From Methanoregula sp. PtaU1.Bin051 (GTDB lineage: Archaea; Halobacteriota; Methanomicrobia; Methanomicrobiales; Methanospirillaceae): a stretch of DNA of 63,768 nucleotides. The stretch covers positions 1-63,768 of the forward strand of contig MVRE01000019.1 of assembly GCA_002067895.1 (NCBI GenBank), in the 5' to 3' direction. Position numbers and translations under genes: made by a program. The first letter of the stretch is position 1; each line of letters starts with the position of its first letter. This document shows positions 1 to 63,768 of this stretch, piece by piece. The notes below the pieces were generated by a model, which searched no databases, was not told the DNA's origin, and saw nothing but the letters and a program-made list of their open reading frames with translations.

Positions 1-58
1 TTTCATTTATTTATATTGAGAAAGGCCGAATCCCAAATGTAATACCAGAAAAAAACAA

Positions 59-1213
59 TTAGTCTTTCCACCATTCACCGTTTGGATCTTTTATGAATTT
101 TTTGAGGAGTCGTGCCTGTTGCTCCTTGATGGGGTCAAGTTCGCTCCGGAGTTGTTCGTTCGCTTTTTTTACCTCTTGAAGCTGAGATTGCAAACGCTGG
201 TTTTCTAGGACGAGCTGGGAGATTACATCGGAATGCTCACGAAGGGCTTTTTCTGTCCTATCCTGAATTTCCCGCACATCTTCCGGCATATCAAATGTCA
301 ACATCTTCTTTGCGCCTTCGAGATATTCCGCGAGCACCTGTTTTTGAGGATAGTTTCGGTAATTAGCGTCCAAATACCCCTCGTGCCCTGCCAGAAACTC
401 CGGGATTGCCGGGGAGACTGCGAGCTTTAACTGGGAGATAAAGAAGGAACGGAAAATATGGAACGTAATTTTCCGGGTATTTGTTGCCTCATCTCTCTCA
501 TCCAATTCGGCACGGGCTAGCGCCTGATTGAACATGTAATTCGCGTTCTCGTACGTGAAGTCAAACAGGAGATTCCCCTTCTCCTTTTTCTTGATCCTGA
601 TGTAATCGTTCAGGGCCGCGACAGCTTCTGCACTGATGAAGGAATACCGCTGTTTTTTTGTCTTGGTGTTCTGCCGGGAGAGATAGATCACACCATATCC
701 GTCATGGATCTCAATGTCCTTTAACCGGAGCGTTAGAATCTCATCGATCCTGGCCCCGGACGTTACGAGCATCAGGATAAGCGCTCGCAACGTCTCATGA
801 GAGTGTTTCAGGATTTTTCTGATATCTTCATGGGAAATATCATATTTCCGTTTCACCGGGCTCAATGGGGGCTTGATCTTTTTGATCCGTTTGAGATCGA
901 ATTCGTCAAGCTTGATCCGGTGATGGATGAAGAACTCTTTAACGGCGGTCGTGTTCACGTTGATGAGTTGCGGGGAGAGATTCTTTCCGCTCATCATTTT
1001 TACGAAGTTGATCAGGTCTTCTGCATTGTTGCGTTTCTCTTTTAGGTACTGGTTGCATTTCTTGAAACAGAGATCGCGCTCTTCTCTTGTTCTGCGTTCG
1101 CCCTTGATGGCGGGAAGAGAATAGATAAAATGGATAAAGGTGCATATTCCACCGGTATAAGAGGTTCGTGTGGCATCGGTACGGCAATCTGAAAGGAATG
1201 ATTCGACTGTCAT
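59..1213 (-). CDS. Tyrosine recombinase/integrase with C-terminal coiled coil
   Basis: Phage-integrase-family site-specific recombinase, 384 aa from the ATG at 1213; a longer frame to 1330 would overlap the divergent neighbour and adds only non-conserved sequence. The N-terminal half (about 1-120) looks like the helical core-binding domain. The catalytic domain shows Arg155 in SGARIDEIL, a basic patch near 184-190, His252-x-x-Arg255, His277 in AGHEG and a candidate nucleophile Tyr285 or Tyr288. Residues about 318-370 form a heptad-rich coiled coil, an unusual tail that could drive oligomerisation. It is divergent from the hisA-like gene with 79 nt between them. No other viral or plasmid gene is visible here, so it may be the edge of an integrated element lying to the left, or a stand-alone recombinase. 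Confidence 0.9.
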   Translation of the reverse strand: MTVESFLSDCRTDATRTSYTGGICTFIHFIYSLPAIKGERRTREERDLCFKKCNQYLKEKRNNAEDLINFVKMMSGKNLSPQLINVNTTAVKEFFIHHRIKLDEFDLKRIKKIKPPLSPVKRKYDISHEDIRKILKHSHETLRALILMLVTSGARIDEILTLRLKDIEIHDGYGVIYLSRQNTKTKKQRYSFISAEAVAALNDYIRIKKKEKGNLLFDFTYENANYMFNQALARAELDERDEATNTRKITFHIFRSFFISQLKLAVSPAIPEFLAGHEGYLDANYRNYPQKQVLAEYLEGAKKMLTFDMPEDVREIQDRTEKALREHSDVISQLVLENQRLQSQLQEVKKANEQLRSELDPIKEQQARLLKKFIKDPNGEWWKD

Positions 1214-1292
1214 AATAGTAGGTATAGACGTGCCTGATAATAAATTATTAGGTAAAAAGTTAACTTTAGAAAAATAGTGATTACGTTGGTCT

Positions 1293-1967
1293 ATGGATCT
1301 GGTACTGGCGGTGGATCTGCGGAAAGGCAAGGTCGTTCATGGAAAGTCCGGCAACCGGGAGCAGTACCTTCCGCTTGACTGGGCGCACCCGCAGAGTACT
1401 GAACCAGTCCGGTTCGTATCAGCATTACGCCCGAAATTCCTGTATATTGCCGATCTCGACCGTATCGAAGGGACTGGATCCCATGATACGGCAATCCGCT
1501 CCTGCGCGAAGCTCGTAAAACAATGCTACGTTGACCGTGGGATCCGGACGCCGATTGATTACCTTACCGGGAAAAACATCATCAATGTTATCGGAACGGA
1601 GACCTGTGGTGATGATCTCAACCGGTACAGGGGCGGGGTCCTCTCCATCGATATCAGGCACGGGAAGGTGATCCCGTCCGGAAAACGCCCGGTCGAGGTT
1701 CTCGTTGAAGCAGACCGGCTGGGTTTCGAAGGTTGTATCGTTCTCAGCCTTGAATCCGTGGGGACGAGCAGGGGTATCGATCCTGCAGCTACCCTCCAGG
1801 CCATGCGGTCCGCTTATACCGGTACCCTGTTATATGGCGGGGGGGTTGCATCGCCTGAGGATTTGCAGCAGCTTGCGGACGCCGGGTTTGACGGCGCGAT
1901 CGTTGCAACGGCTGTCCACCGCGGGTCAATCCCGCTTTCGTGGGTGCAGGAGGGGTGCATGTGCTGA
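1293..1967 (+). CDS. HisA/HisF-related TIM-barrel protein
   Basis: 224-aa protein related to the histidine-biosynthesis isomerase HisA but outside any his operon. The N-terminus (LVLAVDLRKGKVVHG) matches the first HisA strand, and the C-terminal half has the second phosphate-binding signature (LYGGGVASPEDLQQLADAGFDGAIVATA, split here by its conserved glycines). Methanogens carry such a HisA paralogue (COG1411-type); its reaction is not established to my knowledge, so no specific function is claimed. The internal FLYIADLDRIEGTG segment keeps the Asp expected in the barrel core. Its stop overlaps the start of the thymidylate kinase by 7 nt, indicating translational coupling. The start ATG follows no strong Shine-Dalgarno sequence, so it may be leaderless. 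Confidence 0.8.
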   Translation: MDLVLAVDLRKGKVVHGKSGNREQYLPLDWAHPQSTEPVRFVSALRPKFLYIADLDRIEGTGSHDTAIRSCAKLVKQCYVDRGIRTPIDYLTGKNIINVIGTETCGDDLNRYRGGVLSIDIRHGKVIPSGKRPVEVLVEADRLGFEGCIVLSLESVGTSRGIDPAATLQAMRSAYTGTLLYGGGVASPEDLQQLADAGFDGAIVATAVHRGSIPLSWVQEGCMC

Positions 1968-2581
1968 TCACGCTTGAGGGAATCGACGGGACCGGCAAGA
2001 GCACGCTTGCCGCCGCGCTCGCAACGGCGCTTTCAGATCTCAATCCTGTCTTTACGCGGGAACCGGGCGCAACTTGGGTCGGCGATTCTGTAAGGCGGGC
2101 GATTGCAGAGCGGGCGGATCCGGTCACTGAAGCGCTCCTCTTTGTCGCGGATCACGCGGCGCACCTTGCAGCTGTCGTCCGCCCGGCGCTTGCAGAGGGA
2201 CGGCTTGTGATCTCTGACCGGTATACCGACAGCCGGTACGCCTACCAGCAGGTGACACTTGACGGGATTATCGAACATCCCCTTGCATGGCTGCATGATC
2301 TCCACAACGGCTGGACGGTCGTTCCTGACAAGACGTTCCTGTTCGTGGTACCGATCGATGAGGCATTAAACCGGCTCCGGCAGAAGAACGGGCGCGAGCA
2401 TTTCGAGGAGCGGAAAGTCCTTGAAAAAGTGCAGGAGAATTACCTTGAACTTGCGCGGGCGGACCCGTCACGCTTTGTCATCGTTGATGCGATGAAGGAA
2501 CGGGAGGAGATCTGCAGTTTTGTCGCAGCCGCGATCCGGCAGGATGTAAAACCTGGTAATAAACGAAGAAGGAAGAAGTAA
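1961..2581 (+). CDS. tmk: Thymidylate kinase (dTMP kinase)
   Basis: Phosphorylates dTMP to dTDP for DNA synthesis. The P-loop EGIDGTGKST is at residues 6-15, the DRYTDSRYAYQ substrate-binding motif follows near residue 85-95, and the length (206 aa) fits the family. I chose the GTG at 1961 because GGAGG at about 1949-1953 lies 7-8 nt upstream and the protein then begins directly with the first strand (LITLEGIDG); an in-frame GTG at 1940 would add seven unconserved residues. It overlaps the stop of the hisA-like gene. The C-terminus ends in a very basic tail (NKRRRKK), which is not required by the family. The gene is followed by T-rich tracts. Confidence 0.95.
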   Translation: MLITLEGIDGTGKSTLAAALATALSDLNPVFTREPGATWVGDSVRRAIAERADPVTEALLFVADHAAHLAAVVRPALAEGRLVISDRYTDSRYAYQQVTLDGIIEHPLAWLHDLHNGWTVVPDKTFLFVVPIDEALNRLRQKNGREHFEERKVLEKVQENYLELARADPSRFVIVDAMKEREEICSFVAAAIRQDVKPGNKRRRKK

Positions 2582-2582
2582 T

Positions 2583-2601
2583 TATTATTTTTTGTTTTTT
2601 G
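2583..2601 (+). terminator. T-rich terminator after tmk
   Basis: Immediately after the tmk stop there are two runs of six T separated by one G, following an ATTATT stretch. Archaeal termination commonly uses such U-rich tracts without a strong hairpin. No stem-loop precedes it. Confidence 0.45.
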
Positions 2602-2674
2602 GCGAGTTTAGACTTTAAAATATTATTGAACGCTCTTGGGGGCAGCAGTCATACCATCGGCATAGCTGATGGAA

Positions 2675-2698
2675 GAAGATATCCGTAAGGATATCTTC
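2675..2698. repeat. Perfect 10-bp inverted repeat with GTAA loop
   Basis: GAAGATATCC (2675-2684), GTAA loop, GGATATCTTC (2689-2698). As RNA the loop GUAA fits the GNRA tetraloop class, which stabilises structured RNAs. It lies about 95 nt after tmk and is not followed by a T tract, so it is not an obvious terminator. Confidence 0.75.
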
Positions 2699-2749
2699 GA
2701 TTTACATTGTCCTCGCCGTGTAGGAATTTCCCTATTACGATACAACGAC

Positions 2750-2776
2750 GCGCAAAACGCCTATCGGGTTTTGCGC
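2750..2776. repeat. Perfect 9-bp inverted repeat
   Basis: GCGCAAAAC (2750-2758) pairs exactly with GTTTTGCGC (2768-2776) across a 9-nt loop. It is the second of three perfect hairpins within 200 nt. Confidence 0.75.
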
Positions 2777-2854
2777 TACGCACTTACCTTTTTCAAGATA
2801 ACAATCGGGATCAAATCTCTTGCCCAGCGAGAGGGCGACGAGCCCCCCGAGCGA

Positions 2855-2873
2855 CTCCCTGCGCAGCAGGGAG
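2855..2873. repeat. Perfect 8-bp inverted repeat
   Basis: CTCCCTGC (2855-2862), loop GCA, GCAGGGAG (2866-2873). It is the third hairpin of the group, in a GC-rich purine/pyrimidine-skewed stretch. Confidence 0.7.
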
Positions 2874-3070
2874 GGGAATCATCGCAATTCAGGAGAGAAA
2901 ATAACACCGGAAAAACCCGGGATGCATCTAATCTGGAACACCCCCCATCAGGAGCTCATCCACGTCCCAAACCATATCCCCTCTCTCTTCCGGCCACTGG
3001 AACATTGCTACATATTTCCTTATCAATTCCTGTCAGAGAATGATGAATTGTTCCGGTAGAATTCCCCTGT

Positions 3071-3144
3071 TTTCCGGAATTATTGCCTCTATGATTCAGG
3101 GAGCAGAGGTAAAAGTGGTACAACCGGGCCCGTTACGGGCTCCG
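3071..3144 (+). repeat. Two-hairpin intergenic repeat, copy 1
   Basis: First stem TTGCCTCT (3083-3090) with AGAGGTAA (3105-3112), then the single-stranded block GTGGTACAACC, then a GC stem GGGCCCG/CGGGCTC (3126-3132 with 3136-3142) closed by TTA. The same order of stem, GGTACAACCGGGCC block and second stem is present at 33001-33070. The second hairpin also recurs at 14743-14761. Shared structure with changed stem bases suggests an RNA or a mobile-element end. Confidence 0.65.
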
Positions 3145-3635
3145 ATTTGCCAGGAGTACCGAAGGGGGGGGTTACGATGATAGATCTGTCAGCGATACTG
3201 TATGTTGGTGATGTGATGAGCTACCAGATGCTTATGATGAAATTATTCTGCCACCTGAATTTTTGAAAAGAATTGTACGGCTCCAAAAATTTTTATAAAA
3301 TTTCTCACAACAAAAGTATTGGGAGACCGTTTGTTACCGAGGAAAATATTACGATGACCACCAGCCTCAAGGTCTCTCCGCAGCACGGCGGGACAGATTA
3401 CCGTACATGTAGAAGTGATACCATATTGAGGCCGCCGCGGGGCGCCTTTTGGAGCGGCGGTTGGCATCGTATATCGCTACGTTTTTCCGAAAATCCAGTG
3501 GCCTGCCCCCCAACCCCCATCCCGCAACCGCATTTTCATGGCACATTCCTTCTTGCCATTGACAGCCGTCAATTTTTAAAATCAACACGGAAATCGATAT
3601 CTGATGATTGAGGATAACAATTAACATCAGCCCAG

Positions 3636-3701
3636 TCAGCCCATCCCATAATCACACCTCAAGTAATCCTTCTCTGATCAGATATTGCGGGAGAACCCAG
3701 C
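3636..3701 (-). pseudogene. Remnant of a duplicated BioD-like/cysteine-protein gene junction
   Basis: 62 of 66 nt match 5065-5130, which spans the stop of the P-loop protein gene and the start of the following gene. Read on the minus strand it encodes SWVLPQYLIREGLLEV, stop, then GGTGTGATT and ATG GGA TGG GCT GA. It therefore preserves the end of one gene, the ribosome-binding site and the start of the next. Outside these 66 nt similarity ends: upstream is unrelated and downstream the frame stops after about 26 codons. It shows that a second copy of the gene pair once existed or was partly inserted here. Confidence 0.85.
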
Positions 3702-3768
3702 TGTTATTGTATCAAATACAATTCGTCTATGTATTTGGATTTGAAGCGAAATCCCTGTTGAATAATTG

Positions 3769-4461
3769 TTAAAAATGTTTATTTAAATCGATCCCGCTAT
3801 CGATATAAACTGAGATTTTCCATCCTCTCATATCCGTTTTATCAAGTTGCTGGTTTTCCGGCGTTTGATTTTTCACCCAGAGAATAATTTCTTTTTTCGG
3901 GGGGACAACCCATGGATCTTTTTGTGCATAAAATGATAATATTTGTAATTCGGGCTTCATTTTTAATTTATTTAGCTCTATATAAATACTATCGATCTCT
4001 TTTTCGAACTCTGTATCATGAATAATTCTTATAGTCCAGTTATCGATTTTTTTTCCTTGTATGTTGTGAATTTCATCCTGATTTCGAACACGACATATGT
4101 AAAAAGTAACTTGTTCGTTATTCGGGTCAATCTCCCATAAGCTTATACTGAAATTCTGAGATGATGTAAATCGAATGCGATACATTTCCTTGTTTACATC
4201 ATCTGGCAACACTTTCTTCCAATAATCCAGAACCTGCTGCTGGTTCAACCGCAGAGGAATCTTCTGAGTCATATTTCCATTTCCTTCCGATAAATTTTCA
4301 TTATTTAATGATTCCTTTGTCATGTTTTTTGAGACCTCCTTTTCTTTCATTCCTGATATGTTAAACATGTTCAATGCGATGATGAGAAACACAAAAATTA
4401 ATAGTAAGAGAATAAATATTCTGCACCGTCCATTTGTCAGAATCTCTCGGATCTTTAGCAT
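3769..4461 (-). CDS. Hypothetical membrane-anchored protein
   Basis: 230 aa, not recognised. Residues about 16-34 form one strongly hydrophobic segment (IFILLLLIFVFLIIALNMF) after a positively charged N-terminus, so the rest should be outside the cell (N-in, C-out) or, less likely, the segment is a signal peptide. The exposed part begins with an Asn/Lys-rich spacer (36-68) and continues as a globular domain with several N-glycosylation sequons (for example NMT, NFS, NWT, NQT). It starts 11 nt after the stop of the cysteine-containing protein and probably shares its transcript. The DNA is more AT-rich than the flanking housekeeping genes. Confidence 0.65.
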   Translation of the reverse strand: MLKIREILTNGRCRIFILLLLIFVFLIIALNMFNISGMKEKEVSKNMTKESLNNENLSEGNGNMTQKIPLRLNQQQVLDYWKKVLPDDVNKEMYRIRFTSSQNFSISLWEIDPNNEQVTFYICRVRNQDEIHNIQGKKIDNWTIRIIHDTEFEKEIDSIYIELNKLKMKPELQILSFYAQKDPWVVPPKKEIILWVKNQTPENQQLDKTDMRGWKISVYIDSGIDLNKHF

Positions 4462-4472
4462 TCATATCACCA

Positions 4473-5078
4473 TTAATAAGACTCATTCAAAGAAACATCT
4501 CCATTATTATCAATATAAAAAGTTACAAGTGGTGGATAATCGGGAATAAGAGAATTACAGTTGCTGTAACCTATAATCTCACTTATTTTCACTTTCGTTT
4601 TTGGAACACTACTGTTGGGAGGTTTTGGAATCTGATCAACACCACACTCATCACCAATCTGGATATTCAGATCCCCGTACTGAAATTTTTGCCAATTGCT
4701 CCACGTTGTATATTCTTCCGGGCCGGATCCATTAAACAGTGATAATGCAGCATGGCCTTTATGTTTTGGATTCGAACAAAAATCGGTGAATATTGCAACA
4801 TGATAAACGTGCAAACCAGCAGGCCCATTGGCCGGAATATATGGTCGCGCTTTTTCATCACCACAATCCGAATTCACTTTCCATTGACAATTCTGCAGGA
4901 GGATTCGGTCCTGTGCACTCGGATTGCCCGTATGAGCAAAGTTCATTGCAGCATTGTTTGTGCAATGGTTTGCGTCCTGCCACGGACTTGAACTATCCGG
5001 TCGCCATAAGAGAATTGCAGAACTGAGGAACTGCCCCGTGTTCGGTATACACACATCCGCATATTCAGCCCATCCCAT
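4473..5078 (-). CDS. Hypothetical cysteine-containing protein
   Basis: 201 aa from ATG at 5078, preceded by GGAGGTG and separated from the upstream stop by only 2 nt, so it is translationally coupled to the P-loop protein. No family is recognised. It has eight cysteines spread through the chain (CIPNTG, NHCTNN, QNCQW, SDCGD, DFCSNP, DECGV, SNCNS and similar) and an aromatic, Gly/Asn-rich composition, with no signal peptide. The regular cysteines could bind metal or form disulphides. By context it could be a substrate or a structural partner of the radical SAM enzyme, but this is inference. The first residues MGWAEYADV are also preserved in the remnant at 3636-3701. Confidence 0.7.
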   Translation of the reverse strand: MGWAEYADVCIPNTGQFLSSAILLWRPDSSSPWQDANHCTNNAAMNFAHTGNPSAQDRILLQNCQWKVNSDCGDEKARPYIPANGPAGLHVYHVAIFTDFCSNPKHKGHAALSLFNGSGPEEYTTWSNWQKFQYGDLNIQIGDECGVDQIPKPPNSSVPKTKVKISEIIGYSNCNSLIPDYPPLVTFYIDNNGDVSLNESY

Positions 5079-5080
5079 AA

Positions 5081-6130
5081 TCACACCTCCAGAAATCCTT
5101 CCCTGATCAGATACTGCGGGAGAACCCAGCCGTCACAGTAAACAATATTCTCCTCTCTCCATACCGGTTCGGTGTTTTCAAATTTTTGGTGAACCCAGAA
5201 GCGGTTATTATACCCGGAGTAAGGTTCCCCGTCCGGGCATATTGGAGATCCTGGTTTGTTATTTTTAATTGTGGACAGAATTGTCGGATAATCCCCGGTC
5301 AACGGTTTCTTGAGCTGCATTTTTTTAAGCTCAAGATATACGTTTGGCTGGTAACAGATGCACTCTCTGTTTTTAGGCCGTACTGAAAATTTCAAATCCT
5401 GATTTTTGCATTGTCCGATAACTGCCATATCATAATCACCTCTTTTCAGGCTTCTCTGGAATCCGCATGGATCATACCCGAACCATTTCAGTGACGGAAA
5501 GATATCCCAGAATTCCCCGGGAAATGCCCCGAATGCGATAATGTTCCTGGAACTTTTTGGAAACTTCATCCGGGGATTAACGGTATCAGAAACAAGTTCA
5601 TCGGCATGATGGAGTTCAGGTGTTGTATCAACGCACGGCCCTTCAACGACCGTTGGAGTTTTTGTCAGCAGGATCTGATTGTTGCGTTCGTGAACCAGAT
5701 CCCAGAACGCCATCAGGTTCTGGTTGCGGCCGATTCCATGTCTGCTCCGGTTCCAGAGTTTTGAATATGAATCAAAAACATGCCCCTTCCAATCATATCT
5801 CACATCAAAGGATACCGCCTCGTTGACATTCTTGAAAAGATCCACATACGCTGCCCCAAAAGGGGAATAGGGCATGGAAATTTCCATGATGTATAAATCA
5901 TATCCTTTTGGAACCCACTGTTCGAACATTGTTTTTCCCTGTGTTGCTTCGAGCGGGATTGTGTAGTGACAGACTCCTTTTTTCAGATACAGTCCGACAT
6001 CGTTCTGGCCTTTGTTATTCTGAAGACATGCAACTCGTTTGCCTTCGTCCTTCAATTTCCTTTCAAGCAACAAGGCAGCCGTAGTTTTGCCTTGTTCGGG
6101 GATAGACGATAAAATAAATATTTCAGACAT
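5081..6130 (-). CDS. BioD/CobB-like P-loop protein
   Basis: 349 aa from the ATG at 6130; an in-frame extension to 6271 lies inside the upstream gene and is rejected. The N-terminus FILSSIPEQGKTTAALLLERKL is a Walker A of the dethiobiotin-synthetase/CobQ type (glycine, lysine, two threonines) and is followed by GKRVACLQNNKG, as in that family. A central YDLYIMEIS strand could be Walker B. The C-terminal half (about 150-349) has no family I recognise and ends with GWVLPQYLIREGFLEV. The start overlaps the radical SAM stop by 8 nt, so the two proteins are probably made in proportion. ATP-dependent ligation or amidation is a possible role but not shown. Confidence 0.7.
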   Translation of the reverse strand: MSEIFILSSIPEQGKTTAALLLERKLKDEGKRVACLQNNKGQNDVGLYLKKGVCHYTIPLEATQGKTMFEQWVPKGYDLYIMEISMPYSPFGAAYVDLFKNVNEAVSFDVRYDWKGHVFDSYSKLWNRSRHGIGRNQNLMAFWDLVHERNNQILLTKTPTVVEGPCVDTTPELHHADELVSDTVNPRMKFPKSSRNIIAFGAFPGEFWDIFPSLKWFGYDPCGFQRSLKRGDYDMAVIGQCKNQDLKFSVRPKNRECICYQPNVYLELKKMQLKKPLTGDYPTILSTIKNNKPGSPICPDGEPYSGYNNRFWVHQKFENTEPVWREENIVYCDGWVLPQYLIREGFLEV

Positions 6131-6956
6131 ATGCAAATCTCCTGCAACAGGTTTCGAATTGGTCTCTCGTACCTTTCCGGCGAATCTGATCCCAAAAGAG
6201 GAGATCCCCGATCTTCTGGGGATACCTCCCAAGAACCATCTGGTTGCGTGAACAGTCCCAGTAGGTTCCATCCGGAAGAACAGAGATGCCTAAAATTCCG
6301 CCAATGCATCCTTCTTCAATGCAGGTGTTGGGAACGGGGATATTTTCACTTTCAAGATCTTTTTTTACATACTTTCTCAGCTGGAGCCATTCATTAATAG
6401 AAACCGGATCAAGGTTATTATCCTTCACCGGTTGATAAAGATTGAAATTCAGGAGTGCAGCGTTGGTTTTTTTACATAGTTGTATGATGTGATCAATCGT
6501 GTGCAGGTTTTGTTTGTTGAGAGTGAATGAGATTGTATGACAGATTTTTCTTTCGTTAAGACATCTAAGGGCATTCACGGCCTTTTGATATGATCCGAAT
6601 CCACGAATGTAATCATGTGTCTCTTCATCACCATCGATGCTTATCTGGACACAGTCGCTTGGTTTGAAGATTGATAGATAGTGTGACACTAGTATGCCAT
6701 TTGTACTTAATGAAAGCCTGCCATTGAGTGATCGGATAATATCGCAGACTTCAGCAAACTGCGGGTGAAGAAGCGGGTCACCACCACTAAGAATAATATT
6801 ACTATGAGGCAGCGGAAAACCGGCATTCAGAAAATCGGTACAGACATTTTTTATCATTTCGGGTGGCATCGTCCTGTTTCCCTTATTCATGTAACAATGC
6901 CGGCAGTTCAACTGGCAATAATCGACAATATGTAAGTCAATAAAATTAAATGCCAT
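6123..6956 (-). CDS. Radical SAM protein with SPASM-like C-terminal cysteines
   Basis: 277 aa. Cys14, Cys18 and Cys21 form the CxxxCxxC motif that holds the radical SAM [4Fe-4S] cluster. ILSGGDPLLHP is the GGE-like SAM-binding element with Asp in place of the usual Glu. The C-terminal third has CIEEGCIGG, then LPDGTYWDCSRNQ and FETCCRRF, a cysteine pattern like the auxiliary-cluster (SPASM/twitch) domains of peptide-modifying enzymes. It is the first gene of a four-gene minus-strand run with an 8-nt overlap to the P-loop gene. Substrate unknown; peptide or cofactor modification is inferred from the architecture. Confidence 0.85.
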   Translation of the reverse strand: MAFNFIDLHIVDYCQLNCRHCYMNKGNRTMPPEMIKNVCTDFLNAGFPLPHSNIILSGGDPLLHPQFAEVCDIIRSLNGRLSLSTNGILVSHYLSIFKPSDCVQISIDGDEETHDYIRGFGSYQKAVNALRCLNERKICHTISFTLNKQNLHTIDHIIQLCKKTNAALLNFNLYQPVKDNNLDPVSINEWLQLRKYVKKDLESENIPVPNTCIEEGCIGGILGISVLPDGTYWDCSRNQMVLGRYPQKIGDLLFWDQIRRKGTRDQFETCCRRFAYV

Positions 6957-7046
6957 TAATTCGATCTCAGCATATTAATAGAAAATGTTTTCGATTTGTT
7001 CATACGATTTACCACGTATTACAAGGAATACGCAGGAGTCCTCCTA

Positions 7047-7056
7047 AATATATTCA
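7047..7056 (-). promoter_or_regulatory. Probable TATA box of the radical SAM operon
   Basis: On the minus strand GAATATATTTAGG lies about 90 nt before the radical SAM start, in an otherwise AT-rich spacer between this gene and valS. A small AGGAGGACTCCT palindrome follows directly downstream (7033-7045) and could be an operator. Assignment by sequence only. Confidence 0.35.
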
Positions 7057-7186
7057 AACCAGTGTTACTATAACCAACAGGATAATTCTAGAATCGTTGA
7101 TTAATCTGAGATAAAAAGTAGTTATCTGAAGAGGTTTCTTTTATCGACAAATTATGTAATCTGGCCGTTTAAACAAAAAAATTGTC

Positions 7187-9781
7187 TTACTTCTTCCCAA
7201 CTGTCACGATAACGTCACCGACAGTGAGCACGTCCACCTTCTCGCCCTCTTCCACGTAAGAGAAGATCGGGGTAAATGCGTTCTCCGGAATCCTGACAAT
7301 GCTTCCGTCAATGCTGATGGTCTCTGGCGGGTGTTCGAGCTGTTCAGGCGGCAGTTTCTTTACTGCGTCTTTGAAAGCCTGTGCCTGTTTCCGGAACGTT
7401 TTTCCGACAACGGAGTTGTCAAAACTGATGTCTGTTACGATGCGGGCAAGCTGCGCCGTATCGTTGCGCCAGTGAACGGATGCATTCAGGGCCCGTGCAG
7501 CGTCTCCCTCATCGCTTTCCGTGTGAGGGGAGTACACTGTTACCTTCCCGAGCGGAGCGTTGAGTGCAAGGCCGGAATCGTGCTTGTATTTACGGACTTC
7601 GGCAACGACCTTTACGAGGGCATCCCCCTCCGCGAGCGCTTTCTGATCGTCATACGTGAACGTGACCCACAGCTGTTTGTGTACGCTCTGTCCCGGCCGG
7701 AAGAACGAGTAGCACTCCTCCGTAAAGTACGGGACGAATGGTGCGAGCATCCGGAGGATCGCGTCGAACGCTGTCGCAAGCGCCAGGACTGCGCCCTTGC
7801 GCGAGGAATCGTCTGCATACAGCCGGCCCTTGACAAGCTCGATGTAGTTGTCGGCGAGCACGTCCCACGCGAACTCCTTTATGGCCCGAAGCGCATCGTC
7901 GAAGAGGTACTTCTCCATTGCAACTGTTACCTGTTCCGTCGTTTCCGAGAGCTTTGCGAGCAGCCAGCGGTCGGCAAGCGCTGTGACCGGCACGTTCTCG
8001 TCGATACCCTCTTTTTCGAGCTGCAGCAGGACGAACTTTGCGATATTCCACGTCTTTGTCTGGAACCGTGACGCGGCGATTACGTCGTTCCAGTTGAACA
8101 TGATGTCGGAACCTGTCGCCGCGCCGGTCGCCGCCCACTGCCGGAGCGCGTCGGCACCGTATTTTTCAAGGATCTGTTCGGGCATGATGATGTTGCCGCG
8201 GCTCTTGGACATCTTGAATCCGTCCTCGCCAAGCACCATGCCGTTGATTACGATCTGGTCCCATGGGCGTCTGCCGGTGAGGGCGACCGAGCGGAGAATG
8301 GTATAGAATGCCCATGTCCGGATGATGTCATGGCCCTGCGGCCGGATCTGCGCCGGGAAGATCTTCGGGATGCCGCTCCCGTCCCAGCCGGTCACATTCA
8401 GGACCGAGATCGATGAGTCCATCCATGTATCCAGTACATCCTCTTCACCGGCAAATTCGGTGCCGCCGCATTTTTTGCACGGGTGTTTTGGTTTTGTAAG
8501 CGTAGGGTCAATTGGGAGATCTTTTTCATCCGGGACAGCCATCTCCCCGCACTTTTTGCAGAACCAGACCGGGATTGGGGTGGCAAAAATCCGCTGCCGC
8601 GAGATGCACCAGTCCCACTCCATCTGGGAGACCCAGTTCTCCATCCGGAGGAACATATGCTCCGGGTACCACGCGATCTCCTTTGCCGCCTTTAAGATTT
8701 CGTCAGGTCGGATCTTCACGAACCACTGCCGCTCGGAGAGGATTTCGATCGGGGTCTTGCACCGCCAGCAGGTGCCGACCCGCTGCGTGAGCTGCTCCTG
8801 CCTCTTTAAGATGCCCTGCTCTTTCATGTCGGCAAGGATTGCTTCCCGGCATTCGGGTGCGCTCATCCCCCTGTACTTCCCGGCAATGTCCGTCATCTTA
8901 CCGCGACGGTCGATTGCCCTCCTTAGCGGTAGGTTGTGCTGCTTCCACCAGTGGACGTCCTGCTTGTCGCCAAACGTACAGATCATGACCGCGCCGGACC
9001 CGAACGCGGGGTCGACAGCCTCGTCCCGGATAACCGGGACCGAATGTCCGAAGATCGGGACCCTGAGCGATTTTCCTTTCAGGTTGTGGTACCGCTCGTC
9101 CGCAGGGTGTGTGGCGACGGCGACGCAGGCCGCGAGGAGTTCCGGCCTGGTCGTCGCGATCTCGATATTGTCGAAATCGAAGTAGTTGAGCTGGGTGGTT
9201 CGCTCGTCGTATGCGACCTCGGCGAACGCGATGGCCGTCTCGCACCGGGTGCAGTAGTTGACCGGGTGCTCGCTCTGGTAGATGTAGCCGAGATCAAGCA
9301 TGCGCAGGAAGGAGAGCTGGGTCCTGCCGTAGTACTCCGGCCGCATCGTGACGTACTCGTTGGACCAGTCGGTGGAGAACCCCAGCCTCCTGAGCGTGAG
9401 CCTCATCGCTTCGATGTTCTTTTCCGTGAGTTCCCGGCACATCCGCCGGAACTCTTCGCGCGAGACATCGTTCTTCGTGATCTTGTTGGTCTCCTCGACC
9501 TTGACTTCCGTAGGGAGGCCGTGGCAGTCCCAGCCCTGCGGGAACATAACGTTGTAGCCCCGCATCCGCTTGTATCGTGCGAAGAAGTCGATGTAGCACC
9601 AGTTCAGTGCATTCCCGATATGGAAGTTACCCGTGGGATACGGGGGAGGCGTATCGATGACAAAAGGAGGTTTTTTGGAATTCCGGTCAAAATAATTGTC
9701 TTCGTCCCGCCACGTCCCCCGCCACTTCTCCTCCACGGGAGCAAACTCGTAGTTCTTTGGCAGTTTTTCAGCGAGTCCCAT
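7187..9781 (-). CDS. valS: Valyl-tRNA synthetase
   Basis: Charges tRNA-Val with valine in the cytosol. 864 aa, normal for the archaeal enzyme. The class I signature HIGH appears as HIGN at residues 54-57 after PPPYPTGNF, and KMSKSRGN is near residues 522-529. An editing (CP1) domain lies between, containing cysteine pairs (TCWRC near 334; CKKC near 410 and 435) typical of zinc-binding archaeal ValRS. The C-terminal anticodon-binding domain follows from about 600. It is a single-gene unit, divergent from the DUF92 gene, with a 230-nt gap to the radical SAM operon downstream. Large antisense open frames here are shadows. Confidence 0.97.
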
Positions 9782-9886
9782 CCGGCATCAGGTTGGTTGC
9801 CTTATCTCATATAGTAATCGAAAAACCGCTGTCCTGAACCACCATCATGCGGAAGTTATCGGGCCATAACACACAAACACTTTCTT

Positions 9887-11113
9887 GTGATGCGAGCGCC
9901 CATTACTATCGTAATGGACAGGCGTCACGGATTGCTGCTTGCGGCAGTGCTTGCGTTCTTCTCGATTCTGGCCGCGCCGTTCGTCCAGCCGGCATGGCTG
10001 ATGGCGCTTGTCGTAATTTTTTATGCCCTTCTCCTTTTTCGGTTCTTTGATACCAAGTATCTCACGTACACGTTTGTCGTCCTTTCTGCTCTCTATGGGA
10101 TCGGGCTTCTCCCGCTGCTGCATTTTTCATGTACTCTTGCGATCCTCGTTATGGGGGAACTGGTCTTCGGGACCGGTGCTGACGACCTTAACACATACCT
10201 GTACTATATCATCGCGACTGCATGGGCAGCAACGCTCGTCATGGTTTACCTCATCGGGCGGATCATGCCCGTTGTCATCATCCTCGGGCTTGTCGCTGCA
10301 GTTCTTCTGAAAGTGATCCTCCTGAAATATGAGGACTCGCTCGTTATTGAGGGGCTTGGGATCGCGATGACAATGTATCTGGTCGACGAGCTGAACTACA
10401 CGGCTAATATCCAGATGGTCGTTATTGCGGTCATTGTTGCATTTACATTCGGGTACTTTGCATTCAAATTCAGGACAGCTGACCTTTCGGGTCTTTTTTC
10501 GGCTGCAATGGTGGGGATCATCCTGATAGTATTTGCCGAAACCAGCTGGTTTCTTGTTATGCTTGCATTCTTTATCCTCGGCTCTTTTGCGACAAAGTAC
10601 AAGTATGCATATAAAAAGAAACTTGGTATCGAGCAGGGGCAGGGCGGGGCACGCGGGTACAAGAATGTCTTTGCCAACGGGATAGCAGCATCGGCTGCCG
10701 CAATCCTGTATGGCGTATTCGTCCGCCCGGAGTTCATCGTGCTCTATGTCGGCTGCGTGGCAACGGCTGCTGCTGATACTCTGGCGAGCGAGATCGGGGT
10801 TACCGGCGGGACGCCTTACATGATAACAACGTTTAAGAAAGTACCGGTCGGAACCAACGGCGGAGTGACCCTGACCGGGGAAACTGTTTCCGTTCTCGGG
10901 GGTCTGGCAGTCAGCCTTGTTGCACTCGGCCTGCAGATTATAACCCCGGAGATGGTCGCCATAAGCACGCTTGCCGGTTTCATCGGTACTAATATTGACA
11001 GCATTGTCGGAGCGACGCTGGAGAACAGCGGGTATGTCGGCAATGCCGGCACGAACCTGATTGCAACAATCAGCGGCGGAGTTGTCGCAATGGGGATGTA
11101 CCTTCTTCTTTAG
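9887..11113 (+). CDS. DUF92-family polytopic membrane protein
   Basis: About 408 aa with around ten hydrophobic segments. The C-terminal half carries the DUF92 (TIGR00297/COG1836) signature: ATAAADTLASEIGVTGG, then KKVPVGTNGGVTLTGE and further glycine-rich helices ending in FIGTNIDSIVG. Plant relatives include the phytyl-phosphate kinase VTE6, so an isoprenoid-phosphate kinase role is conceivable in archaea; that is inference. The N-terminal half (about 1-200) is an extra block of helices. Start choice is uncertain: GTG 9887, ATG 9890 or ATG 9914, none with a clear Shine-Dalgarno sequence. It is convergent with the next minus-strand gene. Confidence 0.85.
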   Translation: MMRAPITIVMDRRHGLLLAAVLAFFSILAAPFVQPAWLMALVVIFYALLLFRFFDTKYLTYTFVVLSALYGIGLLPLLHFSCTLAILVMGELVFGTGADDLNTYLYYIIATAWAATLVMVYLIGRIMPVVIILGLVAAVLLKVILLKYEDSLVIEGLGIAMTMYLVDELNYTANIQMVVIAVIVAFTFGYFAFKFRTADLSGLFSAAMVGIILIVFAETSWFLVMLAFFILGSFATKYKYAYKKKLGIEQGQGGARGYKNVFANGIAASAAAILYGVFVRPEFIVLYVGCVATAAADTLASEIGVTGGTPYMITTFKKVPVGTNGGVTLTGETVSVLGGLAVSLVALGLQIITPEMVAISTLAGFIGTNIDSIVGATLENSGYVGNAGTNLIATISGGVVAMGMYLLL

Positions 11114-11178
11114 GCCAAGTGGTTCCCTGTCCGGGGAATTGGAAAAGAAATCAACCGATCCCGAAGATATCTAAAAAA

Positions 11179-12018
11179 TTAATACTTGTACCAGCGCCCT
11201 TTGCTGTCATATTCCCCGATCATCTGCTGGATGGGGACCGTCGTTCCCGCAACGATCTTAAAGTAGCAGGCCTTGTAGGTGAGAAGTAAAGGCACAAGGA
11301 TGGCGACAGCAGCAAATATGCAGACAGCCGTTACAATAAAACCCTCATATCCGATCAGGGGCACAAGCTGATCGATAGTGAATGCTGCAAGCTGGGTATC
11401 GTTATAGTGGGTAATCGGCTCGAGCCGATCAGCAAGGGCGGCTGTCCATGCGACAAAGAATGCAAAACCGGTAACACAGAAAATAATAAAACAGGAGATG
11501 TAAAAGAGCAGGATGGAAAACAGGTTCGCGGTTACGATCTCCATGCTGCGCTGGAGCGATTCGAATACTTTTCTCTCTTCAAGGACGACGGCGCAATCAT
11601 AGAAATAGGTAAGCATCACGGTCGGGAGTACGATGCCGAACGTCAGGAACGTCAAAATTCCGTAGTCCGGCTGCGTCCCGAACATGGCAAGGGTCAGGAT
11701 GACAAGCACGAAGACGAGCACGATGCCGAACGCGATAACCAGCGTCGGGGTGAGCAAGCGGAAATAATAGTCTTTGGCCCCGCGTGCCATGTCTGCAACC
11801 GTCGGTTTTTCATCCCGGATCGATACATATGTCGCGGCAACAAAGAAGATTGCTACCAGTAAGAAAAAGAAGAGGAGCCGGCCTGCAAAGAATGCGCCCG
11901 AGACGTAAAAGACGATCCAGATAAGCGCTGCAAGCAGCCCGCATGCGAGACCCGGCAGCCAGAGCAGCGGACGGGTTGTCAAAAGGTCGATTGTCTCGCG
12001 AAGCGCGGCAAGCGACAT
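11179..12018 (-). CDS. Polytopic membrane protein, function unknown
   Basis: 279 aa from the ATG at 12018, one base after the neighbour's stop; the longer frame to 12066 would lie inside that gene. Six or so hydrophobic helices, with a conserved-looking start (SLAALRETIDLLTTRPLLWLPGL) and a charged loop (SIRDEKPTVADMARGAKDYY). The layout resembles archaeal DUF7847-type proteins, a group without known activity; I am not certain of that match. The tight junction with the pyruvate-kinase-like gene suggests a two-gene operon. It ends convergent to the DUF92 gene. Confidence 0.75.
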   Translation of the reverse strand: MSLAALRETIDLLTTRPLLWLPGLACGLLAALIWIVFYVSGAFFAGRLLFFFLLVAIFFVAATYVSIRDEKPTVADMARGAKDYYFRLLTPTLVIAFGIVLVFVLVILTLAMFGTQPDYGILTFLTFGIVLPTVMLTYFYDCAVVLEERKVFESLQRSMEIVTANLFSILLFYISCFIIFCVTGFAFFVAWTAALADRLEPITHYNDTQLAAFTIDQLVPLIGYEGFIVTAVCIFAAVAILVPLLLTYKACYFKIVAGTTVPIQQMIGEYDSKGRWYKY

Positions 12019-12019
12019 G

Positions 12020-12610
12020 TTACCGGTTCCTTGGCATCGCTGCGATCTCGCGCACCTGCAGGTCAAAGAAGTTTGCCGTGTGCGCCGGGCGGATCACACA
12101 GACGGTGTCGGCCCCGCTTGCCGTCCCGCCAACAGCTACGACTTCCTTATCGATGCCAATTGCCCCGCAATCGGTTGCGATGAGAACGCACTCAACTGCG
12201 ACCTTAAGACCGACAGCAACCGTGCGCCGGAGCGCTTCTGCGATAGCCTCTGTCCGGGATCCGCCGGTAATCTTCGGCGACCGTGAGATGGCCCGTTCGA
12301 GGCCGGACAGCGCGTGGGTTCCGGTCACGATCGTAACGCCGTTTGCCTTCAGCATCTCCGCGGTCTTCTTATCGAACTCCCATTCTCCGGGTTTTGAGAA
12401 ACCGACGACGTGGGTGACGACGACGAGCGAGAGGCCGGACCCCTTCATGGCTTCAAAGAACGTTTTTGCAGTCGCCCCGGAAGTACTGGCGATAACGATC
12501 GTCGATATCTTCAGTTCCTTTGCCCTCTCGATTGCTATTTTTGTAGCATCGGCTGTGTTCGCCGCTCCGGGTTTGTCAAAATAGTATACGGTTTTCTGGA
12601 TAAACGACAT
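12020..12610 (-). CDS. Pyruvate kinase alpha/beta domain-like protein
   Basis: 196-aa stand-alone version of the C-terminal allosteric domain of pyruvate kinase, without the catalytic barrel. Family-like segments are STIVIASTSGATAKTFFEA near residues 35-53, LVVVTHVVGFSKPGEWEF and the glycine-rich VVAVGGTASGADTVCVI near 160-175. Stand-alone copies are widespread in methanogens and their ligand is unknown. It probably binds a phosphorylated metabolite. It is divergent from the YchF-type GTPase and upstream of the membrane protein in the same direction. Confidence 0.85.
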   Translation of the reverse strand: MSFIQKTVYYFDKPGAANTADATKIAIERAKELKISTIVIASTSGATAKTFFEAMKGSGLSLVVVTHVVGFSKPGEWEFDKKTAEMLKANGVTIVTGTHALSGLERAISRSPKITGGSRTEAIAEALRRTVAVGLKVAVECVLIATDCGAIGIDKEVVAVGGTASGADTVCVIRPAHTANFFDLQVREIAAMPRNR

Positions 12611-12698
12611 AAACAGGTATTAATATACTGGCAAGAAAAGCTTTGTCAGTTCTCTTCGATCCCCTGGATCTGTCTTTACAAAATATCGGAGGAATGCC

Positions 12699-13868
12699 AT
12701 GATCACGCTCGCACTTGCAGGAAAACCCAACTGCGGCAAGTCAACTTTTTTTAAAGCCGCGACGATGGCAAATGCGGAGATCGCAAACTACCCGTTCACG
12801 ACCATCAACCCGAACTTCGGCGTGGCATATGTCAGGACGCCGTGCGCGTGCCGGTCGCTGAACTTAAAGTGCGGGAAATGCACCGAAGGGGTCAGGTTTG
12901 TGCCGGTCAACCTGATTGATGTCGCCGGGCTTGTCCCGGATGCACATAAGGGGCGGGGCTTAGGAAACCAGTTCCTCGATCACCTCCGGCAGGCCGACGC
13001 GATCCTGCACATGGTGGACGCGAGCGGGGGGACGGACGCGGAGGGCAACCCGGTGGGTGTCGGGAGCCACGACCCCTCCGGCGACATAAAGTTCCTTGAG
13101 TTCGAGATGACGATGTGGGTGTACGGGATTCTGGATAAGCACTGGGCGAAGCTGAACCGCCAGGCTCAGGTGAAGGGCTTCTCCATCCACCAGGCGATAG
13201 CCGACGTCTTTACCGGCTTAAAGATCACGCCAGAGGACATCCATGACGCGGAACTTGCGCTGAAGCTGGACCTTGTGCACGCGAAGATGGAGGACCTCGT
13301 CCGGTTCTGTGCCGAGATGGTAAGGATCAGTAAGCCGATGCTTGTTGTCGGCAACAAGGCGGACGAGGCGCCCGAGGCACTGCGTGCGAAGCTTGCAGAG
13401 CAGAAGATCGCGTTTGCGAGCGCGGCGTCCGAGCTCGCGCTCCGGAATGCGGTAACTGCAAAAGTGGTCACGTACCTGCCCGGCGACCAGAAGTTCACGG
13501 TCGTGAACGAGGCCTCTCTCTCTCCAGCACAGAAGGCCGGCCTCGTAAAGATCGCGGAGGTCATGAAGCAGTTCAACGGCACCGGCGTCCAGCAGGCGAT
13601 CAACCGCGCCGTCTTCGAGCTGCTGGATCGTATCGTCGTCTACCCGGTCGAGGACGAGAACCATTACTGCAACAAGCAGGGCGAGGTTTTGCCGGATGCG
13701 TTCCTGATGAAAAAAGGATCCACGCCCCACGACCTCGCGTACCAAGTACATACTGATATCGGCAAGGGTTTCCTTTACGCGATCGATGCAAGAACAAAGA
13801 TGCGGATCAAGGAGTCGCATGTCCTGAAGGATGGCGACGTCATCAAGATCGTGAGTGCGGTGAAATAA
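12699..13868 (+). CDS. YchF/Obg-type GTPase with TGS domain
   Basis: 389-aa P-loop translation factor-like GTPase. G1 AGKPNCGKST is at residues 6-15, G3 DVAGLVPDAHKGRGLG near 75-90, G4 VGNKAD near 215-220, and a C-terminal TGS domain covers about 310-389. A CxC/CxxC cluster (CACRSLNLKCGKC) near residues 48-60 is an insertion seen in the archaeal subgroup. GGAGG lies 7 nt before the ATG, and a TATA-like TTAATATA is at about 12618-12625. The enzymes act on the ribosome; specificity for ATP or GTP cannot be read from this sequence. Single-gene unit. Confidence 0.92.
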   Translation: MITLALAGKPNCGKSTFFKAATMANAEIANYPFTTINPNFGVAYVRTPCACRSLNLKCGKCTEGVRFVPVNLIDVAGLVPDAHKGRGLGNQFLDHLRQADAILHMVDASGGTDAEGNPVGVGSHDPSGDIKFLEFEMTMWVYGILDKHWAKLNRQAQVKGFSIHQAIADVFTGLKITPEDIHDAELALKLDLVHAKMEDLVRFCAEMVRISKPMLVVGNKADEAPEALRAKLAEQKIAFASAASELALRNAVTAKVVTYLPGDQKFTVVNEASLSPAQKAGLVKIAEVMKQFNGTGVQQAINRAVFELLDRIVVYPVEDENHYCNKQGEVLPDAFLMKKGSTPHDLAYQVHTDIGKGFLYAIDARTKMRIKESHVLKDGDVIKIVSAVK

Positions 13869-14058
13869 TCCATAGCTCCGGCGGCTACCCGGCAGAGTAT
13901 GACGATCGTCATACAATTGTCTGACAAAACTGCCGCGCCCTATAAAAAAACCTGTTTTAACGCGCCTTTTTCCCGTAAAAAGTCCCCATTTACCGGAAAC
14001 CTTTTAAGCAGAAATTTCGTAACAGAGGAATTACCCTCAATGTGGCAGGAGGTGGGTA

Positions 14059-14379
14059 ATGGCTGGAGAGATATACCAGGCGCAGGTGGTGAAAAATTTC
14101 TTTGACACCATCACGGGGACGGACCGGAACCTGACCCGGATCTACATGTGTGTCATGAGCCTTGCCAAGCTCCGGATGGAAAGCCCGGAGAAGATGGCGC
14201 ACCTGCTCGACCAGATCAAGAAGAGCAAGATAAAAAAGGAGCTCTCGGTCGATATCCTCGACTACGTCTGCGATGTTGCGGTTCAGCTGGAGATGAACGC
14301 AGTCCAGACCGCGTTCGGGGTCAAGGACATCAAAGAGATCGCACAGGACTTCTCGGGCATCAGCGTCGATTCGCTGTAA
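14059..14379 (+). CDS. Small conserved-looking helical protein, unknown
   Basis: 106 aa, all-helical by composition, soluble, without cysteine pairs or a known motif. GGAGGTGGGTA just before the ATG gives a strong ribosome-binding site, and coding bias matches the neighbours, so it is very probably real. Segments DRNLTRIYMCVMSLAKL and QLEMNAVQTAFGVKDI look like amphipathic helices. It is a monocistronic gene after YchF, followed by a long T-rich stretch. I do not recognise the family. Confidence 0.75.
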   Translation: MAGEIYQAQVVKNFFDTITGTDRNLTRIYMCVMSLAKLRMESPEKMAHLLDQIKKSKIKKELSVDILDYVCDVAVQLEMNAVQTAFGVKDIKEIAQDFSGISVDSL

Positions 14380-14404
14380 ATCTCTGAAGGACTCCTGCCC
14401 TCCC

Positions 14405-14426
14405 GTTTTTTTATTTTTAATTTTCC
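14405..14426 (+). terminator. T-rich terminator
   Basis: CCCG followed by T7, A, T5, AA, T4 shortly after the small helical protein; typical archaeal U-tract terminator. Confidence 0.5.
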
Positions 14427-14742
14427 CCTTCTACAACTGCAATTTCCTCCTTTGTAAGTCCGTACAGCTCGTACACCAGCGCATCAATCACCGCATCCGT
14501 GGCCTCGATCTGACGCTGGAAAAGATACACGTCATCAGTTTCATCACAAAATTTTCTCAGATAATTTTCCCGCGAAAAAAACTCGTAAAAAAATTTTCAG
14601 AAAACTTTTCCGAAAAAATTTTCCGGCAAAAAAATACAGGAAAAAAATTCCCGTTCCCACCCCGTTCCTCAATTTACGTCTGAATAGACTCATAATCACC
14701 CCCCCAAACCTCCCCATCCCGGACGTCAGAACCCCCTTAAAT

Positions 14743-14761
14743 CCGGGCCCGATACGGGCTC
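14743..14761 (+). repeat. GC-hairpin shared with intergenic repeat copy 1
   Basis: CCGGGCCCGATACGGGCTC differs from the copy at 3124-3142 only in the loop-side bases; both are followed by an AGATT or CGATT stretch. The first stem of the two-hairpin element is missing here. Confidence 0.5.
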
Positions 14762-15333
14762 AGATTCAAAACGGAGCCCAAATTGGCCCCCGTTTGACCT
14801 CCGACAACCCCCTGTTTGGGTCGTTCCACCAGGACTTTCTGAGCAAACATGAGTGATGGAGAGAGGCCGAAATTCACGTCGGCATTTATCGAAAAAAGGC
14901 CGGGATCGGGGCCTCCGATTTTCACGTCGGTGTCCGACGGTGGAAAAGTGCGGTTTCAAGGCAATAGAAGCGTTTGAAGCCTTTCCAGCGTCCCGCAATA
15001 CGTTTTGGAAAAGATCGTGGCCTGTAATTGCACTATTTAGTGATATTTTGGAGCACGATTTGAGGGGATTCCAGCCAATCGAAGGCCATTTCTGGCGTTT
15101 CGAAAAATAATATTGTCGGTTTTTGTCAAAACCATGTCGATCCTGGCTTTGGTCTCCCCCTTTTCAATCTCCCTTTCAGGATTCCGCCGTCGGAGAGCCC
15201 CGTCCACCGGTAAGCATGGAGGATGCTCCGCTTTCAAGCACATTCAGGCTCCACAGGAAATCAGGGTATTGCCAGAGCCCGCCACATTATCCCGCCACGG
15301 GATCTGCTGCAGTATTTGTTGAGTGCAAAAAAT

Positions 15334-15482
15334 TATTTTCCCGGAAAATTCCCTGCGAAAAAAAAGTGCGGGAAAAATTCCGGAAAATTTTTTACCGGAA
15401 AATTCTCTAGAAAAAATTCCGGCACAAAATAAATCCGGGCGAAAGATCCGGATGAAAAAAAATACCGGGAAAATTCCGGTCA
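15334..15482. repeat. Degenerate GGAAAATTCC repeat island
   Basis: At least six overlapping occurrences of (CC)GG(R)AAAATTCC or half-sites in 150 nt, the unit being itself palindromic. A similar but more degenerate island lies at 14566-14667, giving two islands flanking 650 bp. Confidence 0.6.
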
Positions 15483-15553
15483 GGTGCGTTGCACGGTAAG
15501 CCTGAAAGGGATGTGTATCAGGTGACATCCATCGTCTGCCTCATATACGCATA

Positions 15554-15563
15554 CTTTATTATA
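15554..15563 (+). promoter_or_regulatory. Probable TATA box for the PAS operon
   Basis: CTTTATTATA lies 50 nt before the first gene of the signalling operon and just after the repeat island. Confidence 0.45.
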
Positions 15564-15612
15564 ACGAAAGATTGCATTTTCAACCGGGTTCAAACGGGTG
15601 GAGAGGTTTGCA

Positions 15613-16626
15613 ATGAAGAGAAAAACAAAGAAAGATCAGGCAGGCACCATCGAACCAGATATCCTCGACAATGCGCTGGTCATGATCACGGTTCTCGACA
15701 GGAAGGGGACAATCCTCGCGTGGAACCGGGCCGCGGAAACGGTCACCGGCTACGCCCGCGAGGAAGTGATCGGCAGCGCGGCCGTCTGGAAGCAGCTCTA
15801 CCCGGATAAGGAGTACCGCAGGACGATTACGGAAAAGATCGTGCAGATCCTTTCCTCAAAGAATTATTTCGCAGACTTCCAGACCACAATCCGTACTAAA
15901 TCCGGCGACAGGCGGATCGTCTCGTGGAACACCCGCGAGACCGGATCCGGGGCGGGGGCCCGCGAGATCGCCATCGGGCTGGACATCACCGAGCAGCGAA
16001 AGGCCGAGGCGTTCCGCGAGAGTGTCGTGGAAAATGCGAACGTTCTCATCACGGTCCTCGACTCTGCCGGCGGCGTGCTCGTATGGAATGAGGCAGCCGA
16101 AACGATCACCGGCTATACCCGCGATGAAGTGATCGGAAGCAGTGATGTATGGAAACGACTTTACCCTGACAAGGAATACCGCCGCACTATCACGAAGAGG
16201 ATCACGGATATCATAGCGGCACGGCATTATTTCGAGAACCTTGAGACAACGATCGTTACGAAATCCGGTGAGAAGAAGATAATCTCATGGAACACGCGGC
16301 AGATCGGGGCCGATGAAACGCACCAGTCGATCGCAATCGGCCGGGATATAACTGAGCAGCGGAAGGCGGAAGAGGCTCTTATCGCATACGTCACTGAGAT
16401 GGCGATGCGCATCAAGCAGCCCGTGGAGATCATCGGGGACAACCTGCGGGATGTGGCCCAGCTTCTCCGGCAGGGAAAACTCACACCGGACGAGATGGCC
16501 GTGATCCTCGAAGGGCAGGTACGGAACGCCACCCAGATCGTATCAAACATAAAGGAGTTCCAGAAAGCAATCATCGAAAAACAGAAGGAGATTCCGGAAG
16601 CGTACAGGAAATTCCTGAAAGGGTGA
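15613..16626 (+). CDS. Double-PAS protein with degenerate kinase-dimerisation tail
   Basis: 337 aa from the ATG at 15613, with GGAGAGG about 7-14 nt upstream; a GTG at 15598 is the alternative. Two nearly identical PAS domains (about 20-135 and 140-260) share VWK[QR]LYPDKEYRRTIT and end in the PAC-like IAIG.DITEQRKAE, so they arose by internal duplication. Residues about 262-337 resemble a HisKA helical hairpin (AYVTEMAMRIKQPVEIIGDN) but have Met/Ala where the phospho-histidine should be, and no ATPase domain follows. It is soluble and probably senses a ligand or redox state and acts through partners encoded downstream. Confidence 0.85.
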   Translation: MKRKTKKDQAGTIEPDILDNALVMITVLDRKGTILAWNRAAETVTGYAREEVIGSAAVWKQLYPDKEYRRTITEKIVQILSSKNYFADFQTTIRTKSGDRRIVSWNTRETGSGAGAREIAIGLDITEQRKAEAFRESVVENANVLITVLDSAGGVLVWNEAAETITGYTRDEVIGSSDVWKRLYPDKEYRRTITKRITDIIAARHYFENLETTIVTKSGEKKIISWNTRQIGADETHQSIAIGRDITEQRKAEEALIAYVTEMAMRIKQPVEIIGDNLRDVAQLLRQGKLTPDEMAVILEGQVRNATQIVSNIKEFQKAIIEKQKEIPEAYRKFLKG

Positions 16627-16630
16627 GTCC

Positions 16631-17182
16631 GTGCCATCCATCGTAAATGCCGAGGAACTCGCAAAGAAACGGATCTTCTTAATCCTCGCATCGCCGGTAA
16701 ATATCCGGCAGCGCAACATTGACCTGATCAGGGAGATCTCTTCGCTGGGGTATCATATTGTGGTTATTACGACGAACTATCCGTACAACGTCCTCATGAA
16801 ATTATACGATGAGAGCGGGATTGATCTGGCACAAGTATCTTTCATCGACGCGGTGACGCGGTACTCCATCGGGAATGTCGAAGACAAACCGGGAGTTGTG
16901 CGGTACATCAACAACCCCTCAAACCTCACGGACATGGGAATCGCCGTTACGGAAGAGCTGAAAGGCCGGTCCGGCAAAAAGGTCTGCATCCTGTTCGATT
17001 CCATCAGCACGATGCTCATCTACCTCTCTTCCCAGAACATCTCGAAATTCATCCATTTCGTGACAAACAAGCTCAGGCTCACGGATATTTCGGGAATATT
17101 CCTTGCAGCAGAGAAAGGGCTTGACCCGATGCTCGTCGCCCAGCTGACGACATTCGTGGATAAAGTGATCGATACCGGATAG
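16631..17182 (+). CDS. RecA/KaiC-like domain protein without P-loop
   Basis: 183 aa, GTG start 4 nt after the preceding stop. The fold pattern resembles the KaiC/RecA-like domains found next to archaeal histidine kinases (DUF835/DUF7504-like): [12 protein letters not shown] strand, a Walker-B-like strand [16 protein letters not shown] near residues 117-132, and a final strand DLTGI-like before the C-terminus. No GxxxxGK[ST] is present, so ATP hydrolysis is unlikely. It probably serves as a signalling or scaffolding partner of the flanking PAS proteins. Family assignment is tentative. Confidence 0.6.
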
Positions 17183-17189
17183 GAACGGC

Positions 17190-19865
17190 GTGTCACGTAT
17201 GGCCCCGCGTGTTTTAAATCTGCCGGAGATCTCGAAGCGGAACTGGGACGCAATCATCGTAGCCGCCAGCGTTTCGATCCTGCTTTTCACGGTTTATTGC
17301 CTCATGACGGGGATAACCACCGTCTTCATGCACCTGTATTATTTCCCGATCATCCTCCTCTGCTATCACTACCACAGGAAAGGATTTTTCTATTCGATGC
17401 TGCTTTCCGTGATATACCTCACGACGGTCGTTTTTTTCGAGTATCCGAGTATCACCGAACTGGCGAGCGCGTTATTACGCTTCCTCACGTTCAGCGGGGT
17501 TGCCGCAGTCACCGCGTACCTTTCGATGATTCTTGAGCAGAGACAAATGGAATACCGCAGCCTGTCCGAGTTCAATGAAAGCATCGTTACGAATGCCAAT
17601 GTCTGGCTGACGGTTCTCGATGCGAATGGGACGATCGTGGTCTGGAACCGGGCTGCAGAAGAGATCAGCGGCTACACGGCAGGGGAGGTGATCGGGAACA
17701 ACAGGATCTGGAAACAGCTCTACCCCGAACCTGCATACCGCAAAGAGATCACAAAAACAATCACCGGTATTATCGGCCAGAAAAAATTTTTTGAGAATTT
17801 CGAGACAACGATCCGTGCGAAAAACGGGGACCGGAAAATAATCTCATGGAACACCAGTGCCATTCCCGGCCAGGAGGAGGCCCCCGGCCGCTTCGTGGCC
17901 ATCGGAATCGATATCACCGAACGCAGGCAGGCGGAAGAAGCACTCAGGAAAAGCCAGCTCCAGCTCAGAGAGGCAATGGATCTTGCGCAGTTGGTTCATT
18001 GGGAGTATGACGTCCCGACCGGTATCTTTACCTTCAATGACCGGTTCTACGCGATGTACGGCACCAGCGCAGAGCGCGAGGGCGGTTACCGGATGCCGGC
18101 AGAGGTATATGTGAAGGAATTCGTTCACCCCGATGAGAAGAACCTTATTGCTGAAGAAGTGAGCAAGGCCATAGCCACAACAGATCCGGATTATTTTTCA
18201 CGGATCGAGCACCGGATTATCCGCAGGGACGGCGAGGTCCGACATATTGTCGTACGCATTGCGATTACGAAGGATGCACTGGGACGGACCATCAAGACTC
18301 ATGGTGCGAATCAGGATGTCACCGAGCGCAGGAAAGCGGAAGAGGCCATCAGGATCAGCGAAAAGAAGTTCCGGGAACTATTCGACAACATGAGTTCCGG
18401 CGTTGCGGTATACGAAGCGAAGAACAACGGGGCGGATTTCATCATCCGGGATTTCAACCGCGCTGCTGAAAAAATTGAGAATATCAACAGGCACGATATA
18501 ATCGGGCAAAGCGTACGCGAAGTATTTCCCGGGGTGGAGGAGTTCGGGCTCTTTGACGTATTCCGAAAAGTCTGGGAGACCGGAGTTCCGCAGCAGCATC
18601 CCATCTCCCTGTATAAGGATGAGCGGATCGCCGGGTGGCGGGATAACTATGTGTACAAACTCCCTTCCGGCGAGATTGTCGCGATCTATGACGATGTTAC
18701 CGAACGGAAGAAAGCGGAAGAGGAACTTCAGAGATTATACCACAAACTCGAAGACCGCGTGAAGGAGAGGACGATCGAGCTGGAGCAGGCCAATGCAGCT
18801 CTCGTCTCGGAAGTCAGCCAGCGGAAGCTGGCGGAGGAATCGCTGCAGCGGGCCCTGTCCCTCTTAAACGCGGCGATCGAATCCACCGCCGACGGGATCC
18901 TTGTCGTTGACATGGAAGGAAGGATTGCCAGTTTCAACCGGCAGTTTACCCAGATGTGGAAAATTCCTGATAGTGTTCTCGCAGCAAGAGATGACAACAT
19001 GGCGATCAACTATGTGCTTTCCCAGCTTAAGGACCCGGATCGGTTCCTTTCGAAAGTGAAGGAATTGTACAGCCAGCCTTCGAACGAAAGTTTCGATACA
19101 CTCGAATTTCTTGATGGGAGAATCTTCGAACGGTATTCAAAACCGCAGGTGATCGGGCAATCGATTGTCGGCAGGGTCTGGAGCTTCCGTGATGTAACCG
19201 ACCAGAAACGCGCCGAGAGAAGGCTCACCGAATCCTTAAAAGAAAAGGAGATGCTTCTCCGGGAGGTACACCACCGGGTGAAGAACAATCTGCAGATCAT
19301 TGTCAGCCTGTTAAACCTCCAGTCACGGTATATCAGGGACGAGAACGTGCTTTCTGCAATAAAGGACAGCCAGAGCCGGGTCCGGGTGATGTCGCTCGTC
19401 CACGAAAAACTGTACCGGTCAAAGGATCTCTCCGGCATCAACCTCGAGGACTATATCGGGTTCCTCGCAACGAGCCTGTTCCATTTCTACGGGACCAACA
19501 AGAGTCTGGTGGCATTGTCGGTCGATGTGAAGGAGTCTCTGGTCGATATCAATACGGCGATCCCGCTGGGGCTGATCATCAACGAGCTGGTATCCAATGC
19601 ACTCAAGTACGCATTCCCTGGTGGCAGGAAAGGCGAGGTCAGGATCGCAACGGAGACGGAGGATAACATCCTGACACTGACGATCAGCGACAACGGGGTC
19701 GGAATGCCCCCGGAGATCGACTGGAAGAATACGGACTCGCTCGGCCTCCAGCTGGTAAACAGCCTTGTCGAGCAGCTTGACGGGAGCATCGATCTGATCC
19801 GAAAGAACGGGACAACCTATATCATCAGGATACAACGACAGACAGTACGGGGAGGAACGGCATGA
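17190..19865 (+). CDS. Membrane PAS sensor histidine kinase (HisKA_2 type)
   Basis: 891 aa. Residues about 20-115 hold three to four transmembrane helices. Cytoplasmic PAS domains follow at about 125-250 (same subtype as both PAS domains of the upstream protein: [16 protein letters not shown]), 255-375 and 380-500. A coiled coil (about 505-560) and a further PAS (565-680) come next. The kinase core has [15 protein letters not shown] with His694/His695 as phospho-acceptor candidates (HisKA_2), the N box [12 protein letters not shown] and the G1 box DNGVGMP. GTG start (ATG at 17199 is possible), 7 nt after the previous stop. Its end overlaps the response-regulator start by 4 nt, so the two form a signalling pair. 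Confidence 0.93.
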
Positions 19866-20794
19866 CGGCAGCGGCACTATTCATCGTCGAGGACGAGATG
19901 ATCGTAGCCAAGGACATCCGCGAGACCGTAAAGAGCCTCGGCTACCGCGTTGCGGGGATGGCAAAGACCGGCGAGGCCGCTCTGCAGAAAATTGAGGAGA
20001 CCCGCCCGGATCTCGTGCTCATGGACATACGGCTTGCCGGGGAACTCGACGGTATCGAAACAGCAGGACGGATTCACTCGCTCTACGATATCCCGGTCAT
20101 CTACCTTACGGCCTACGCCGACAACGATCTCCTCGAACGGGCAAAGATAACGGAACCGTACGGGTACATCCTCAAGCCCTATGACGAGCGCGAACTCCAT
20201 TCGATCATCGAGATGGCTCTCTATAAACATGCCGCGGAACGGGAGATAAAAAAGCGCGACGCGATCCTGTTCGCGGTCAGTTCAACGGTCGAATGGCTTC
20301 TCCGCGTGTCTCACGCAAAACCCGGCAGGGGGGAGGAGCACTATGAATTTAACCAGTCGGAGATCCGGGATATTTTTGAACAGATCGGGCTTGCGGTCGC
20401 TCTCGATGCAATCGGGATTTTCCAGATCCAGGCTGCCCCCGGGAAAGAGGAATCGATATCCCTGAAATACGAATGGACCGGGGAGGGTACTGCCCCGGGT
20501 CTCTATAAGCCGGAACTGAAAAAGTTCACGTTCGAATCGCTCGGGCTAATGCGCTGGAAAGACCAGATCGCTGCGGGAAAAGAGATCATTGCCGGTGAAA
20601 CGGAGACCCATTCGCCGGAGGCCCGGTTTTTCTCACTGCTTGGTGTCAGGTCCGGGGTAATCCTTCCCGTTTATGCAAGGGATGCGCTCTGGGGATTTAC
20701 AGGTTTTTTTACCAGGTCGGAAAGGCCCTGGTCCGCAAGCGAGATCGAGGCGCTAAGGATTACTGCAAACCTGATTGGAACCGCAATGGCCTGA
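19862..20794 (+). CDS. Response regulator with GAF-like output domain
   Basis: 310 aa. Receiver domain 1-120 with the acidic pocket Glu10-Asp11, phospho-acceptor Asp55 ([10 protein letters not shown]), Thr83 and Lys105 (ILKPYDER). Residues about 130-310 form a GAF-like sensor or output domain ([13 protein letters not shown] ... [16 protein letters not shown] ... [20 protein letters not shown]). No DNA-binding domain is present, so output is probably by protein interaction. ATGA overlap with the kinase gene shows coupling. Confidence 0.92.
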
Positions 20795-20851
20795 CAGGTG
20801 AAGTTTTCCCCCCACGATGAGGCAGACGCTGCCTGGCGGCAAGGGCTTGTC

Positions 20852-22198
20852 TCACAGCGTTACCTTCTTCCACCCGCCGCCTGCAAACATCCACGCAAGC
20901 AGCCCTGCCTGCACGACAATTCCGGTGATCATGGCAAGCCACACTCCATAGATCCCGATACCGAGCAGGCCGGGAAGGATGAGCGCGAGCGGGATCTGCA
21001 GGAGCACCATCGCAAAGAGCGTCGCGTACATCGGCTTCCGTGTGTCTCCCGCACCATTGAGCGCGAAGGAGAGGACGACTGCCGAGCCCAGCACGATATA
21101 AAACGGCGCGACCGACCGGAAGTACGAGACGCCCGCTGCTTCGCTCTCCATCGTGGGGTCGAAGAACCCGATCAGCTGCGGGGCGAAGACGGTATAGATA
21201 AGAGAGACCGCAGCCATGATCGCGCCGTAGAGGATGAGCGAGAGCTTCACCCCGCGGGCAGCCCGGTCCGGCTGCCCTGCGCCGAGGTTCTGCCCCACGA
21301 TCACCGCGGTTGCGGTTGCTATGGCAAAGCCTGGCATCAACGCGACCAGTTCGAGCCGGTTCGCGATCCCGTAGCCGGAGACGGCCGCAGTCCCGTACGC
21401 GGCAACGACTGCCATCATCACAAGGAACGTGCTGCTGCGCAGGCCGGCCTGGATCGAGTCCGGGATACCGATTAAAAGAATCCTCCGGATCAGCGAAAGA
21501 TCGATCTTCCCTATCCGCGCCATCTCGATCGGGGACGACGGGCGGTTTAAGATCCAAAGGAATACAAAGAGCCCGAATCCCCGCGAGAGGATCGTGGCAA
21601 GCGCCGATCCTGCAACACCGAACGCCGGGATCATTTTCCACCCGAAAATCAGGAGGGGGTTTAACGCGATGTTGAGGACGTTGACCATCACCATGATCAG
21701 CATCGGCGTGCGGGAATTCCCGCATGCCTGGAACGAGGAGATGATCATCCAGCTCTCGATCATCGTGAAGATGCCGATGCAGAGCACTGTCAGGTATGCA
21801 CCCCCTAGTGCGGCGACGTGCGGTCCGGCACCGATCAAGAGAAGGAAAGGACGGGCGAACAGGAAACCAAAGACAGCGAGAAGGAGCGAGAGGATGCCGC
21901 CGATCACCAGCCCGTGCTCCAGCACGATACCGATTTTCTCGTATTCCCCGGCGCCGTAATGTCGGGCAATGAAAGCGGTCAGGGCCGTTGCAAGTCCGAT
22001 GATGAAGGTCGCGAGCACGAAGATGAAGGTCATCGCCATCGCGACGCCGGCGATGGCATCGGCACCCAGTCTGCCGACGAAGTAGAGGTCTACCATCTCC
22101 AGCACGCTCTGGAGGAGATTCGAAAGCACGATCGGCAGTGCTACTGCGATAAGCCCTTTAAAAAGGTCTCCTTCCGTCAGTTCGTTGATGTCAGTCAC
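20852..22198 (-). CDS. MATE-family efflux transporter
   Basis: 448 aa with twelve hydrophobic segments in two homologous halves, as in Na+- or H+-driven multidrug and toxic-compound extruders. The start LFKGLIAVALPIVLSNLLQSVLEMVDLYFVGRLGADAIAG contains the family's first-helix Pro and the VDxxFVGxLG motif, each within the first 45 residues; the second half repeats it near 235-280. The substrate cannot be predicted. A 58-nt gap separates it from the convergent response regulator gene. Confidence 0.92.
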   Translation of the reverse strand: MTDINELTEGDLFKGLIAVALPIVLSNLLQSVLEMVDLYFVGRLGADAIAGVAMAMTFIFVLATFIIGLATALTAFIARHYGAGEYEKIGIVLEHGLVIGGILSLLLAVFGFLFARPFLLLIGAGPHVAALGGAYLTVLCIGIFTMIESWMIISSFQACGNSRTPMLIMVMVNVLNIALNPLLIFGWKMIPAFGVAGSALATILSRGFGLFVFLWILNRPSSPIEMARIGKIDLSLIRRILLIGIPDSIQAGLRSSTFLVMMAVVAAYGTAAVSGYGIANRLELVALMPGFAIATATAVIVGQNLGAGQPDRAARGVKLSLILYGAIMAAVSLIYTVFAPQLIGFFDPTMESEAAGVSYFRSVAPFYIVLGSAVVLSFALNGAGDTRKPMYATLFAMVLLQIPLALILPGLLGIGIYGVWLAMITGIVVQAGLLAWMFAGGGWKKVTL

Positions 22199-22275
22199 AG
22201 AGAATCAGCGGTTATATCAAACAAAAGGATCCATGGATACAAACCAAAAAACAGGGCTGGTCCCGCCCCGGACGT

Positions 22276-23124
22276 TTATACGATGCCCAGCGCGGTCTTG
22301 TAGGAGTTGAGGATCTTGATGATGAATTTCTGGTGTTCCTCAAGCGCCTGTTCGTCCTCCGGAGATGTGATCATCGAGACGGCGTAGAGCATGACGAGCG
22401 CATTGTCCAGCTCCAGCGAAGCGGGATCCTCAATCTTCTCCTGCGGGAGGTTGATTGCTACAAATGCCTTCTCATCAGGAGAGAACGCGATGCGGGCATC
22501 TGCCCTGACCTGGGAGTTCTCAAGATCCTCGGCATTTGCCTTCACGATCTGCAGGGCTTTTTTCAGCGCCATCGTTATCTTCCCGTCCGGCAGTGCCGGT
22601 GCGGCAAGGTTGCATTGTTCGATTGCATTGGCATAGAGCCCGAACTTGAATGCAAAGAATGCAGACGCGATCTCGTGGGCAGTCTTTCTCGGGATGCCTA
22701 GCACATCAGGCCGTATCCGTTCGATATATTCACGCAGGAATTTTTCCATGGGACTTCCTCCTCGTACATCGGCAAGGGAGCCGAACCTGTGGTTCAGCCG
22801 TAAAAGCAGGATCGTAATGCTTACAGCAAACAGGAACTGCAGCAGCAGGGTGTGCGGGATATCACCGGGCAAAAGGAACAGGATGACTCCGTAGATGGGT
22901 GTACAGATCGCAACGATATCCTTTTTCGGTTTGATGAATGCAAAGTAGCCGAGCAGGAAAGATGCGGCTACGGATCCCCACACGAATGTCCCGGCATCCA
23001 GAATAACGCCGGCGCTTTGCAGGGCAATCGCAACTGCCATCCCGCCGAATGCAAGCGCCGGGACTCCGATGGTGAAGAAACGGTCCCGTTGTTTTAAGCG
23101 TTCAGTATCCGGTGCTGAGTTCAT
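22276..23124 (-). CDS. Hypothetical protein with N-terminal membrane helices
   Basis: 282 aa, no recognised family. Residues about 15-115 contain four hydrophobic segments; the rest (about 120-282) is a soluble, helix-rich cytoplasmic domain (IERIRPDVLGIPRKTAHEIASAFF and onward) with no cysteines or catalytic motif. Ends with a helix KFIIKILNSYKTALGIV. It is transcribed in the same direction as the MATE gene with a 77-nt gap, and divergent from the metallophosphoesterase. Confidence 0.7.
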   Translation of the reverse strand: MNSAPDTERLKQRDRFFTIGVPALAFGGMAVAIALQSAGVILDAGTFVWGSVAASFLLGYFAFIKPKKDIVAICTPIYGVILFLLPGDIPHTLLLQFLFAVSITILLLRLNHRFGSLADVRGGSPMEKFLREYIERIRPDVLGIPRKTAHEIASAFFAFKFGLYANAIEQCNLAAPALPDGKITMALKKALQIVKANAEDLENSQVRADARIAFSPDEKAFVAINLPQEKIEDPASLELDNALVMLYAVSMITSPEDEQALEEHQKFIIKILNSYKTALGIV

Positions 23125-23259
23125 GATTGCAGTTCCGGAGAAGCTATTGTTGCCATAATACTATGAACATAACCCCCTCATTCTCCCGACACAGGCCCTA
23201 TGCCTGCGGACAAACAGTGCATATATGGGGGGTGAAAACCTTAGGATCGATGACAACGT

Positions 23260-24012
23260 ATGGGAGCGGTTATCTTCTCCGATGTGCATGCCGATGCCGG
23301 TGCAATTGCCGCTTTCCGCTCATGCATCCGGGAGCCGATCTTTACAGAGCAATTCGGGCCGGTCGACCTCATCGTCAACCTCGGAGACCTCCTACACCGT
23401 GGGGATCACCCGGAAGAAGTCCTTAAAGCTGTCCATGCCATCTCGCGCGAGTACAAGCTCGTATCAGTGATGGGCAACCACGACCATGCATTCCTTAACG
23501 GGCTTCCGGTTAGCGGGAGTGATGCAGCGAGCCTGTACAGGCACGAGCGGCTCAAAGGCTCGCCCTACCTTTCAATCTTCGACGGCATGCCGATGGAATG
23601 GACAACAGACGAGATACTCTTTGTCCATGGCGGACCGATGGAGCTTGGGAACTCGACACTCCGGCTCAAGTTCTGGCAGCGGCTTTCTAGAAGATCCGGG
23701 GACACATTTGCCGGGTACAATTATACTCCCGCCATGGCTTTTTCCGTGCTTAAGGAACGGGGGCTTAAACACCTGTGCTGCGGGCACCAGCATACGAGCC
23801 TCTGCTGCAGGAACCAACCGAACGGCATCCGGAACTATTGTCTTGATTATATACCGGTTCCCTGCAGTATTGGTTCCGGATTCTCACAACTGGAATCTGC
23901 ACTTGTCTCTCTCGACATACCGGCGATCCTCCGCGTGGGGGCCTGCAGCGGGAGGAGCCCGGAATTCGCGTACACCGATTTTACGACTTTCTGGTTTCTC
24001 CGGATTTCATAA
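23260..24012 (+). CDS. Calcineurin-like metallophosphoesterase
   Basis: 250 aa with all metal-binding blocks in order: FSDVHAD (Asp8, His10), VNLGDLLHRG (Asp43), MGNHDHAF (Asn73, His74), LFVHGGPM and CCGHQHTS. Such proteins hydrolyse phosphomono- or diesters with a two-metal centre; the substrate is unknown. Cysteine doublets around the last block (LCCGHQHTSLCC) are unusual. TATA-like CATATATG is about 40 nt upstream. Single-gene unit divergent from the membrane protein. Confidence 0.88.
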   Translation: MGAVIFSDVHADAGAIAAFRSCIREPIFTEQFGPVDLIVNLGDLLHRGDHPEEVLKAVHAISREYKLVSVMGNHDHAFLNGLPVSGSDAASLYRHERLKGSPYLSIFDGMPMEWTTDEILFVHGGPMELGNSTLRLKFWQRLSRRSGDTFAGYNYTPAMAFSVLKERGLKHLCCGHQHTSLCCRNQPNGIRNYCLDYIPVPCSIGSGFSQLESALVSLDIPAILRVGACSGRSPEFAYTDFTTFWFLRIS

Positions 24013-24089
24013 GATGCAAACCCGATCCTGAACCGGTTCGGCCGGTTTCTTGTTCAGGACTTAATCTGTCTTCTCAAAAAACAATAATA

Positions 24090-24118
24090 CTTATATACCA
24101 TTACCACCCAGTGGTAAT
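24090..24118 (+). promoter_or_regulatory. TATA box and 8-bp palindromic operator before the antitoxin-like gene
   Basis: CTTATATA at 24090-24097 is followed by ATTACCAC (24100-24107), CCA, GTGGTAAT (24111-24118), a perfect 8-bp inverted repeat. It ends just before the ATG at 24120. This places the palindrome on the expected transcription start, a classic position for autorepression by a small ribbon-helix-helix protein. Confidence 0.65.
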
Positions 24119-24119
24119 T

Positions 24120-24299
24120 ATGCCTCGTGCAGGGCAGGGCCGGTCGATCAAGATCGACCCCGAAGTGTATGAGGCGTTGCTCGCGTTGAAGCACGGGAAG
24201 ATGACGATGAGTGACGTGATCGCAACCATGCTCCGCGAGTGTTATGGCTGGCAATCGGACTTCCCGGCCGGCCAGCGTGAACTCGAAGATTTCACGTAA
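24120..24299 (+). CDS. Small antitoxin-like protein (ribbon-helix-helix candidate)
   Basis: 59 aa from the ATG at 24120. GRSIKIDPEVYEALLALK looks like the beta strand and first helix of VapB/RHH-type antitoxins, followed by KMTMSDVIATMLRECYG as the second helix, then a toxin-binding-like acidic tail (RELEDFT). No PIN-domain or other known toxin follows; only a 43-codon frame at 24339. It probably binds the palindrome in its own promoter. The antitoxin assignment rests on layout and pattern, not on a database match. Confidence 0.65.
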   Translation: MPRAGQGRSIKIDPEVYEALLALKHGKMTMSDVIATMLRECYGWQSDFPAGQRELEDFT

Positions 24300-24338
24300 A
24301 AAAAGCAAACGATACAAGTCCCGGCAGGCGGGCACCAG

Positions 24339-24470
24339 ATGTCTTGGGTGATCCATATACATAACAGGGCGTTCGAAGAAGATCTGACACGTGATACCTT
24401 GAACCGGCTGATCCAGCGGATCGACGAAGAGTTCTATCTGCCGGATGAGTTCGAGCCTGAAAACCCCTGA
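24339..24470 (+). CDS. Possible 43-aa small acidic protein
   Basis: ATG SWVIHIHNRAFEED to a TGA at 24468, 43 aa, 39 nt after the antitoxin-like gene. The C-terminus is strongly acidic (RIDEEFYLPDEFEPENP) and the third-position bias matches local genes, which supports coding. The ribosome-binding site is weak (GGCGGGCACC). It might be the remnant of a toxin or a regulatory peptide in the same transcript. Unrecognised. Confidence 0.4.
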   Translation: MSWVIHIHNRAFEEDLTRDTLNRLIQRIDEEFYLPDEFEPENP

Positions 24471-24495
24471 AAAGCTTAAGAAAGCTGCTCTACCC

Positions 24496-25791
24496 TCACG
24501 GTGAAACGGGCACGGTATCGGGAAAAGAAATCTGCACGTCGCCTCCAGAAATCCCCCCCAAGATTTTTTCCAGTTTTTCGCGCAGGTCCGGTATCTTTTT
24601 ACGAAGATCGTCCTGCCACTTTATGAGATCAGCATAGGCTTGTTTCTCCTTTGCCCGGGCTTCGAAGAGCTGATGCATCTCATTTGTAACATCTTTATGC
24701 TTCGTGATAACGGGATGAGAAGAGAATGCCTGTTCTGCAGCGATGTACTGTGCCGCCTGTCTGGCATATTGTGCAGAGCGGGCTTCAATCCCGCAGGAAA
24801 ATTCATCCTTTGTAGAGAAAAGGGCCCGCTCCTCTTTGTTCTTCAGGGCGATCTCGCCTGCGTCGATCATCCGCCGCACCGGTGTATAGGCGGCATCAAG
24901 AACACCGGCCAGTCCGGCCTGATCCGGTACAGTATGATCCGAGAGGAGGTGCATTGCTGCAGCAATTGCCCGCTCATCGGACGACCTGTGCTGCCGGCGG
25001 GCAACCTTTTCAGCTTTGCGCAGGACGTGGGATGCGGTCATGGACATGGCGGAATACTTTCGCAAGGTCGAATCACGCTCTTTTTTCAGCTGCAAAAGAG
25101 CCGCTTCCAGGCCTGCAAGATCCGGCCCGGCACGTCTCTGTTCGAGTTCTGCGGACACCTGTTCGCATGCAGCAATCCTTGTATCGGTTTCTTCCCTGCG
25201 CCGCACCATGCGTATCTCCTTTTCCTTCGATTTTGTGAGGTCTTCGTTGATATCGACGAGTGCAGCATGTATCTTCTCCGCCGCGTCGATCCGTGTTATC
25301 TCGTCCCGGTAGGAACCGATTGGTCCGTTCATTTCATTGACGCTTCGACCGATTTCCGCAACGCAGGCAGTAACAGCCTTCATCTCATCGGGGAATGCCG
25401 CCATGAGATATCTTCCCTGCGCCTGTGCACTGTTGATACAGGCTTTCAGGAGTTCGGCAGCAGCAGCATAGAATTCTTCGGGTTCATCCGGCAGCGGTTT
25501 TTCGAGTGCTGCCATGACGACCCTGAAATACTGGGGCAGGGACTTTTCCGCGATGCTTTTGAGTCTCGGGTGAATTGTCTCATTGAACTGGGCGGCATGG
25601 AGGATCTCCACGACCCCCTTCAGCCGTCCTGCCGATGAACGGATCCCGGCCTGTTCTTTTGCGATGCAACTTGTGAGCCGCTCTATAGCTTCACTTCTCC
25701 GGTTTTTAAGCCATGAAGGAATTTCATCGAACCGGATCAGGAGAGGGGGCTCTTCTTCCGGTTTGAAAAGGCCTTTGATGAATTTCAGCAT
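24496..25791 (-). CDS. Coiled-coil hypothetical protein
   Basis: 431 aa, soluble, mostly alpha-helical. Strong coiled-coil stretches are about 165-240 (DINEDLTKSKEKEIRMVRRR and LKKERDSTLRKYSAM) and 350-415 (FEARAKEKQAYADLIKWQDDL). No catalytic motif or membrane segment. The pattern recalls archaeal cytoskeletal or chromosome-associated helper proteins but no family is recognised. It lies 46 nt after the NadM stop on the same strand, so it may be the last gene of larB-nadM. Confidence 0.75.
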   Translation of the reverse strand: MLKFIKGLFKPEEEPPLLIRFDEIPSWLKNRRSEAIERLTSCIAKEQAGIRSSAGRLKGVVEILHAAQFNETIHPRLKSIAEKSLPQYFRVVMAALEKPLPDEPEEFYAAAAELLKACINSAQAQGRYLMAAFPDEMKAVTACVAEIGRSVNEMNGPIGSYRDEITRIDAAEKIHAALVDINEDLTKSKEKEIRMVRRREETDTRIAACEQVSAELEQRRAGPDLAGLEAALLQLKKERDSTLRKYSAMSMTASHVLRKAEKVARRQHRSSDERAIAAAMHLLSDHTVPDQAGLAGVLDAAYTPVRRMIDAGEIALKNKEERALFSTKDEFSCGIEARSAQYARQAAQYIAAEQAFSSHPVITKHKDVTNEMHQLFEARAKEKQAYADLIKWQDDLRKKIPDLREKLEKILGGISGGDVQISFPDTVPVSP

Positions 25792-25837
25792 CGCATACCC
25801 CGTTTAACTGTTAACAATGCCGGACGGAACAACCGCG

Positions 25838-27126
<1,289 letters not shown>

Positions 27127-27176
27127 AAAGGCAACAATACAGATATGGAACGCCCTCTAATAATACGTTCATCGTT

Positions 27177-27497
27177 ATGACCTACCTTGTTTACGTTGCC
27201 GCTTTCGGCGCTGCTTCGGTAATTTTCCTCTGGCTGCGTGACGCCCGGATTTATTACCGGACCGGGCTTCCGGGATACCGGCTTGCAGCGTACTGGGGAG
27301 TGCTGTACAGTGCCCTTGCTTCCTTCGGGCTGCAGGTGACCGTGCATGTCCCGGACTTCGAACTGCTCGGCCTGGGCCTCGTCCTCCTTGCGATGTACCT
27401 GCTTGTCAACCGGAAGAAGGAGAAGGTCTGGACGAATGAGGGCACGCTCGAGCGGTTCTTAGGGAGCGTGCCGATCAAACGAGCGAATAAGAGATAA
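27177..27497 (+). CDS. Small membrane protein
   Basis: 106 aa with three hydrophobic segments (about 4-22, 38-58, 62-80) and a basic C-terminal tail. Not recognised. It is divergent from larB with a 50-nt spacer and precedes hisS by 35 nt in the same direction, so it may be co-transcribed with hisS-top6BA. Confidence 0.65.
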   Translation: MTYLVYVAAFGAASVIFLWLRDARIYYRTGLPGYRLAAYWGVLYSALASFGLQVTVHVPDFELLGLGLVLLAMYLLVNRKKEKVWTNEGTLERFLGSVPIKRANKR

Positions 27498-27532
27498 TTA
27501 AGCGGCAGCTAAGAAGAATAAGGACTGTTATT

Positions 27533-28765
27533 ATGCTCCAGAAACCCCGGGGGACACGGGACTTTTTGCCGGACGAGATGGAAGCGCGCCGCAGCGTGGA
27601 AGCGAAGCTGCGCGAGGTTGCCCGCCGCTGGGGATACCGCGAGGTCTGCACCCCGGAGTTCGAGGACCTCGAGCTCTTCACGATGCGATCGGGCGCGGGG
27701 ATCGTTGAAGAGATGTATGTTTTTGAGGACAAGGGGGGCAGAAAGCTTACGCTCCGCCCGGAGATCACCGCGTCCGTGATCCGTATGTACGTCAACGAGG
27801 CGAAGGTTGCGCCAAAGCCGATCCGGTGGTGCTACTTCGCCGACTGCTTCCGGTACGAGCGGCCGCAGAAAGGGAGGTACCGGCAGTTCTGGCAGTTTGG
27901 CGTGGAGCTGATTGGCGCGGACACGGCGCCGGCCGATGCGGAAGTGATTTTGCTCGCGGCCGACATGCTGGACGCGACCGGGGTTAAGTACGAGCTGAAG
28001 GTGGGCCATCTCTCGTTCATGAAGAACCTGCTCGCCGGTCTCGATCCGGTATCCCAGCGGAAGGTGATGGGGCACCTCGACAAGAAAGATTTCGACGGCC
28101 TTGCCGCAACGCTTGGCGAAATGCAGGAACCGGGCCTTGCCCGGGCGCTCACAGACCTCGTCGAATGCCGCGATCTTCAGTCGGCGTTTGCGATCGCGGG
28201 AGAGATTGCGGAACGGGAGCGGATCGAAAAAACAATCTCCCTGCTTGACGCGGCAGGACTGAAATACACGCTCAACTTCGGGATCGTCCGCGGGCTCGAC
28301 TACTACACCGGCTTTGTCTTCGAGGCGTTTGCAGACAACCTCGGCGCCGAGAACCAGATCCTCGGCGGCGGCACGTACCGGCTCGCTAAGCTCTTCGGCG
28401 GCGACGATGCCGCGTCCTGCGGTTTTGCAATCGGTTTCGACCGGGTCATGGTCGCGCTCGGCGAAGTGAAGCAGAAAAGGGAACCGATCGTCGCGATCGT
28501 CTGCACGCCGGAGGGACGCAGCCGGGCCCTCGCCGTTGCCCGCGCGTTCCGTAAGGCCGGCTTCCGTACCGAGACCGACCTGATGGAGCGCGGGATCGGT
28601 GCACAGGTATCCCATGCATCGAAAACTGCGGACTATGCGGTTGTCATCGGTAAGCGCGAGACGGAGTCCGGCGAGGTAACGATCAAGGACCTGAAGTCCG
28701 GTGAGCAGAAAACCGTACCGCTCGATGAAGCGATAGCCGGGGTAAAGATAAATGGTCCTCGCTGA
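27533..28765 (+). CDS. hisS: Histidyl-tRNA synthetase
   Basis: 410-aa class II aminoacyl-tRNA synthetase for histidine. Motif 2 region RYERPQKGRYRQFWQFGVELIG (split by its conserved Arg and Glu) lies near residues 103-124, the histidine-A signature GLDYYTG near 255-261, and motif 3 FAIGFDRVM near 300-308. C-terminal anticodon-binding domain (VAIVCTPEGRSRALA onward). Overlaps the start of top6B by 14 nt, a translation-DNA topology gene pairing seen here as a tight operon. Confidence 0.96.
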   Translation: MLQKPRGTRDFLPDEMEARRSVEAKLREVARRWGYREVCTPEFEDLELFTMRSGAGIVEEMYVFEDKGGRKLTLRPEITASVIRMYVNEAKVAPKPIRWCYFADCFRYERPQKGRYRQFWQFGVELIGADTAPADAEVILLAADMLDATGVKYELKVGHLSFMKNLLAGLDPVSQRKVMGHLDKKDFDGLAATLGEMQEPGLARALTDLVECRDLQSAFAIAGEIAERERIEKTISLLDAAGLKYTLNFGIVRGLDYYTGFVFEAFADNLGAENQILGGGTYRLAKLFGGDDAASCGFAIGFDRVMVALGEVKQKREPIVAIVCTPEGRSRALAVARAFRKAGFRTETDLMERGIGAQVSHASKTADYAVVIGKRETESGEVTIKDLKSGEQKTVPLDEAIAGVKINGPR

Positions 28766-30554
28766 CGAGCTTGCAAAGAAGCAGCGCAGCATCTCCGTTG
28801 CGGAATTTTTCGAGAAGAACAAACACCTCCTCGGTTTCGACTCGCCTACGCGCGGCGTAATCACGACAATCAAAGAAGCTGTCGACAACGCACTTGATGC
28901 CTGCGAGGAGGCACAGGTTCTCCCCGATATCTACATCAGCATCAAGAGGACGGGGACGGATATCTTCCGGATCATTGTCGAGGACAACGGCCCGGGCATT
29001 GTGCCAAAGCAGGTGCCATACGTATTCGGAAAGCTGCTCTACGGCTCGCGGTTCCACCAGATCCGGCAGACCCGGGGGCAGCAGGGGATCGGGATCTCGG
29101 CAGCCGTCCTCTATGCCCAGCTGACGACAGGCCTCCCGACAGTCGTCATCTCGCGCACCGGGGCAAAGGAGCCCGCACACCGGTTCGAGATCCAGATAAA
29201 GATCGAGAACAACGAGCCTGACATCGTCTCGCAGGAGAAGTTCGAGTGGGACCGGACGCACGGCACCCGGGTCCAGATCGAGTTCAAGTCCACGATGTCG
29301 GCGAAGAAGAAACTGGTCGAGTACCTCAAGTACACGTCCGTTGTCAATCCCCACGCCCGGTTCCGGGTGGAGATGGATGACGAGGCATTCACCTTCGAGC
29401 GCGTCAGCCAGGAGGTGATCACCTGCCCCGTCGCCATCCAGCCGCACCCCCACGGGATCGAGTTCGGGCAGTTGAAAAGGATGGCGGAGGCAAGCGACCA
29501 GAAACTTGCCGATTTCCTTGTCGAGGGTTTCTCCCGGGTCGGGAAGAAGACCGCGCAGGAGATGGCGGAGAAGGCCGGCCTGAAGGCAACCGTGAAGGTA
29601 AGAACGCTCTCCGCCGACCAGCTCAAGGCGCTCCTTGCCGCGATGCAGGAAGTCGCCGTCCCCGCGCCGCCGACATCCCAGTGCCTCTCGCCCATTGGCG
29701 AGGAGCTGATCCGGCGCGGGCTGGACAAGGAGTTCCAGATGGACTTTGTCTCGGCCCGGACCCGGCCCAGCTCGGTCTTCTCCGGCCATCCCTTCATGGT
29801 CGAGGCAGCGATCGGGTATGGGGGGAAGCTGCCGGCCGAGGGCAACGCGACGATCCTCCGGTTCGCAAACCGGGTCCCGCTCATGTACCAGCAGGGCGCC
29901 TGCGCGATCACGGAGTGCATAACCAACGTGAACTGGAAGTCCTACAACATCGCGCAGGCCGGGCTCCCGCAGGGGCCGGTGCTGATCCTCGTCCACGTCG
30001 CTTCAACGAATGTCCCGTTCACGAGCGAGAGCAAGGACGCGATCGCGTCGATCCCCGAGATCGAAAAGGAGATCGTGCTCGCACTGCAGGACCTCGGGCG
30101 CGAGCTCAAGACCTTCCTCTCGCGCAGGGACCGGAGCAAGCTTGCCGAGGACCGTGCTCGTGCGGTCTGTGCAATCATCCCCGAGATTGCAATAAAAGTC
30201 TCCGAGATTGTGGATAAGCCGCTTGTCGACACCTCGCCCATCGAGGGCAAGCTGATGAGAAAGCTGATCGCCAAGAAATGGACAAAGGACGGGAAGGTCA
30301 CAATCGAGGTTGCCAACTATGCCGGGTACGAGGGGGAGATCTCGGTCTACGACATCTCGCACGACAATGCGGCGGATGCGAAGCCGAAGGCGGATTTCAT
30401 AACCGAGGTCGAAGGCCAGTTCACCAAGGTCTGGAAAGTGAGAGCCGAGCCGCAGAAGGTCTGGAAGGTTGCGTACTCCGGCAGGGGCGGGGGCATCATC
30501 GAAGTCCGTGGCATCGAGGACGCAAAGAAGATGGTGGTGGATCTCGATGTCTAA
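28752..30554 (+). CDS. top6B: DNA topoisomerase VI subunit B
   Basis: 600-aa ATPase subunit of the archaeal type IIB topoisomerase that relaxes and decatenates DNA. GHKL ATPase motifs: N box EAVDNALDACEEA (about 41-53), G1 box VEDNGPGI (about 76-83), G2 region GQQGIGISAAVLYAQ (about 112-126). The central helix-two-turn-helix and transducer domains follow (SPIGEELIRRG near 315), with an Ig-like C-terminal extension ending in GGGIIEVRGIED. Subunit A starts inside its last codons. Confidence 0.97.
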   Translation: MVLADELAKKQRSISVAEFFEKNKHLLGFDSPTRGVITTIKEAVDNALDACEEAQVLPDIYISIKRTGTDIFRIIVEDNGPGIVPKQVPYVFGKLLYGSRFHQIRQTRGQQGIGISAAVLYAQLTTGLPTVVISRTGAKEPAHRFEIQIKIENNEPDIVSQEKFEWDRTHGTRVQIEFKSTMSAKKKLVEYLKYTSVVNPHARFRVEMDDEAFTFERVSQEVITCPVAIQPHPHGIEFGQLKRMAEASDQKLADFLVEGFSRVGKKTAQEMAEKAGLKATVKVRTLSADQLKALLAAMQEVAVPAPPTSQCLSPIGEELIRRGLDKEFQMDFVSARTRPSSVFSGHPFMVEAAIGYGGKLPAEGNATILRFANRVPLMYQQGACAITECITNVNWKSYNIAQAGLPQGPVLILVHVASTNVPFTSESKDAIASIPEIEKEIVLALQDLGRELKTFLSRRDRSKLAEDRARAVCAIIPEIAIKVSEIVDKPLVDTSPIEGKLMRKLIAKKWTKDGKVTIEVANYAGYEGEISVYDISHDNAADAKPKADFITEVEGQFTKVWKVRAEPQKVWKVAYSGRGGGIIEVRGIEDAKKMVVDLDV

Positions 30555-31635
30555 AGAGGAACTCGAGCGGCAGGCGATGAAGTCCCTGCTCGCGATTGCA
30601 AGCGCGTGGTACGACCAGATGAAGGCAGGCGAGATCCCGTCGATCGCGCTTCCCACGCGGACGAAGTACAACATCGAGTATGACGAGGGAAGCGAGGTCT
30701 GGAAGTACGGCGACAAGGAGAGCCTGCGGACAGCTGCAACGGCGAAGAGCGCGACCCACCTTCTGAAGATGGCGTACGTGATCGGGTTTGTGAAGCAGCA
30801 GCTGATCGAGAACCGGTCTTCGACGCTGAGGGAGATGTACTACATCTCGGAAGGCTGGAAGCGTGCCAAGTTCGGTGCGCAGGACGAAAGCAACTTCCTT
30901 GTCGAGGACCTCGAGATCCTCTCCGGAGTCCCCCGCGAGGGCTTCCACCTCCGGCCCGAGGAGGACGGGGCGAGCATCTACGGCCCGATGCGCATTAAGG
31001 AGATGACCCGGCGCGGGCTCAAGACCATCCACTGCCAGGACGACGTGGGCGGGGCAGGGTACTCGATCCCGAACAACGTCGAGAACATCGAGTTCGTGGA
31101 CCATGACGCGAAGTTTGTCATCGCGCTCGAGACCGGCGGTATGTACGACCGGCTGATCGAGAACGGGTTTGACGAGGAGTTCAAGGCGATCCTCGTGCAC
31201 CTCAAAGGGCAGCCGGCCCGGTCCACGCGCCGGATGCTCAACAAGATCAACGCCACGTGGGGCCTTCCAATCCTCGTCTTCACCGATGGCGACCCGTGGT
31301 CGTACCGGATCTACGCGTCGGTTGCCTACGGCGCGATCAAGAGCGCCCACATGTCCGAGCTGCTTGCAACGCCCAGGGCCCAGTTCCTCGGCCTGCAGCC
31401 AAGCGACATCCGTGACTACAACCTGCCCTCGGACAAGCTCTCGGAGAAGGATGTCGAGGCCCTGAAAGCGGAACTCACCGACCCCCGGTTCGCAACCGAG
31501 TACTGGAAGAAGCAGATCAAACTCCAGCTGGAGATGAACCTGAAGTCGGAACAGCAGGCATTTGCAGCCCGCGGGCTGGACTTTGTGACGAAGAAGTATC
31601 TGCCGGCAAGGCTCTCAGAGATGGGGATAATCTGA
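30547..31635 (+). CDS. top6A: DNA topoisomerase VI subunit A
   Basis: 362 aa from ATG 30547, overlapping top6B by 8 nt; the longer frame is rejected because subunit B is intact. DNA-cleaving subunit, Spo11 family. The winged-helix domain has the nucleophile in LREMYYISEGW (Tyr98 or Tyr99). The Toprim domain shows the conserved Glu in FVIALETGG and the DxD metal site in VFTDGDPWSYRIY. Forms an A2B2 complex with subunit B. Confidence 0.97.
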   Translation: MSKEELERQAMKSLLAIASAWYDQMKAGEIPSIALPTRTKYNIEYDEGSEVWKYGDKESLRTAATAKSATHLLKMAYVIGFVKQQLIENRSSTLREMYYISEGWKRAKFGAQDESNFLVEDLEILSGVPREGFHLRPEEDGASIYGPMRIKEMTRRGLKTIHCQDDVGGAGYSIPNNVENIEFVDHDAKFVIALETGGMYDRLIENGFDEEFKAILVHLKGQPARSTRRMLNKINATWGLPILVFTDGDPWSYRIYASVAYGAIKSAHMSELLATPRAQFLGLQPSDIRDYNLPSDKLSEKDVEALKAELTDPRFATEYWKKQIKLQLEMNLKSEQQAFAARGLDFVTKKYLPARLSEMGII

Positions 31636-31848
31636 AGAAAAAAGTGCGGCACTTCTTTTTTTTAAACATTATTAAGCCAGCTTTTGGATTTTTCTGAAAA
31701 TTAATAAGAAATTCTTATATTTTGATTGATCTCATAAAACAAAAAGGCAATGAGGACGAAGGGGCATCAAGTCTAAATACTCTTTTCATGTTAGTGGGAG
31801 GATCCGGGAGAAAAACTATAGAGTGCGAGGCAAAAACGAGGTAAAAAA
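31636..31848. other. AT-rich spacer
   Basis: Only the top6A terminator and AT-rich sequence; no gene seen. Base composition drops sharply compared with the topoisomerase genes and marks the start of an accessory region. Confidence 0.5.
31642..31663 (+). terminator. Hairpin and T8 terminator after top6A
   Basis: AAGTG-CGG-CACTT (31642-31654) followed by C and eight Ts; an intrinsic-like terminator six bases after the top6A stop. Confidence 0.65.
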
Positions 31849-31965
31849 ATGACGAAACAACAACATGCACTGAAATTGAAGGCTTTCGGACAATACAGAA
31901 TACCTGAAAGATCGGTAGTCAAAAATGAACGCGGAACGGAAATCGTTTTGTCGAATCATCTATAG
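31849..31965 (+). CDS. Possible 38-aa small protein
   Basis: ATG at 31849 preceded by CGAGGT with 6-nt spacing, followed by 38 codons (MTKQQHALKLKAFGQYR onward) and TAG. Basic N-terminal half. No match recognised. It overlaps, in another frame, the presumed start of the broken secreted-protein gene, so it may instead be a leader. Confidence 0.35.
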   Translation: MTKQQHALKLKAFGQYRIPERSVVKNERGTEIVLSNHL

Positions 31966-32742
31966 TCGTCGACTCGAACTGGGTTTATCTTTTTTTAATA
32001 CTGTTAATTTGCTGTATTGGATTAGTGGACGCTAACATTTCCATAAGTAACAATTCAGTGAATATCAGCAATAATGGACAACCAGCTTCAAAACCTTCAG
32101 TTGATCAGTCAAAAGTCTCAGTATCGCCAACAAATGACCCCGGTTTGGATGCGTATCAGGCACTTCAAAAATACCATCAGAATCTGGCGTATCCGAAGAA
32201 AAAAAATCCCCGATAATATCCTTGTGCTTATCGATCCGGCTTTCCCCAGTCAAGGAGCAACTGTCGAAGGAATAAAAAGTGCAATGATGGTATCGAATCA
32301 ACTGATCCCGGCAGATCAGGCAAAAAACGTGTTCAATTTCTCCAATAAACCAGATCCTCCAATTGGAGATCAAATTCATTTAGAGATTTACCTTACACCG
32401 ACTGCATCCCTTAATGCTGTGGATTCAAACGTCACAGCAGTTACAATTCGAAATAAAGAACTTCATGCCTTAGTGGCTTGGGTGGACATTAATAATATTG
32501 AAAAATTGGTGGCCCCTCAAGATGTGGTTAAGGTCGTGATGGTCGTTCCTCCCGAGCATTCAGCATATAACGTCCAACCGACAGTTACCGAAAAAGCGTT
32601 CGTTACCCCTCAAACTCCTGCATCGCCTGCAACGCCAGCGGCTACGGCGACCCCCTCAACACCGGTTTCAACACCGGTGATTATTGGGGCTCTGGTTGGA
32701 GCAACCTGTGTCGGATTATTTTTTCGCAGGAAACGACGATAA
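31925..32742 (+). pseudogene. Secreted protein gene with two homopolymer frameshifts
   Basis: Three segments in different frames join into one sensible protein if one base is removed from T7 (31990-31996) and one from A8 (32199-32206). The joined product would start at ATG 31925, run through a signal-peptide-like stretch (GLSFLILLICCIGLVDA), a Ser/Asn-rich part (SVNISNNGQPASKPSV), then a beta-rich domain (DNILVLIDPAFPSQGATVEG), a Thr/Pro-rich linker (TPASPATPAATATPSTP) and a C-terminal hydrophobic segment IIGALVGATCVGLFF with RRKRR. That tail resembles archaeal surface proteins with a sorting-like anchor. As given, the gene cannot make the whole protein. Sequencing error, decay or phase variation are all possible. 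Confidence 0.7.
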
Positions 32743-33102
32743 TGTCTAGAAGAATTTCCAAAAAGTAACAATTTTTTAAAATTTAAGATTGATATCAGTA
32801 AAAATTCTCTTGATTGTCTTTGTATTATCTTGCCTTCATAGGGTAAACACATTAAAATACACTGATCCGGAAGCCGCCTAGACACTTTCAACCTCCTGAA
32901 CCTTACCCCCCCGATCGAAAAAGCCCTGTAACGTTGCTAAATATTACCTCAAACATTCCCGCCGGCAGCGATTTTTATATTCCGGGATTATTCCGCGTTT
33001 TTCCGAGTTATTACCTCTGCGGAAACGGAGGTTGAGGTAAAAGAGGTACAACCGGGCCTTTTACGTGCCCTTTTCATTAGGAATGGGGCTTAAGAAGAAC
33101 CA
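32743..33102. other. Non-coding gap with repeat copy 2
   Basis: No gene supported. Holds the second copy of the two-hairpin repeat (33001-33070) and AT-rich sequence. Confidence 0.55.
33001..33070 (+). repeat. Two-hairpin intergenic repeat, copy 2
   Basis: TTACCTC (33011-33017) pairs with GAGGTAA (33034-33040), then AAGAGGTACAACC, then GGGC (33054-33057) with GCCC (33067-33070). Relative to the copy at 3071-3144 the first stem keeps pairing while its sequence changes (A-T here, G-T there), the loop differs, and the middle block AAG[AT]GGTACAACCGGGCC is conserved. Confidence 0.65.
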
Positions 33103-33366
33103 TCAGGCTCTTCGAAGGGCTCCGATTTTTCCTGATGAATACAGTGTCTGTTCAGAAGGTGCGACCCCCCCCATGACTTGGGAAGTGACAGTGAAGTTGC
33201 CGAGTAACGTATAGGTGTGCTGTGGGTGCCGGCTGGTTGACGTATTGCCGACGACGTTTGTCCAGCCGGACTTATCGCCGCTCTCGAATCCCCCGTTCGT
33301 CACCCTTTCGGTCGGGTCGATGATGAGGGGATTGTCATAGGGTATCGGATTATCAGGCACAGTCAT
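33103..33366 (-). pseudogene. Stub of the PKD/clan-CD-like protein, fourth copy
   Basis: 87 codons. IDPTERVTNGGFESGDKSGW matches residues about 234-253 of the full-length copy (positions 37395-39500), then the frame jumps to the end of a PKD repeat (HPQHTYTLLGNFTV). All sequence between and all of the peptidase-like domain are missing. It begins right after the partner-A stop with the spacer TAATTTTTTTCG-ATG, the same arrangement as at 36397. No signal peptide or ribosome-binding site. Confidence 0.8.
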
Positions 33367-33375
33367 CGAAAAAAA

Positions 33376-34359
33376 TTATGAGGGGAGTGATTTCACTGCC
33401 TCATCCGTGAGTGCCGGTATATATTCAACAACAGGCCGCACGATTTTGCCGTTCTCCATCACATTGCCGGAAAAAACCCAGACCGGTTCGAGGTAAGTCT
33501 CCTGCTGGGAACCGGGCTTCGACAGATACGCCAGCGAAATGGAATCAATCATTACCGATTGCTGGCGATTTGTATCAACTGGCATCCCTTTCAATTTTAG
33601 TTCTGCAAAAGCCTGTTCCGGATCGATCAGAGGAAGTTCCATGAAAGGCTCGTACACCCTCCAGTTCGAGTAAAAATCGATGACGTCACCATTACCGCCA
33701 ATGTCAATGCTGATCTTCGTTCCCTTGACTTCCAGCCCGTTAAGATTTCGCCCGTACCAAACCTGAACGTCTTCCCAGGTTACGATATCCTCAGCGTCTT
33801 TGACGAGCTGGGTCATCTTTCCGTGTTCGACCCGTTTGAAGAATGCACCTTCAGGCAGGAGATCCCGTTCTCTCAGGAAATTCGTGGCGATTTCGATCGC
33901 TTCGGCATCGGACGGGAGTTTTCCAGGAACGTCAAGCGGGTTGACATTAGCATAGCGATTCGTGTTATGAAATTCGATAGTTCCGGAATTGAAGAGGTAT
34001 GCCCGGATTGTCAAATCGTCAGATGCAATTCCCCATCCTTGTGGGCCATCCTTTATCGTACCTGTTGTGGTAATCCCGAATTTTTTCCCAAGTGAGATGA
34101 TATCGTCTCTTGTGAGTTTCGTGGGCACATCTCGGTAAACAAGAATTTTTTCAATGGGACTTGGATATGCCCCACCAAGCGAAATTGCAGATGATAACTG
34201 CCCGGCAATGTTAGACGAACTTGTCTGATTAACTCGGTTTTCCACTGAATTCTCATTCGTTGATACAGAAGAGGATGACAAGTAGCTCCCCGCTATCACG
34301 ATCGCGAAGAAGACGAAAGCCGCTATCATCGAGATTCCTATGATTGTTTTTGTTTTCAT
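33376..34359 (-). CDS. Membrane-anchored partner protein, paralogue A
   Basis: 327 aa. Residues 7-27 are a single hydrophobic segment after MKTKT, so the protein is anchored outside the cell. After a Ser/Asn-rich spacer comes VYRDVPTKLTRDDIISLGKKFG, then a globular domain with NGLEVKGTKISIDIGGNGDVI and FYSNWRVYEP, a pattern like PepSY/FTP propeptide repeats of secreted proteases (inference). Aligns over its length with paralogue C (36406-37395) and in the last two thirds with paralogue B (34713-35468). It lies directly after a pseudogene of the PKD protein. Confidence 0.8.
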   Translation of the reverse strand: MKTKTIIGISMIAAFVFFAIVIAGSYLSSSSVSTNENSVENRVNQTSSSNIAGQLSSAISLGGAYPSPIEKILVYRDVPTKLTRDDIISLGKKFGITTTGTIKDGPQGWGIASDDLTIRAYLFNSGTIEFHNTNRYANVNPLDVPGKLPSDAEAIEIATNFLRERDLLPEGAFFKRVEHGKMTQLVKDAEDIVTWEDVQVWYGRNLNGLEVKGTKISIDIGGNGDVIDFYSNWRVYEPFMELPLIDPEQAFAELKLKGMPVDTNRQQSVMIDSISLAYLSKPGSQQETYLEPVWVFSGNVMENGKIVRPVVEYIPALTDEAVKSLPS

Positions 34360-34368
34360 ACGTCACCT

Positions 34369-34679
34369 TCAGGAACAATTGAAACTCCGATAACTGATGT
34401 TGTAATTTCCGCTGCCATCTCTCTCAGGTTCCTTGAAAGTACCAAATCCTGGCAGGTAGTCGTTCTAGCTCGGAAATGCATACATGTAGGCTCCTTTAAT
34501 GTAATACGGTTCGATGGTCTGGATCAGCGTGTTGGTCCAAGCCTCGCGAATCGTGTCCTTATAGTATGTTCCATTGCCCATCATCCGACCGGCGGGGTCA
34601 GAACCGGCGGGTCCGCGCTGATCGAGTCCATGTGGCCGTGAGAGTTGTTATTTATTTTAAATGCGACCGTGCTGGACAT
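34369..34679 (-). pseudogene. Decayed PKD/clan-CD-like protein, third copy
   Basis: The minus strand reads HGHMDSISADPPVLTPPV, matching residues about 363-379 of the full-length copy, then a TGA. Next, in another frame, it reads MMGNGTYYKDTIREAWTN and GAYMYAFPS, an in-frame TAG, then NDYLPGFGTF and DGSGNYNISYRSFNC, matching the C-terminal 75 residues of the full-length copy. The PKD domain and the His/Cys region are deleted. It lies between partner genes B and A. Confidence 0.88.
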
Positions 34680-34712
34680 TATCCCTAAACCGGATGTGAA
34701 ATTCAGAAAAAA

Positions 34713-35468
34713 TTATGTTGTTTTCACTGCATCAACAGGGTAAGGGAATGGGGTCTGGCCTTCTCTTGCAGCGTAGAAAAGCCAAACCGGGGTGTAATAT
34801 TTCTGATCTTTAGTTATAGGTTCTGCGTAATATCCCATTTTTATATCCGATACCTTAAGTCCGATTGTTCCGGACTGATACATCACCAATGTTTCCCCTT
34901 TCTTGAGTTTTTCATATGCCTCACCTGCTGTGATAACCGGGACTTCTCCGGCATATTCAAGAGTACGCCATCCTTTATGGATTCCGAGCAACTCCCCGTT
35001 TTCCCCAAGTTCGACATTAATACCAGCACCCATAACCGGTTTTCCATCGATGTATTGCCTATAAATGACCTGTGTACATTGTGGGTATTCTTCTTCAATA
35101 ACGCCAGTTTTTGTATTGTATTTTTTAATTGTATTTTGTACAACTTTATAGAGAACTGCATCTTTGGGAAGCCCGCCATATCTCTCCAAAGCCTTTTCTG
35201 CCAGAGCTGGAGCTTCTGATTCGGATGGAATGCTCGTTTTGATTTCCATACTTTTTGGTGATCCTTCAGAGATAGAATCCTCGGAAATAACCTTATACAT
35301 CGCTGCAGTTGCCGGAGATTCTGGTATTATAGTGTTCAGTGCAAATGGTTCATTTGAACCTTGAGTTATAAACGCAGATTTTTGTTCATTCTGATGCGTG
35401 AATATAGTTGCAATACCAATAACCAAGCACGTCAGGACAATTCCTGCGATTAACCATTTTATTTTCAT
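34713..35468 (-). CDS. Membrane-anchored partner protein, paralogue B
   Basis: 251 aa from ATG 35468, with GAGGTGA 6-10 nt upstream (the frame opens at 35495). One hydrophobic segment (about 4-24), then an extracellular domain. GGLPKDAVLYKVVQ, YRQYIDGKPVMGAGINVELGENGE and HKGWRTLEYAGEVPVI align with paralogues A and C but are shorter and more diverged. Starts 14 nt after the stop of the truncated peptidase-like gene (35483-36397), so the two are probably co-translated as a pair. Suggested role: chaperone or inhibitor of its neighbour; not shown. Confidence 0.8.
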   Translation of the reverse strand: MKIKWLIAGIVLTCLVIGIATIFTHQNEQKSAFITQGSNEPFALNTIIPESPATAAMYKVISEDSISEGSPKSMEIKTSIPSESEAPALAEKALERYGGLPKDAVLYKVVQNTIKKYNTKTGVIEEEYPQCTQVIYRQYIDGKPVMGAGINVELGENGELLGIHKGWRTLEYAGEVPVITAGEAYEKLKKGETLVMYQSGTIGLKVSDIKMGYYAEPITKDQKYYTPVWLFYAAREGQTPFPYPVDAVKTT

Positions 35469-35482
35469 GTCATTCACCTCGA

Positions 35483-36397
35483 TCAACAAGTCCACTCAGA
35501 CCAATATACGGTGTCATCATCCGGATATTCGTCGGCAGCAATCATGCCTTGGCCGGCAAGATGGTCATTGTTTAACTGCTCATCTGTGTCAAATATGACT
35601 CTTGCAACAATCCCCGAACCGTAATAAGTCTTTTCAGTAGCATCTCTCCAAGCATAGGCTATTGTATAATCATTATCGATACAGTTTTGTAAAAACCTGT
35701 CCGGCAAATCAACACTCGGTGTCTTTTCTGTGTAGAAACCAAGGATCCCATGCGAATACTTCAAGGCTCCGCCCCACTGGAGATTTGACAGGACATTGCA
35801 TGCATCGAAAACAACCCATTTGTTTGTTAAATCCCATTTTTTATACACTTCATCTCGTGTAAGATTACCACTTGGCCAATAGGTATACGGCAGATAGGTT
35901 TCACCATTTTCGCCAATTCCACCATGGCCATAATGATAATGCAGGACTGTTTCATCAAGACCCTGATAGCCGGAATTCTGGGTGCCAAAATCCGTATCCT
36001 CCACTTCAGTATTTTCCTGATAGAAGCTCTCTGACCAGCCCGGTGTTCCGGTCAGCCAGTTCTGGATCGTATCATGCATTGCCTGACCATTTGGGAGAGA
36101 TGGATAGTATGATGCATTTGTGTATAATGTAACGCTCGTCATCGAATACGTCGGCGTCTCCACCGTAATATAATCCTCCTTCTCCTCCCCATCGCTCCCG
36201 TCACCGTTCGTTGCGGTAAGCTTGACCGTGTACATCCCGGCCGAGGTATAGGTGTGCACCGGGTTCTGCTGCGTTGCATTCGTACCGTCGCCGTCCCCGA
36301 AGTCCCATGACCACGAGGTCGGTGAATTCGTTGATAAGTCAGTAAACTTCACTGTCAGCGGCGCGTAACCGCTGGTTGGTGTGCAAAAAAGACTCAT
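35483..36397 (-). CDS. PKD-domain protein with clan-CD-like His/Cys motif, N-terminally truncated copy
   Basis: 304 aa. A PKD domain at about 5-82 (WDFGDGDGTN and HTYTSAGMYTVKLTATNGDGS) is followed by a 220-residue domain. In that domain YHYGHGGIG (His158-Gly159) and WVVFDACNV (Ala199-Cys200) match the HG ... [AS]C dyad of clan CD cysteine peptidases (caspase, gingipain, legumain); I think the domain is of the DUF6345 type. Unlike the full-length copy it has no signal peptide, no N-terminal domain and no ribosome-binding site: it begins 8 nt after the partner-C stop. It may be a silent cassette or may be translated by read-on. Confidence 0.75.
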   Translation of the reverse strand: MSLFCTPTSGYAPLTVKFTDLSTNSPTSWSWDFGDGDGTNATQQNPVHTYTSAGMYTVKLTATNGDGSDGEEKEDYITVETPTYSMTSVTLYTNASYYPSLPNGQAMHDTIQNWLTGTPGWSESFYQENTEVEDTDFGTQNSGYQGLDETVLHYHYGHGGIGENGETYLPYTYWPSGNLTRDEVYKKWDLTNKWVVFDACNVLSNLQWGGALKYSHGILGFYTEKTPSVDLPDRFLQNCIDNDYTIAYAWRDATEKTYYGSGIVARVIFDTDEQLNNDHLAGQGMIAADEYPDDDTVYWSEWTC

Positions 36398-36405
36398 CGG
36401 AAAAA

Positions 36406-37395
36406 TTATGAGGAGAGGGATTTCACCGCATCATCGGTTAGTGCCGGGATGTGTTCCGTAACCGTCATTGAAGATTTTCCATCAACAATAACGTCCCCTT
36501 CGAATACCCAGACCGGTTCGAGGTAGTATTCCGTTTCGGCTCCGGCCTTGGTGTGATAGGCGAGATACACTTCCTTGATGGAAACCTTGTCTGAAGTGTT
36601 AGTGTCCACAGGAATCCCCTTGGTCTTCAATTCGTCGAATGCCTGTTCCGGTGACTTAACCGGGAATTCTTTATATGGCTCGTAATTCCTCCAGTTGGAA
36701 TAATAATCGATTATGTCTCCGCCACCACCAACGGCCACGCTCAACTGCGATCCTTTCACTTTCAGGCCATTGAGCATTCGGCCATACCAGACTTCGATAT
36801 CTTCCCAGACAACAGTATTGTTTCCGTTGTTACCCAGCTGATAGATTTTACCATGTTCTGTGCCGATACAGATCGCATCATCGGGCAGGAGATCGCGATC
36901 TGTAAGGAATTGCGTCGCAATCCTTATCGCTTCGTCATCTGTTGGGAGATTTCCCGGAACGTCAAAAGGATTGACCGTATGGGCACGGTTTGAGTTGGTA
37001 AACTCAATAGAGCCAGAATTATGTAGAATAACATATTTCGTCCCATCTTCCGATGCGATGCTGGAACCTTCTTCGACTTCCTTGATTTTTCCTGTTGTAC
37101 TTATATTGAATTTCTGTGCGAGCGAGATGCTATCTTGTCGTGTGTAATGAGATGGTATAACTTGGTATACCAGAACCTTTTCTTCTGGGTTCGGTATCGG
37201 GGTATCAAGAACGATATTATTTGATACTTTACCTAACACGCTGTAAGTTGGATTATCAGATACATTCTCCTGTTGCACTGTGATTAACGTTTCACCTGCG
37301 GTAATATGAGAATGAACACCGCCCAATAGGGCAATCCCAATAATGATTCCCGCTAACAGCGAGATTCCCACCATCAATTCTTTCCTCATCACCAT
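36406..37395 (-). CDS. Membrane-anchored partner protein, paralogue C
   Basis: About 329 aa. Start ATG 37395 overlaps the stop of the full-length peptidase-like gene (TGATG); ATG 37389 is the alternative. One hydrophobic segment (about 8-28), then an extracellular domain nearly collinear with paralogue A: YQVIPSHYTRQDSISLAQKF, LPTDDEAIRIATQFLTDRDLLP, NGLKVKGSQLSVAVGGGGDII and FYSNWR-like YYSNWRNYEPY. The tight coupling to the full-length protein strongly suggests that the two proteins work together at the cell surface. The PepSY/propeptide-like pattern points to an inhibitor or chaperone role, which is inference. Confidence 0.85.
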   Translation of the reverse strand: MVMRKELMVGISLLAGIIIGIALLGGVHSHITAGETLITVQQENVSDNPTYSVLGKVSNNIVLDTPIPNPEEKVLVYQVIPSHYTRQDSISLAQKFNISTTGKIKEVEEGSSIASEDGTKYVILHNSGSIEFTNSNRAHTVNPFDVPGNLPTDDEAIRIATQFLTDRDLLPDDAICIGTEHGKIYQLGNNGNNTVVWEDIEVWYGRMLNGLKVKGSQLSVAVGGGGDIIDYYSNWRNYEPYKEFPVKSPEQAFDELKTKGIPVDTNTSDKVSIKEVYLAYHTKAGAETEYYLEPVWVFEGDVIVDGKSSMTVTEHIPALTDDAVKSLSS

Positions 37396-39500
37396 CACCA
37401 ATCCCTTTGACAATTGAAATGATCCCAATAGATCGTATATTGTCCACTACCGTCTTTGGTCGGTTTGTAGAAAGATCCAAATCCCGGGAGATAATCATCA
37501 CCTGATGGATCAGCCCACATGTAAGCTCCCCAGATCGAATCATCATTGATCGTATCTTTAAGCATTTTTTTCCATGCATCACGGATTTTCTCAGGTACGG
37601 GATATATCCCCGAACCAGTCATCCTGTCCGCGAATTGCGATCCCTGGTACTGGGCTTCCAGTCCAATGGTATCATAACCCATCAGGATATGGAGGCCGTT
37701 GAACAGGGATTTCCAATTATTCTGCATGCTTTGGTCCAAGACATGACATGAAAGGAGTGCAACATACTTCGCTCTGCCGTAATTCCCCCCGAAACTCAGG
37801 TTATTCGTGCGGAATAATTTATGATCATAATTGGCAGTTCCGAACATGATGCCGTCTTCCCACCCATGGCCGGCGTGGAATGCGAAATCTGCATTGTTCG
37901 CCATCGAATTTGCATCCTGATTGATGTTCCAGTATCTTGAACCGGTTGCATCATCAACAGGGTTTACAATTCCCTGCCAGACATACGACGAATAAACCGA
38001 TCCTTGCTTGCCAACTATATTGGAATAGAATTCAGTTGCTGTCGTGTTAGCCCGGAACAAATCGGTATTACCTTCAAAACCATGATACAGCGATACACCA
38101 TCGGCAAAAACGTAGTAATACCCCGTTACCGTGATATACCCATTCTTAGTTTCCGTGTCGCTTCCCCCTGCATTTGTCGCAGTCAGCTTAACGGTATAAC
38201 TTCCGATCTCGTTGTAAGTATACTGCGGGTTCTGATCATAACTATCAACCGTTCCGTCGTTATCGAAGTCCCATTCCCACGCCGTCGGCGAGTTGGTCGA
38301 CGTATCCGTGAACTGGACGGTGAGCGGGCGGTTGCCTGATGTCGGCGTGCCGGTGAAATCCGCGACCGGCGGGGTCAGAACCGGCGGGTCCGCGCTGATC
38401 GAGTCCATGTGGCCGTGCGTAGATGCATACGTCCACAGGTCATAGGTACTGTTTCCGGACAGCGTGGGTGTCGTTGACTTGACACTCCAGTCTTTCACGG
38501 CCTGCCCCGGGAAATCGATATACCAGTTCCCGAAATCGTACCATCGGTTCGACAGCACGAGATCGTAGTAATTGTATGCCGGTATTGCCCATGCACCGGA
38601 CACGGAAGTCGCGCCGGTATAATTTATCGTCTGCCTCAGTCCCGAGTATCCCCCGGTACCGATGACGTCGAGGTAATACGTTCCCTGATAAGGGGTGTCA
38701 CTTTTCACCGTGTAATAGGTTGTTGTGCCGACGACGGTTGTCCAGCCGGATTTGTTGCCGCTCTCGAACCCGCCGTTCGTCACCCGCTCTGTCGGGTCGA
38801 TAACGAGCGGGTACTGTGCGCCGGCCAGATCGCCGGTGATGCTGATGATTTTTGCCTTCTTGTCCAGTCTGAATTCCAGATCAAATCTCTTACCGGTCGC
38901 ATCAACAGCGAACGGTTTCGGCATGATAACGACATCCTCGCCGTTCACGTCAACGATGAGGTTCCCCCACCGGTCCGGGTTGATGTCGATGGTGCTGTCC
39001 TTCGCGTAATTGGTCACCTGTTTTGTGTACGGATACGTGATTATGACAGTGTTGTTGACATCGCGCGTTTCAACCGGGCGTGTCTCATCCGATTCGATTG
39101 TCACCCAGTCCGAGAGCTTGAGATCGTAGGAATAGCTGACTTTTTCCGGTGATTTCAGGGTTATTCGTTCCTTGATAAGGTCCCGGTACGTTTCATACTG
39201 GATCGTGTGGCCTGTTCCGGACGACCGCAGGTTCCCGGCATTCACCGGTCTTTCATCGAGGCCTGGCAGCAGCGGCATCATCCGGATTGATACCCTGCCG
39301 ATGGTGTGGGTGTAACCGGCCCCTTCGAACGCAATGGAAGAGGTGTCGCTGACAGCCGCGCCATCGGCTCCGACAGGCACCGGAACGTCATGCGGCGTGA
39401 GCTCGCCTGCGTTCCGGTACGCGTTATCCTGCGCCATCGCGGCAGGGATTACCGCTATGCAAACCATCGCAACGATCCATACGAGGAGAGAGCGTCTCAT
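37395..39500 (-). CDS. Secreted PKD-domain protein with clan-CD-like peptidase domain, full length
   Basis: 701 aa from ATG 39500. Signal peptide 1-23 (RRSLLVWIVAMVCIAVIPAAMA) with cleavage before QDN. The N-terminal domain spans about 24-230. A beta domain follows from NGGFESGNKSGW to about 370, then a PKD repeat about 380-458 (WEWDFDNDGT ... YTVKLTATN). The C-terminal domain is about 460-701. There FAFHAGHGWEDG (His545-Gly546) and VALLSCHVLD (Ser584-Cys585) match the HG/[AS]C signature of clan CD peptidases. The end GAYMWADPSGDDYLPGFGSF recurs in the third, decayed copy. No C-terminal anchor is visible. It is the head of the array and the only copy with a signal peptide. A surface protease or adhesin is the likely role. 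Confidence 0.85.
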   Translation of the reverse strand: MRRSLLVWIVAMVCIAVIPAAMAQDNAYRNAGELTPHDVPVPVGADGAAVSDTSSIAFEGAGYTHTIGRVSIRMMPLLPGLDERPVNAGNLRSSGTGHTIQYETYRDLIKERITLKSPEKVSYSYDLKLSDWVTIESDETRPVETRDVNNTVIITYPYTKQVTNYAKDSTIDINPDRWGNLIVDVNGEDVVIMPKPFAVDATGKRFDLEFRLDKKAKIISITGDLAGAQYPLVIDPTERVTNGGFESGNKSGWTTVVGTTTYYTVKSDTPYQGTYYLDVIGTGGYSGLRQTINYTGATSVSGAWAIPAYNYYDLVLSNRWYDFGNWYIDFPGQAVKDWSVKSTTPTLSGNSTYDLWTYASTHGHMDSISADPPVLTPPVADFTGTPTSGNRPLTVQFTDTSTNSPTAWEWDFDNDGTVDSYDQNPQYTYNEIGSYTVKLTATNAGGSDTETKNGYITVTGYYYVFADGVSLYHGFEGNTDLFRANTTATEFYSNIVGKQGSVYSSYVWQGIVNPVDDATGSRYWNINQDANSMANNADFAFHAGHGWEDGIMFGTANYDHKLFRTNNLSFGGNYGRAKYVALLSCHVLDQSMQNNWKSLFNGLHILMGYDTIGLEAQYQGSQFADRMTGSGIYPVPEKIRDAWKKMLKDTINDDSIWGAYMWADPSGDDYLPGFGSFYKPTKDGSGQYTIYWDHFNCQRDW

Positions 39501-40169
39501 GACACCCCTCCCCCGTCTGATATATTCAGATTCCACTCATGTCTTTTCTTATCAAGCGAGCCGGCTATTCCGGACTTCCCGGCCGTTCTGGTTTTTTCCA
39601 TTCTGAAGCTCCTTTTTGTTCTCGGTACTCGGAGGCACGATCCAAAACTTCTTTGGCAGGGAAGTCGATTGTCTCATGCCTACGGGCAGGACAGGATTCA
39701 TCTGAATTCCAAGGTCGGGTGAATCCCTCCTTTATCACTATTCTGGCAGAGATATATCATCAGTTTCTATATCTGCTGCAAATTCCGGATGGTCGCAACG
39801 CTTGATAAATTTTTTCATTTGAATTCGGATTATCAGTATAATTAGACCCATTTTATCAGTGATTCTTAAAATACTAAAAATGCTCCATCTTGTTTAGAAA
39901 GCAAAAGTATATAAACCATTAATAAATTAGCGAATTTCACACGGGAATTAACAGAATCTCCGCGCTTGTTTTTTAAGGCCGCGTATGCTGCCCCCGGATC
40001 ATGCCGGCATTCTCTGCAATGGTTCCACCATGCACAGGACGCTGACCGGTATAGGTTGTGAACATTTCTTTAAAATTTTAAATCAGGTGATTATAAAATC
40101 CTGATTAAACCAATCTGCCCTCTTCGCGAGTCCCCATACAACGCACTGGTCGGGACTATCGCATTAAAA
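39501..40169. other. Upstream region of the peptidase-like array; no gene
   Basis: 670 nt without a supported gene. An AT-rich core has a minus-strand TATA-like TTTATATAC at about 39907-39915 (far from the gene, so uncertain), and an inverted repeat AATCAGG/CCTGATT (40081-40087, 40100-40106) that could end the sugar operon transcribed from the right. The 39539-39805 plus frame has no support. Confidence 0.5.
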
Positions 40170-41102
40170 TCAATAAGCCTTTTTCGCCGCCGCCAGCATA
40201 TCTGTCAGCGACTCCTTCAGCGAAATCTCCGGCTGCCACCCGGTAACCTTCCGGATGAGCGAAATATCCGCCTGCTGGTAAGGTATCGGCACGACCGGCG
40301 GGTCTTCCGGAAGATCCACGACATAAGTCCTGCCGGTGATCTCCTCGACAATGGAGATGACGTCCGAGACGGCATGCGCAGTCCCCGAGCCTGCATTGAA
40401 CGCTTTCCCGGAGCAGGTGGTGTCGAAATCCGGGCGGGACACGAGCGCCCAATAAGCACGCACAGCGTCGCGCACGTCGATAAAGTCACGGTACGACCGG
40501 GTCTCAAAAAGGTCGAGGTTCTTTCGGTCCCCCCTTTCGATCTCCAGGGCCTGCTTCACGATCTTCCCACAAACGAACGTCTCCGGCTGACCGGGCCCGA
40601 CAAGGTTGAACGTCCGGGCGATCGCGACCTGTGCACCGCGCTTCGCCTGCCGCTCCAGCGCGACCTTCTCCTGCGCAGCCTTGCTAGACCCATAATCGCC
40701 CAGCGGCATTAGAGGGGTATCCTCGCTAATCGGCTCCCTTCCTGCATATCCGTAGACTGCCGATGAACTCACGACAAGGATCCGGCACACAGGGTTCGTT
40801 TCCAGTGCTGCATCCAGCAGGTTCTCAGTACCGGTAATGTTAGCCCTGAACAGGTCGAATGTCTGTCCGCGGTTCAGGCCGGCGAGATGGATGATCCGGT
40901 CGGGCCGGAGTCTGGACAGAACCTTGACAACCTGTTCCCGGTCTGTGAGATCGCAGGCAGCCATCCTGAGCTCCGGTCCCGGGCCGGTTTTTTTCGGAAG
41001 AGACCGTGCAATCCAGGCAATATCCCGTTCACCGGCAGAAATGAGATGACGAATGAGCGCCTGCCCGGAAAATCCCGTCGCACCCGTGACAAGCACAGTC
41101 AT
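40170..41102 (-). CDS. NAD-dependent epimerase/dehydratase (4-keto-6-deoxysugar reductase-like)
   Basis: 310-aa extended SDR. N-terminal VTGATGFSGQALIRHL is the Rossmann glycine motif; active-site VSSSAVYGYAG and YGSSKAAQEK (Tyr-x3-Lys) follow. The order and size fit GDP-4-keto-6-deoxymannose reductase or similar 4-reductases. Last gene of a minus-strand operon, start overlapping the nucleotidyltransferase by 4 nt, so it probably reduces the sugar nucleotide made by the two upstream enzymes. Confidence 0.85.
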   Translation of the reverse strand: MTVLVTGATGFSGQALIRHLISAGERDIAWIARSLPKKTGPGPELRMAACDLTDREQVVKVLSRLRPDRIIHLAGLNRGQTFDLFRANITGTENLLDAALETNPVCRILVVSSSAVYGYAGREPISEDTPLMPLGDYGSSKAAQEKVALERQAKRGAQVAIARTFNLVGPGQPETFVCGKIVKQALEIERGDRKNLDLFETRSYRDFIDVRDAVRAYWALVSRPDFDTTCSGKAFNAGSGTAHAVSDVISIVEEITGRTYVVDLPEDPPVVPIPYQQADISLIRKVTGWQPEISLKESLTDMLAAAKKAY

Positions 41103-41803
41103 GGAAGGAACCGGTCTTTTAACCGCTCGAACTCCTCGATCGATCGCGCATAATCGTCCGGCCGGCCGATATCAAGCCAGTATCCGTCGAACGGGTAACT
41201 GAACACGTCAGCCCCTTCCCTGGTCAGCGCGATCATCAGCTGGTCGAAACCGAACGGTTTGTTCTTCGGCACGAAGTTGAGGATATTTTTCGAGAACGCG
41301 TACACGCCCATACTGACATCGAAGTGATAGACCGGTTTCTCCTTAAACTCGATGATCCGGTTCTTCTTGTCTTTTTCCAGAACCCCGAAGTCTATAGCGG
41401 CATCGCGCTTGTAGGTTGCGATCGTGGCGAGCGCCTTTTGGTCCTTGTGGGCCTGCATGAACGCCGAGTAATCGAGATCGGTCAGGATATCACCGTTCAT
41501 GACGAGAAAGTTGTCATCAAGTTTCGGGATCAGGTGGAGCGGGCCAATCGTCCCGAGAGGTTCGGGTTCATGTGTATACGAGATCTCGAGACCGGTCGCA
41601 GTACTGCCACCGATATATGCGTGGATCAACTCGTGGAGGTATCCGGTGCAGATGGTGACACGGTTGAAGCCGTAGTGCTTCAGCTGACGGAGGATGACCA
41701 TCAGAATCGGGTGGTCGCCGATCGGCATCAGGGGTTTTGGAAGCACGGTGGTATAGGGTAGCAGCCTGCGCCCCTTCCCCCCGGCAAGGATGATCGCCTG
41801 CAT
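41099..41803 (-). CDS. Sugar-phosphate nucleotidyltransferase
   Basis: 234 aa from ATG 41803 (GTAGGTGA upstream; GTG 41812 also in frame). QAIILAGGKGRRLLPYTTVLPK is the nucleotidyltransferase signature with the catalytic Arg and Lys, NGDILTDLDY holds the metal-binding Asp, and FGVLEKDKKNRIIEFKEKP and the WLDIGRPDDY end are typical of GDP-mannose/glucose-1-phosphate-type pyrophosphorylases. It lacks the C-terminal beta-helix. Activates a sugar-1-phosphate for the neighbouring dehydratase; the base is not predictable, GDP being plausible. Confidence 0.88.
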   Translation of the reverse strand: MQAIILAGGKGRRLLPYTTVLPKPLMPIGDHPILMVILRQLKHYGFNRVTICTGYLHELIHAYIGGSTATGLEISYTHEPEPLGTIGPLHLIPKLDDNFLVMNGDILTDLDYSAFMQAHKDQKALATIATYKRDAAIDFGVLEKDKKNRIIEFKEKPVYHFDVSMGVYAFSKNILNFVPKNKPFGFDQLMIALTREGADVFSYPFDGYWLDIGRPDDYARSIEEFERLKDRFLP

Positions 41804-41812
41804 TCTGGTCAC

Positions 41813-42802
41813 CTACACGGTATAAATCCCGGTCTTGTAAGAACCGGTATTGTCTTTCATCCATTCGACAGTCATCGAGATTCCATCCTTTAACGGGACA
41901 TCCGGCTTCCAGCCCGCAAGGTCAAGGGCAAGCCGGTTGTCACAGATAAGCTTCATGACCTCGCTCTTCTGCGGGCGGACACGTTTCTTCTCGGTCATGA
42001 TCTTTGCCTTCGGGTTCACCTGTGTAATGATCATGTCCGCAAGTTCCCCGATCGTAACACCCTTCCCGGAACCGGTATTGACAGTCTTCCCGATTGTCTT
42101 TTTACTATCTGCAAGCTTCAGGAAGCCCTGCACAGTGTCGGCGACATAGGTCAGGTCACGCACAGGGTCAAGCGAACCGAGACGTACTGTTTTGCCGGCG
42201 AGTGCCTGCGTGATGATGGTCGGGATCACCGCACGGGCGGACTGACGGGGACCATAGGTGTTGAACGGGCGGATGGTCGTGACCGGCAGACCGAACGAAC
42301 AGTAAAAGGACTCGGCAATCTTGTCTGCACCGATCTTCGACGCAGAGTACGGCGACTGGCCCTGCAGCGGGTGCTTCTCGTCGATTGGCGTGTACTGCGC
42401 CGTCCCATACACCTCGCTTGTGGACGTGTGCACGACCCGTTTCACGCCGGCATCGAGGCAGGCCTGCATCACGTTAAGCGTTCCTTTGATATTGGTATTG
42501 ACATAGGATTCGGGCGCGACATACGAATAGGGAATCCCGATCAGCGCCGCGAGGTGGAAGACGAAGTCCTGCTCCTCCACAGCTTTCTTCACGAAGAGCG
42601 CATCGGAAATGTCGCCGGCAATAACCTTCAGCCCCGGCGTCTTCTCATCGTACCGGCCCTCAAGCATCCCCCAGTCGTTGCGTGCATTGTAGTGGACGAA
42701 CGCGGTGACATCAGCGCCGGAAGAGACGAGAGCGTCTGTAAGATGGCTGCCAATGAAGCCCCCGGCGCCGGTTATAAGCACCTTTTTATTCTGCCAGTTC
42801 AT
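41813..42802 (-). CDS. NAD-dependent 4,6-dehydratase, LegB-like
   Basis: 329 aa SDR. The start VLITGAGGFIGSHLTDALV followed by VTAFVHYNARNDWGML resembles LegB/TIGR04180 sugar-nucleotide 4,6-dehydratases used in legionaminic-acid-type pathways. Active site: HTSTSEVYG, then SPYSASKIGADK (Tyr-x3-Lys). The first enzymatic step for a 6-deoxy sugar nucleotide would be made here and reduced by the 310-aa enzyme. Overlaps the glycosyltransferase stop by 4 nt. Confidence 0.85.
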   Translation of the reverse strand: MNWQNKKVLITGAGGFIGSHLTDALVSSGADVTAFVHYNARNDWGMLEGRYDEKTPGLKVIAGDISDALFVKKAVEEQDFVFHLAALIGIPYSYVAPESYVNTNIKGTLNVMQACLDAGVKRVVHTSTSEVYGTAQYTPIDEKHPLQGQSPYSASKIGADKIAESFYCSFGLPVTTIRPFNTYGPRQSARAVIPTIITQALAGKTVRLGSLDPVRDLTYVADTVQGFLKLADSKKTIGKTVNTGSGKGVTIGELADMIITQVNPKAKIMTEKKRVRPQKSEVMKLICDNRLALDLAGWKPDVPLKDGISMTVEWMKDNTGSYKTGIYTV

Positions 42803-43893
42803 GATCCCTTCTTCCTGTACGTATTCACGAGCTCTTCATAATCTTTCTCTACCTGTACCATCAGCGTATCCCACCGGCCGCGTGCAAGAACTGTCTCCCG
42901 CGCGCTGGATCCTAGGCGTCTCCGTAGATCGGGATCCGATGAAAGCCGGAGGATGGCGTTTGCAACTTTCTGCGGCGATTGAGGGGGGATTAAAATGCCG
43001 TTTTCTCCGTCGGTGATCCATTCCGGTATACCACCGACCGATGTTGCTATGCTGGGAAGAGCGGTAGCCATCGCTTCAAGGATCGAGACGGGAGTTCCAT
43101 CGGAAATCGAGGTTGTTACGAAAATATCGGCGGCACGATAATCGGCAGGCACGTCTGCATATGGTGTCTTTGCCATGAACACGACAGCATGAGAGAGTTT
43201 TTTCGATCTGACAAGATTACGGATTTTCTCCTCATCAGGCCCCTCTCCCTTCAGGGTCAGGAAAAGTCGGGGGTCTTTCTCATACGCAAGGGAGAACCCC
43301 TCGATCAGCGTCTCGGTATTGTATACCGGGAAAAACCCGCGGTTTGAAAAGATCCTGACCTTCTCTCCATCGTATTTGTTACCGGTACCTGCAGGAGAAA
43401 AGGCGCGCGTGTCGATACCGAACGGGAGATGCCGTACTTTCTCTGGCGGAATTGTAAAATCGCTGATGATCCGGTCGCGGATATTCTGCGAGACGGCATA
43501 GATCAGGTTGACAGACTCCAGCACTCTTTTCGTGTAATGCCGGATCAGCCGGCTTTTTGGGGGCAGGACGAGGATATCATCGCCCCATGCCGATACAATG
43601 GACGGGTGGAATTTCAGATCGGGGAGGTGGAACCCGTACTTCGCGATGAAATGGGCATGGATGAGATCGGGCTGCAGCTCTCGTACCAGTTTCTTTATTG
43701 AGAAATGGCGGGGGAGATATGAGAGGTAAAGGTTTCTCCAGCGCGATGCAATCACATGCTCGTTCACGCCGGCAAGGTCTATGCCCGATGGATCATACGT
43801 GACCAAGTGAACGTCATGCCCTTTCTGTGCGAAATGTTCCGCCCAGCGCTGGGTATGGATGCTGCGGGCATCGGCAATCAGAACAAGCCTCAT
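42799..43893 (-). CDS. Glycosyltransferase family 4
   Basis: 364 aa from ATG 43893. GT-B fold retaining glycosyltransferase: N-terminal LVLIADARSIHTQRWAEHFAQ, and the C-terminal donor-binding Glu-x7-Glu region SDGTPVSILEAMATALPSIAT with GIPEWITDGENGIL. No membrane helix. First gene of the sugar operon (GT, dehydratase, nucleotidyltransferase, reductase), so it probably transfers the deoxysugar made by these enzymes. Confidence 0.9.
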   Translation of the reverse strand: MRLVLIADARSIHTQRWAEHFAQKGHDVHLVTYDPSGIDLAGVNEHVIASRWRNLYLSYLPRHFSIKKLVRELQPDLIHAHFIAKYGFHLPDLKFHPSIVSAWGDDILVLPPKSRLIRHYTKRVLESVNLIYAVSQNIRDRIISDFTIPPEKVRHLPFGIDTRAFSPAGTGNKYDGEKVRIFSNRGFFPVYNTETLIEGFSLAYEKDPRLFLTLKGEGPDEEKIRNLVRSKKLSHAVVFMAKTPYADVPADYRAADIFVTTSISDGTPVSILEAMATALPSIATSVGGIPEWITDGENGILIPPQSPQKVANAILRLSSDPDLRRRLGSSARETVLARGRWDTLMVQVEKDYEELVNTYRKKGS

Positions 43894-43952
43894 CTGACTC
43901 TCTCCCTGCATGCAGGTTGTTGCATCGTGGCTCTATCAGAAATGATCATCGG

Positions 43953-44630
43953 TCATCCGTCCTTAAGCTGCGCAATCGCAACGACGGGTGTAGCCTCTGT
44001 TTCATCCATGAAAAACGGATAGAGCATGAGGGTGAACGGCTCATGCCCAAGACGTTTGTCGGAAAGATCTGCGTCCTCGAGGATCAGGACGGGCGGATCC
44101 CTGCACAGGAATTCTCGGTGACATGCACGCCCCTCCTCCTTGTGCAGGTGATTGGCCACCGAGATCGCATCGATCCCGAAGAGCAGAAGCGAGGGATACG
44201 CAGTGCGCAGGAACGTGACAATGCCAGGATCAATCACGGGATTTTTCTGGGCGTAATCCATGGGAGATGTAGCGCGGATCCGGCTGAGCCCGGTCCGGAT
44301 CAGGATGGCCTGTGCATCCCGGAATGGGGCATGGTTGATGGAATCCAGATCGCGTTGGGTAATACACTGATCCGGTCCACAGGGGATGTCCAGGCAGTAG
44401 GAGGGATAATAAGAATTCTCAGGCCTGAGCAGGTCCCTGACCGTGGAACCTTCTGGGCAGAAATGGCGGGGAGCGTCGATATGGGTTCCTGAATGGAGGG
44501 AGAAACCTGCGAGAGAATGGTTGGAGATATCGCCGCTCACCATCGAACGGTGGTTTTTCATTGCCGGCGGAGGAGTACCAGGATAGAGCGGTGTGTCCGG
44601 TGTCACTGGGTAGGAAATACGGACGATCAT
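43953..44630 (-). CDS. Cyclase-family (kynurenine formamidase-like) hydrolase
   Basis: 225 aa. The metal-binding motif LHSGTHIDAPRHF (HxGTHxDxP) is near residues 46-57, and an acidic region near 150-180 completes the family pattern. These metal-dependent hydrolases act on amides or lactones; here the substrate is unknown. Start overlaps the HAD gene stop by 4 nt; a role in processing a sugar or amide precursor is plausible from context only. Confidence 0.85.
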   Translation of the reverse strand: MIVRISYPVTPDTPLYPGTPPPAMKNHRSMVSGDISNHSLAGFSLHSGTHIDAPRHFCPEGSTVRDLLRPENSYYPSYCLDIPCGPDQCITQRDLDSINHAPFRDAQAILIRTGLSRIRATSPMDYAQKNPVIDPGIVTFLRTAYPSLLLFGIDAISVANHLHKEEGRACHREFLCRDPPVLILEDADLSDKRLGHEPFTLMLYPFFMDETEATPVVAIAQLKDG

Positions 44631-45286
44631 ACGAGGCTCCCGATATAATCAGACAATTCGTTCAGATCATGGACTGTTTTTTCGACACCATTCCGACCGG
44701 CAAACGGATTCGGCACTCCTGGCCGAATCCTCCCGATGAACCGAACACCTGTCTGCAGGGCGGCGTTCAGGTCATTGATCGCATCGCCGATATAGATGGT
44801 TTTTCCAGGATCCAGATGTTCCCATTCTACAAGAGCATGGATATTATCTGCCTTTTTTGCAGGCGAGCCGGAGATCCTGGTAAAGAAGAGGTCCATCCTT
44901 CTTCTCCGGATGATCTCCCGCAGTTCCTCTTCCGGAGTCGCGGATATGACGGACATGGGGATTGTTCCGGAGAATTTCCTGAGAAGTCCCCTGGCCCCGG
45001 GAACACAGGGTGCGGCGACGACAGCATCGATGACAAGCGAGGAGAAACGGTCTGAAAGTGCCTGGAATTTTTCATCGGTCAATTCTTCATGGAGGATATT
45101 TGTGTAAATATGCCTGAACTTTTCGAAGCGGGAGATACCGGCATTCATCGTATGATAGCCGACGATCTCTTTGATATGGTTGGGAGCGAAGGAGAACAGT
45201 TCCTGAAAAGCCCGGGTCTTGATGTCTACCGACTCGACAAGAACGCCATCGAAGTCGAAGATCAGCATCTGAATTTTTGCAGTCAC
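44627..45286 (-). CDS. HAD-superfamily hydrolase (phosphatase)
   Basis: 219 aa. Motif I FDFDGVLVES (Asp nucleophile) lies near residues 9-18, motif II SVISATPEEEL near 105, and motif III with YIGDAINDLNAA near 168. Cap domain in between. Phosphoglycolate- or beta-phosphoglucomutase-like phosphatases share this layout. Start is GTG 45286 or ATG 45268, undecided. First gene of the pair with the cyclase, divergent from the isomerase operon. Confidence 0.85.
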   Translation of the reverse strand: MTAKIQMLIFDFDGVLVESVDIKTRAFQELFSFAPNHIKEIVGYHTMNAGISRFEKFRHIYTNILHEELTDEKFQALSDRFSSLVIDAVVAAPCVPGARGLLRKFSGTIPMSVISATPEEELREIIRRRRMDLFFTRISGSPAKKADNIHALVEWEHLDPGKTIYIGDAINDLNAALQTGVRFIGRIRPGVPNPFAGRNGVEKTVHDLNELSDYIGSLV

Positions 45287-45460
45287 AGGTTAACACTACC
45301 GTTTCTGGTTCATCGGTTATCCCTTTTTTGGAGAAGCGGGGCATCGTGACGGTTATGGGCGTCCTGCCTTTAAAGGGGACGGAAGTCTGCATGCATAAGA
45401 AAACTTATTCATTCCCGTTTCCGAATAATTATCCGGACTTTTTGTTGTCGTGGCATACCC

Positions 45461-46285
45461 ATGAAGTTGTCTGTTTCCAATGTCGCATGGTATAACAACC
45501 GGATAGAAGAATTCATCCGATTCGTATCCGGGCTGGGGTGCAGGGGGATCGAACTCGGCCCGAGCATGATCTGGCCTGAACCGGTTCTGGCTCCTGTCAG
45601 TGAACGTCGCGCACTGAAAACCATGATTGCCGATGCCGGCCTCGATCTTGCAGGGATCCAGGCTCTCCTGTACTCGCGTCAGGATCTCTTCCTGTTCGGC
45701 GATGCAGCTGTCCGGGAAAAGATGCTGGAGTACCTGACCGGCATGATGGACCTCTGCGGCGACCTTGGCGGAGAGGTGCTGGTATTCGGATCACCACGGA
45801 ACCGCAAGATCGGCAACCTGCCTCAGGACAAGGCCAGGGCAATCGCCGTCGGCTTTTTCCGGGAACTCGGGATACGAGCCGGAAAACGGGGGTTGTATTT
45901 CTGTATTGAGCCTCTCGGGAGGACCGAGACCGACTTCATCAACACGGTCGCCGAAGCATTTGCATTCATACAGGAGGCAGGAAACCCTGAAGGGCTGGGA
46001 CTGCATATAGATACCAAAGGAATCATTGACGAACGGGAAGTGGACAAACCGTACCTTGCCGACATGTTTGCAATCGCAAAGCATGTACATATCAGCGAAC
46101 CGGATCTCCGTCCTGTCGGTACCGGGTCGTACAATCACCGGCCCATCAGCAGGAAGATTCGCAGCAGCGGGTACAACCGGTTTATATCGATCGAAATGCG
46201 AAGGAACGAAGGTGCCGTGGAAAAAACCATCGCAGCCTCAGTTAAATACGTTCAGGACATTTACTGCAAAGGAGAACTCCCATGA
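45461..46285 (+). CDS. Sugar phosphate isomerase/epimerase-like TIM barrel
   Basis: 274 aa of the xylose-isomerase-like AP-endonuclease-2 superfamily. KLSVSNVAWYNN start, CRGIELGPSM strand, metal-ligand positions in CIEPLGRTETDF, LHIDTKG and HVHISEPDLRPVG. These enzymes isomerise or epimerise sugars and related polyols with a metal. ATGA overlap with the aminotransferase shows an operon: isomerase, aminotransferase, methyltransferase, radical SAM. Confidence 0.85.
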   Translation: MKLSVSNVAWYNNRIEEFIRFVSGLGCRGIELGPSMIWPEPVLAPVSERRALKTMIADAGLDLAGIQALLYSRQDLFLFGDAAVREKMLEYLTGMMDLCGDLGGEVLVFGSPRNRKIGNLPQDKARAIAVGFFRELGIRAGKRGLYFCIEPLGRTETDFINTVAEAFAFIQEAGNPEGLGLHIDTKGIIDEREVDKPYLADMFAIAKHVHISEPDLRPVGTGSYNHRPISRKIRSSGYNRFISIEMRRNEGAVEKTIAASVKYVQDIYCKGELP

Positions 46286-47379
46286 TCAACATAAAACCGC
46301 TCCTGGAACAAGTCCAGAGAACGCAGGACACCGGCCCGTCCCGGTATTATAAGGTAAGAATGGACCGGAATGAAAGGACGCACCCGTTTTCCGCGGAATT
46401 TGTTGAAAAGATCCGGAGCCGGATCGACAGCGATCTTCTGGTGACATATCCCGAACCAGGTCCACTCTACGATAAGATGGCGAATTTTTTGCACCAGCCG
46501 AGGGACCGGTTGCTCTTTCATACCGGTTCGGATCTCAGTATCAAGTCCCTTTTCGAGACCTATATCTCGCCAAAGGACAAGATCCTGCTCCACCGTCCTG
46601 GCTACGCGATGTTCTCGGTCTATGCAAAGATATTCGGGGCCCAGGCCGAGGTTCAGTTCTTTGACGCCGGTCTGAAGTTCGATTACGACGAGTATATCGG
46701 CAGGATCGACGGGACATTCAGGATGGCGGTCATGGAAAATCCCAACGGCTTTATTGGTACAGCACCGCCGGAAAAGAAACTTCGTGAATTTGTGGAGACA
46801 TGCGAAGAGAATGGTGTCCTGTGCGTAGTTGATGAAGCTTATTTCCTGTTCCATGATGTGACCGCTGCAGAAATGGTTGACCGGTACGAGAATCTTATTG
46901 TTGTCCGTTCGTTCTCGAAAGCGTTCGGTCTTGCCGGCGTGCGTGGGGGATATCTCATCTCCCGGAAGGAAAATATTGCCAATGTTTTCAAGGTAAAACC
47001 GATGCATGAGCTGACGGCTTTTGCCATCCTTGCTATGGATACCTTGCTGGATCATCAGAAAGAGGTCGAGGTTTTCATCAGGGATACGAAAAAAGATCTG
47101 GCCTTCCTCAAGAAAGGGTTTAATGATCTCGGGATCGAGACCAGCGACAGTGTCTGCAATTTCATCGCTGCGCGCCTCGGTAAGTACATTCCGGTCATCG
47201 AGATCAAGGAGATCCTTGACAAGCAGGGAATCCTGATCCGGCGGCCATTCGAAGAGGCTCATCTCAATGAATGGGTCCGGTTCGGGACAGTGCCCGTCCC
47301 CTACGAACAGAAAGTTCTTGCTGTTGTCAGGGATGCCCTGGAGCAGAAGAGGAGGAGAGGTACCGATGCAGAAGTGTGA
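46282..47379 (+). CDS. PLP-dependent aminotransferase, histidinol-phosphate-type
   Basis: 365 aa, fold type I. Substrate and PLP residues: NPNGFIGTAPP, DEAYFLFHD and the Schiff-base Lys213 in VRSFSKAFGLAGVRGGY, with RFGTVPVPYE near the end. Closest in pattern to HisC/threonine-phosphate decarboxylase; with an isomerase before it and a methyltransferase behind it, transamination of a keto sugar or keto acid is likely. Confidence 0.85.
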   Translation: MINIKPLLEQVQRTQDTGPSRYYKVRMDRNERTHPFSAEFVEKIRSRIDSDLLVTYPEPGPLYDKMANFLHQPRDRLLFHTGSDLSIKSLFETYISPKDKILLHRPGYAMFSVYAKIFGAQAEVQFFDAGLKFDYDEYIGRIDGTFRMAVMENPNGFIGTAPPEKKLREFVETCEENGVLCVVDEAYFLFHDVTAAEMVDRYENLIVVRSFSKAFGLAGVRGGYLISRKENIANVFKVKPMHELTAFAILAMDTLLDHQKEVEVFIRDTKKDLAFLKKGFNDLGIETSDSVCNFIAARLGKYIPVIEIKEILDKQGILIRRPFEEAHLNEWVRFGTVPVPYEQKVLAVVRDALEQKRRRGTDAEV

Positions 47380-48316
47380 GTTGTGTGACGGAAACAGTTT
47401 CCATGTAATTGCTACGGAAATCCGGGAAGGTCCCGGCACTATCCTCCAGTGCGATACCTGCGGGCTCGTCTTTCAGGACATACAGCAGACAGAAAACGAC
47501 CTTAAACAGTATTATAACGAGGAATATCAGAAAACGAATTCCCTGCGTGAAGGCTCTGTTCAGACCCCGAAGGAACACTTCGACGATAGTATCCGGGCGT
47601 TTAAGGCCGTTTTTGAACGCATCCGTCCATTCCTTGCAAAGGACAAGCGCGTGCTGGATATCGGTTGCGGGACCGGGGAACTCCTGTATATGGTGAAACC
47701 CCATGTAGCCGAGGCTGTTGGGATCGAATTGAACGAGGATTTTGCGAGGTTCATCCGGGACGATCTCGGCATCACCGCGTATGCGGAAGATGTCAACCGG
47801 ATGGATTTTCCCGACAGGTCATTTGACCTGATCTTCTGCATCATGACCCTCGACCACCTTCCGAATCCCCTGGAGACCCTGTCCACGATGAAACGCCTGC
47901 TCAAGGATAACGGACTGATCTATATCGAGGTACCCAACCGCGGTGAGGCCCTCAATTATTTCCTGCCTGAACAGAACAGGAAACGCTTCAACACCTTCTT
48001 CTGGCACAGGGCGCATTATTTTTACTTTACGAAAGAAACGCTATCCGGAATGCTGAAAAAAGCAGGTCTTGCTGCAAATATCTCGTGCCGTCACCAGTAC
48101 ACGCTTGTGAATTTCCTGAACTGGTACTTCTGCGGGACCCCACAGAAGACCTTTGTTGACGCAACATCGAAGTCGCACCTGTTTGCCGGAGAATCGGCGT
48201 TCGAAAAACGGATGAACGGGCTTTTAGACAAAACCGAGAAAGAGTTCCAGGCAATCCTTTCCGATACCTGCACCGGAGATTCGCTCTGCTGTATCGCCAA
48301 ACATTCAGGGAAATGA
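47366..48316 (+). CDS. Zinc-finger class I methyltransferase
   Basis: 316 aa from ATG 47366, GGAGGAGAGG 5-13 nt upstream; overlaps the aminotransferase by 14 nt. N-terminal CELCDGN and LQCDTCGLVF form a four-cysteine zinc site. SAM-binding motif I is RVLDIGCGTGELLY near 103-116, and LIFCIMTLDHLPNP motif follows. Members of this group methylate sugar nucleotides at C3 or similar. It also has a C-terminal helical region (about 240-316). Confidence 0.88.
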   Translation: MQKCELCDGNSFHVIATEIREGPGTILQCDTCGLVFQDIQQTENDLKQYYNEEYQKTNSLREGSVQTPKEHFDDSIRAFKAVFERIRPFLAKDKRVLDIGCGTGELLYMVKPHVAEAVGIELNEDFARFIRDDLGITAYAEDVNRMDFPDRSFDLIFCIMTLDHLPNPLETLSTMKRLLKDNGLIYIEVPNRGEALNYFLPEQNRKRFNTFFWHRAHYFYFTKETLSGMLKKAGLAANISCRHQYTLVNFLNWYFCGTPQKTFVDATSKSHLFAGESAFEKRMNGLLDKTEKEFQAILSDTCTGDSLCCIAKHSGK

Positions 48317-48320
48317 AATC

Positions 48321-49814
48321 ATGAAGGTTTTACTCATCTATCCGAATATCCGCGGGATGAACATGCTTCCACCCGCTATTGCGCTCTTTACCGCAATCCT
48401 GCGAAAGGAAGGGCACGAGGTGCGTCTGTTTGATTCGACGGATTACCCGAATCCTGAGGATACGACATTTGACAGCGACAAACTCAAGGAGATCAACCTG
48501 AATGTCCGGCCGTTCGATGACACCAAGTTAAAGGTCTCTTTTATTGAAGAGGACGTCTTTGAGGCTTTTGAAAAGTGCGTCACCGGTTACAAGCCCGACC
48601 TCATGATCATCTCTCTGACCGAAGACATGTACCCCATCGGCCTGAGCCTTCTCAAAAGGACCGGGCACTTGAACATACCCACACTTGCCGGGGGCGTATT
48701 CCCCACATTTGCACCTGAAGTGGTATTAAGTAATCCCGAGATCGGGATGGTCTGTATCGGCGAGGGAGAGAACGTTGTCCGGGAGGTTAGCAACCGGCTG
48801 GCGGAAGGAAAATCCTGTGAAGATGTCCCCGGCCTATGGATCCGGAAAAAGAACGGGATTATCAGAAATCCTCCCGGGCCACCTGTCGATATCGATAACA
48901 ATCCCCCCCTTGACCTCTCCATCTTCCGTCAAGGGCGCCTGTACCGCCCCATGCAGGGAAAGGTCTGGCGGATGTTCCCGCTGGAGACCCACCGCGGCTG
49001 CCCGTACCAGTGCACGTACTGCAACTCCCCCTCGCAGCAGAAGAAGTACAAGAAAGAGACCGGTTCCAACTTTTTCCGTAGAAAATCCTTTAAAAGGATC
49101 CGCGAGGAGATCATCCACTTCAGGGATAATTACCAGGTAGAGGCATTCTACCTCTGGGCGGACACGCTCCTTGCATACACCGATCGCGAGTTCGATGCCT
49201 TCATTGCCATGTACTCAGAGTTCAAGATACCTTTCTGGTGCCAGGCCCGCCCGGAACAGATCACCCGCGACCGTATCCGGCGCTTAAGGGAAGTTGGCCT
49301 GTTCCGCATGGCTATAGGGATCGAGCATGGCAATGAGGAGTTCCGCCGCAGGGTGCTCAAGCGGCACATGTCTAACGAACTGATCGTCAAAAATCTTAAA
49401 ATCCTGAATGAGGAAGGGATCCCGTTCAGCGTCAACAACATCATGGGATTCCCGTACGAGACAAGGGAGCTGACATTTGATACTATCGAACTGAACCGGC
49501 AGATCAACGCGGACAGCATCAACGGGTACTCCTTCAGCCCGTTCCATGGCACACCACTTCGGAAGATCGCAGAAAAGGAAGGGTATATTTCCCCGGATCT
49601 CATCGCTAGGTCTGTCACCCGCCCCACCATGCTGAACATGCCGCAGTATCCCCCGGAACAGATCGAGGGAATGCGGAGATGCTTCGTTCTCTATATCAAG
49701 CTCCCGAAAGAGCGATGGCCCGAGATTGAAAAGGCAGAAAAACTGACACCGGAAGGGGATCGCATCTGGAACAAGCTCCGTGAAGAGGCGCGGCAGTACT
49801 TTACCGAATGGTAA
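48321..49814 (+). CDS. B12-binding radical SAM protein
   Basis: 497 aa. N-terminal cobalamin-binding domain (about 1-140): LLIYPNIRGMNMLPPA and TLAGGVFPTFAPE. Radical SAM domain with Cys227, Cys231, Cys234 (CPYQCTYC) and MAIGIEHGNEE, and a C-terminal extension with TRPTMLNMPQYPP. Such enzymes methylate unactivated carbon or rearrange. No iron-sulphur SPASM domain. Last gene of the isomerase/aminotransferase operon, so a C-methylated or rearranged amino sugar is a plausible product. Confidence 0.92.
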   Translation: MKVLLIYPNIRGMNMLPPAIALFTAILRKEGHEVRLFDSTDYPNPEDTTFDSDKLKEINLNVRPFDDTKLKVSFIEEDVFEAFEKCVTGYKPDLMIISLTEDMYPIGLSLLKRTGHLNIPTLAGGVFPTFAPEVVLSNPEIGMVCIGEGENVVREVSNRLAEGKSCEDVPGLWIRKKNGIIRNPPGPPVDIDNNPPLDLSIFRQGRLYRPMQGKVWRMFPLETHRGCPYQCTYCNSPSQQKKYKKETGSNFFRRKSFKRIREEIIHFRDNYQVEAFYLWADTLLAYTDREFDAFIAMYSEFKIPFWCQARPEQITRDRIRRLREVGLFRMAIGIEHGNEEFRRRVLKRHMSNELIVKNLKILNEEGIPFSVNNIMGFPYETRELTFDTIELNRQINADSINGYSFSPFHGTPLRKIAEKEGYISPDLIARSVTRPTMLNMPQYPPEQIEGMRRCFVLYIKLPKERWPEIEKAEKLTPEGDRIWNKLREEARQYFTEW

Positions 49815-49830
49815 AAATCCCGGTTTTTTT
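49813..49830. terminator. Bidirectional T-tract terminator
   Basis: AAAAATCCCGGTTTTTTT in the 14-nt spacer between the convergent radical SAM and cytidylyltransferase genes; A5 and T7 arms can pair and give a U tract on both strands. Confidence 0.55.
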
Positions 49831-50563
49831 AGGAGATCCCGTCGAGGTGTTTTTTCAGCCAGTACTCTACCTGTGGGATCTGCCATTCGTAATCCACATC
49901 GCATCCGCCCCATTGCATGAGCGGGTAGATCTTCTGTCCCATCCACTTCTGGGGCAGCAGGCCATCATCGAGATGCTCGAGGCACTGCGGCCTGACAATG
50001 GAGACGCTCATATCCGCAAACCAGACGTCGCCCTGTGAGTCCCGGTCACAGTTCAGGGTCTTTGGATCACCAAACGTTTCGAAGGGCACGAATGGGTGCA
50101 GGAGCCCGTCGGGCCCTACCTTCCTGGCACGCAGGGGGCTCCACATATTGTAGCGGGAGACCGTTACTGCAGAGTCATAATCGGGATGCGCCCGGAGTGC
50201 CTCAATTCCTTCATCGATCGTTTTTGCCGTGATTGTCGGTGCATTGCAGAAGAGCAGCACCATCAGTTCGATATCCCTGCCGGATATCTTCCTTATGTGT
50301 TCGAAACCGTGGACGAATGCATGTTCGCCGAGTGCTTCTTTGGTGCAGAGCTCCGCGGGACGGTCGATGATGTGGGCGCCATATTGCCTGCCGATCTCCT
50401 TGATCTTCGCCGAATCTGTAGAAACGTATATGGCATCGATGTACTTCGAGCGTTTTGCCGCAAGAAGCGGGTATGCCATTAAGGGTTTCCCAAGAACAGG
50501 GTAAGTGTTTTTGCCAGGAAATCCGACGCTTCCTTCCCTCCCGATCATGAGTGCTGCTATCAT
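49829..50563 (-). CDS. Acylneuraminate cytidylyltransferase-like protein
   Basis: 244 aa. The start ALMIGREGSVGFPGKNTYPVLGKP is the CMP-sugar synthetase signature with conserved Arg and Lys; TDSAKIKEIG and FCNAPTITAKTIDEGI fit the family. Activates a nonulosonic or similar acid as CMP derivative. The end of a five-gene minus-strand operon. Sugar identity is unknown. Confidence 0.85.
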   Translation of the reverse strand: MIAALMIGREGSVGFPGKNTYPVLGKPLMAYPLLAAKRSKYIDAIYVSTDSAKIKEIGRQYGAHIIDRPAELCTKEALGEHAFVHGFEHIRKISGRDIELMVLLFCNAPTITAKTIDEGIEALRAHPDYDSAVTVSRYNMWSPLRARKVGPDGLLHPFVPFETFGDPKTLNCDRDSQGDVWFADMSVSIVRPQCLEHLDDGLLPQKWMGQKIYPLMQWGGCDVDYEWQIPQVEYWLKKHLDGIS

Positions 50564-50592
50564 AATAACTCCGTTGGTATTCCGGCACTGTT

Positions 50593-51540
50593 TCAGGATT
50601 GCCGGTGTCCCTCTTTTACCCAGGCGATCATTCTTTTCAACCCCTCTTCGAGGTCGATCTTCGGTGACCAGTCGAGGTCCCGCCGGATTGCTGAGATATC
50701 GGCATACAATCCGAACTGGTCTGACGGTGTCGAACCGTGATACCGTACGGGATAGGTGTCGCGATCCCTGCCGAAAAGACGGATCTCGGCATCAACAAGC
50801 TCATGCACGCAGGTTTTCTTTCCCGTGGCAAGGTTGTATGTCTTTTTAAAGGAGGCAGGATTATCAACAGAACTGCACCAGGCATCGACAACATCATCGA
50901 TATAGATATAGTCCCGGAAACGATTCCTGTCCCCCTTGACGAGGATCTCCTCGTTTTTTGAGAGATACGCAAGGAAGATGCTCACCATCCCCTGTTTCAG
51001 GTTTTCCATATTCTGTCCGGGACCGTAAACGGAGAACATGCGGAACACGGTCGTATCAAGCCCTTCGCTAGCATAGTGGCGAATATAATGTTCGCTGGCC
51101 ACTTTCGATATCCCGTAGAAAGAGAGGGGCAGGCAGGGATCCGTTTCCCGAACGGGCAATCTCTCCGGGTTACCATAAACCGCCATGGAACTTGCATACA
51201 AGAACCGTTTGACCTGGTTCTGCATGCTCCATTTCAGAAGCATCAGGGTTGCTAGCGTATTGACCTTCAGATCAAGATCCGGGTTCTCCTGCGACACTTC
51301 CCCGGAAGACTGGGCCGCAAGATGCATGATAACGTCGAAACCTTCTGATGGAAGGAGGGAGAGCGTTTCGGGATCAGCGATATCGGCATTGATGACATTG
51401 CATCCTCCAGGTATATTCGTGGCAAAACCGGTCGTAAGGTTGTCAAGGACAGTTACCAAATGGCCATCGGCAATGCACCTGCGGGCGAGATGAGATCCTA
51501 TGAACCCTGCTCCTCCGGTTATCAGGATTCTTTTTTTCAT
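50593..51540 (-). CDS. NAD-dependent epimerase/dehydratase, GalE-like
   Basis: 315 aa from ATG 51540; the longer frame to 51576 adds a poor leader. RILITGGAGFIGSHLARR, LAAQSSGEVSQENP and YASSMAVYG with SFYGISKVASEHY (Tyr-x3-Lys) fit UDP-hexose epimerases. Probably acts on a sugar nucleotide of this cluster. Gap of 29 nt to the cytidylyltransferase gene. Confidence 0.88.
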   Translation of the reverse strand: MKKRILITGGAGFIGSHLARRCIADGHLVTVLDNLTTGFATNIPGGCNVINADIADPETLSLLPSEGFDVIMHLAAQSSGEVSQENPDLDLKVNTLATLMLLKWSMQNQVKRFLYASSMAVYGNPERLPVRETDPCLPLSFYGISKVASEHYIRHYASEGLDTTVFRMFSVYGPGQNMENLKQGMVSIFLAYLSKNEEILVKGDRNRFRDYIYIDDVVDAWCSSVDNPASFKKTYNLATGKKTCVHELVDAEIRLFGRDRDTYPVRYHGSTPSDQFGLYADISAIRRDLDWSPKIDLEEGLKRMIAWVKEGHRQS

Positions 51541-51584
51541 ATGATGTACCTTGTACTGAAAGTTATTTGTATTCAAAGTCCATT

Positions 51585-52574
51585 TCAGCGGGCCTTTGGG
51601 CCTTTTCCTTCTCTCAATTTGCTAATCTCGTTCTCCCGGAACGGGCACCGATCGCAGGACGGGATCTCGTGTGCCCGTCCCTGTTTATGGATTAAACGGT
51701 AGCGCTGTTCCTGAACACTGTTCCAGGCCTCCCTGATGCTTGTTGTCCGGACATTCCCAAGGCTCATTTTCTCAAAAATGTCCTGGACACAGGGGAGGAT
51801 GTTCCCGTCCTGCGTAACCGCCATCCTCTGCCAGATCTGGGGGCATGCCCAGTCAGAAACCCGTCCTGTGTGATCCGGGTTTTCCTCTTCGTCCCTCATA
51901 TCAAGGTATGCGACTTCATCAGCAATGGCAAGCCAGAAATCCGCGTATTCCTGCTCCCTGCCGATCATCTCGGGAACCATGACTGTCTGGATCCTGATAA
52001 ATGGTTTTTTCCCTGAGATATCGTCACGGATCTTCCGGAACTGCCTGATATTGTTGACCACGGTCTCAAAATGAGCCCCGATGCGGTATTTCTCGTATAC
52101 CCCCTTTTCAATACCCTCAAAGGAGATCGAGATCCGGTCAAGGCCTGCCTCGATGAGCCTGCGGGATACATCCGGAGTGAGCCGGACCGCATTCGTATTG
52201 AAATACACGTCGAGAACACCGGCATCTTTTGCCTCCCTGACCATCCGCGGGAGATCCTTGTGGAGAAGGGGTTCACCGCGGAGCGTGAATTTCAGGGAAT
52301 ACAGCTTATTCTCAGCTGCTTCCTTGACAATCACTTCCCAGACATCGCGCGACATCATCCCGTATCTGTACTTGTTGTACGTATTCTCACAGAATGTGCA
52401 CTTCAGGTTACACAGGTTCGTTGCCTCAATATCCAGGTGAAGCGGAAACGGGCCGGCGCAATAGTTCTCCGGCCATTCATTCCATTTTTTCCGGTATTCA
52501 CGATACCGGAGATCGTCGCGGTCGACAACACTTGTTCCGGCAATGGTATGAAGGTTTGTGTCTGCTTTTGTCAT
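51585..52574 (-). CDS. Radical SAM/SPASM protein
   Basis: 329 aa. Cys55, Cys59, Cys62 in CNLKCTFC bind the radical cluster; LRGEPLLHKD is the GGE-type element. C-terminal cysteines WACPQIW, LPCVQDIF and CDRCPFRE form a SPASM region for auxiliary clusters. The family includes sugar dehydrogenases and peptide-modifying enzymes; in a sugar operon a glycan or sugar oxidation is plausible. ATGA overlap with the epimerase upstream. Confidence 0.9.
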   Translation of the reverse strand: MTKADTNLHTIAGTSVVDRDDLRYREYRKKWNEWPENYCAGPFPLHLDIEATNLCNLKCTFCENTYNKYRYGMMSRDVWEVIVKEAAENKLYSLKFTLRGEPLLHKDLPRMVREAKDAGVLDVYFNTNAVRLTPDVSRRLIEAGLDRISISFEGIEKGVYEKYRIGAHFETVVNNIRQFRKIRDDISGKKPFIRIQTVMVPEMIGREQEYADFWLAIADEVAYLDMRDEEENPDHTGRVSDWACPQIWQRMAVTQDGNILPCVQDIFEKMSLGNVRTTSIREAWNSVQEQRYRLIHKQGRAHEIPSCDRCPFRENEISKLREGKGPKAR

Positions 52575-53491
52575 TTCCCCGCAACCTTCCCTTCGTTAAT
52601 ATCTTTCTGGACCGCTTTAAGGCAGTCAAGAATACCCTCGCTGATATCCACGTAGGTGGAAAGGTTGACCCGCACGGGCACGTCGGCTTCAAACGAGTAA
52701 GGTGTCATTACGTAATGGCGGGACTGCTCGTGGGGAATATAGTTGATCCGAATTTCCTTCCCCAGTATCTCCTGGATCATAAAGAATAACTCTTTTACTT
52801 TCATCCTCTGGTGGCCGGTTATCAAGACGGCCTTGTTGATGAACTCATCACTCATCGCGATCCGGACGGTTTCACGTGAAGCATCCGATATGTGGATATA
52901 TTCGCGTTCTGAATCGGGAGAGCTTACGTAAGTGAACTCCCCGGTAGTCAGGAGCGCCCTGCACATGATATAGATGAAGTTCCACTGGTTCGATTCCCGC
53001 CCATAGAGACTCCCGTACCGGAGGATCGTGTAATTCAGGCCATATTCTTCGTAAAACGTCTTGCAGAGGGATTCGCCGGCCTGTTTTGAAACGCGGTAGA
53101 ATGATCCACGGCTACCCGCCGTATAGGCAGAACTGGCGTACATGAACCGGGATACCTTGTTTTTCATTGCAGCTTCAAGGCACTTTGCCGTCCCGACAAC
53201 ATTGACTTCCATGGATTGTATCGGCTTGTGACGGGCTTCATCGATATCGGCAATCGCAGCCGTATGGAAAACGACATCGCATCCATTCATTGACTTGGTC
53301 AGCCGTCCGAGATCGAGGATATCTCCTTTTATAAAGGTAAATCCGGAGGACTGCTGGACATCATTCTCTTCTGAATTGGATCCGTGGAAGTCTTCGATAT
53401 CGTAAGCGACTGTAGGAATTCCCCGTTTCACCAGTTCCTTAATCAGGTGACGCCCGAGAAATCCGGATCCCCCTGTTACAAAAGCTTTCAT
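52571..53491 (-). CDS. NAD-dependent epimerase/dehydratase
   Basis: 306 aa. KAFVTGGSGFLGRHLIKELV Rossmann motif (Gly-x2-Gly-x2-Gly), DVVFHTAAIADIDEARH, MYASSAYTAG and FYRVSKQAGE (Tyr-x3-Lys). Close to UDP-glucose/dTDP-sugar 4-epimerases. Middle of the operon, overlaps the dehydrogenase by 4 nt. Confidence 0.87.
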   Translation of the reverse strand: MKAFVTGGSGFLGRHLIKELVKRGIPTVAYDIEDFHGSNSEENDVQQSSGFTFIKGDILDLGRLTKSMNGCDVVFHTAAIADIDEARHKPIQSMEVNVVGTAKCLEAAMKNKVSRFMYASSAYTAGSRGSFYRVSKQAGESLCKTFYEEYGLNYTILRYGSLYGRESNQWNFIYIMCRALLTTGEFTYVSSPDSEREYIHISDASRETVRIAMSDEFINKAVLITGHQRMKVKELFFMIQEILGKEIRINYIPHEQSRHYVMTPYSFEADVPVRVNLSTYVDISEGILDCLKAVQKDINEGKVAGK

Positions 53492-54423
53492 GGTTCTTTT
53501 GTCTCCAGTGTTTCTACCAGATTATGCACGGCTTCTAACTCCATCTGCCGGCGCGTTTCAAGGGTATTCGAGGCGATATGGGGCGTAATGATAACGTTTT
53601 CAAACGAAAGGAGTGGCCCATCATAAGGTTCTTCTGACTGGACATCCAGGCATACAGCAGAGATACGTCCTGTGGCAAGAGCTTCGGTTAAGGCAGTTTC
53701 ATCTATAAATGATGCCCGCGCGGTATTTATGATTATCACGCCCTTCCTGCATAAGCTCAATGTATCGCGGTTAAGAATAGGTTTCTGATTCTGTGCAGGA
53801 GCTGCATGGATCGTAATGATATCGGAAATAGCAAGAAGATCCTGCAGGTTATCCGACTTTACCCATTCCGGTGGCAGATCTGCTGTACTCCATGGGTCAT
53901 GCCAGATCACCTTACAGCCAAAACAACTGGAAAGGGCAGCGACCCGCTTTCCGATCCTCCCCATCCCTATGATCCCAAGAGTCTTTCCCACTAACATGGA
54001 ACCCGGCAATACGGAATGGTTCCTTCCCCGCACGAGCCGGTCGTACTGCGGGATATTCTTGGTTGCTGAAAGGATTAGCGCAATAGTATGTTCTGCAACT
54101 GCAGGAACCGGTGCATCAGGAGTATTCCGTATCGCGACCCCGAGCTTTGCCGCCCTGGCCGAATCAATGTTATCGGTTCCGGTCCCGACGCGGGAGATTA
54201 GCCTGAGCCTTGGGCAGGCCTCCAGCACATCCGCTGTATAATGCTCGGTCCCCGCGATTGCCGCATCAGCATTTGTAAGAGCCCTGATGAGATCTCTGCC
54301 CTCCAGCCGTTTCCCCGTTGTATTGATAAAAACAATATTAAACCGTTCAGCAAGGATCCGGTATGCCTCCCCATTCAGGTCAAAGGAACGGATTGGCAGG
54401 GATAAGCTGAATTTCCTGACCAT
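53488..54423 (-). CDS. D-isomer-specific 2-hydroxyacid dehydrogenase
   Basis: 311 aa from ATG 54423; residues encoded up to 54510 are unlike the family. NAD motif GIIGMGRIGKRVAALSS, and the catalytic Arg/Glu/His appear as INTARASFIDE and ITPHIASNT. 3-phosphoglycerate dehydrogenase-like. First gene of the operon with the cytidylyltransferase; it may oxidise or reduce a 2-keto/2-hydroxy acid building block of the surface sugar. It is divergent from the 615-aa protein with about 120 nt between. Confidence 0.88.
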   Translation of the reverse strand: MVRKFSLSLPIRSFDLNGEAYRILAERFNIVFINTTGKRLEGRDLIRALTNADAAIAGTEHYTADVLEACPRLRLISRVGTGTDNIDSARAAKLGVAIRNTPDAPVPAVAEHTIALILSATKNIPQYDRLVRGRNHSVLPGSMLVGKTLGIIGMGRIGKRVAALSSCFGCKVIWHDPWSTADLPPEWVKSDNLQDLLAISDIITIHAAPAQNQKPILNRDTLSLCRKGVIIINTARASFIDETALTEALATGRISAVCLDVQSEEPYDGPLLSFENVIITPHIASNTLETRRQMELEAVHNLVETLETKEP

Positions 54424-54540
54424 GGTATATACTTGGGCAATGCATCCAATAAAGACATGGTTCCACTTAACGATGAAATCCCAAAAGGATTTAATCGCGG
54501 ATTCTGACACACTATACTGCCAACCGCCGGGTCTGATCCA

Positions 54541-56388
54541 ATGACTGATCGTAACAAGAGGACAATTTTTCTGGTCTCTGCAACGGAACCGGCGATTGAT
54601 CGCTTGGGAAAAACCTGCAGGCCGGACAAGGTTTGTTCATGGGTCTATCTGGGGGTAAGCGTAGCAGGATCCAGAAAGATAGAGCGGGAATTGGGAAATA
54701 AATTCCATCGTCTCTTTATCGGCGATTTGCTGCAGAAAAAGGCGCAGGCTGCCCGCGAAGACTATATTGATTATACTGCCCGCCTGTTATCTTCAACCGG
54801 GAGCCCGATCTGGTTTCTCTCTTCGCTGTCTGAAAGAAATCCTTTTGTCACCCGGTTCCTGCTCCACTATTCGTATCTTGAAGTTGGAAAAGAGCTGGCT
54901 TCTCAATCCGGGTGCGAAGATCTTGTTCTTTTCTGTGAGGCCGATTCTGTCCTTGACACTCTTGCACACATACTCTCTCAAGATACCGACCGGGTTGTTG
55001 TAATCTCCCATGGAACCGGCTTATTTACGAGCCAGCTTTATCGGAAAGCGGTAAAAACGATAAAAAAGGGGTGGTTTTTTACACGGTTTGCGTTGCGAAT
55101 TGCCGGAGCGCGGTTGTTTCGCCTGTTGAAAGGTCCCATTACGCAACACGGAATTACAGACAGATACGTTATCCTTCACAGCTGGACCGACAGCAGGGCA
55201 TTTCCAGCTCCAGGCAGGTTTGCCAACCCTTATTTCGGAGAGATCGGGCCTGCTCTTGAGAAAGAATGGCCGGCCTTCATCTATCTGGCTGATATTCTCC
55301 CGTCATACTGGTATCCGAGGGCCATGTTCCATCTCCTGAAAGCGAAGCGGAACATCTGTCTGATGGAGGAATTTATCTCGTTAAACGATCTTTTCAGGGC
55401 TCTTTCCACAGCAGCTGCAGAATATCCTGTGCCGACGGATATCCCCCTGTTCAGGAATCTCGATGTATCAGGAATTGTACTCGATGAGATCGAACGGGAT
55501 CGATCGGATACCAGGGTTGAACAGACAATCCTCAATTCCTGCATCGCCAGAAGGCTGTGCAGGCAGTATCCTGTGGGGTTGTTCATCTATGCTTTTGAAC
55601 ACCATACATGGGAAAAGATGTTCTGTAGTGCCATAAAAGAGGGAAAGTTTCCGACAGCATTAGCAGCATACGCTATTGTATTCGTCAACAGGATGTACAC
55701 ATGTTACTCCCTTTCTTCCTATGAAAAAGCAACTGCCCCGCTCCCGGATGTTATCTTTGTCAGCGGGGAACAGGGCAAATCGATGCTCGCCAGTTCGGGA
55801 TTTGACGATAATCTTATCCGAGTCGGGGGGGCTGTCAGATATCCTAACTTCCTGTCAGGAACCGTCACGCAAAGGAATAGGAGCGCCAGAGCAGGGAAGA
55901 TTCTTCTTGCCCTTTCCGGTGAAATAAATACCTCGCTGGAGCTGGTATTGAAAGCAATGGAGGCATTTACACCTTTATCCGGCACACAGATTACCATCAA
56001 ATGCCACCCTACAATACCCTATTCTGTACTCTCACGATACCTTCCTCCTCTTCCAGAGGGTTTTTCTGTAACCGATCGATCGATTGCCCAGCTTCTTCCC
56101 GAATCTGATCTTGTACTCTATACGGAATCAACAGTATGCGTGGAGGCAGTAGCTGCTGGCGTTCCGGTATTACACGTACGTTCGGATCATTCGATCGATA
56201 TCAATATTTTTGAAGATGATCCATCAGTTCCGTCCTGTGCAGACCCTGCTGATATCCGGAAGCGATCAGAAATTATTTTACAGGGGGGACAGGTACTCCC
56301 GTCTTCGGATCTCGTGAAACAGCTTTTTCTGCCTGCGGATACAGAAGCAATCGTGTCCCAGCTGGTTCAGCAAATCCGCAGAAAATAA
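54541..56388 (+). CDS. Surface carbohydrate biosynthesis protein (TIGR04326-like)
   Basis: 615 aa, soluble. The C-terminal part QITIKCHPTIPYSVLSRYL, ESDLVLYTESTVCVEAVAAGVPVLHV and DPADIRKRSEI resembles GT-B-like surface-carbohydrate proteins of the TIGR04326 type and capsule polymerases. The N-terminal half (about 1-350) has no recognised motif. ATG start; probably a glycosyltransferase or polymer-processing enzyme using the CMP-sugar made by the divergent operon. Moderate certainty. Confidence 0.7.
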   Translation: MTDRNKRTIFLVSATEPAIDRLGKTCRPDKVCSWVYLGVSVAGSRKIERELGNKFHRLFIGDLLQKKAQAAREDYIDYTARLLSSTGSPIWFLSSLSERNPFVTRFLLHYSYLEVGKELASQSGCEDLVLFCEADSVLDTLAHILSQDTDRVVVISHGTGLFTSQLYRKAVKTIKKGWFFTRFALRIAGARLFRLLKGPITQHGITDRYVILHSWTDSRAFPAPGRFANPYFGEIGPALEKEWPAFIYLADILPSYWYPRAMFHLLKAKRNICLMEEFISLNDLFRALSTAAAEYPVPTDIPLFRNLDVSGIVLDEIERDRSDTRVEQTILNSCIARRLCRQYPVGLFIYAFEHHTWEKMFCSAIKEGKFPTALAAYAIVFVNRMYTCYSLSSYEKATAPLPDVIFVSGEQGKSMLASSGFDDNLIRVGGAVRYPNFLSGTVTQRNRSARAGKILLALSGEINTSLELVLKAMEAFTPLSGTQITIKCHPTIPYSVLSRYLPPLPEGFSVTDRSIAQLLPESDLVLYTESTVCVEAVAAGVPVLHVRSDHSIDINIFEDDPSVPSCADPADIRKRSEIILQGGQVLPSSDLVKQLFLPADTEAIVSQLVQQIRRK

Positions 56389-56415
56389 TGATGACTGACG
56401 GATTCAGTCAACGGT

Positions 56416-57099
56416 TCATCGGAAACGCTTAAAGACAAGAAGCGAATCCTCTTCTATCGGGTTCTTGGTCTCCCCGCCAGAGATTGGTCTTTGGCATTTG
56501 ATAAGAATGAATCCCTGCCGGTTGAATTCGTACTCCCAGAACCGTGGGTACGAATGCCCCCATTCATAGATATCCAGAATAACGTAGTGCCTGCTCAGGT
56601 CACAGATGGAGCGGACAATATCAAACGAAGGGTGGACAAGCTCGACGGTTGCCCCCATGGTATAAATCAGATCGAATTGTCTGCCACTGGCTGCAAGCTG
56701 TGGGAGAACAATCTCAAAACTGCCGATATACAGGTCAAGGTCTTTCAGATCAAACATCTTCTTGCCATATTCTATTGCCCTTTCCGAGATATCCACGCCC
56801 GAAAGTCGTGAATACCCTGCCTTTTTCAGTTCCCAGAGATAATACCCGCAATTACATCCAAGATCGAGGATCTCACTTGTTTTTTCTGCTCTCAGATCGA
56901 GCTCGTTGATCAGGATCCGGATTTTAGGGTTATAAGTATTGTATTTATCATACCCGTGCGGGTCTCCCTCACCCTGCATTTTCCAGTGTTCTCTGGAACG
57001 GTATTTAAACGGGGAAAGACGGAAAAAAATACGGGGGCAGAGTGAGTTGATTACCTTTGTCAGGTACTGCCGCTTTGTAAATATGGCTTTTAATCCCAT
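56416..57099 (-). CDS. SAM-dependent methyltransferase
   Basis: 227 aa. Motif I EILDLGCNCGYYLWEL (SAM-binding) lies at about 78-93; LIYTMGATVELVHPSFD follows. Probably O-methylates a glycan. A 44-nt gap to the ABC transporter upstream puts it in the same direction, perhaps the same transcript. Confidence 0.85.
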   Translation of the reverse strand: MGLKAIFTKRQYLTKVINSLCPRIFFRLSPFKYRSREHWKMQGEGDPHGYDKYNTYNPKIRILINELDLRAEKTSEILDLGCNCGYYLWELKKAGYSRLSGVDISERAIEYGKKMFDLKDLDLYIGSFEIVLPQLAASGRQFDLIYTMGATVELVHPSFDIVRSICDLSRHYVILDIYEWGHSYPRFWEYEFNRQGFILIKCQRPISGGETKNPIEEDSLLVFKRFR

Positions 57100-57143
57100 C
57101 CTGATATCCTCGGTAACGGATTATGTATTCTGTAATCTGATTT

Positions 57144-58931
57144 TCATGAGTTAGTTGAATTTCCGGCATGCTGGAGCTGGTAATACCTAGCATATATACC
57201 TTCATTATGAATCAGTTCAGCATGGGATCCCTGTTCAATAATAACTCCTTTTTCGACCACGAATATTGTATCTGCGTTTTCAATGGTGGAGATGCGGTGG
57301 GCGATTACAATAAGCGTGAAACGGTTCTTTATCGCGGCTATTGATTGCTGGATGATTCGCTCAGACTCTGAATCCAAGGCGCTTGTGGCTTCATCGAGAA
57401 TTAAAAGTTCCGGTTTCTTGTACAATGCTCTGGCCAGAGATATCCGCTGCTTCTGGCCTCCGGACAATTTGACTCCCTTGTCACCGATAACCGTATCATA
57501 TCCTTTCTCAAAACCTGTGATAAATTCATGGGCATGGGCGAATTTTGCCGCTTCAATGGCTTCATTATAGTTGTTAAGATCTGAGCCATAACATATATTT
57601 GCAAGCACGGTATCGTTCAACAGGTAACTATCCTGGCTGACGAAACCGATCTTATGGTGGTAGCTTGATAAATCGAAATCCTTCAAATCCCTGCCATCGA
57701 TTGAAATGGTTCCGTTCTGTGGCTCGATAAGCCTGATGAGAAGATCGACTATTGTGGATTTTCCCCCCCCCGATGCACCAACAAGAGCAACCATCTCATT
57801 CTTCCTGATACAGAAGGACAGGTCCTTTACGACAGGTTCATCGGCTTTATACCCGAATGTCACGTTCTCAAAGCAGAGCTGGTTTTCGATTCCTTTAAAG
57901 GCAGTTTTACCACTTTTGATATTCTGAGCGGATGCTGTCTCAGATAATATTGCATCGATCTTTTCGAGACTTGCCAGTTCACCGGCGAGTTCATGCCTCC
58001 GGGTATTCAGCTGACGCAGGGGATCGGTAAGACGGATCAGGATGAAGATGAAGACGAGAAGCAGGGGAAGGGAAAGGTGGAGATAGATTGCCGCGATGTA
58101 GAGGATGGTTATTGCAAGACCGAATATGATTACCTGAAATACTGTTTCAATCTTAACCCCGTTCATCACAAAACCGGTATTATTATCGATATACTCATCG
58201 GTCAGTGAACGGAGTCTCTCTCTTTCCGTCGGTTCGTTGGAAAAGATCTTAATTAATTTAAGGAGGTTCAGCCGCTCATTAATAAATTCAGTGAGCCGGA
58301 GACTGATCCCGACTGTCTTTTCGCCGAGTTTTTTTGACCGTCTGATGAGAATATTGAGCAGATAGAAGCAACCCAGCGAAATGAGGAGGCAGAGGATAGT
58401 CATCTCGATGGAGATATAGAGAAGCATGATGCAGTAGATCCCGATAAAAAAGAGATATGTCAGAATCTCGGTGACCACAAAAACCGAGGTTGCAGCATAT
58501 TCGGACTCCCGAGTGATCAGGTCGATGAACTGACCGGATTTCTGGTTATAGTGGTACGTAATGTCTGCCGACAAAAGGTCTTTGAATAATGTATTTTTCA
58601 GATCAGAGCTGAACCTGAACCAGATCTGTGTCTGCACACGTTTTTTAAGGTAGATGATGCACTGCCCGATGAGAAAGAGCACAGCCATAACGATAAGGAG
58701 GTTCTGGAAATTCAGTTCAATGTGTAGAAAAGAGAAGCCGGTTTTTAAAAGCGACCAGAGCGTCCCGCCGGGCTCATTCGGACTGTTGATCAGCTGGAGC
58801 AGGGGGACGAGAGCACCAAGGTTGATCGCCTCGAACATCGCCCCGATAAGTGCCAGTATGGAAATAACGATGATTTTCGCTTTATATGGCGCATAAAATT
58901 TTTTCAGCAGGGCAAAATCGCGAAAATCCAT
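57144..58931 (-). CDS. ABC transporter, fused permease/ATPase (flippase type)
   Basis: 595 aa from ATG 58931 (GTG 58940 also in frame). Six transmembrane helices in residues about 15-310, then ATPase: Walker A VGASGGGKSTIVD near 380, signature LSGGQKQRISLARAL near 485, Walker B LLILDEATSALD, and an H-loop IVIAHRIST. Half-transporter of the MsbA/PglK kind, so it forms a homodimer. In a glycan locus, flipping of a lipid-linked oligosaccharide is likely. Confidence 0.93.
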   Translation of the reverse strand: MDFRDFALLKKFYAPYKAKIIVISILALIGAMFEAINLGALVPLLQLINSPNEPGGTLWSLLKTGFSFLHIELNFQNLLIVMAVLFLIGQCIIYLKKRVQTQIWFRFSSDLKNTLFKDLLSADITYHYNQKSGQFIDLITRESEYAATSVFVVTEILTYLFFIGIYCIMLLYISIEMTILCLLISLGCFYLLNILIRRSKKLGEKTVGISLRLTEFINERLNLLKLIKIFSNEPTERERLRSLTDEYIDNNTGFVMNGVKIETVFQVIIFGLAITILYIAAIYLHLSLPLLLVFIFILIRLTDPLRQLNTRRHELAGELASLEKIDAILSETASAQNIKSGKTAFKGIENQLCFENVTFGYKADEPVVKDLSFCIRKNEMVALVGASGGGKSTIVDLLIRLIEPQNGTISIDGRDLKDFDLSSYHHKIGFVSQDSYLLNDTVLANICYGSDLNNYNEAIEAAKFAHAHEFITGFEKGYDTVIGDKGVKLSGGQKQRISLARALYKKPELLILDEATSALDSESERIIQQSIAAIKNRFTLIVIAHRISTIENADTIFVVEKGVIIEQGSHAELIHNEGIYARYYQLQHAGNSTNS

Positions 58932-59069
58932 GCAGGGCACCAGGATAGGATGATTGGATCACCATTGATTATACTTAACAGAATAAATCCTTTGGGTGAC
59001 GAGATCCCCGTATCAACAATTTATATCATGATGCCAAATATCCTTATGATGGGTGCAGAGATCAGTGCC

Positions 59070-59840
59070 ATGGAGGTTGTTATATTTTGCGGCGGGCGGG
59101 GAACCCGGTTAAGTGAAAAAACCCGGGAAATGCCAAAGCCTCTGATTGAACTGGGTGAGTACCCTGTCCTTTGGCATATCATGAAAAATTACTCTTTCTA
59201 TAATCTGAACAGGTTCATTCTTACTCTTGGGTATAAAGGCGACATGATATCAGAATATTTCATGTATAAGTACAACCTCACCAGAAATTTTTCTATCTCA
59301 ACAAAAAAGATTGTCCCCCCGGTATGCAAGGACGGATGGGATATCTCTTTTATCCAGACCGGCCTGGATTCCATGACTGCCAGACGTCTCTACCTCTGCA
59401 GGGATGCCATCAGTCACTACCCATTTATGGCAGCATACGGCGACGGCGTTGCCGATATGAACATGGAGAACCTGATAAACCGCCACAGGGTTTTGAAAAA
59501 GGATCACGGGGCGATCGCAACAATCACGATTACAAGGCCCTATTCGAAATACGGGATTGTCAGGCTGAAAGGAGACATCGTTGACTCTTTCCGGGAAAAA
59601 CCGCTCATGAATGAATATGTCAATGTCGGATACATGGTGCTGGAGAAAGGCGTTTTTGATTATATTCGGGAAGACGAAAATGTGATGTTTGAAGAGACCC
59701 TCCAGCGGATAGCCGATGATGAAAAACTTGGATATTATATCCATACGGGATTCTGGCACGCGATGGATACCTACAAGGATTACGTCGATCTGAACAGGAT
59801 GTGGACGGAGAACCCCCAATGGAAGATATGGAAAGACTGA
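59070..59840 (+). CDS. rfbF: Glucose-1-phosphate cytidylyltransferase
   Basis: 256 aa from ATG 59070 (frame open from 58950; ATG 59028 possible). EVVIFCGGRGTRLSEKTREMPK is the nucleotidyltransferase signature with the RfbF-specific Thr-Arg-Leu-Ser-Glu run; AAYGDGVADMN holds the metal Asp; and FWHAMDTYKDY ends the domain. Makes CDP-glucose from CTP and glucose-1-phosphate. Followed with 22-nt overlap by the CDP-glucose dehydratase, so the pathway is coherent. Confidence 0.9.
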   Translation: MEVVIFCGGRGTRLSEKTREMPKPLIELGEYPVLWHIMKNYSFYNLNRFILTLGYKGDMISEYFMYKYNLTRNFSISTKKIVPPVCKDGWDISFIQTGLDSMTARRLYLCRDAISHYPFMAAYGDGVADMNMENLINRHRVLKKDHGAIATITITRPYSKYGIVRLKGDIVDSFREKPLMNEYVNVGYMVLEKGVFDYIREDENVMFEETLQRIADDEKLGYYIHTGFWHAMDTYKDYVDLNRMWTENPQWKIWKD

Positions 59841-60817
59841 ACTTCTGGAAAGGAAAACGCGTTCTCGTTACCGGTGCGACGGGCGTTGTCGGAACAAACC
59901 TTACCAACCGTCTGGTAAAATACTCTGCGGAGATAACTGCGGTCGTCCGGGACTGGATCCCCCAAAATCGTATGCTTGGAACCTGGGCATCTGCAGATTC
60001 GCCAGTTATCCTTGTCCGTGGCGGACTTGAAGATTTTAACTTTATCGAACGCGTGATCGCTGAGTATGAATGCGAATATATCTTCCATCTTGGGGCCCAG
60101 ACTATCGTTCAGGTCGGAAATGCCTCGCCGGTTACGACGTTTAAGGCTAATATCGAGGGAACATGGAACCTGCTGGAGGCAGCACGGATTGTCCATCAGT
60201 ACGGTTCGCAGATTAAAGCGATCTGCGTTGCATCTTCTGATAAGGCCTATGGAGAGAGTACAACCCTCCCATACACCGAGGAGATGCCCCTTGCCGGGCA
60301 GCATCCCTATGATGTATCGAAAAGCTGCACGGATCTTCTTGCACGCAGCTATGCAAAGACTTATTCTCTCCCCGTCATGATAGCACGGATGGGCAACATC
60401 TATGGTCCGTACGATCTTAATTTCAACCGTATTATCCCGGGTACAATTAGGCAGATCCTGAACAATGAACGGCCGGTAATCCGGAGTGACGGCACCCCGA
60501 TCCGGGAATATTTTTTTGTAGAGGATGCTGTGGATGCATATCTCACGATGGCCATGAAAGCCGGCTCTGTTTTGAATGGTGAAGCGTTCAACTTCAGCAG
60601 TGGTGAGAAAAAGCGGGTTATCGATGTTGTCCGGCAGATCCTCACCCTGATGAATTCCGACCTGGAACCAGTTATTAAAAAAACCGGCAGGAATGAAATA
60701 CAGGATCAGTATCTGTCGATTGAGAAAGCGAAACGAGTATTGCTCTGGAAACCGACATACACGCTCAGTAAAGGGCTTCCGGTGACGATAGAGTGGTACA
60801 GGGAGTTGTATACATGA
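59819..60817 (+). CDS. rfbG: CDP-glucose 4,6-dehydratase
   Basis: 332 aa from ATG 59819. VLVTGATGVVGTNLTNRLV, LGAQTIVQVGNASP and CVASSDKAYGESTTLPY with HPYDVSKSCTDLLA (Tyr-x3-Lys); the ASSDKAYG/PYDVSKS pair is typical for the CDP-glucose enzyme. Forms CDP-4-keto-6-deoxyglucose. Overlaps the epimerase by 4 nt. Confidence 0.9.
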   Translation: MEDMERLNFWKGKRVLVTGATGVVGTNLTNRLVKYSAEITAVVRDWIPQNRMLGTWASADSPVILVRGGLEDFNFIERVIAEYECEYIFHLGAQTIVQVGNASPVTTFKANIEGTWNLLEAARIVHQYGSQIKAICVASSDKAYGESTTLPYTEEMPLAGQHPYDVSKSCTDLLARSYAKTYSLPVMIARMGNIYGPYDLNFNRIIPGTIRQILNNERPVIRSDGTPIREYFFVEDAVDAYLTMAMKAGSVLNGEAFNFSSGEKKRVIDVVRQILTLMNSDLEPVIKKTGRNEIQDQYLSIEKAKRVLLWKPTYTLSKGLPVTIEWYRELYT

Positions 60818-61263
60818 TTCACGGTGTTGATATCATCCCGTTAAAGACCATTATGGATGAACGCGGATACGTCCGCCACATGATGAAATGCACGGATCCA
60901 TACTTCAGGACGTTCGGGGAAATCTATTTCTCGGTTATTTTTCCCGGTGCTATCAAGGCATGGCATGTCCATCGCAGAATGGAGCTGAACTATGCAGTAA
61001 TATCCGGGAATATTAAACTCGTATTATATGATGCCAGAAAGGATTCTCCGACATACCGCGAACTGCAGGAAATTTTTTTAGGAGAAAATAACTATGTGCT
61101 GGTAAAAATTCCGCCTGAAGTTGTGAATGGTTTCAAGGCGATCGGGAACGAAAAAGCGATTGTCGCCAACTGTTCGACAGTCCCGCACGATCCGTCGGAG
61201 ATTGAGCGTATCGATCCGTTCGATCCGGCGATAGGGTATAACTGGGATATCCGGCATGGGTAA
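60814..61263 (+). CDS. RmlC-like 3,5-epimerase
   Basis: 149 aa from ATG 60814. Cupin with the catalytic IKAWHVHRRMELNY (His), LVLYDARKDSPTY and FKAIGNEKAIVANCS, as in dTDP-4-dehydrorhamnose 3,5-epimerase and its relatives. Here it is in a CDP-sugar operon, so it probably epimerises CDP-4-keto-6-deoxyglucose. Coupled to the dehydratase by ATGA overlap. Confidence 0.87.
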   Translation: MIHGVDIIPLKTIMDERGYVRHMMKCTDPYFRTFGEIYFSVIFPGAIKAWHVHRRMELNYAVISGNIKLVLYDARKDSPTYRELQEIFLGENNYVLVKIPPEVVNGFKAIGNEKAIVANCSTVPHDPSEIERIDPFDPAIGYNWDIRHG

Positions 61264-61286
61264 CCGCTGACTGTCTTGGTTTCTTT

Positions 61287-62243
61287 ATGATCCGGAAACA
61301 ACGAATCTGTATTACCGGTGGAAACGGTTTCATCGGTTCGCACCTTGCCCGGACACTCTGCGAAGCCGGTTATGAAGTAGGTATCATCTCCCGGCAGGAT
61401 CCACGGCGAATTCCAGAGCCTGCTTCCAGTGAGAATCCCCGGATATTTCGCGGTGATATCAGGGATTATGCATCTCTATCCGGCATCATGAATAAGTTCA
61501 TGCCAGACTGCGTCCTGCATCTTGCAACGTACTATGCAGTCGAGCATAAAGCTGATGAGATAGGCGTGATGGTTGATACCAACGTGAAAGGGACGATCAA
61601 CCTTCTTGAGGTAGCAAAAAATTTGCAGATCGGGAGGTTCGTTAATACCAGTTCCTGTGCAGTATATCATCCAGCCGATATCCCTCTTTCAGAAGGTGAT
61701 GCGATCAGACCCCAGAACCTTTATGCTCTGACCAAAGTGCATGCAGAGGATGCATGTTCTTTTTACTCAGAAAACTACGGGATTGATTCGGTTACGTTTC
61801 GTCTGTTCCCGCCCTATGGTCCAGGCGATCATGAACGCAGGCTCATTCCGTATGTAATCCAGAGTCTGTCCCGTGGTATAAGCCCTGCTCTGACAACCGG
61901 TAACCAGAGATGGGATTTTGTCTATGTCGATGATATTGTCAATGCTTATCTTGCAGTGTTGGACTCCCCCTCTGTGTTTGACGGTCATAAAGTGTTCAAT
62001 ATCGGCACTGGTCAGCCGTACAGCATCCGTGAGGTCGTCGAACGACTGCGTTCGCTGGTCTCCCCTGATACAGAACTTTCCTTTGGCACAGTGCCGCACC
62101 GGAAAAACGAGGTCTGGTTCAATTCCGGAAATATCGCACTCGCAAAAACGGAATTAAAGTGGGAGCCCTTAATCGGGCTGGATGAAGGACTTTCCCGCAC
62201 GGTTGAATGGTTTACCCGGAAGACTGGTGATGGAATCAATTAG
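61287..62243 (+). CDS. NAD-dependent epimerase/reductase
   Basis: 318 aa SDR. RICITGGNGFIGSHLARTL, SSCAVYHPADIP and NLYALTKVHAEDA (Tyr-x3-Lys), DFVYVDDIVNAYL. By position it would be the 4-keto reductase or 4-epimerase finishing the CDP-deoxyhexose. 23 nt after the epimerase gene. Confidence 0.87.
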   Translation: MIRKQRICITGGNGFIGSHLARTLCEAGYEVGIISRQDPRRIPEPASSENPRIFRGDIRDYASLSGIMNKFMPDCVLHLATYYAVEHKADEIGVMVDTNVKGTINLLEVAKNLQIGRFVNTSSCAVYHPADIPLSEGDAIRPQNLYALTKVHAEDACSFYSENYGIDSVTFRLFPPYGPGDHERRLIPYVIQSLSRGISPALTTGNQRWDFVYVDDIVNAYLAVLDSPSVFDGHKVFNIGTGQPYSIREVVERLRSLVSPDTELSFGTVPHRKNEVWFNSGNIALAKTELKWEPLIGLDEGLSRTVEWFTRKTGDGIN

Positions 62244-62297
62244 AAACCCGTGGGGGAATCATTGCCAATCAGCTCCGAAGGAGATGTACTGACTCGT

Positions 62298-63341
62298 ATG
62301 TCGAATGATGAAAGTGCTGACCCCCTCGTTTCAATCTGTATCCCCACCTACAATCGTGCAGGTATGCTCGGTGATGCAATCGCGAGCGCCCTTGGCCAGA
62401 CATACAGTCGCATCGAGGTCATCGTCGTTGATAATGCATCGACGGACAATACTGCAGAAATTGTCGCTTCATTCACCGATCCACGGTTATCTTATATTAA
62501 GAATGAGAAGAATCTCGGACTATTCGGGAACTTCAACCGGTGCATAGAAGTCGCTTCCGGCAGCCTGATCCATATCCTGCACTCCGACGATACAATCGAG
62601 CCGCAATTTACGGAAAGAAGTGTTGCCTTTCTCCGGCGGAATCCAGCGGTTATGCTCACGTTCGGATCAGCAAAAATCCTGAGGGATAACCAAGTGGTCG
62701 GTGAACTCAGCTTTGCCGATAAAGATATTATACTGGCTCCACCAGACGGATTCCAGCTATTGCTTTCTGAACGAAATTTCATTATCTGCCCATCAGTTAT
62801 CGTGAGGAGGGAGTTGTACGATGTTGTGGGCAGTTACCCGGTTGACCTCCCTTATTCGGCAGATTATGCACTCTGGCTGAAAGTCGCTAGGAGTTATTCT
62901 ATCGGTTTTGTCAGGGAAGCTGTAGTACACTACCGCCAGGGCGAGCACTCTGAGTCTCACAGGCTTCTCTTCTCTTCACCTGACGGTTACTTCGACATGA
63001 TCAGGATTTATCATTCGACGATACGGGAGTTAGGAGACCAGTATAATTCCTACCGGAAAGAGATGAATCAGGCGCTCTGGAGGTTTATCAAGGATTGCCT
63101 GTATGCGTCTGCAACGCGATGTGCTCAGGGGATAGATAAGGGAAGTGTCTTTCCTTCAATGTATATAGGAGCTGCAATCAGTGGATGGTCTATGATTCTA
63201 ACATCATCAATTACTGACATATGTAAAAAAAATTTGAAGATCTTTGGTATTTTGTTATTTACGCTACTAGTTACTACTCCTGGTTTAAGACAAGTCATCT
63301 ATAAATATTTAAATAAATCAAAATCGGTCACTGTTTATTGA
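62298..63341 (+). CDS. Glycosyltransferase family 2
   Basis: 347 aa from ATG 62298, GAAGGAG about 17 nt upstream; GTG 62250 is the alternative. GT-A signatures: VSICIPTYNRAGML, VIVVDNASTDNT, LHSDDTIEPQF (DxD-like). C-terminal hydrophobic segment near 315-333 (IFGILLFTLLVTTPGL), perhaps peripheral membrane attachment. Last gene of the CDP-sugar operon, so it probably transfers that deoxysugar. Confidence 0.87.
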   Translation: MSNDESADPLVSICIPTYNRAGMLGDAIASALGQTYSRIEVIVVDNASTDNTAEIVASFTDPRLSYIKNEKNLGLFGNFNRCIEVASGSLIHILHSDDTIEPQFTERSVAFLRRNPAVMLTFGSAKILRDNQVVGELSFADKDIILAPPDGFQLLLSERNFIICPSVIVRRELYDVVGSYPVDLPYSADYALWLKVARSYSIGFVREAVVHYRQGEHSESHRLLFSSPDGYFDMIRIYHSTIRELGDQYNSYRKEMNQALWRFIKDCLYASATRCAQGIDKGSVFPSMYIGAAISGWSMILTSSITDICKKNLKIFGILLFTLLVTTPGLRQVIYKYLNKSKSVTVY

Positions 63342-63368
63342 ACTTTAATTCTATTTTTGGATTATTGA

Positions 63369-63768
63369 TTACGTGGCTTTGTAGAATTCCTCAATGACAA
63401 TCAGAACAGAAATCCCCTTCCTTAATCTTGAGAGGTTATAGAGGATCACCTTGATTTTAATCTCCTTGACCTGGAGTCGGTATTTTCTTGCTTTCAGGGA
63501 TTCCCCGAACTTTCTTTTCAAGACGGAGAACACGGTTTCGACCTTAATCCGTTGATAGTATAGTTCCGGATCGAACAACACCCTCATTCTTCGGCGGTAA
63601 TAACCGGAGATCCGTTTCCTTTCTCTCTCCCGGATCGGGATGAGCGAACAAGAGTTCAGCGTATCCCGGATCAGCCGGTGGATCTCTTCGGAGTCGTATC
63701 CTTTGTCCATGACATAGAGGTCAGATGGTCTGGATCTGTGACATTGTTTGAGGAGAGTTTTGGCATGA
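63369..63768 (-). mobile_element. IS5-like transposase, partial (runs off the edge)
   Basis: The minus-strand frame is open to the window end, so the start is missing. 132 codons seen; MDKGYDSEEIHRLI includes the second catalytic Asp, and YYQRIKVETVFSVLKRKF includes the catalytic Glu of a DDE transposase of the IS4/IS5 type. Ends with KAT-stop. The terminal inverted repeat on the left side should lie near 63345-63370, but only one end is in view. Confidence 0.85.

What the first reader, a model, noticed from the sequence alone, without database searches (positions are those of the whole stretch)
3636..6956. Unrecognised radical SAM + BioD-like P-loop + cysteine-protein cassette with a duplicated junction
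Four tightly coupled genes (8-nt overlap, 2-nt gap, 11-nt gap) combine a SPASM-like radical SAM enzyme, a CobQ/BioD-like ATPase, a protein with eight cysteines and a membrane-anchored protein. I know of no named pathway with this set. A 66-nt, 94 percent identical copy of the junction between genes 2 and 3 sits just past gene 4, so the gene pair has been duplicated and lost, as for other rapidly turning-over accessory systems. It could be a RiPP-like or cofactor pathway or a defence-type module.
Basis: partly seen in the sequence, partly recalled or inferred. Interest (0 to 1): 0.75.

Follow-up and report, generated by a model that had tools for sequence, protein, structure and literature searches.

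The report
Swappable archaeal gene cassettes with tryptophan modifier
In methane-producing archaea we find a patchily distributed gene module in which a constant ATPase gene ends in a short sequence that serves as a docking point for exchangeable surface-protein genes, and in which some copies add a radical enzyme whose presence goes with tryptophan-rich tags at the start of those proteins, suggesting a way archaea vary, and chemically edit, proteins used in contact with neighbours.

Summary
In detail: four genes on the minus strand with 8-nt overlap, 2-nt and 11-nt gaps, and a 62/66-nt repeat. The cysteine protein has 7 cysteines, not 8. The repeat is not merely a duplicated junction. It is the head of a second, broken gene-3 cassette: ATPase 3' end, Shine-Dalgarno, MGWADWADV.

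Relatives show a modular system in about 22 methanogen genomes. A constant SIMIBI-type ATPase (gene 2) is followed by interchangeable gene-3 proteins (Ig-like domains plus at least five C-terminal types), each tied to its own membrane-anchored or exported partner. Window-type gene 3 goes with gene 4 in 9 of 11 cases, against 0 of 19 for other types. Junction copies head extra cassettes in five loci. In the closest relative the two cassettes stand in the opposite order.

The radical SAM gene is an optional add-on. Where it is present, gene 3 starts with aromatic-x-Asp/Asn repeats (12/18 genes versus 1/21 without it), the motif that known cyclophane-forming radical SAM enzymes cross-link.

Best reading: a shuffled surface or conflict cassette whose gene-3 N-terminus is cross-linked by the radical SAM enzyme. 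Cassette exchange is well supported. Modification is inferred. The biological role is only analogy.

The parts
6123..6956 (-). g1: radical SAM protein, 277 aa (CQLNCRHC; tail with CIEEGC, WDCSRNQ, QFETCC)
   Evidence: Pfam Radical_SAM 9.6e-18; best curated match TIGR04340 ACGX-system rSAM, far below cut-off; PDB match SkfB 9.7e-13; alignment
5081..6130 (-). g2: constant P-loop (SIMIBI-type) ATPase, 349 aa, with conserved C-terminus NGWVLPQYLIRxGFLEV
   Evidence: alignment A1; model pLDDT 92.6; residues 1-179 align to SRP54/FtsY/ParF/BioD, Z 9.6-11.5; no Pfam family above cut-off
5084..5090 (-). Shine-Dalgarno GGAGGTG of g3, lying inside the last codons of g2
   Evidence: 31 of 31 g3 starts in the set carry an SD-like site; most are exactly GGAGGTG within the g2 codons ..L-E-V
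4473..5078 (-). g3: exchangeable protein, C-terminal type A, 201 aa, 7 Cys; conserved C39, N42, H109, N128-W129
   Evidence: Cys at the N-terminus of a helix and His before a strand in the model of relative L033
5055..5072 (-). aromatic-x-acidic motif WAEYAD at the start of g3 (candidate radical SAM target)
3769..4461 (-). g4: membrane-anchored partner of type A g3, one N-terminal TM-like segment, several N-x-S/T sites in the rest
   Evidence: A type followed by the g4 family in 9 of 11, other types 0 of 19, p 4e-6
5053..5147 (-). junction repeat, copy 1 (g2 3' end + SD + start of g3)
3624..3718 (-). junction repeat, copy 2, includes remnant of g2 residues 332-350 (3655-3711)
3508..3649 (-). 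g3': broken start of a second, different g3 (MGWADWADVNCYPQSSDIDFRVDFK, then frameshift) with W-x-D W-x-D motif at 3626-3643
   Evidence: tblastn and blastn against L051 gene at 2396-2977: 100% over 27 aa, 92% over 181 nt

Best explanation
This is a horizontally acquired cassette module of methanogenic archaea. The ATPase g2 is the fixed part. Its last codons double as the ribosome-binding site of g3, and this short junction (g2 3' end plus the first 8-10 codons of g3) serves as the homology arm by which whole g3+partner cassettes are exchanged; displaced cassettes stay downstream as an array and decay. g3 encodes polymorphic proteins (Ig-like domains plus one of at least five C-terminal types, in the window a possible papain/transglutaminase-like Cys-His-Asn domain). 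The partner (g4, or a beta-propeller in other loci) is anchored at the cell surface. In a subset of loci a radical SAM enzyme (g1) is added, and the g3 N-terminus is then a run of W/Y-x-D/N triplets, which the enzyme most likely cross-links (three-residue cyclophane or related chemistry). Shown by sequence: cassette anatomy, junction copies, swapped order, g3-partner pairing, rSAM/W-x-D association. Inferred: homologous recombination as the means, the cross-link, surface location of g3, and a role in contact-dependent conflict or recognition.
For: Junction copies in 5 loci, all spanning g2 stop/g3 start, four of six copies ending +25 to +31 nt into g3. Window and L051 (g2 87% identical) carry the same two kinds of g3 in opposite order. 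SD in 31/31. g3 type A followed by g4 in 9/11, others 0/19, p=4e-6; types B-E mostly followed by PD40/TolB-like propellers. rSAM and tandem [WY]x[DN]: 12/18 genes vs 1/21, p=7e-5; 12/14 genomes vs 1/12, p=2e-4. Unbiased scan of 384 genomes for W.[DN]x3: 7 in-frame cases, 4 of them the gene next to this rSAM (hypergeometric 5e-5). More distant rSAMs are directly followed by MGGWGDWSGDWSGDWSDWSDW and MTWSDWSGDWSGDWSDWSDW. rSAM+ loci are not one clade of g2 (p-AU 0.003), and window+L051 nest among rSAM-less loci. In the own genome the second g2 copy (C22) has no rSAM and no motif. Known enzymes cross-link W-x-N/D (OscB) and Y-x-D (YxdB) (PMC11002830).
Against: Only two phylogenetically independent rSAM contrasts sit on well-supported branches, too few for a sign test. 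g1 has fewer auxiliary cysteines than a 7-Cys SPASM enzyme. G066 and G335 have the rSAM but no tandem motif; the window's own g3 is WAEYAD, one Glu off the strict motif. g3 has no evident signal peptide, so how it would leave the cell is unknown. No toxin domain was identified. Junction homology is also partly needed for translation of g3.
Confidence: 0.62

Rival explanations
1. Pure surface-antigen or adhesin variation: cassettes swap the displayed Ig-like protein to evade viruses or change partners; W-x-D runs are binding motifs that need no chemistry and g1 acts on something else.
For: Ig folds, membrane-anchored or exported partners and propellers, patchy distribution.
Against: The motif follows the rSAM gene across three gene contexts, not the partner type; conserved Cys/His/Asn in type A suggests an active domain.
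Confidence: 0.25
2. Polymorphic toxin system proper: g3 C-terminal types are toxins and g4/propellers are immunity proteins; displaced cassettes are orphan toxin-immunity pairs as in Rhs/CDI loci. (Overlaps with the best explanation, which leaves the role open.)
For: Constant upstream part, exchangeable g3 plus cognate partner, orphan cassettes with a short piece of the constant gene.
Against: No known toxin fold; no trafficking domain or signal on g3; partners such as TolB-like propellers are unusual immunity proteins.
Confidence: 0.35
3. Cofactor or tetrapyrrole pathway: CbiA-like ATPase, NirJ/AhbC-like radical SAM, often near cobN, make or modify a cofactor.
For: Weak CbiA match of g2, NirJ/AhbC among generic rSAM matches, cobN-ABC genes near 9 of about 24 loci.
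Against: rSAM is optional and absent from most cobN-linked loci; neighbours are variable Ig-like and propeller proteins; cobN lies in varying orientation and is not near the window locus, so an insertion hot spot is likelier.
Confidence: 0.07
4. Antiviral module (prokaryotic viperin-like rSAM with a P-loop partner).
For: pVip match of g1, 9.7e-16 over the generic radical SAM core.
Against: Generic rSAM models score higher; g2-g4 match no defence family; auxiliary cysteines and W-x-D association point to peptide modification.
Confidence: 0.04

Closest known systems
VARTIG modules of Thermococcales (Makarova et al. 2021, PMC8416519)
   Same: Patchy, recently acquired archaeal islands with hypervariable Ig-domain proteins, exchangeable downstream membrane proteins, resemblance to polymorphic toxin systems.
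   Different: VARTIG starts with a large secreted arCOG07710 Ig protein; here the constant part is a SIMIBI ATPase, g3 has no evident signal peptide, cassettes join at a g2/g3 junction, and a radical SAM gene can be added. The authors report no VARTIG-like module outside Thermococcales.
Triceptide systems (XncB, OscB, YxdB; reviewed in PMC11002830)
   Same: Radical SAM enzyme next to a gene with aromatic-x-Asn/Asp triplets.
   Different: Target is the N-terminus of a 130-420 aa protein, mostly without a leader; g1 lacks a full SPASM cysteine set; no cross-link shown.
Polymorphic toxin systems (CDI, Rhs)
   Same: Constant gene, exchangeable effector plus partner, displaced orphan cassettes with a remnant of the constant gene.
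   Different: Constant and variable parts are separate genes coupled by a shared Shine-Dalgarno region; no toxin or delivery domain recognised.
CbiA/CobQ/BioD/ParA-like SIMIBI NTPases
   Same: N-terminal 180 residues of g2 share the fold and a Walker A-like motif.
   Different: No family model above cut-off; C-terminal half unassigned; nearly always followed by a variable g3.

Membership tests
Triceptide / 3-CyFE systems | aromatic-x-Asn/Asp (or similar) triplets in the substrate encoded next to the rSAM gene | tested here: met
   12/18 rSAM-linked g3 starts vs 1/21 without; window g3' has WADWAD, g3 has WAEYAD
Triceptide / 3-CyFE systems | rSAM enzyme with a SPASM domain (two auxiliary clusters, about seven cysteines) | tested here: not met
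   only C-x4-C, one C in WDCSRNQ/WDCPRxQ and CC or C near the end are conserved
Triceptide / 3-CyFE systems | short precursor peptide with N-terminal leader and C-terminal core | tested here: not met
   motif is near the N-terminus of proteins of 130-420 aa; a leader-like stretch INKKRWERWRA precedes it only in loci without g2
Triceptide / 3-CyFE systems | C-C cross-link between residues i and i+2 | not testable with these tools
   needs mass spectrometry and NMR
Polymorphic toxin systems | exchangeable effector plus cognate downstream partner behind a constant region | tested here: met
Polymorphic toxin systems | recognisable toxin domain and neutralising immunity protein | tested here: inconclusive
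   no Pfam toxin match; conserved Cys-His-Asn in type A
VARTIG | large first gene of arCOG07710 with signal peptide and C-terminal DNNxxxGG | tested here: not met
   the upstream constant gene is a P-loop ATPase, and window g3 (201 aa) shows neither feature in its sequence
CbiA/CobQ amidotransferases | CbiA-type P-loop domain | tested here: inconclusive
   Pfam CbiA 0.0038 at best in 5 of 15 members; SIMIBI fold
CbiA/CobQ amidotransferases | glutaminase (GATase_3) domain | tested here: inconclusive
   no Pfam match in any of 15 members; the C-terminal half was hardly tested by the fold search
Prokaryotic viperins | best match to pVip models above generic peptide-modifying rSAM models | tested here: not met
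   pVip 56 bits against 95.6 bits for TIGR04340

The most novel reading that the evidence does not exclude
A categorically new archaeal system in which a RiPP-type radical SAM enzyme cross-links the N-terminus of exchangeable, surface-acting effector proteins, the ATPase g2 (or, where g2 is absent, a leader on g3) presents or exports them, and the ribosome-binding site inside g2 serves as the recombination port for new effectors.
Probability: 0.3. Interest if true: 0.88.

Novelty: new variant of a known kind. Interest (0 to 1): 0.68.

Why it matters
Little is known of how archaea fight, recognise or vary themselves toward neighbours. This module gives a clean, testable case in methanogens: a fixed gene, a defined exchange point, matched effector-partner pairs and a candidate protein-modifying radical enzyme with a predicted target site. 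If the modification is real, radical SAM peptide chemistry extends from small peptides to the ends of full-size polymorphic proteins.

Tried and rejected
Named families: g2, g3 and g4 match nothing above cut-off in Pfam, NCBIfam or PADLOC, and nothing at E 0.01 in PHROGs. Mobile-element origin: g2 not found in IMG/VR viral contigs, plasmids or phages; g1 not in viral contigs. Viral relatives (27-33%) of the distant rSAM of L119 showed no W-x-D neighbour. The genome-contig scan with the single protein gave only L051, titled Marinimicrobia but 87% identical to the window's g2 and probably mis-binned. PDB sequence search with g2 gave nothing useful. The fold search found no whole-length match for g2 and only the Ig domain of g3; the type A domain and the g2 C-terminal half remain unassigned, which does not show they are new. 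PGF-CTERM ends on propellers were considered: only one weak match below cut-off, so not claimed. The strong Fisher values are partly due to relatedness; the tree-based test had only two usable contrasts. The 2019 mBio survey of archaeal polymorphic toxins was not held and could not be checked.
Full report
What is there. g3 has seven cysteines. The island has GC 33-45% beside neighbours at 58%. The repeat past g4 is real (62/66 nt; 95 nt at 84%).

What the repeat is. It carries g2 residues 332-350, a Shine-Dalgarno site, a start codon and MGWADWADV..., then a frameshifted remainder (3508-3649). The same gene is intact in contig L051, whose g2 is 87% identical to the window's. In L051 that gene stands first, directly behind g2 and followed by a beta-propeller gene, and a MGWAEYADV-type gene like the window's g3 stands second behind another junction copy. 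The two relatives thus hold the two variants in opposite order.

The family. g2 relatives occur in 19 of 232 genomes of the order, two of these being weak matches to about 440-aa proteins, plus five genomes elsewhere in the phylum. Behind g2 stands a gene starting MG..., mostly within a few bases, with 0-4 Ig-like domains and differing C-termini. The Ig fold was confirmed in the model of the L033 member. All 31 g3 starts examined have a Shine-Dalgarno-like site; in most it is exactly GGAGGTG and lies in the last g2 codons, which would explain why displaced cassettes keep the g2 tail. Junction copies were found in the window, L051, L037 (two), L038 and L033.

Cassette pairing. Clustering g3 C-termini and next genes gives type A (the window's) with the g4 family in 9 of 11 and with PQQ/WD40-type propellers in the other two; types B-E go mainly with PD40/TolB-like propellers. 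g4 follows no other type (0 of 19; p 4e-6). Type A has invariant C39 and N42, H109 in all full-length members and N/D/S at 128 (window numbering); in the model of a relative the Cys begins a helix and the His precedes a strand, as in papain-like or transglutaminase-like folds (the comparison with those folds is from general knowledge). This is suggestive only; no family or fold match was found.

The ATPase. The g2 model is confident (pLDDT 92.6). Residues 1-179 align with SRP54, FtsY, ParF and BioD (Z 9.6-11.5, rmsd 2.9-4). The C-terminal half is unassigned.

The radical SAM gene. Close g1 relatives were found in 7 of 231 genomes of the order (six of them next to g2; the seventh, G226 at 36%, is not) and in 13 further genomes elsewhere in the phylum. 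Where g1 is present, g3 begins with W/Y-x-D/N triplets: MGWADWADV, MGWSDWGDWMDC, MGGGGWSDWGNWANCC, MGWGDWGNWSDV. Where it is absent, g3 begins MGSPPPSPP, MGGGGNPPVV or MCGPIVYPPV. The single exception among rSAM-less genomes, L082, has a g2 cut short beside a transposase. In loci with g1 but no g2, g3 has a leader-like stretch INKKRWERWRARQ before the W-x-D core. Two more distant g1 relatives in other genomes are directly followed by long W-S-D/W-S-G-D runs. A scan of 384 genomes for three successive W-x-D/N codon triplets, made without regard to neighbours, found seven in-frame cases, four being the gene beside this radical SAM. By g2 phylogeny the rSAM+ loci are not one clade (p-AU 0.003) and the window nests among rSAM-less loci, so enzyme and motif changed together at least twice. 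The number of independent contrasts is small.

How it probably works. Cassettes enter or shuffle by recombination at the g2/g3 junction, which brings each new g3 under the g2 ribosome-binding site; older cassettes remain downstream and decay (the anatomy is shown, recombination inferred). g1, where present, acts on the aromatic-x-Asp/Asn start of g3 (inferred). Known enzymes make Trp-Asn/Asp and Tyr-Asp cross-links at i,i+2 (PMC11002830), and g1's best curated and structural matches include peptide maturases. The partner sits in the membrane or is exported, so g3 probably acts at or outside the surface (inferred). By organisation this is most like polymorphic toxin systems and VARTIG (PMC8416519), but neither toxicity nor export is shown.

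Verdict. The system is wider and different in logic from what was proposed: a constant ATPase, exchangeable effector-partner pairs, and an optional radical SAM editor.

Noticed in passing
L034, L037, L038, L040, L046, L050, L079, L081, L085: A cobN-like gene lies within about 10 kb of g2 in 9 of about 24 loci from five families, in varying orientation; ABC-2 transporter genes often sit with it, and in L038 the ABC ATPase next to g2 is cut short. Insertion hot spot or functional link.
   Followed up: partly
L119 (G439:C109) 3314-7026; L120 (G322:C20): Distant rSAM relatives directly followed by proteins starting MGGWGDWSGDWSGDWSDWSDWATDWGGDW (743 aa) and MTWSDWSGDWSGDWSDWSDW, in what look like integrated elements; weak head-protein match.
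   Followed up: partly
G000:C22:694-1756 (L050): Second, frameshifted g2 copy in the own genome with an MGSPPPSPP-type broken g3 and no rSAM next to it; cobN and ABC genes upstream.
   Followed up: yes
L043 12603-13430, L044, L047: Other radical SAM proteins (DCNLDCPFC type) lie near g2 loci that lack g1; their role is unknown.
   Followed up: no
L115, L116, L117, L121: A second radical SAM-like protein, in several cases with a Tat-like N-terminus (RRxFIKxSA), precedes the g1 relative.
   Followed up: no
L046 vs L085: Close genomes G197 and G221: G197 has g2 fused in frame to the same g3 by a deletion of the junction.
   Followed up: partly
L031 14091-14297, L033 15230-15685: N-terminal 30-residue fragments of a g2-like gene far downstream of the cassettes, shared between two genomes.
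   Followed up: no
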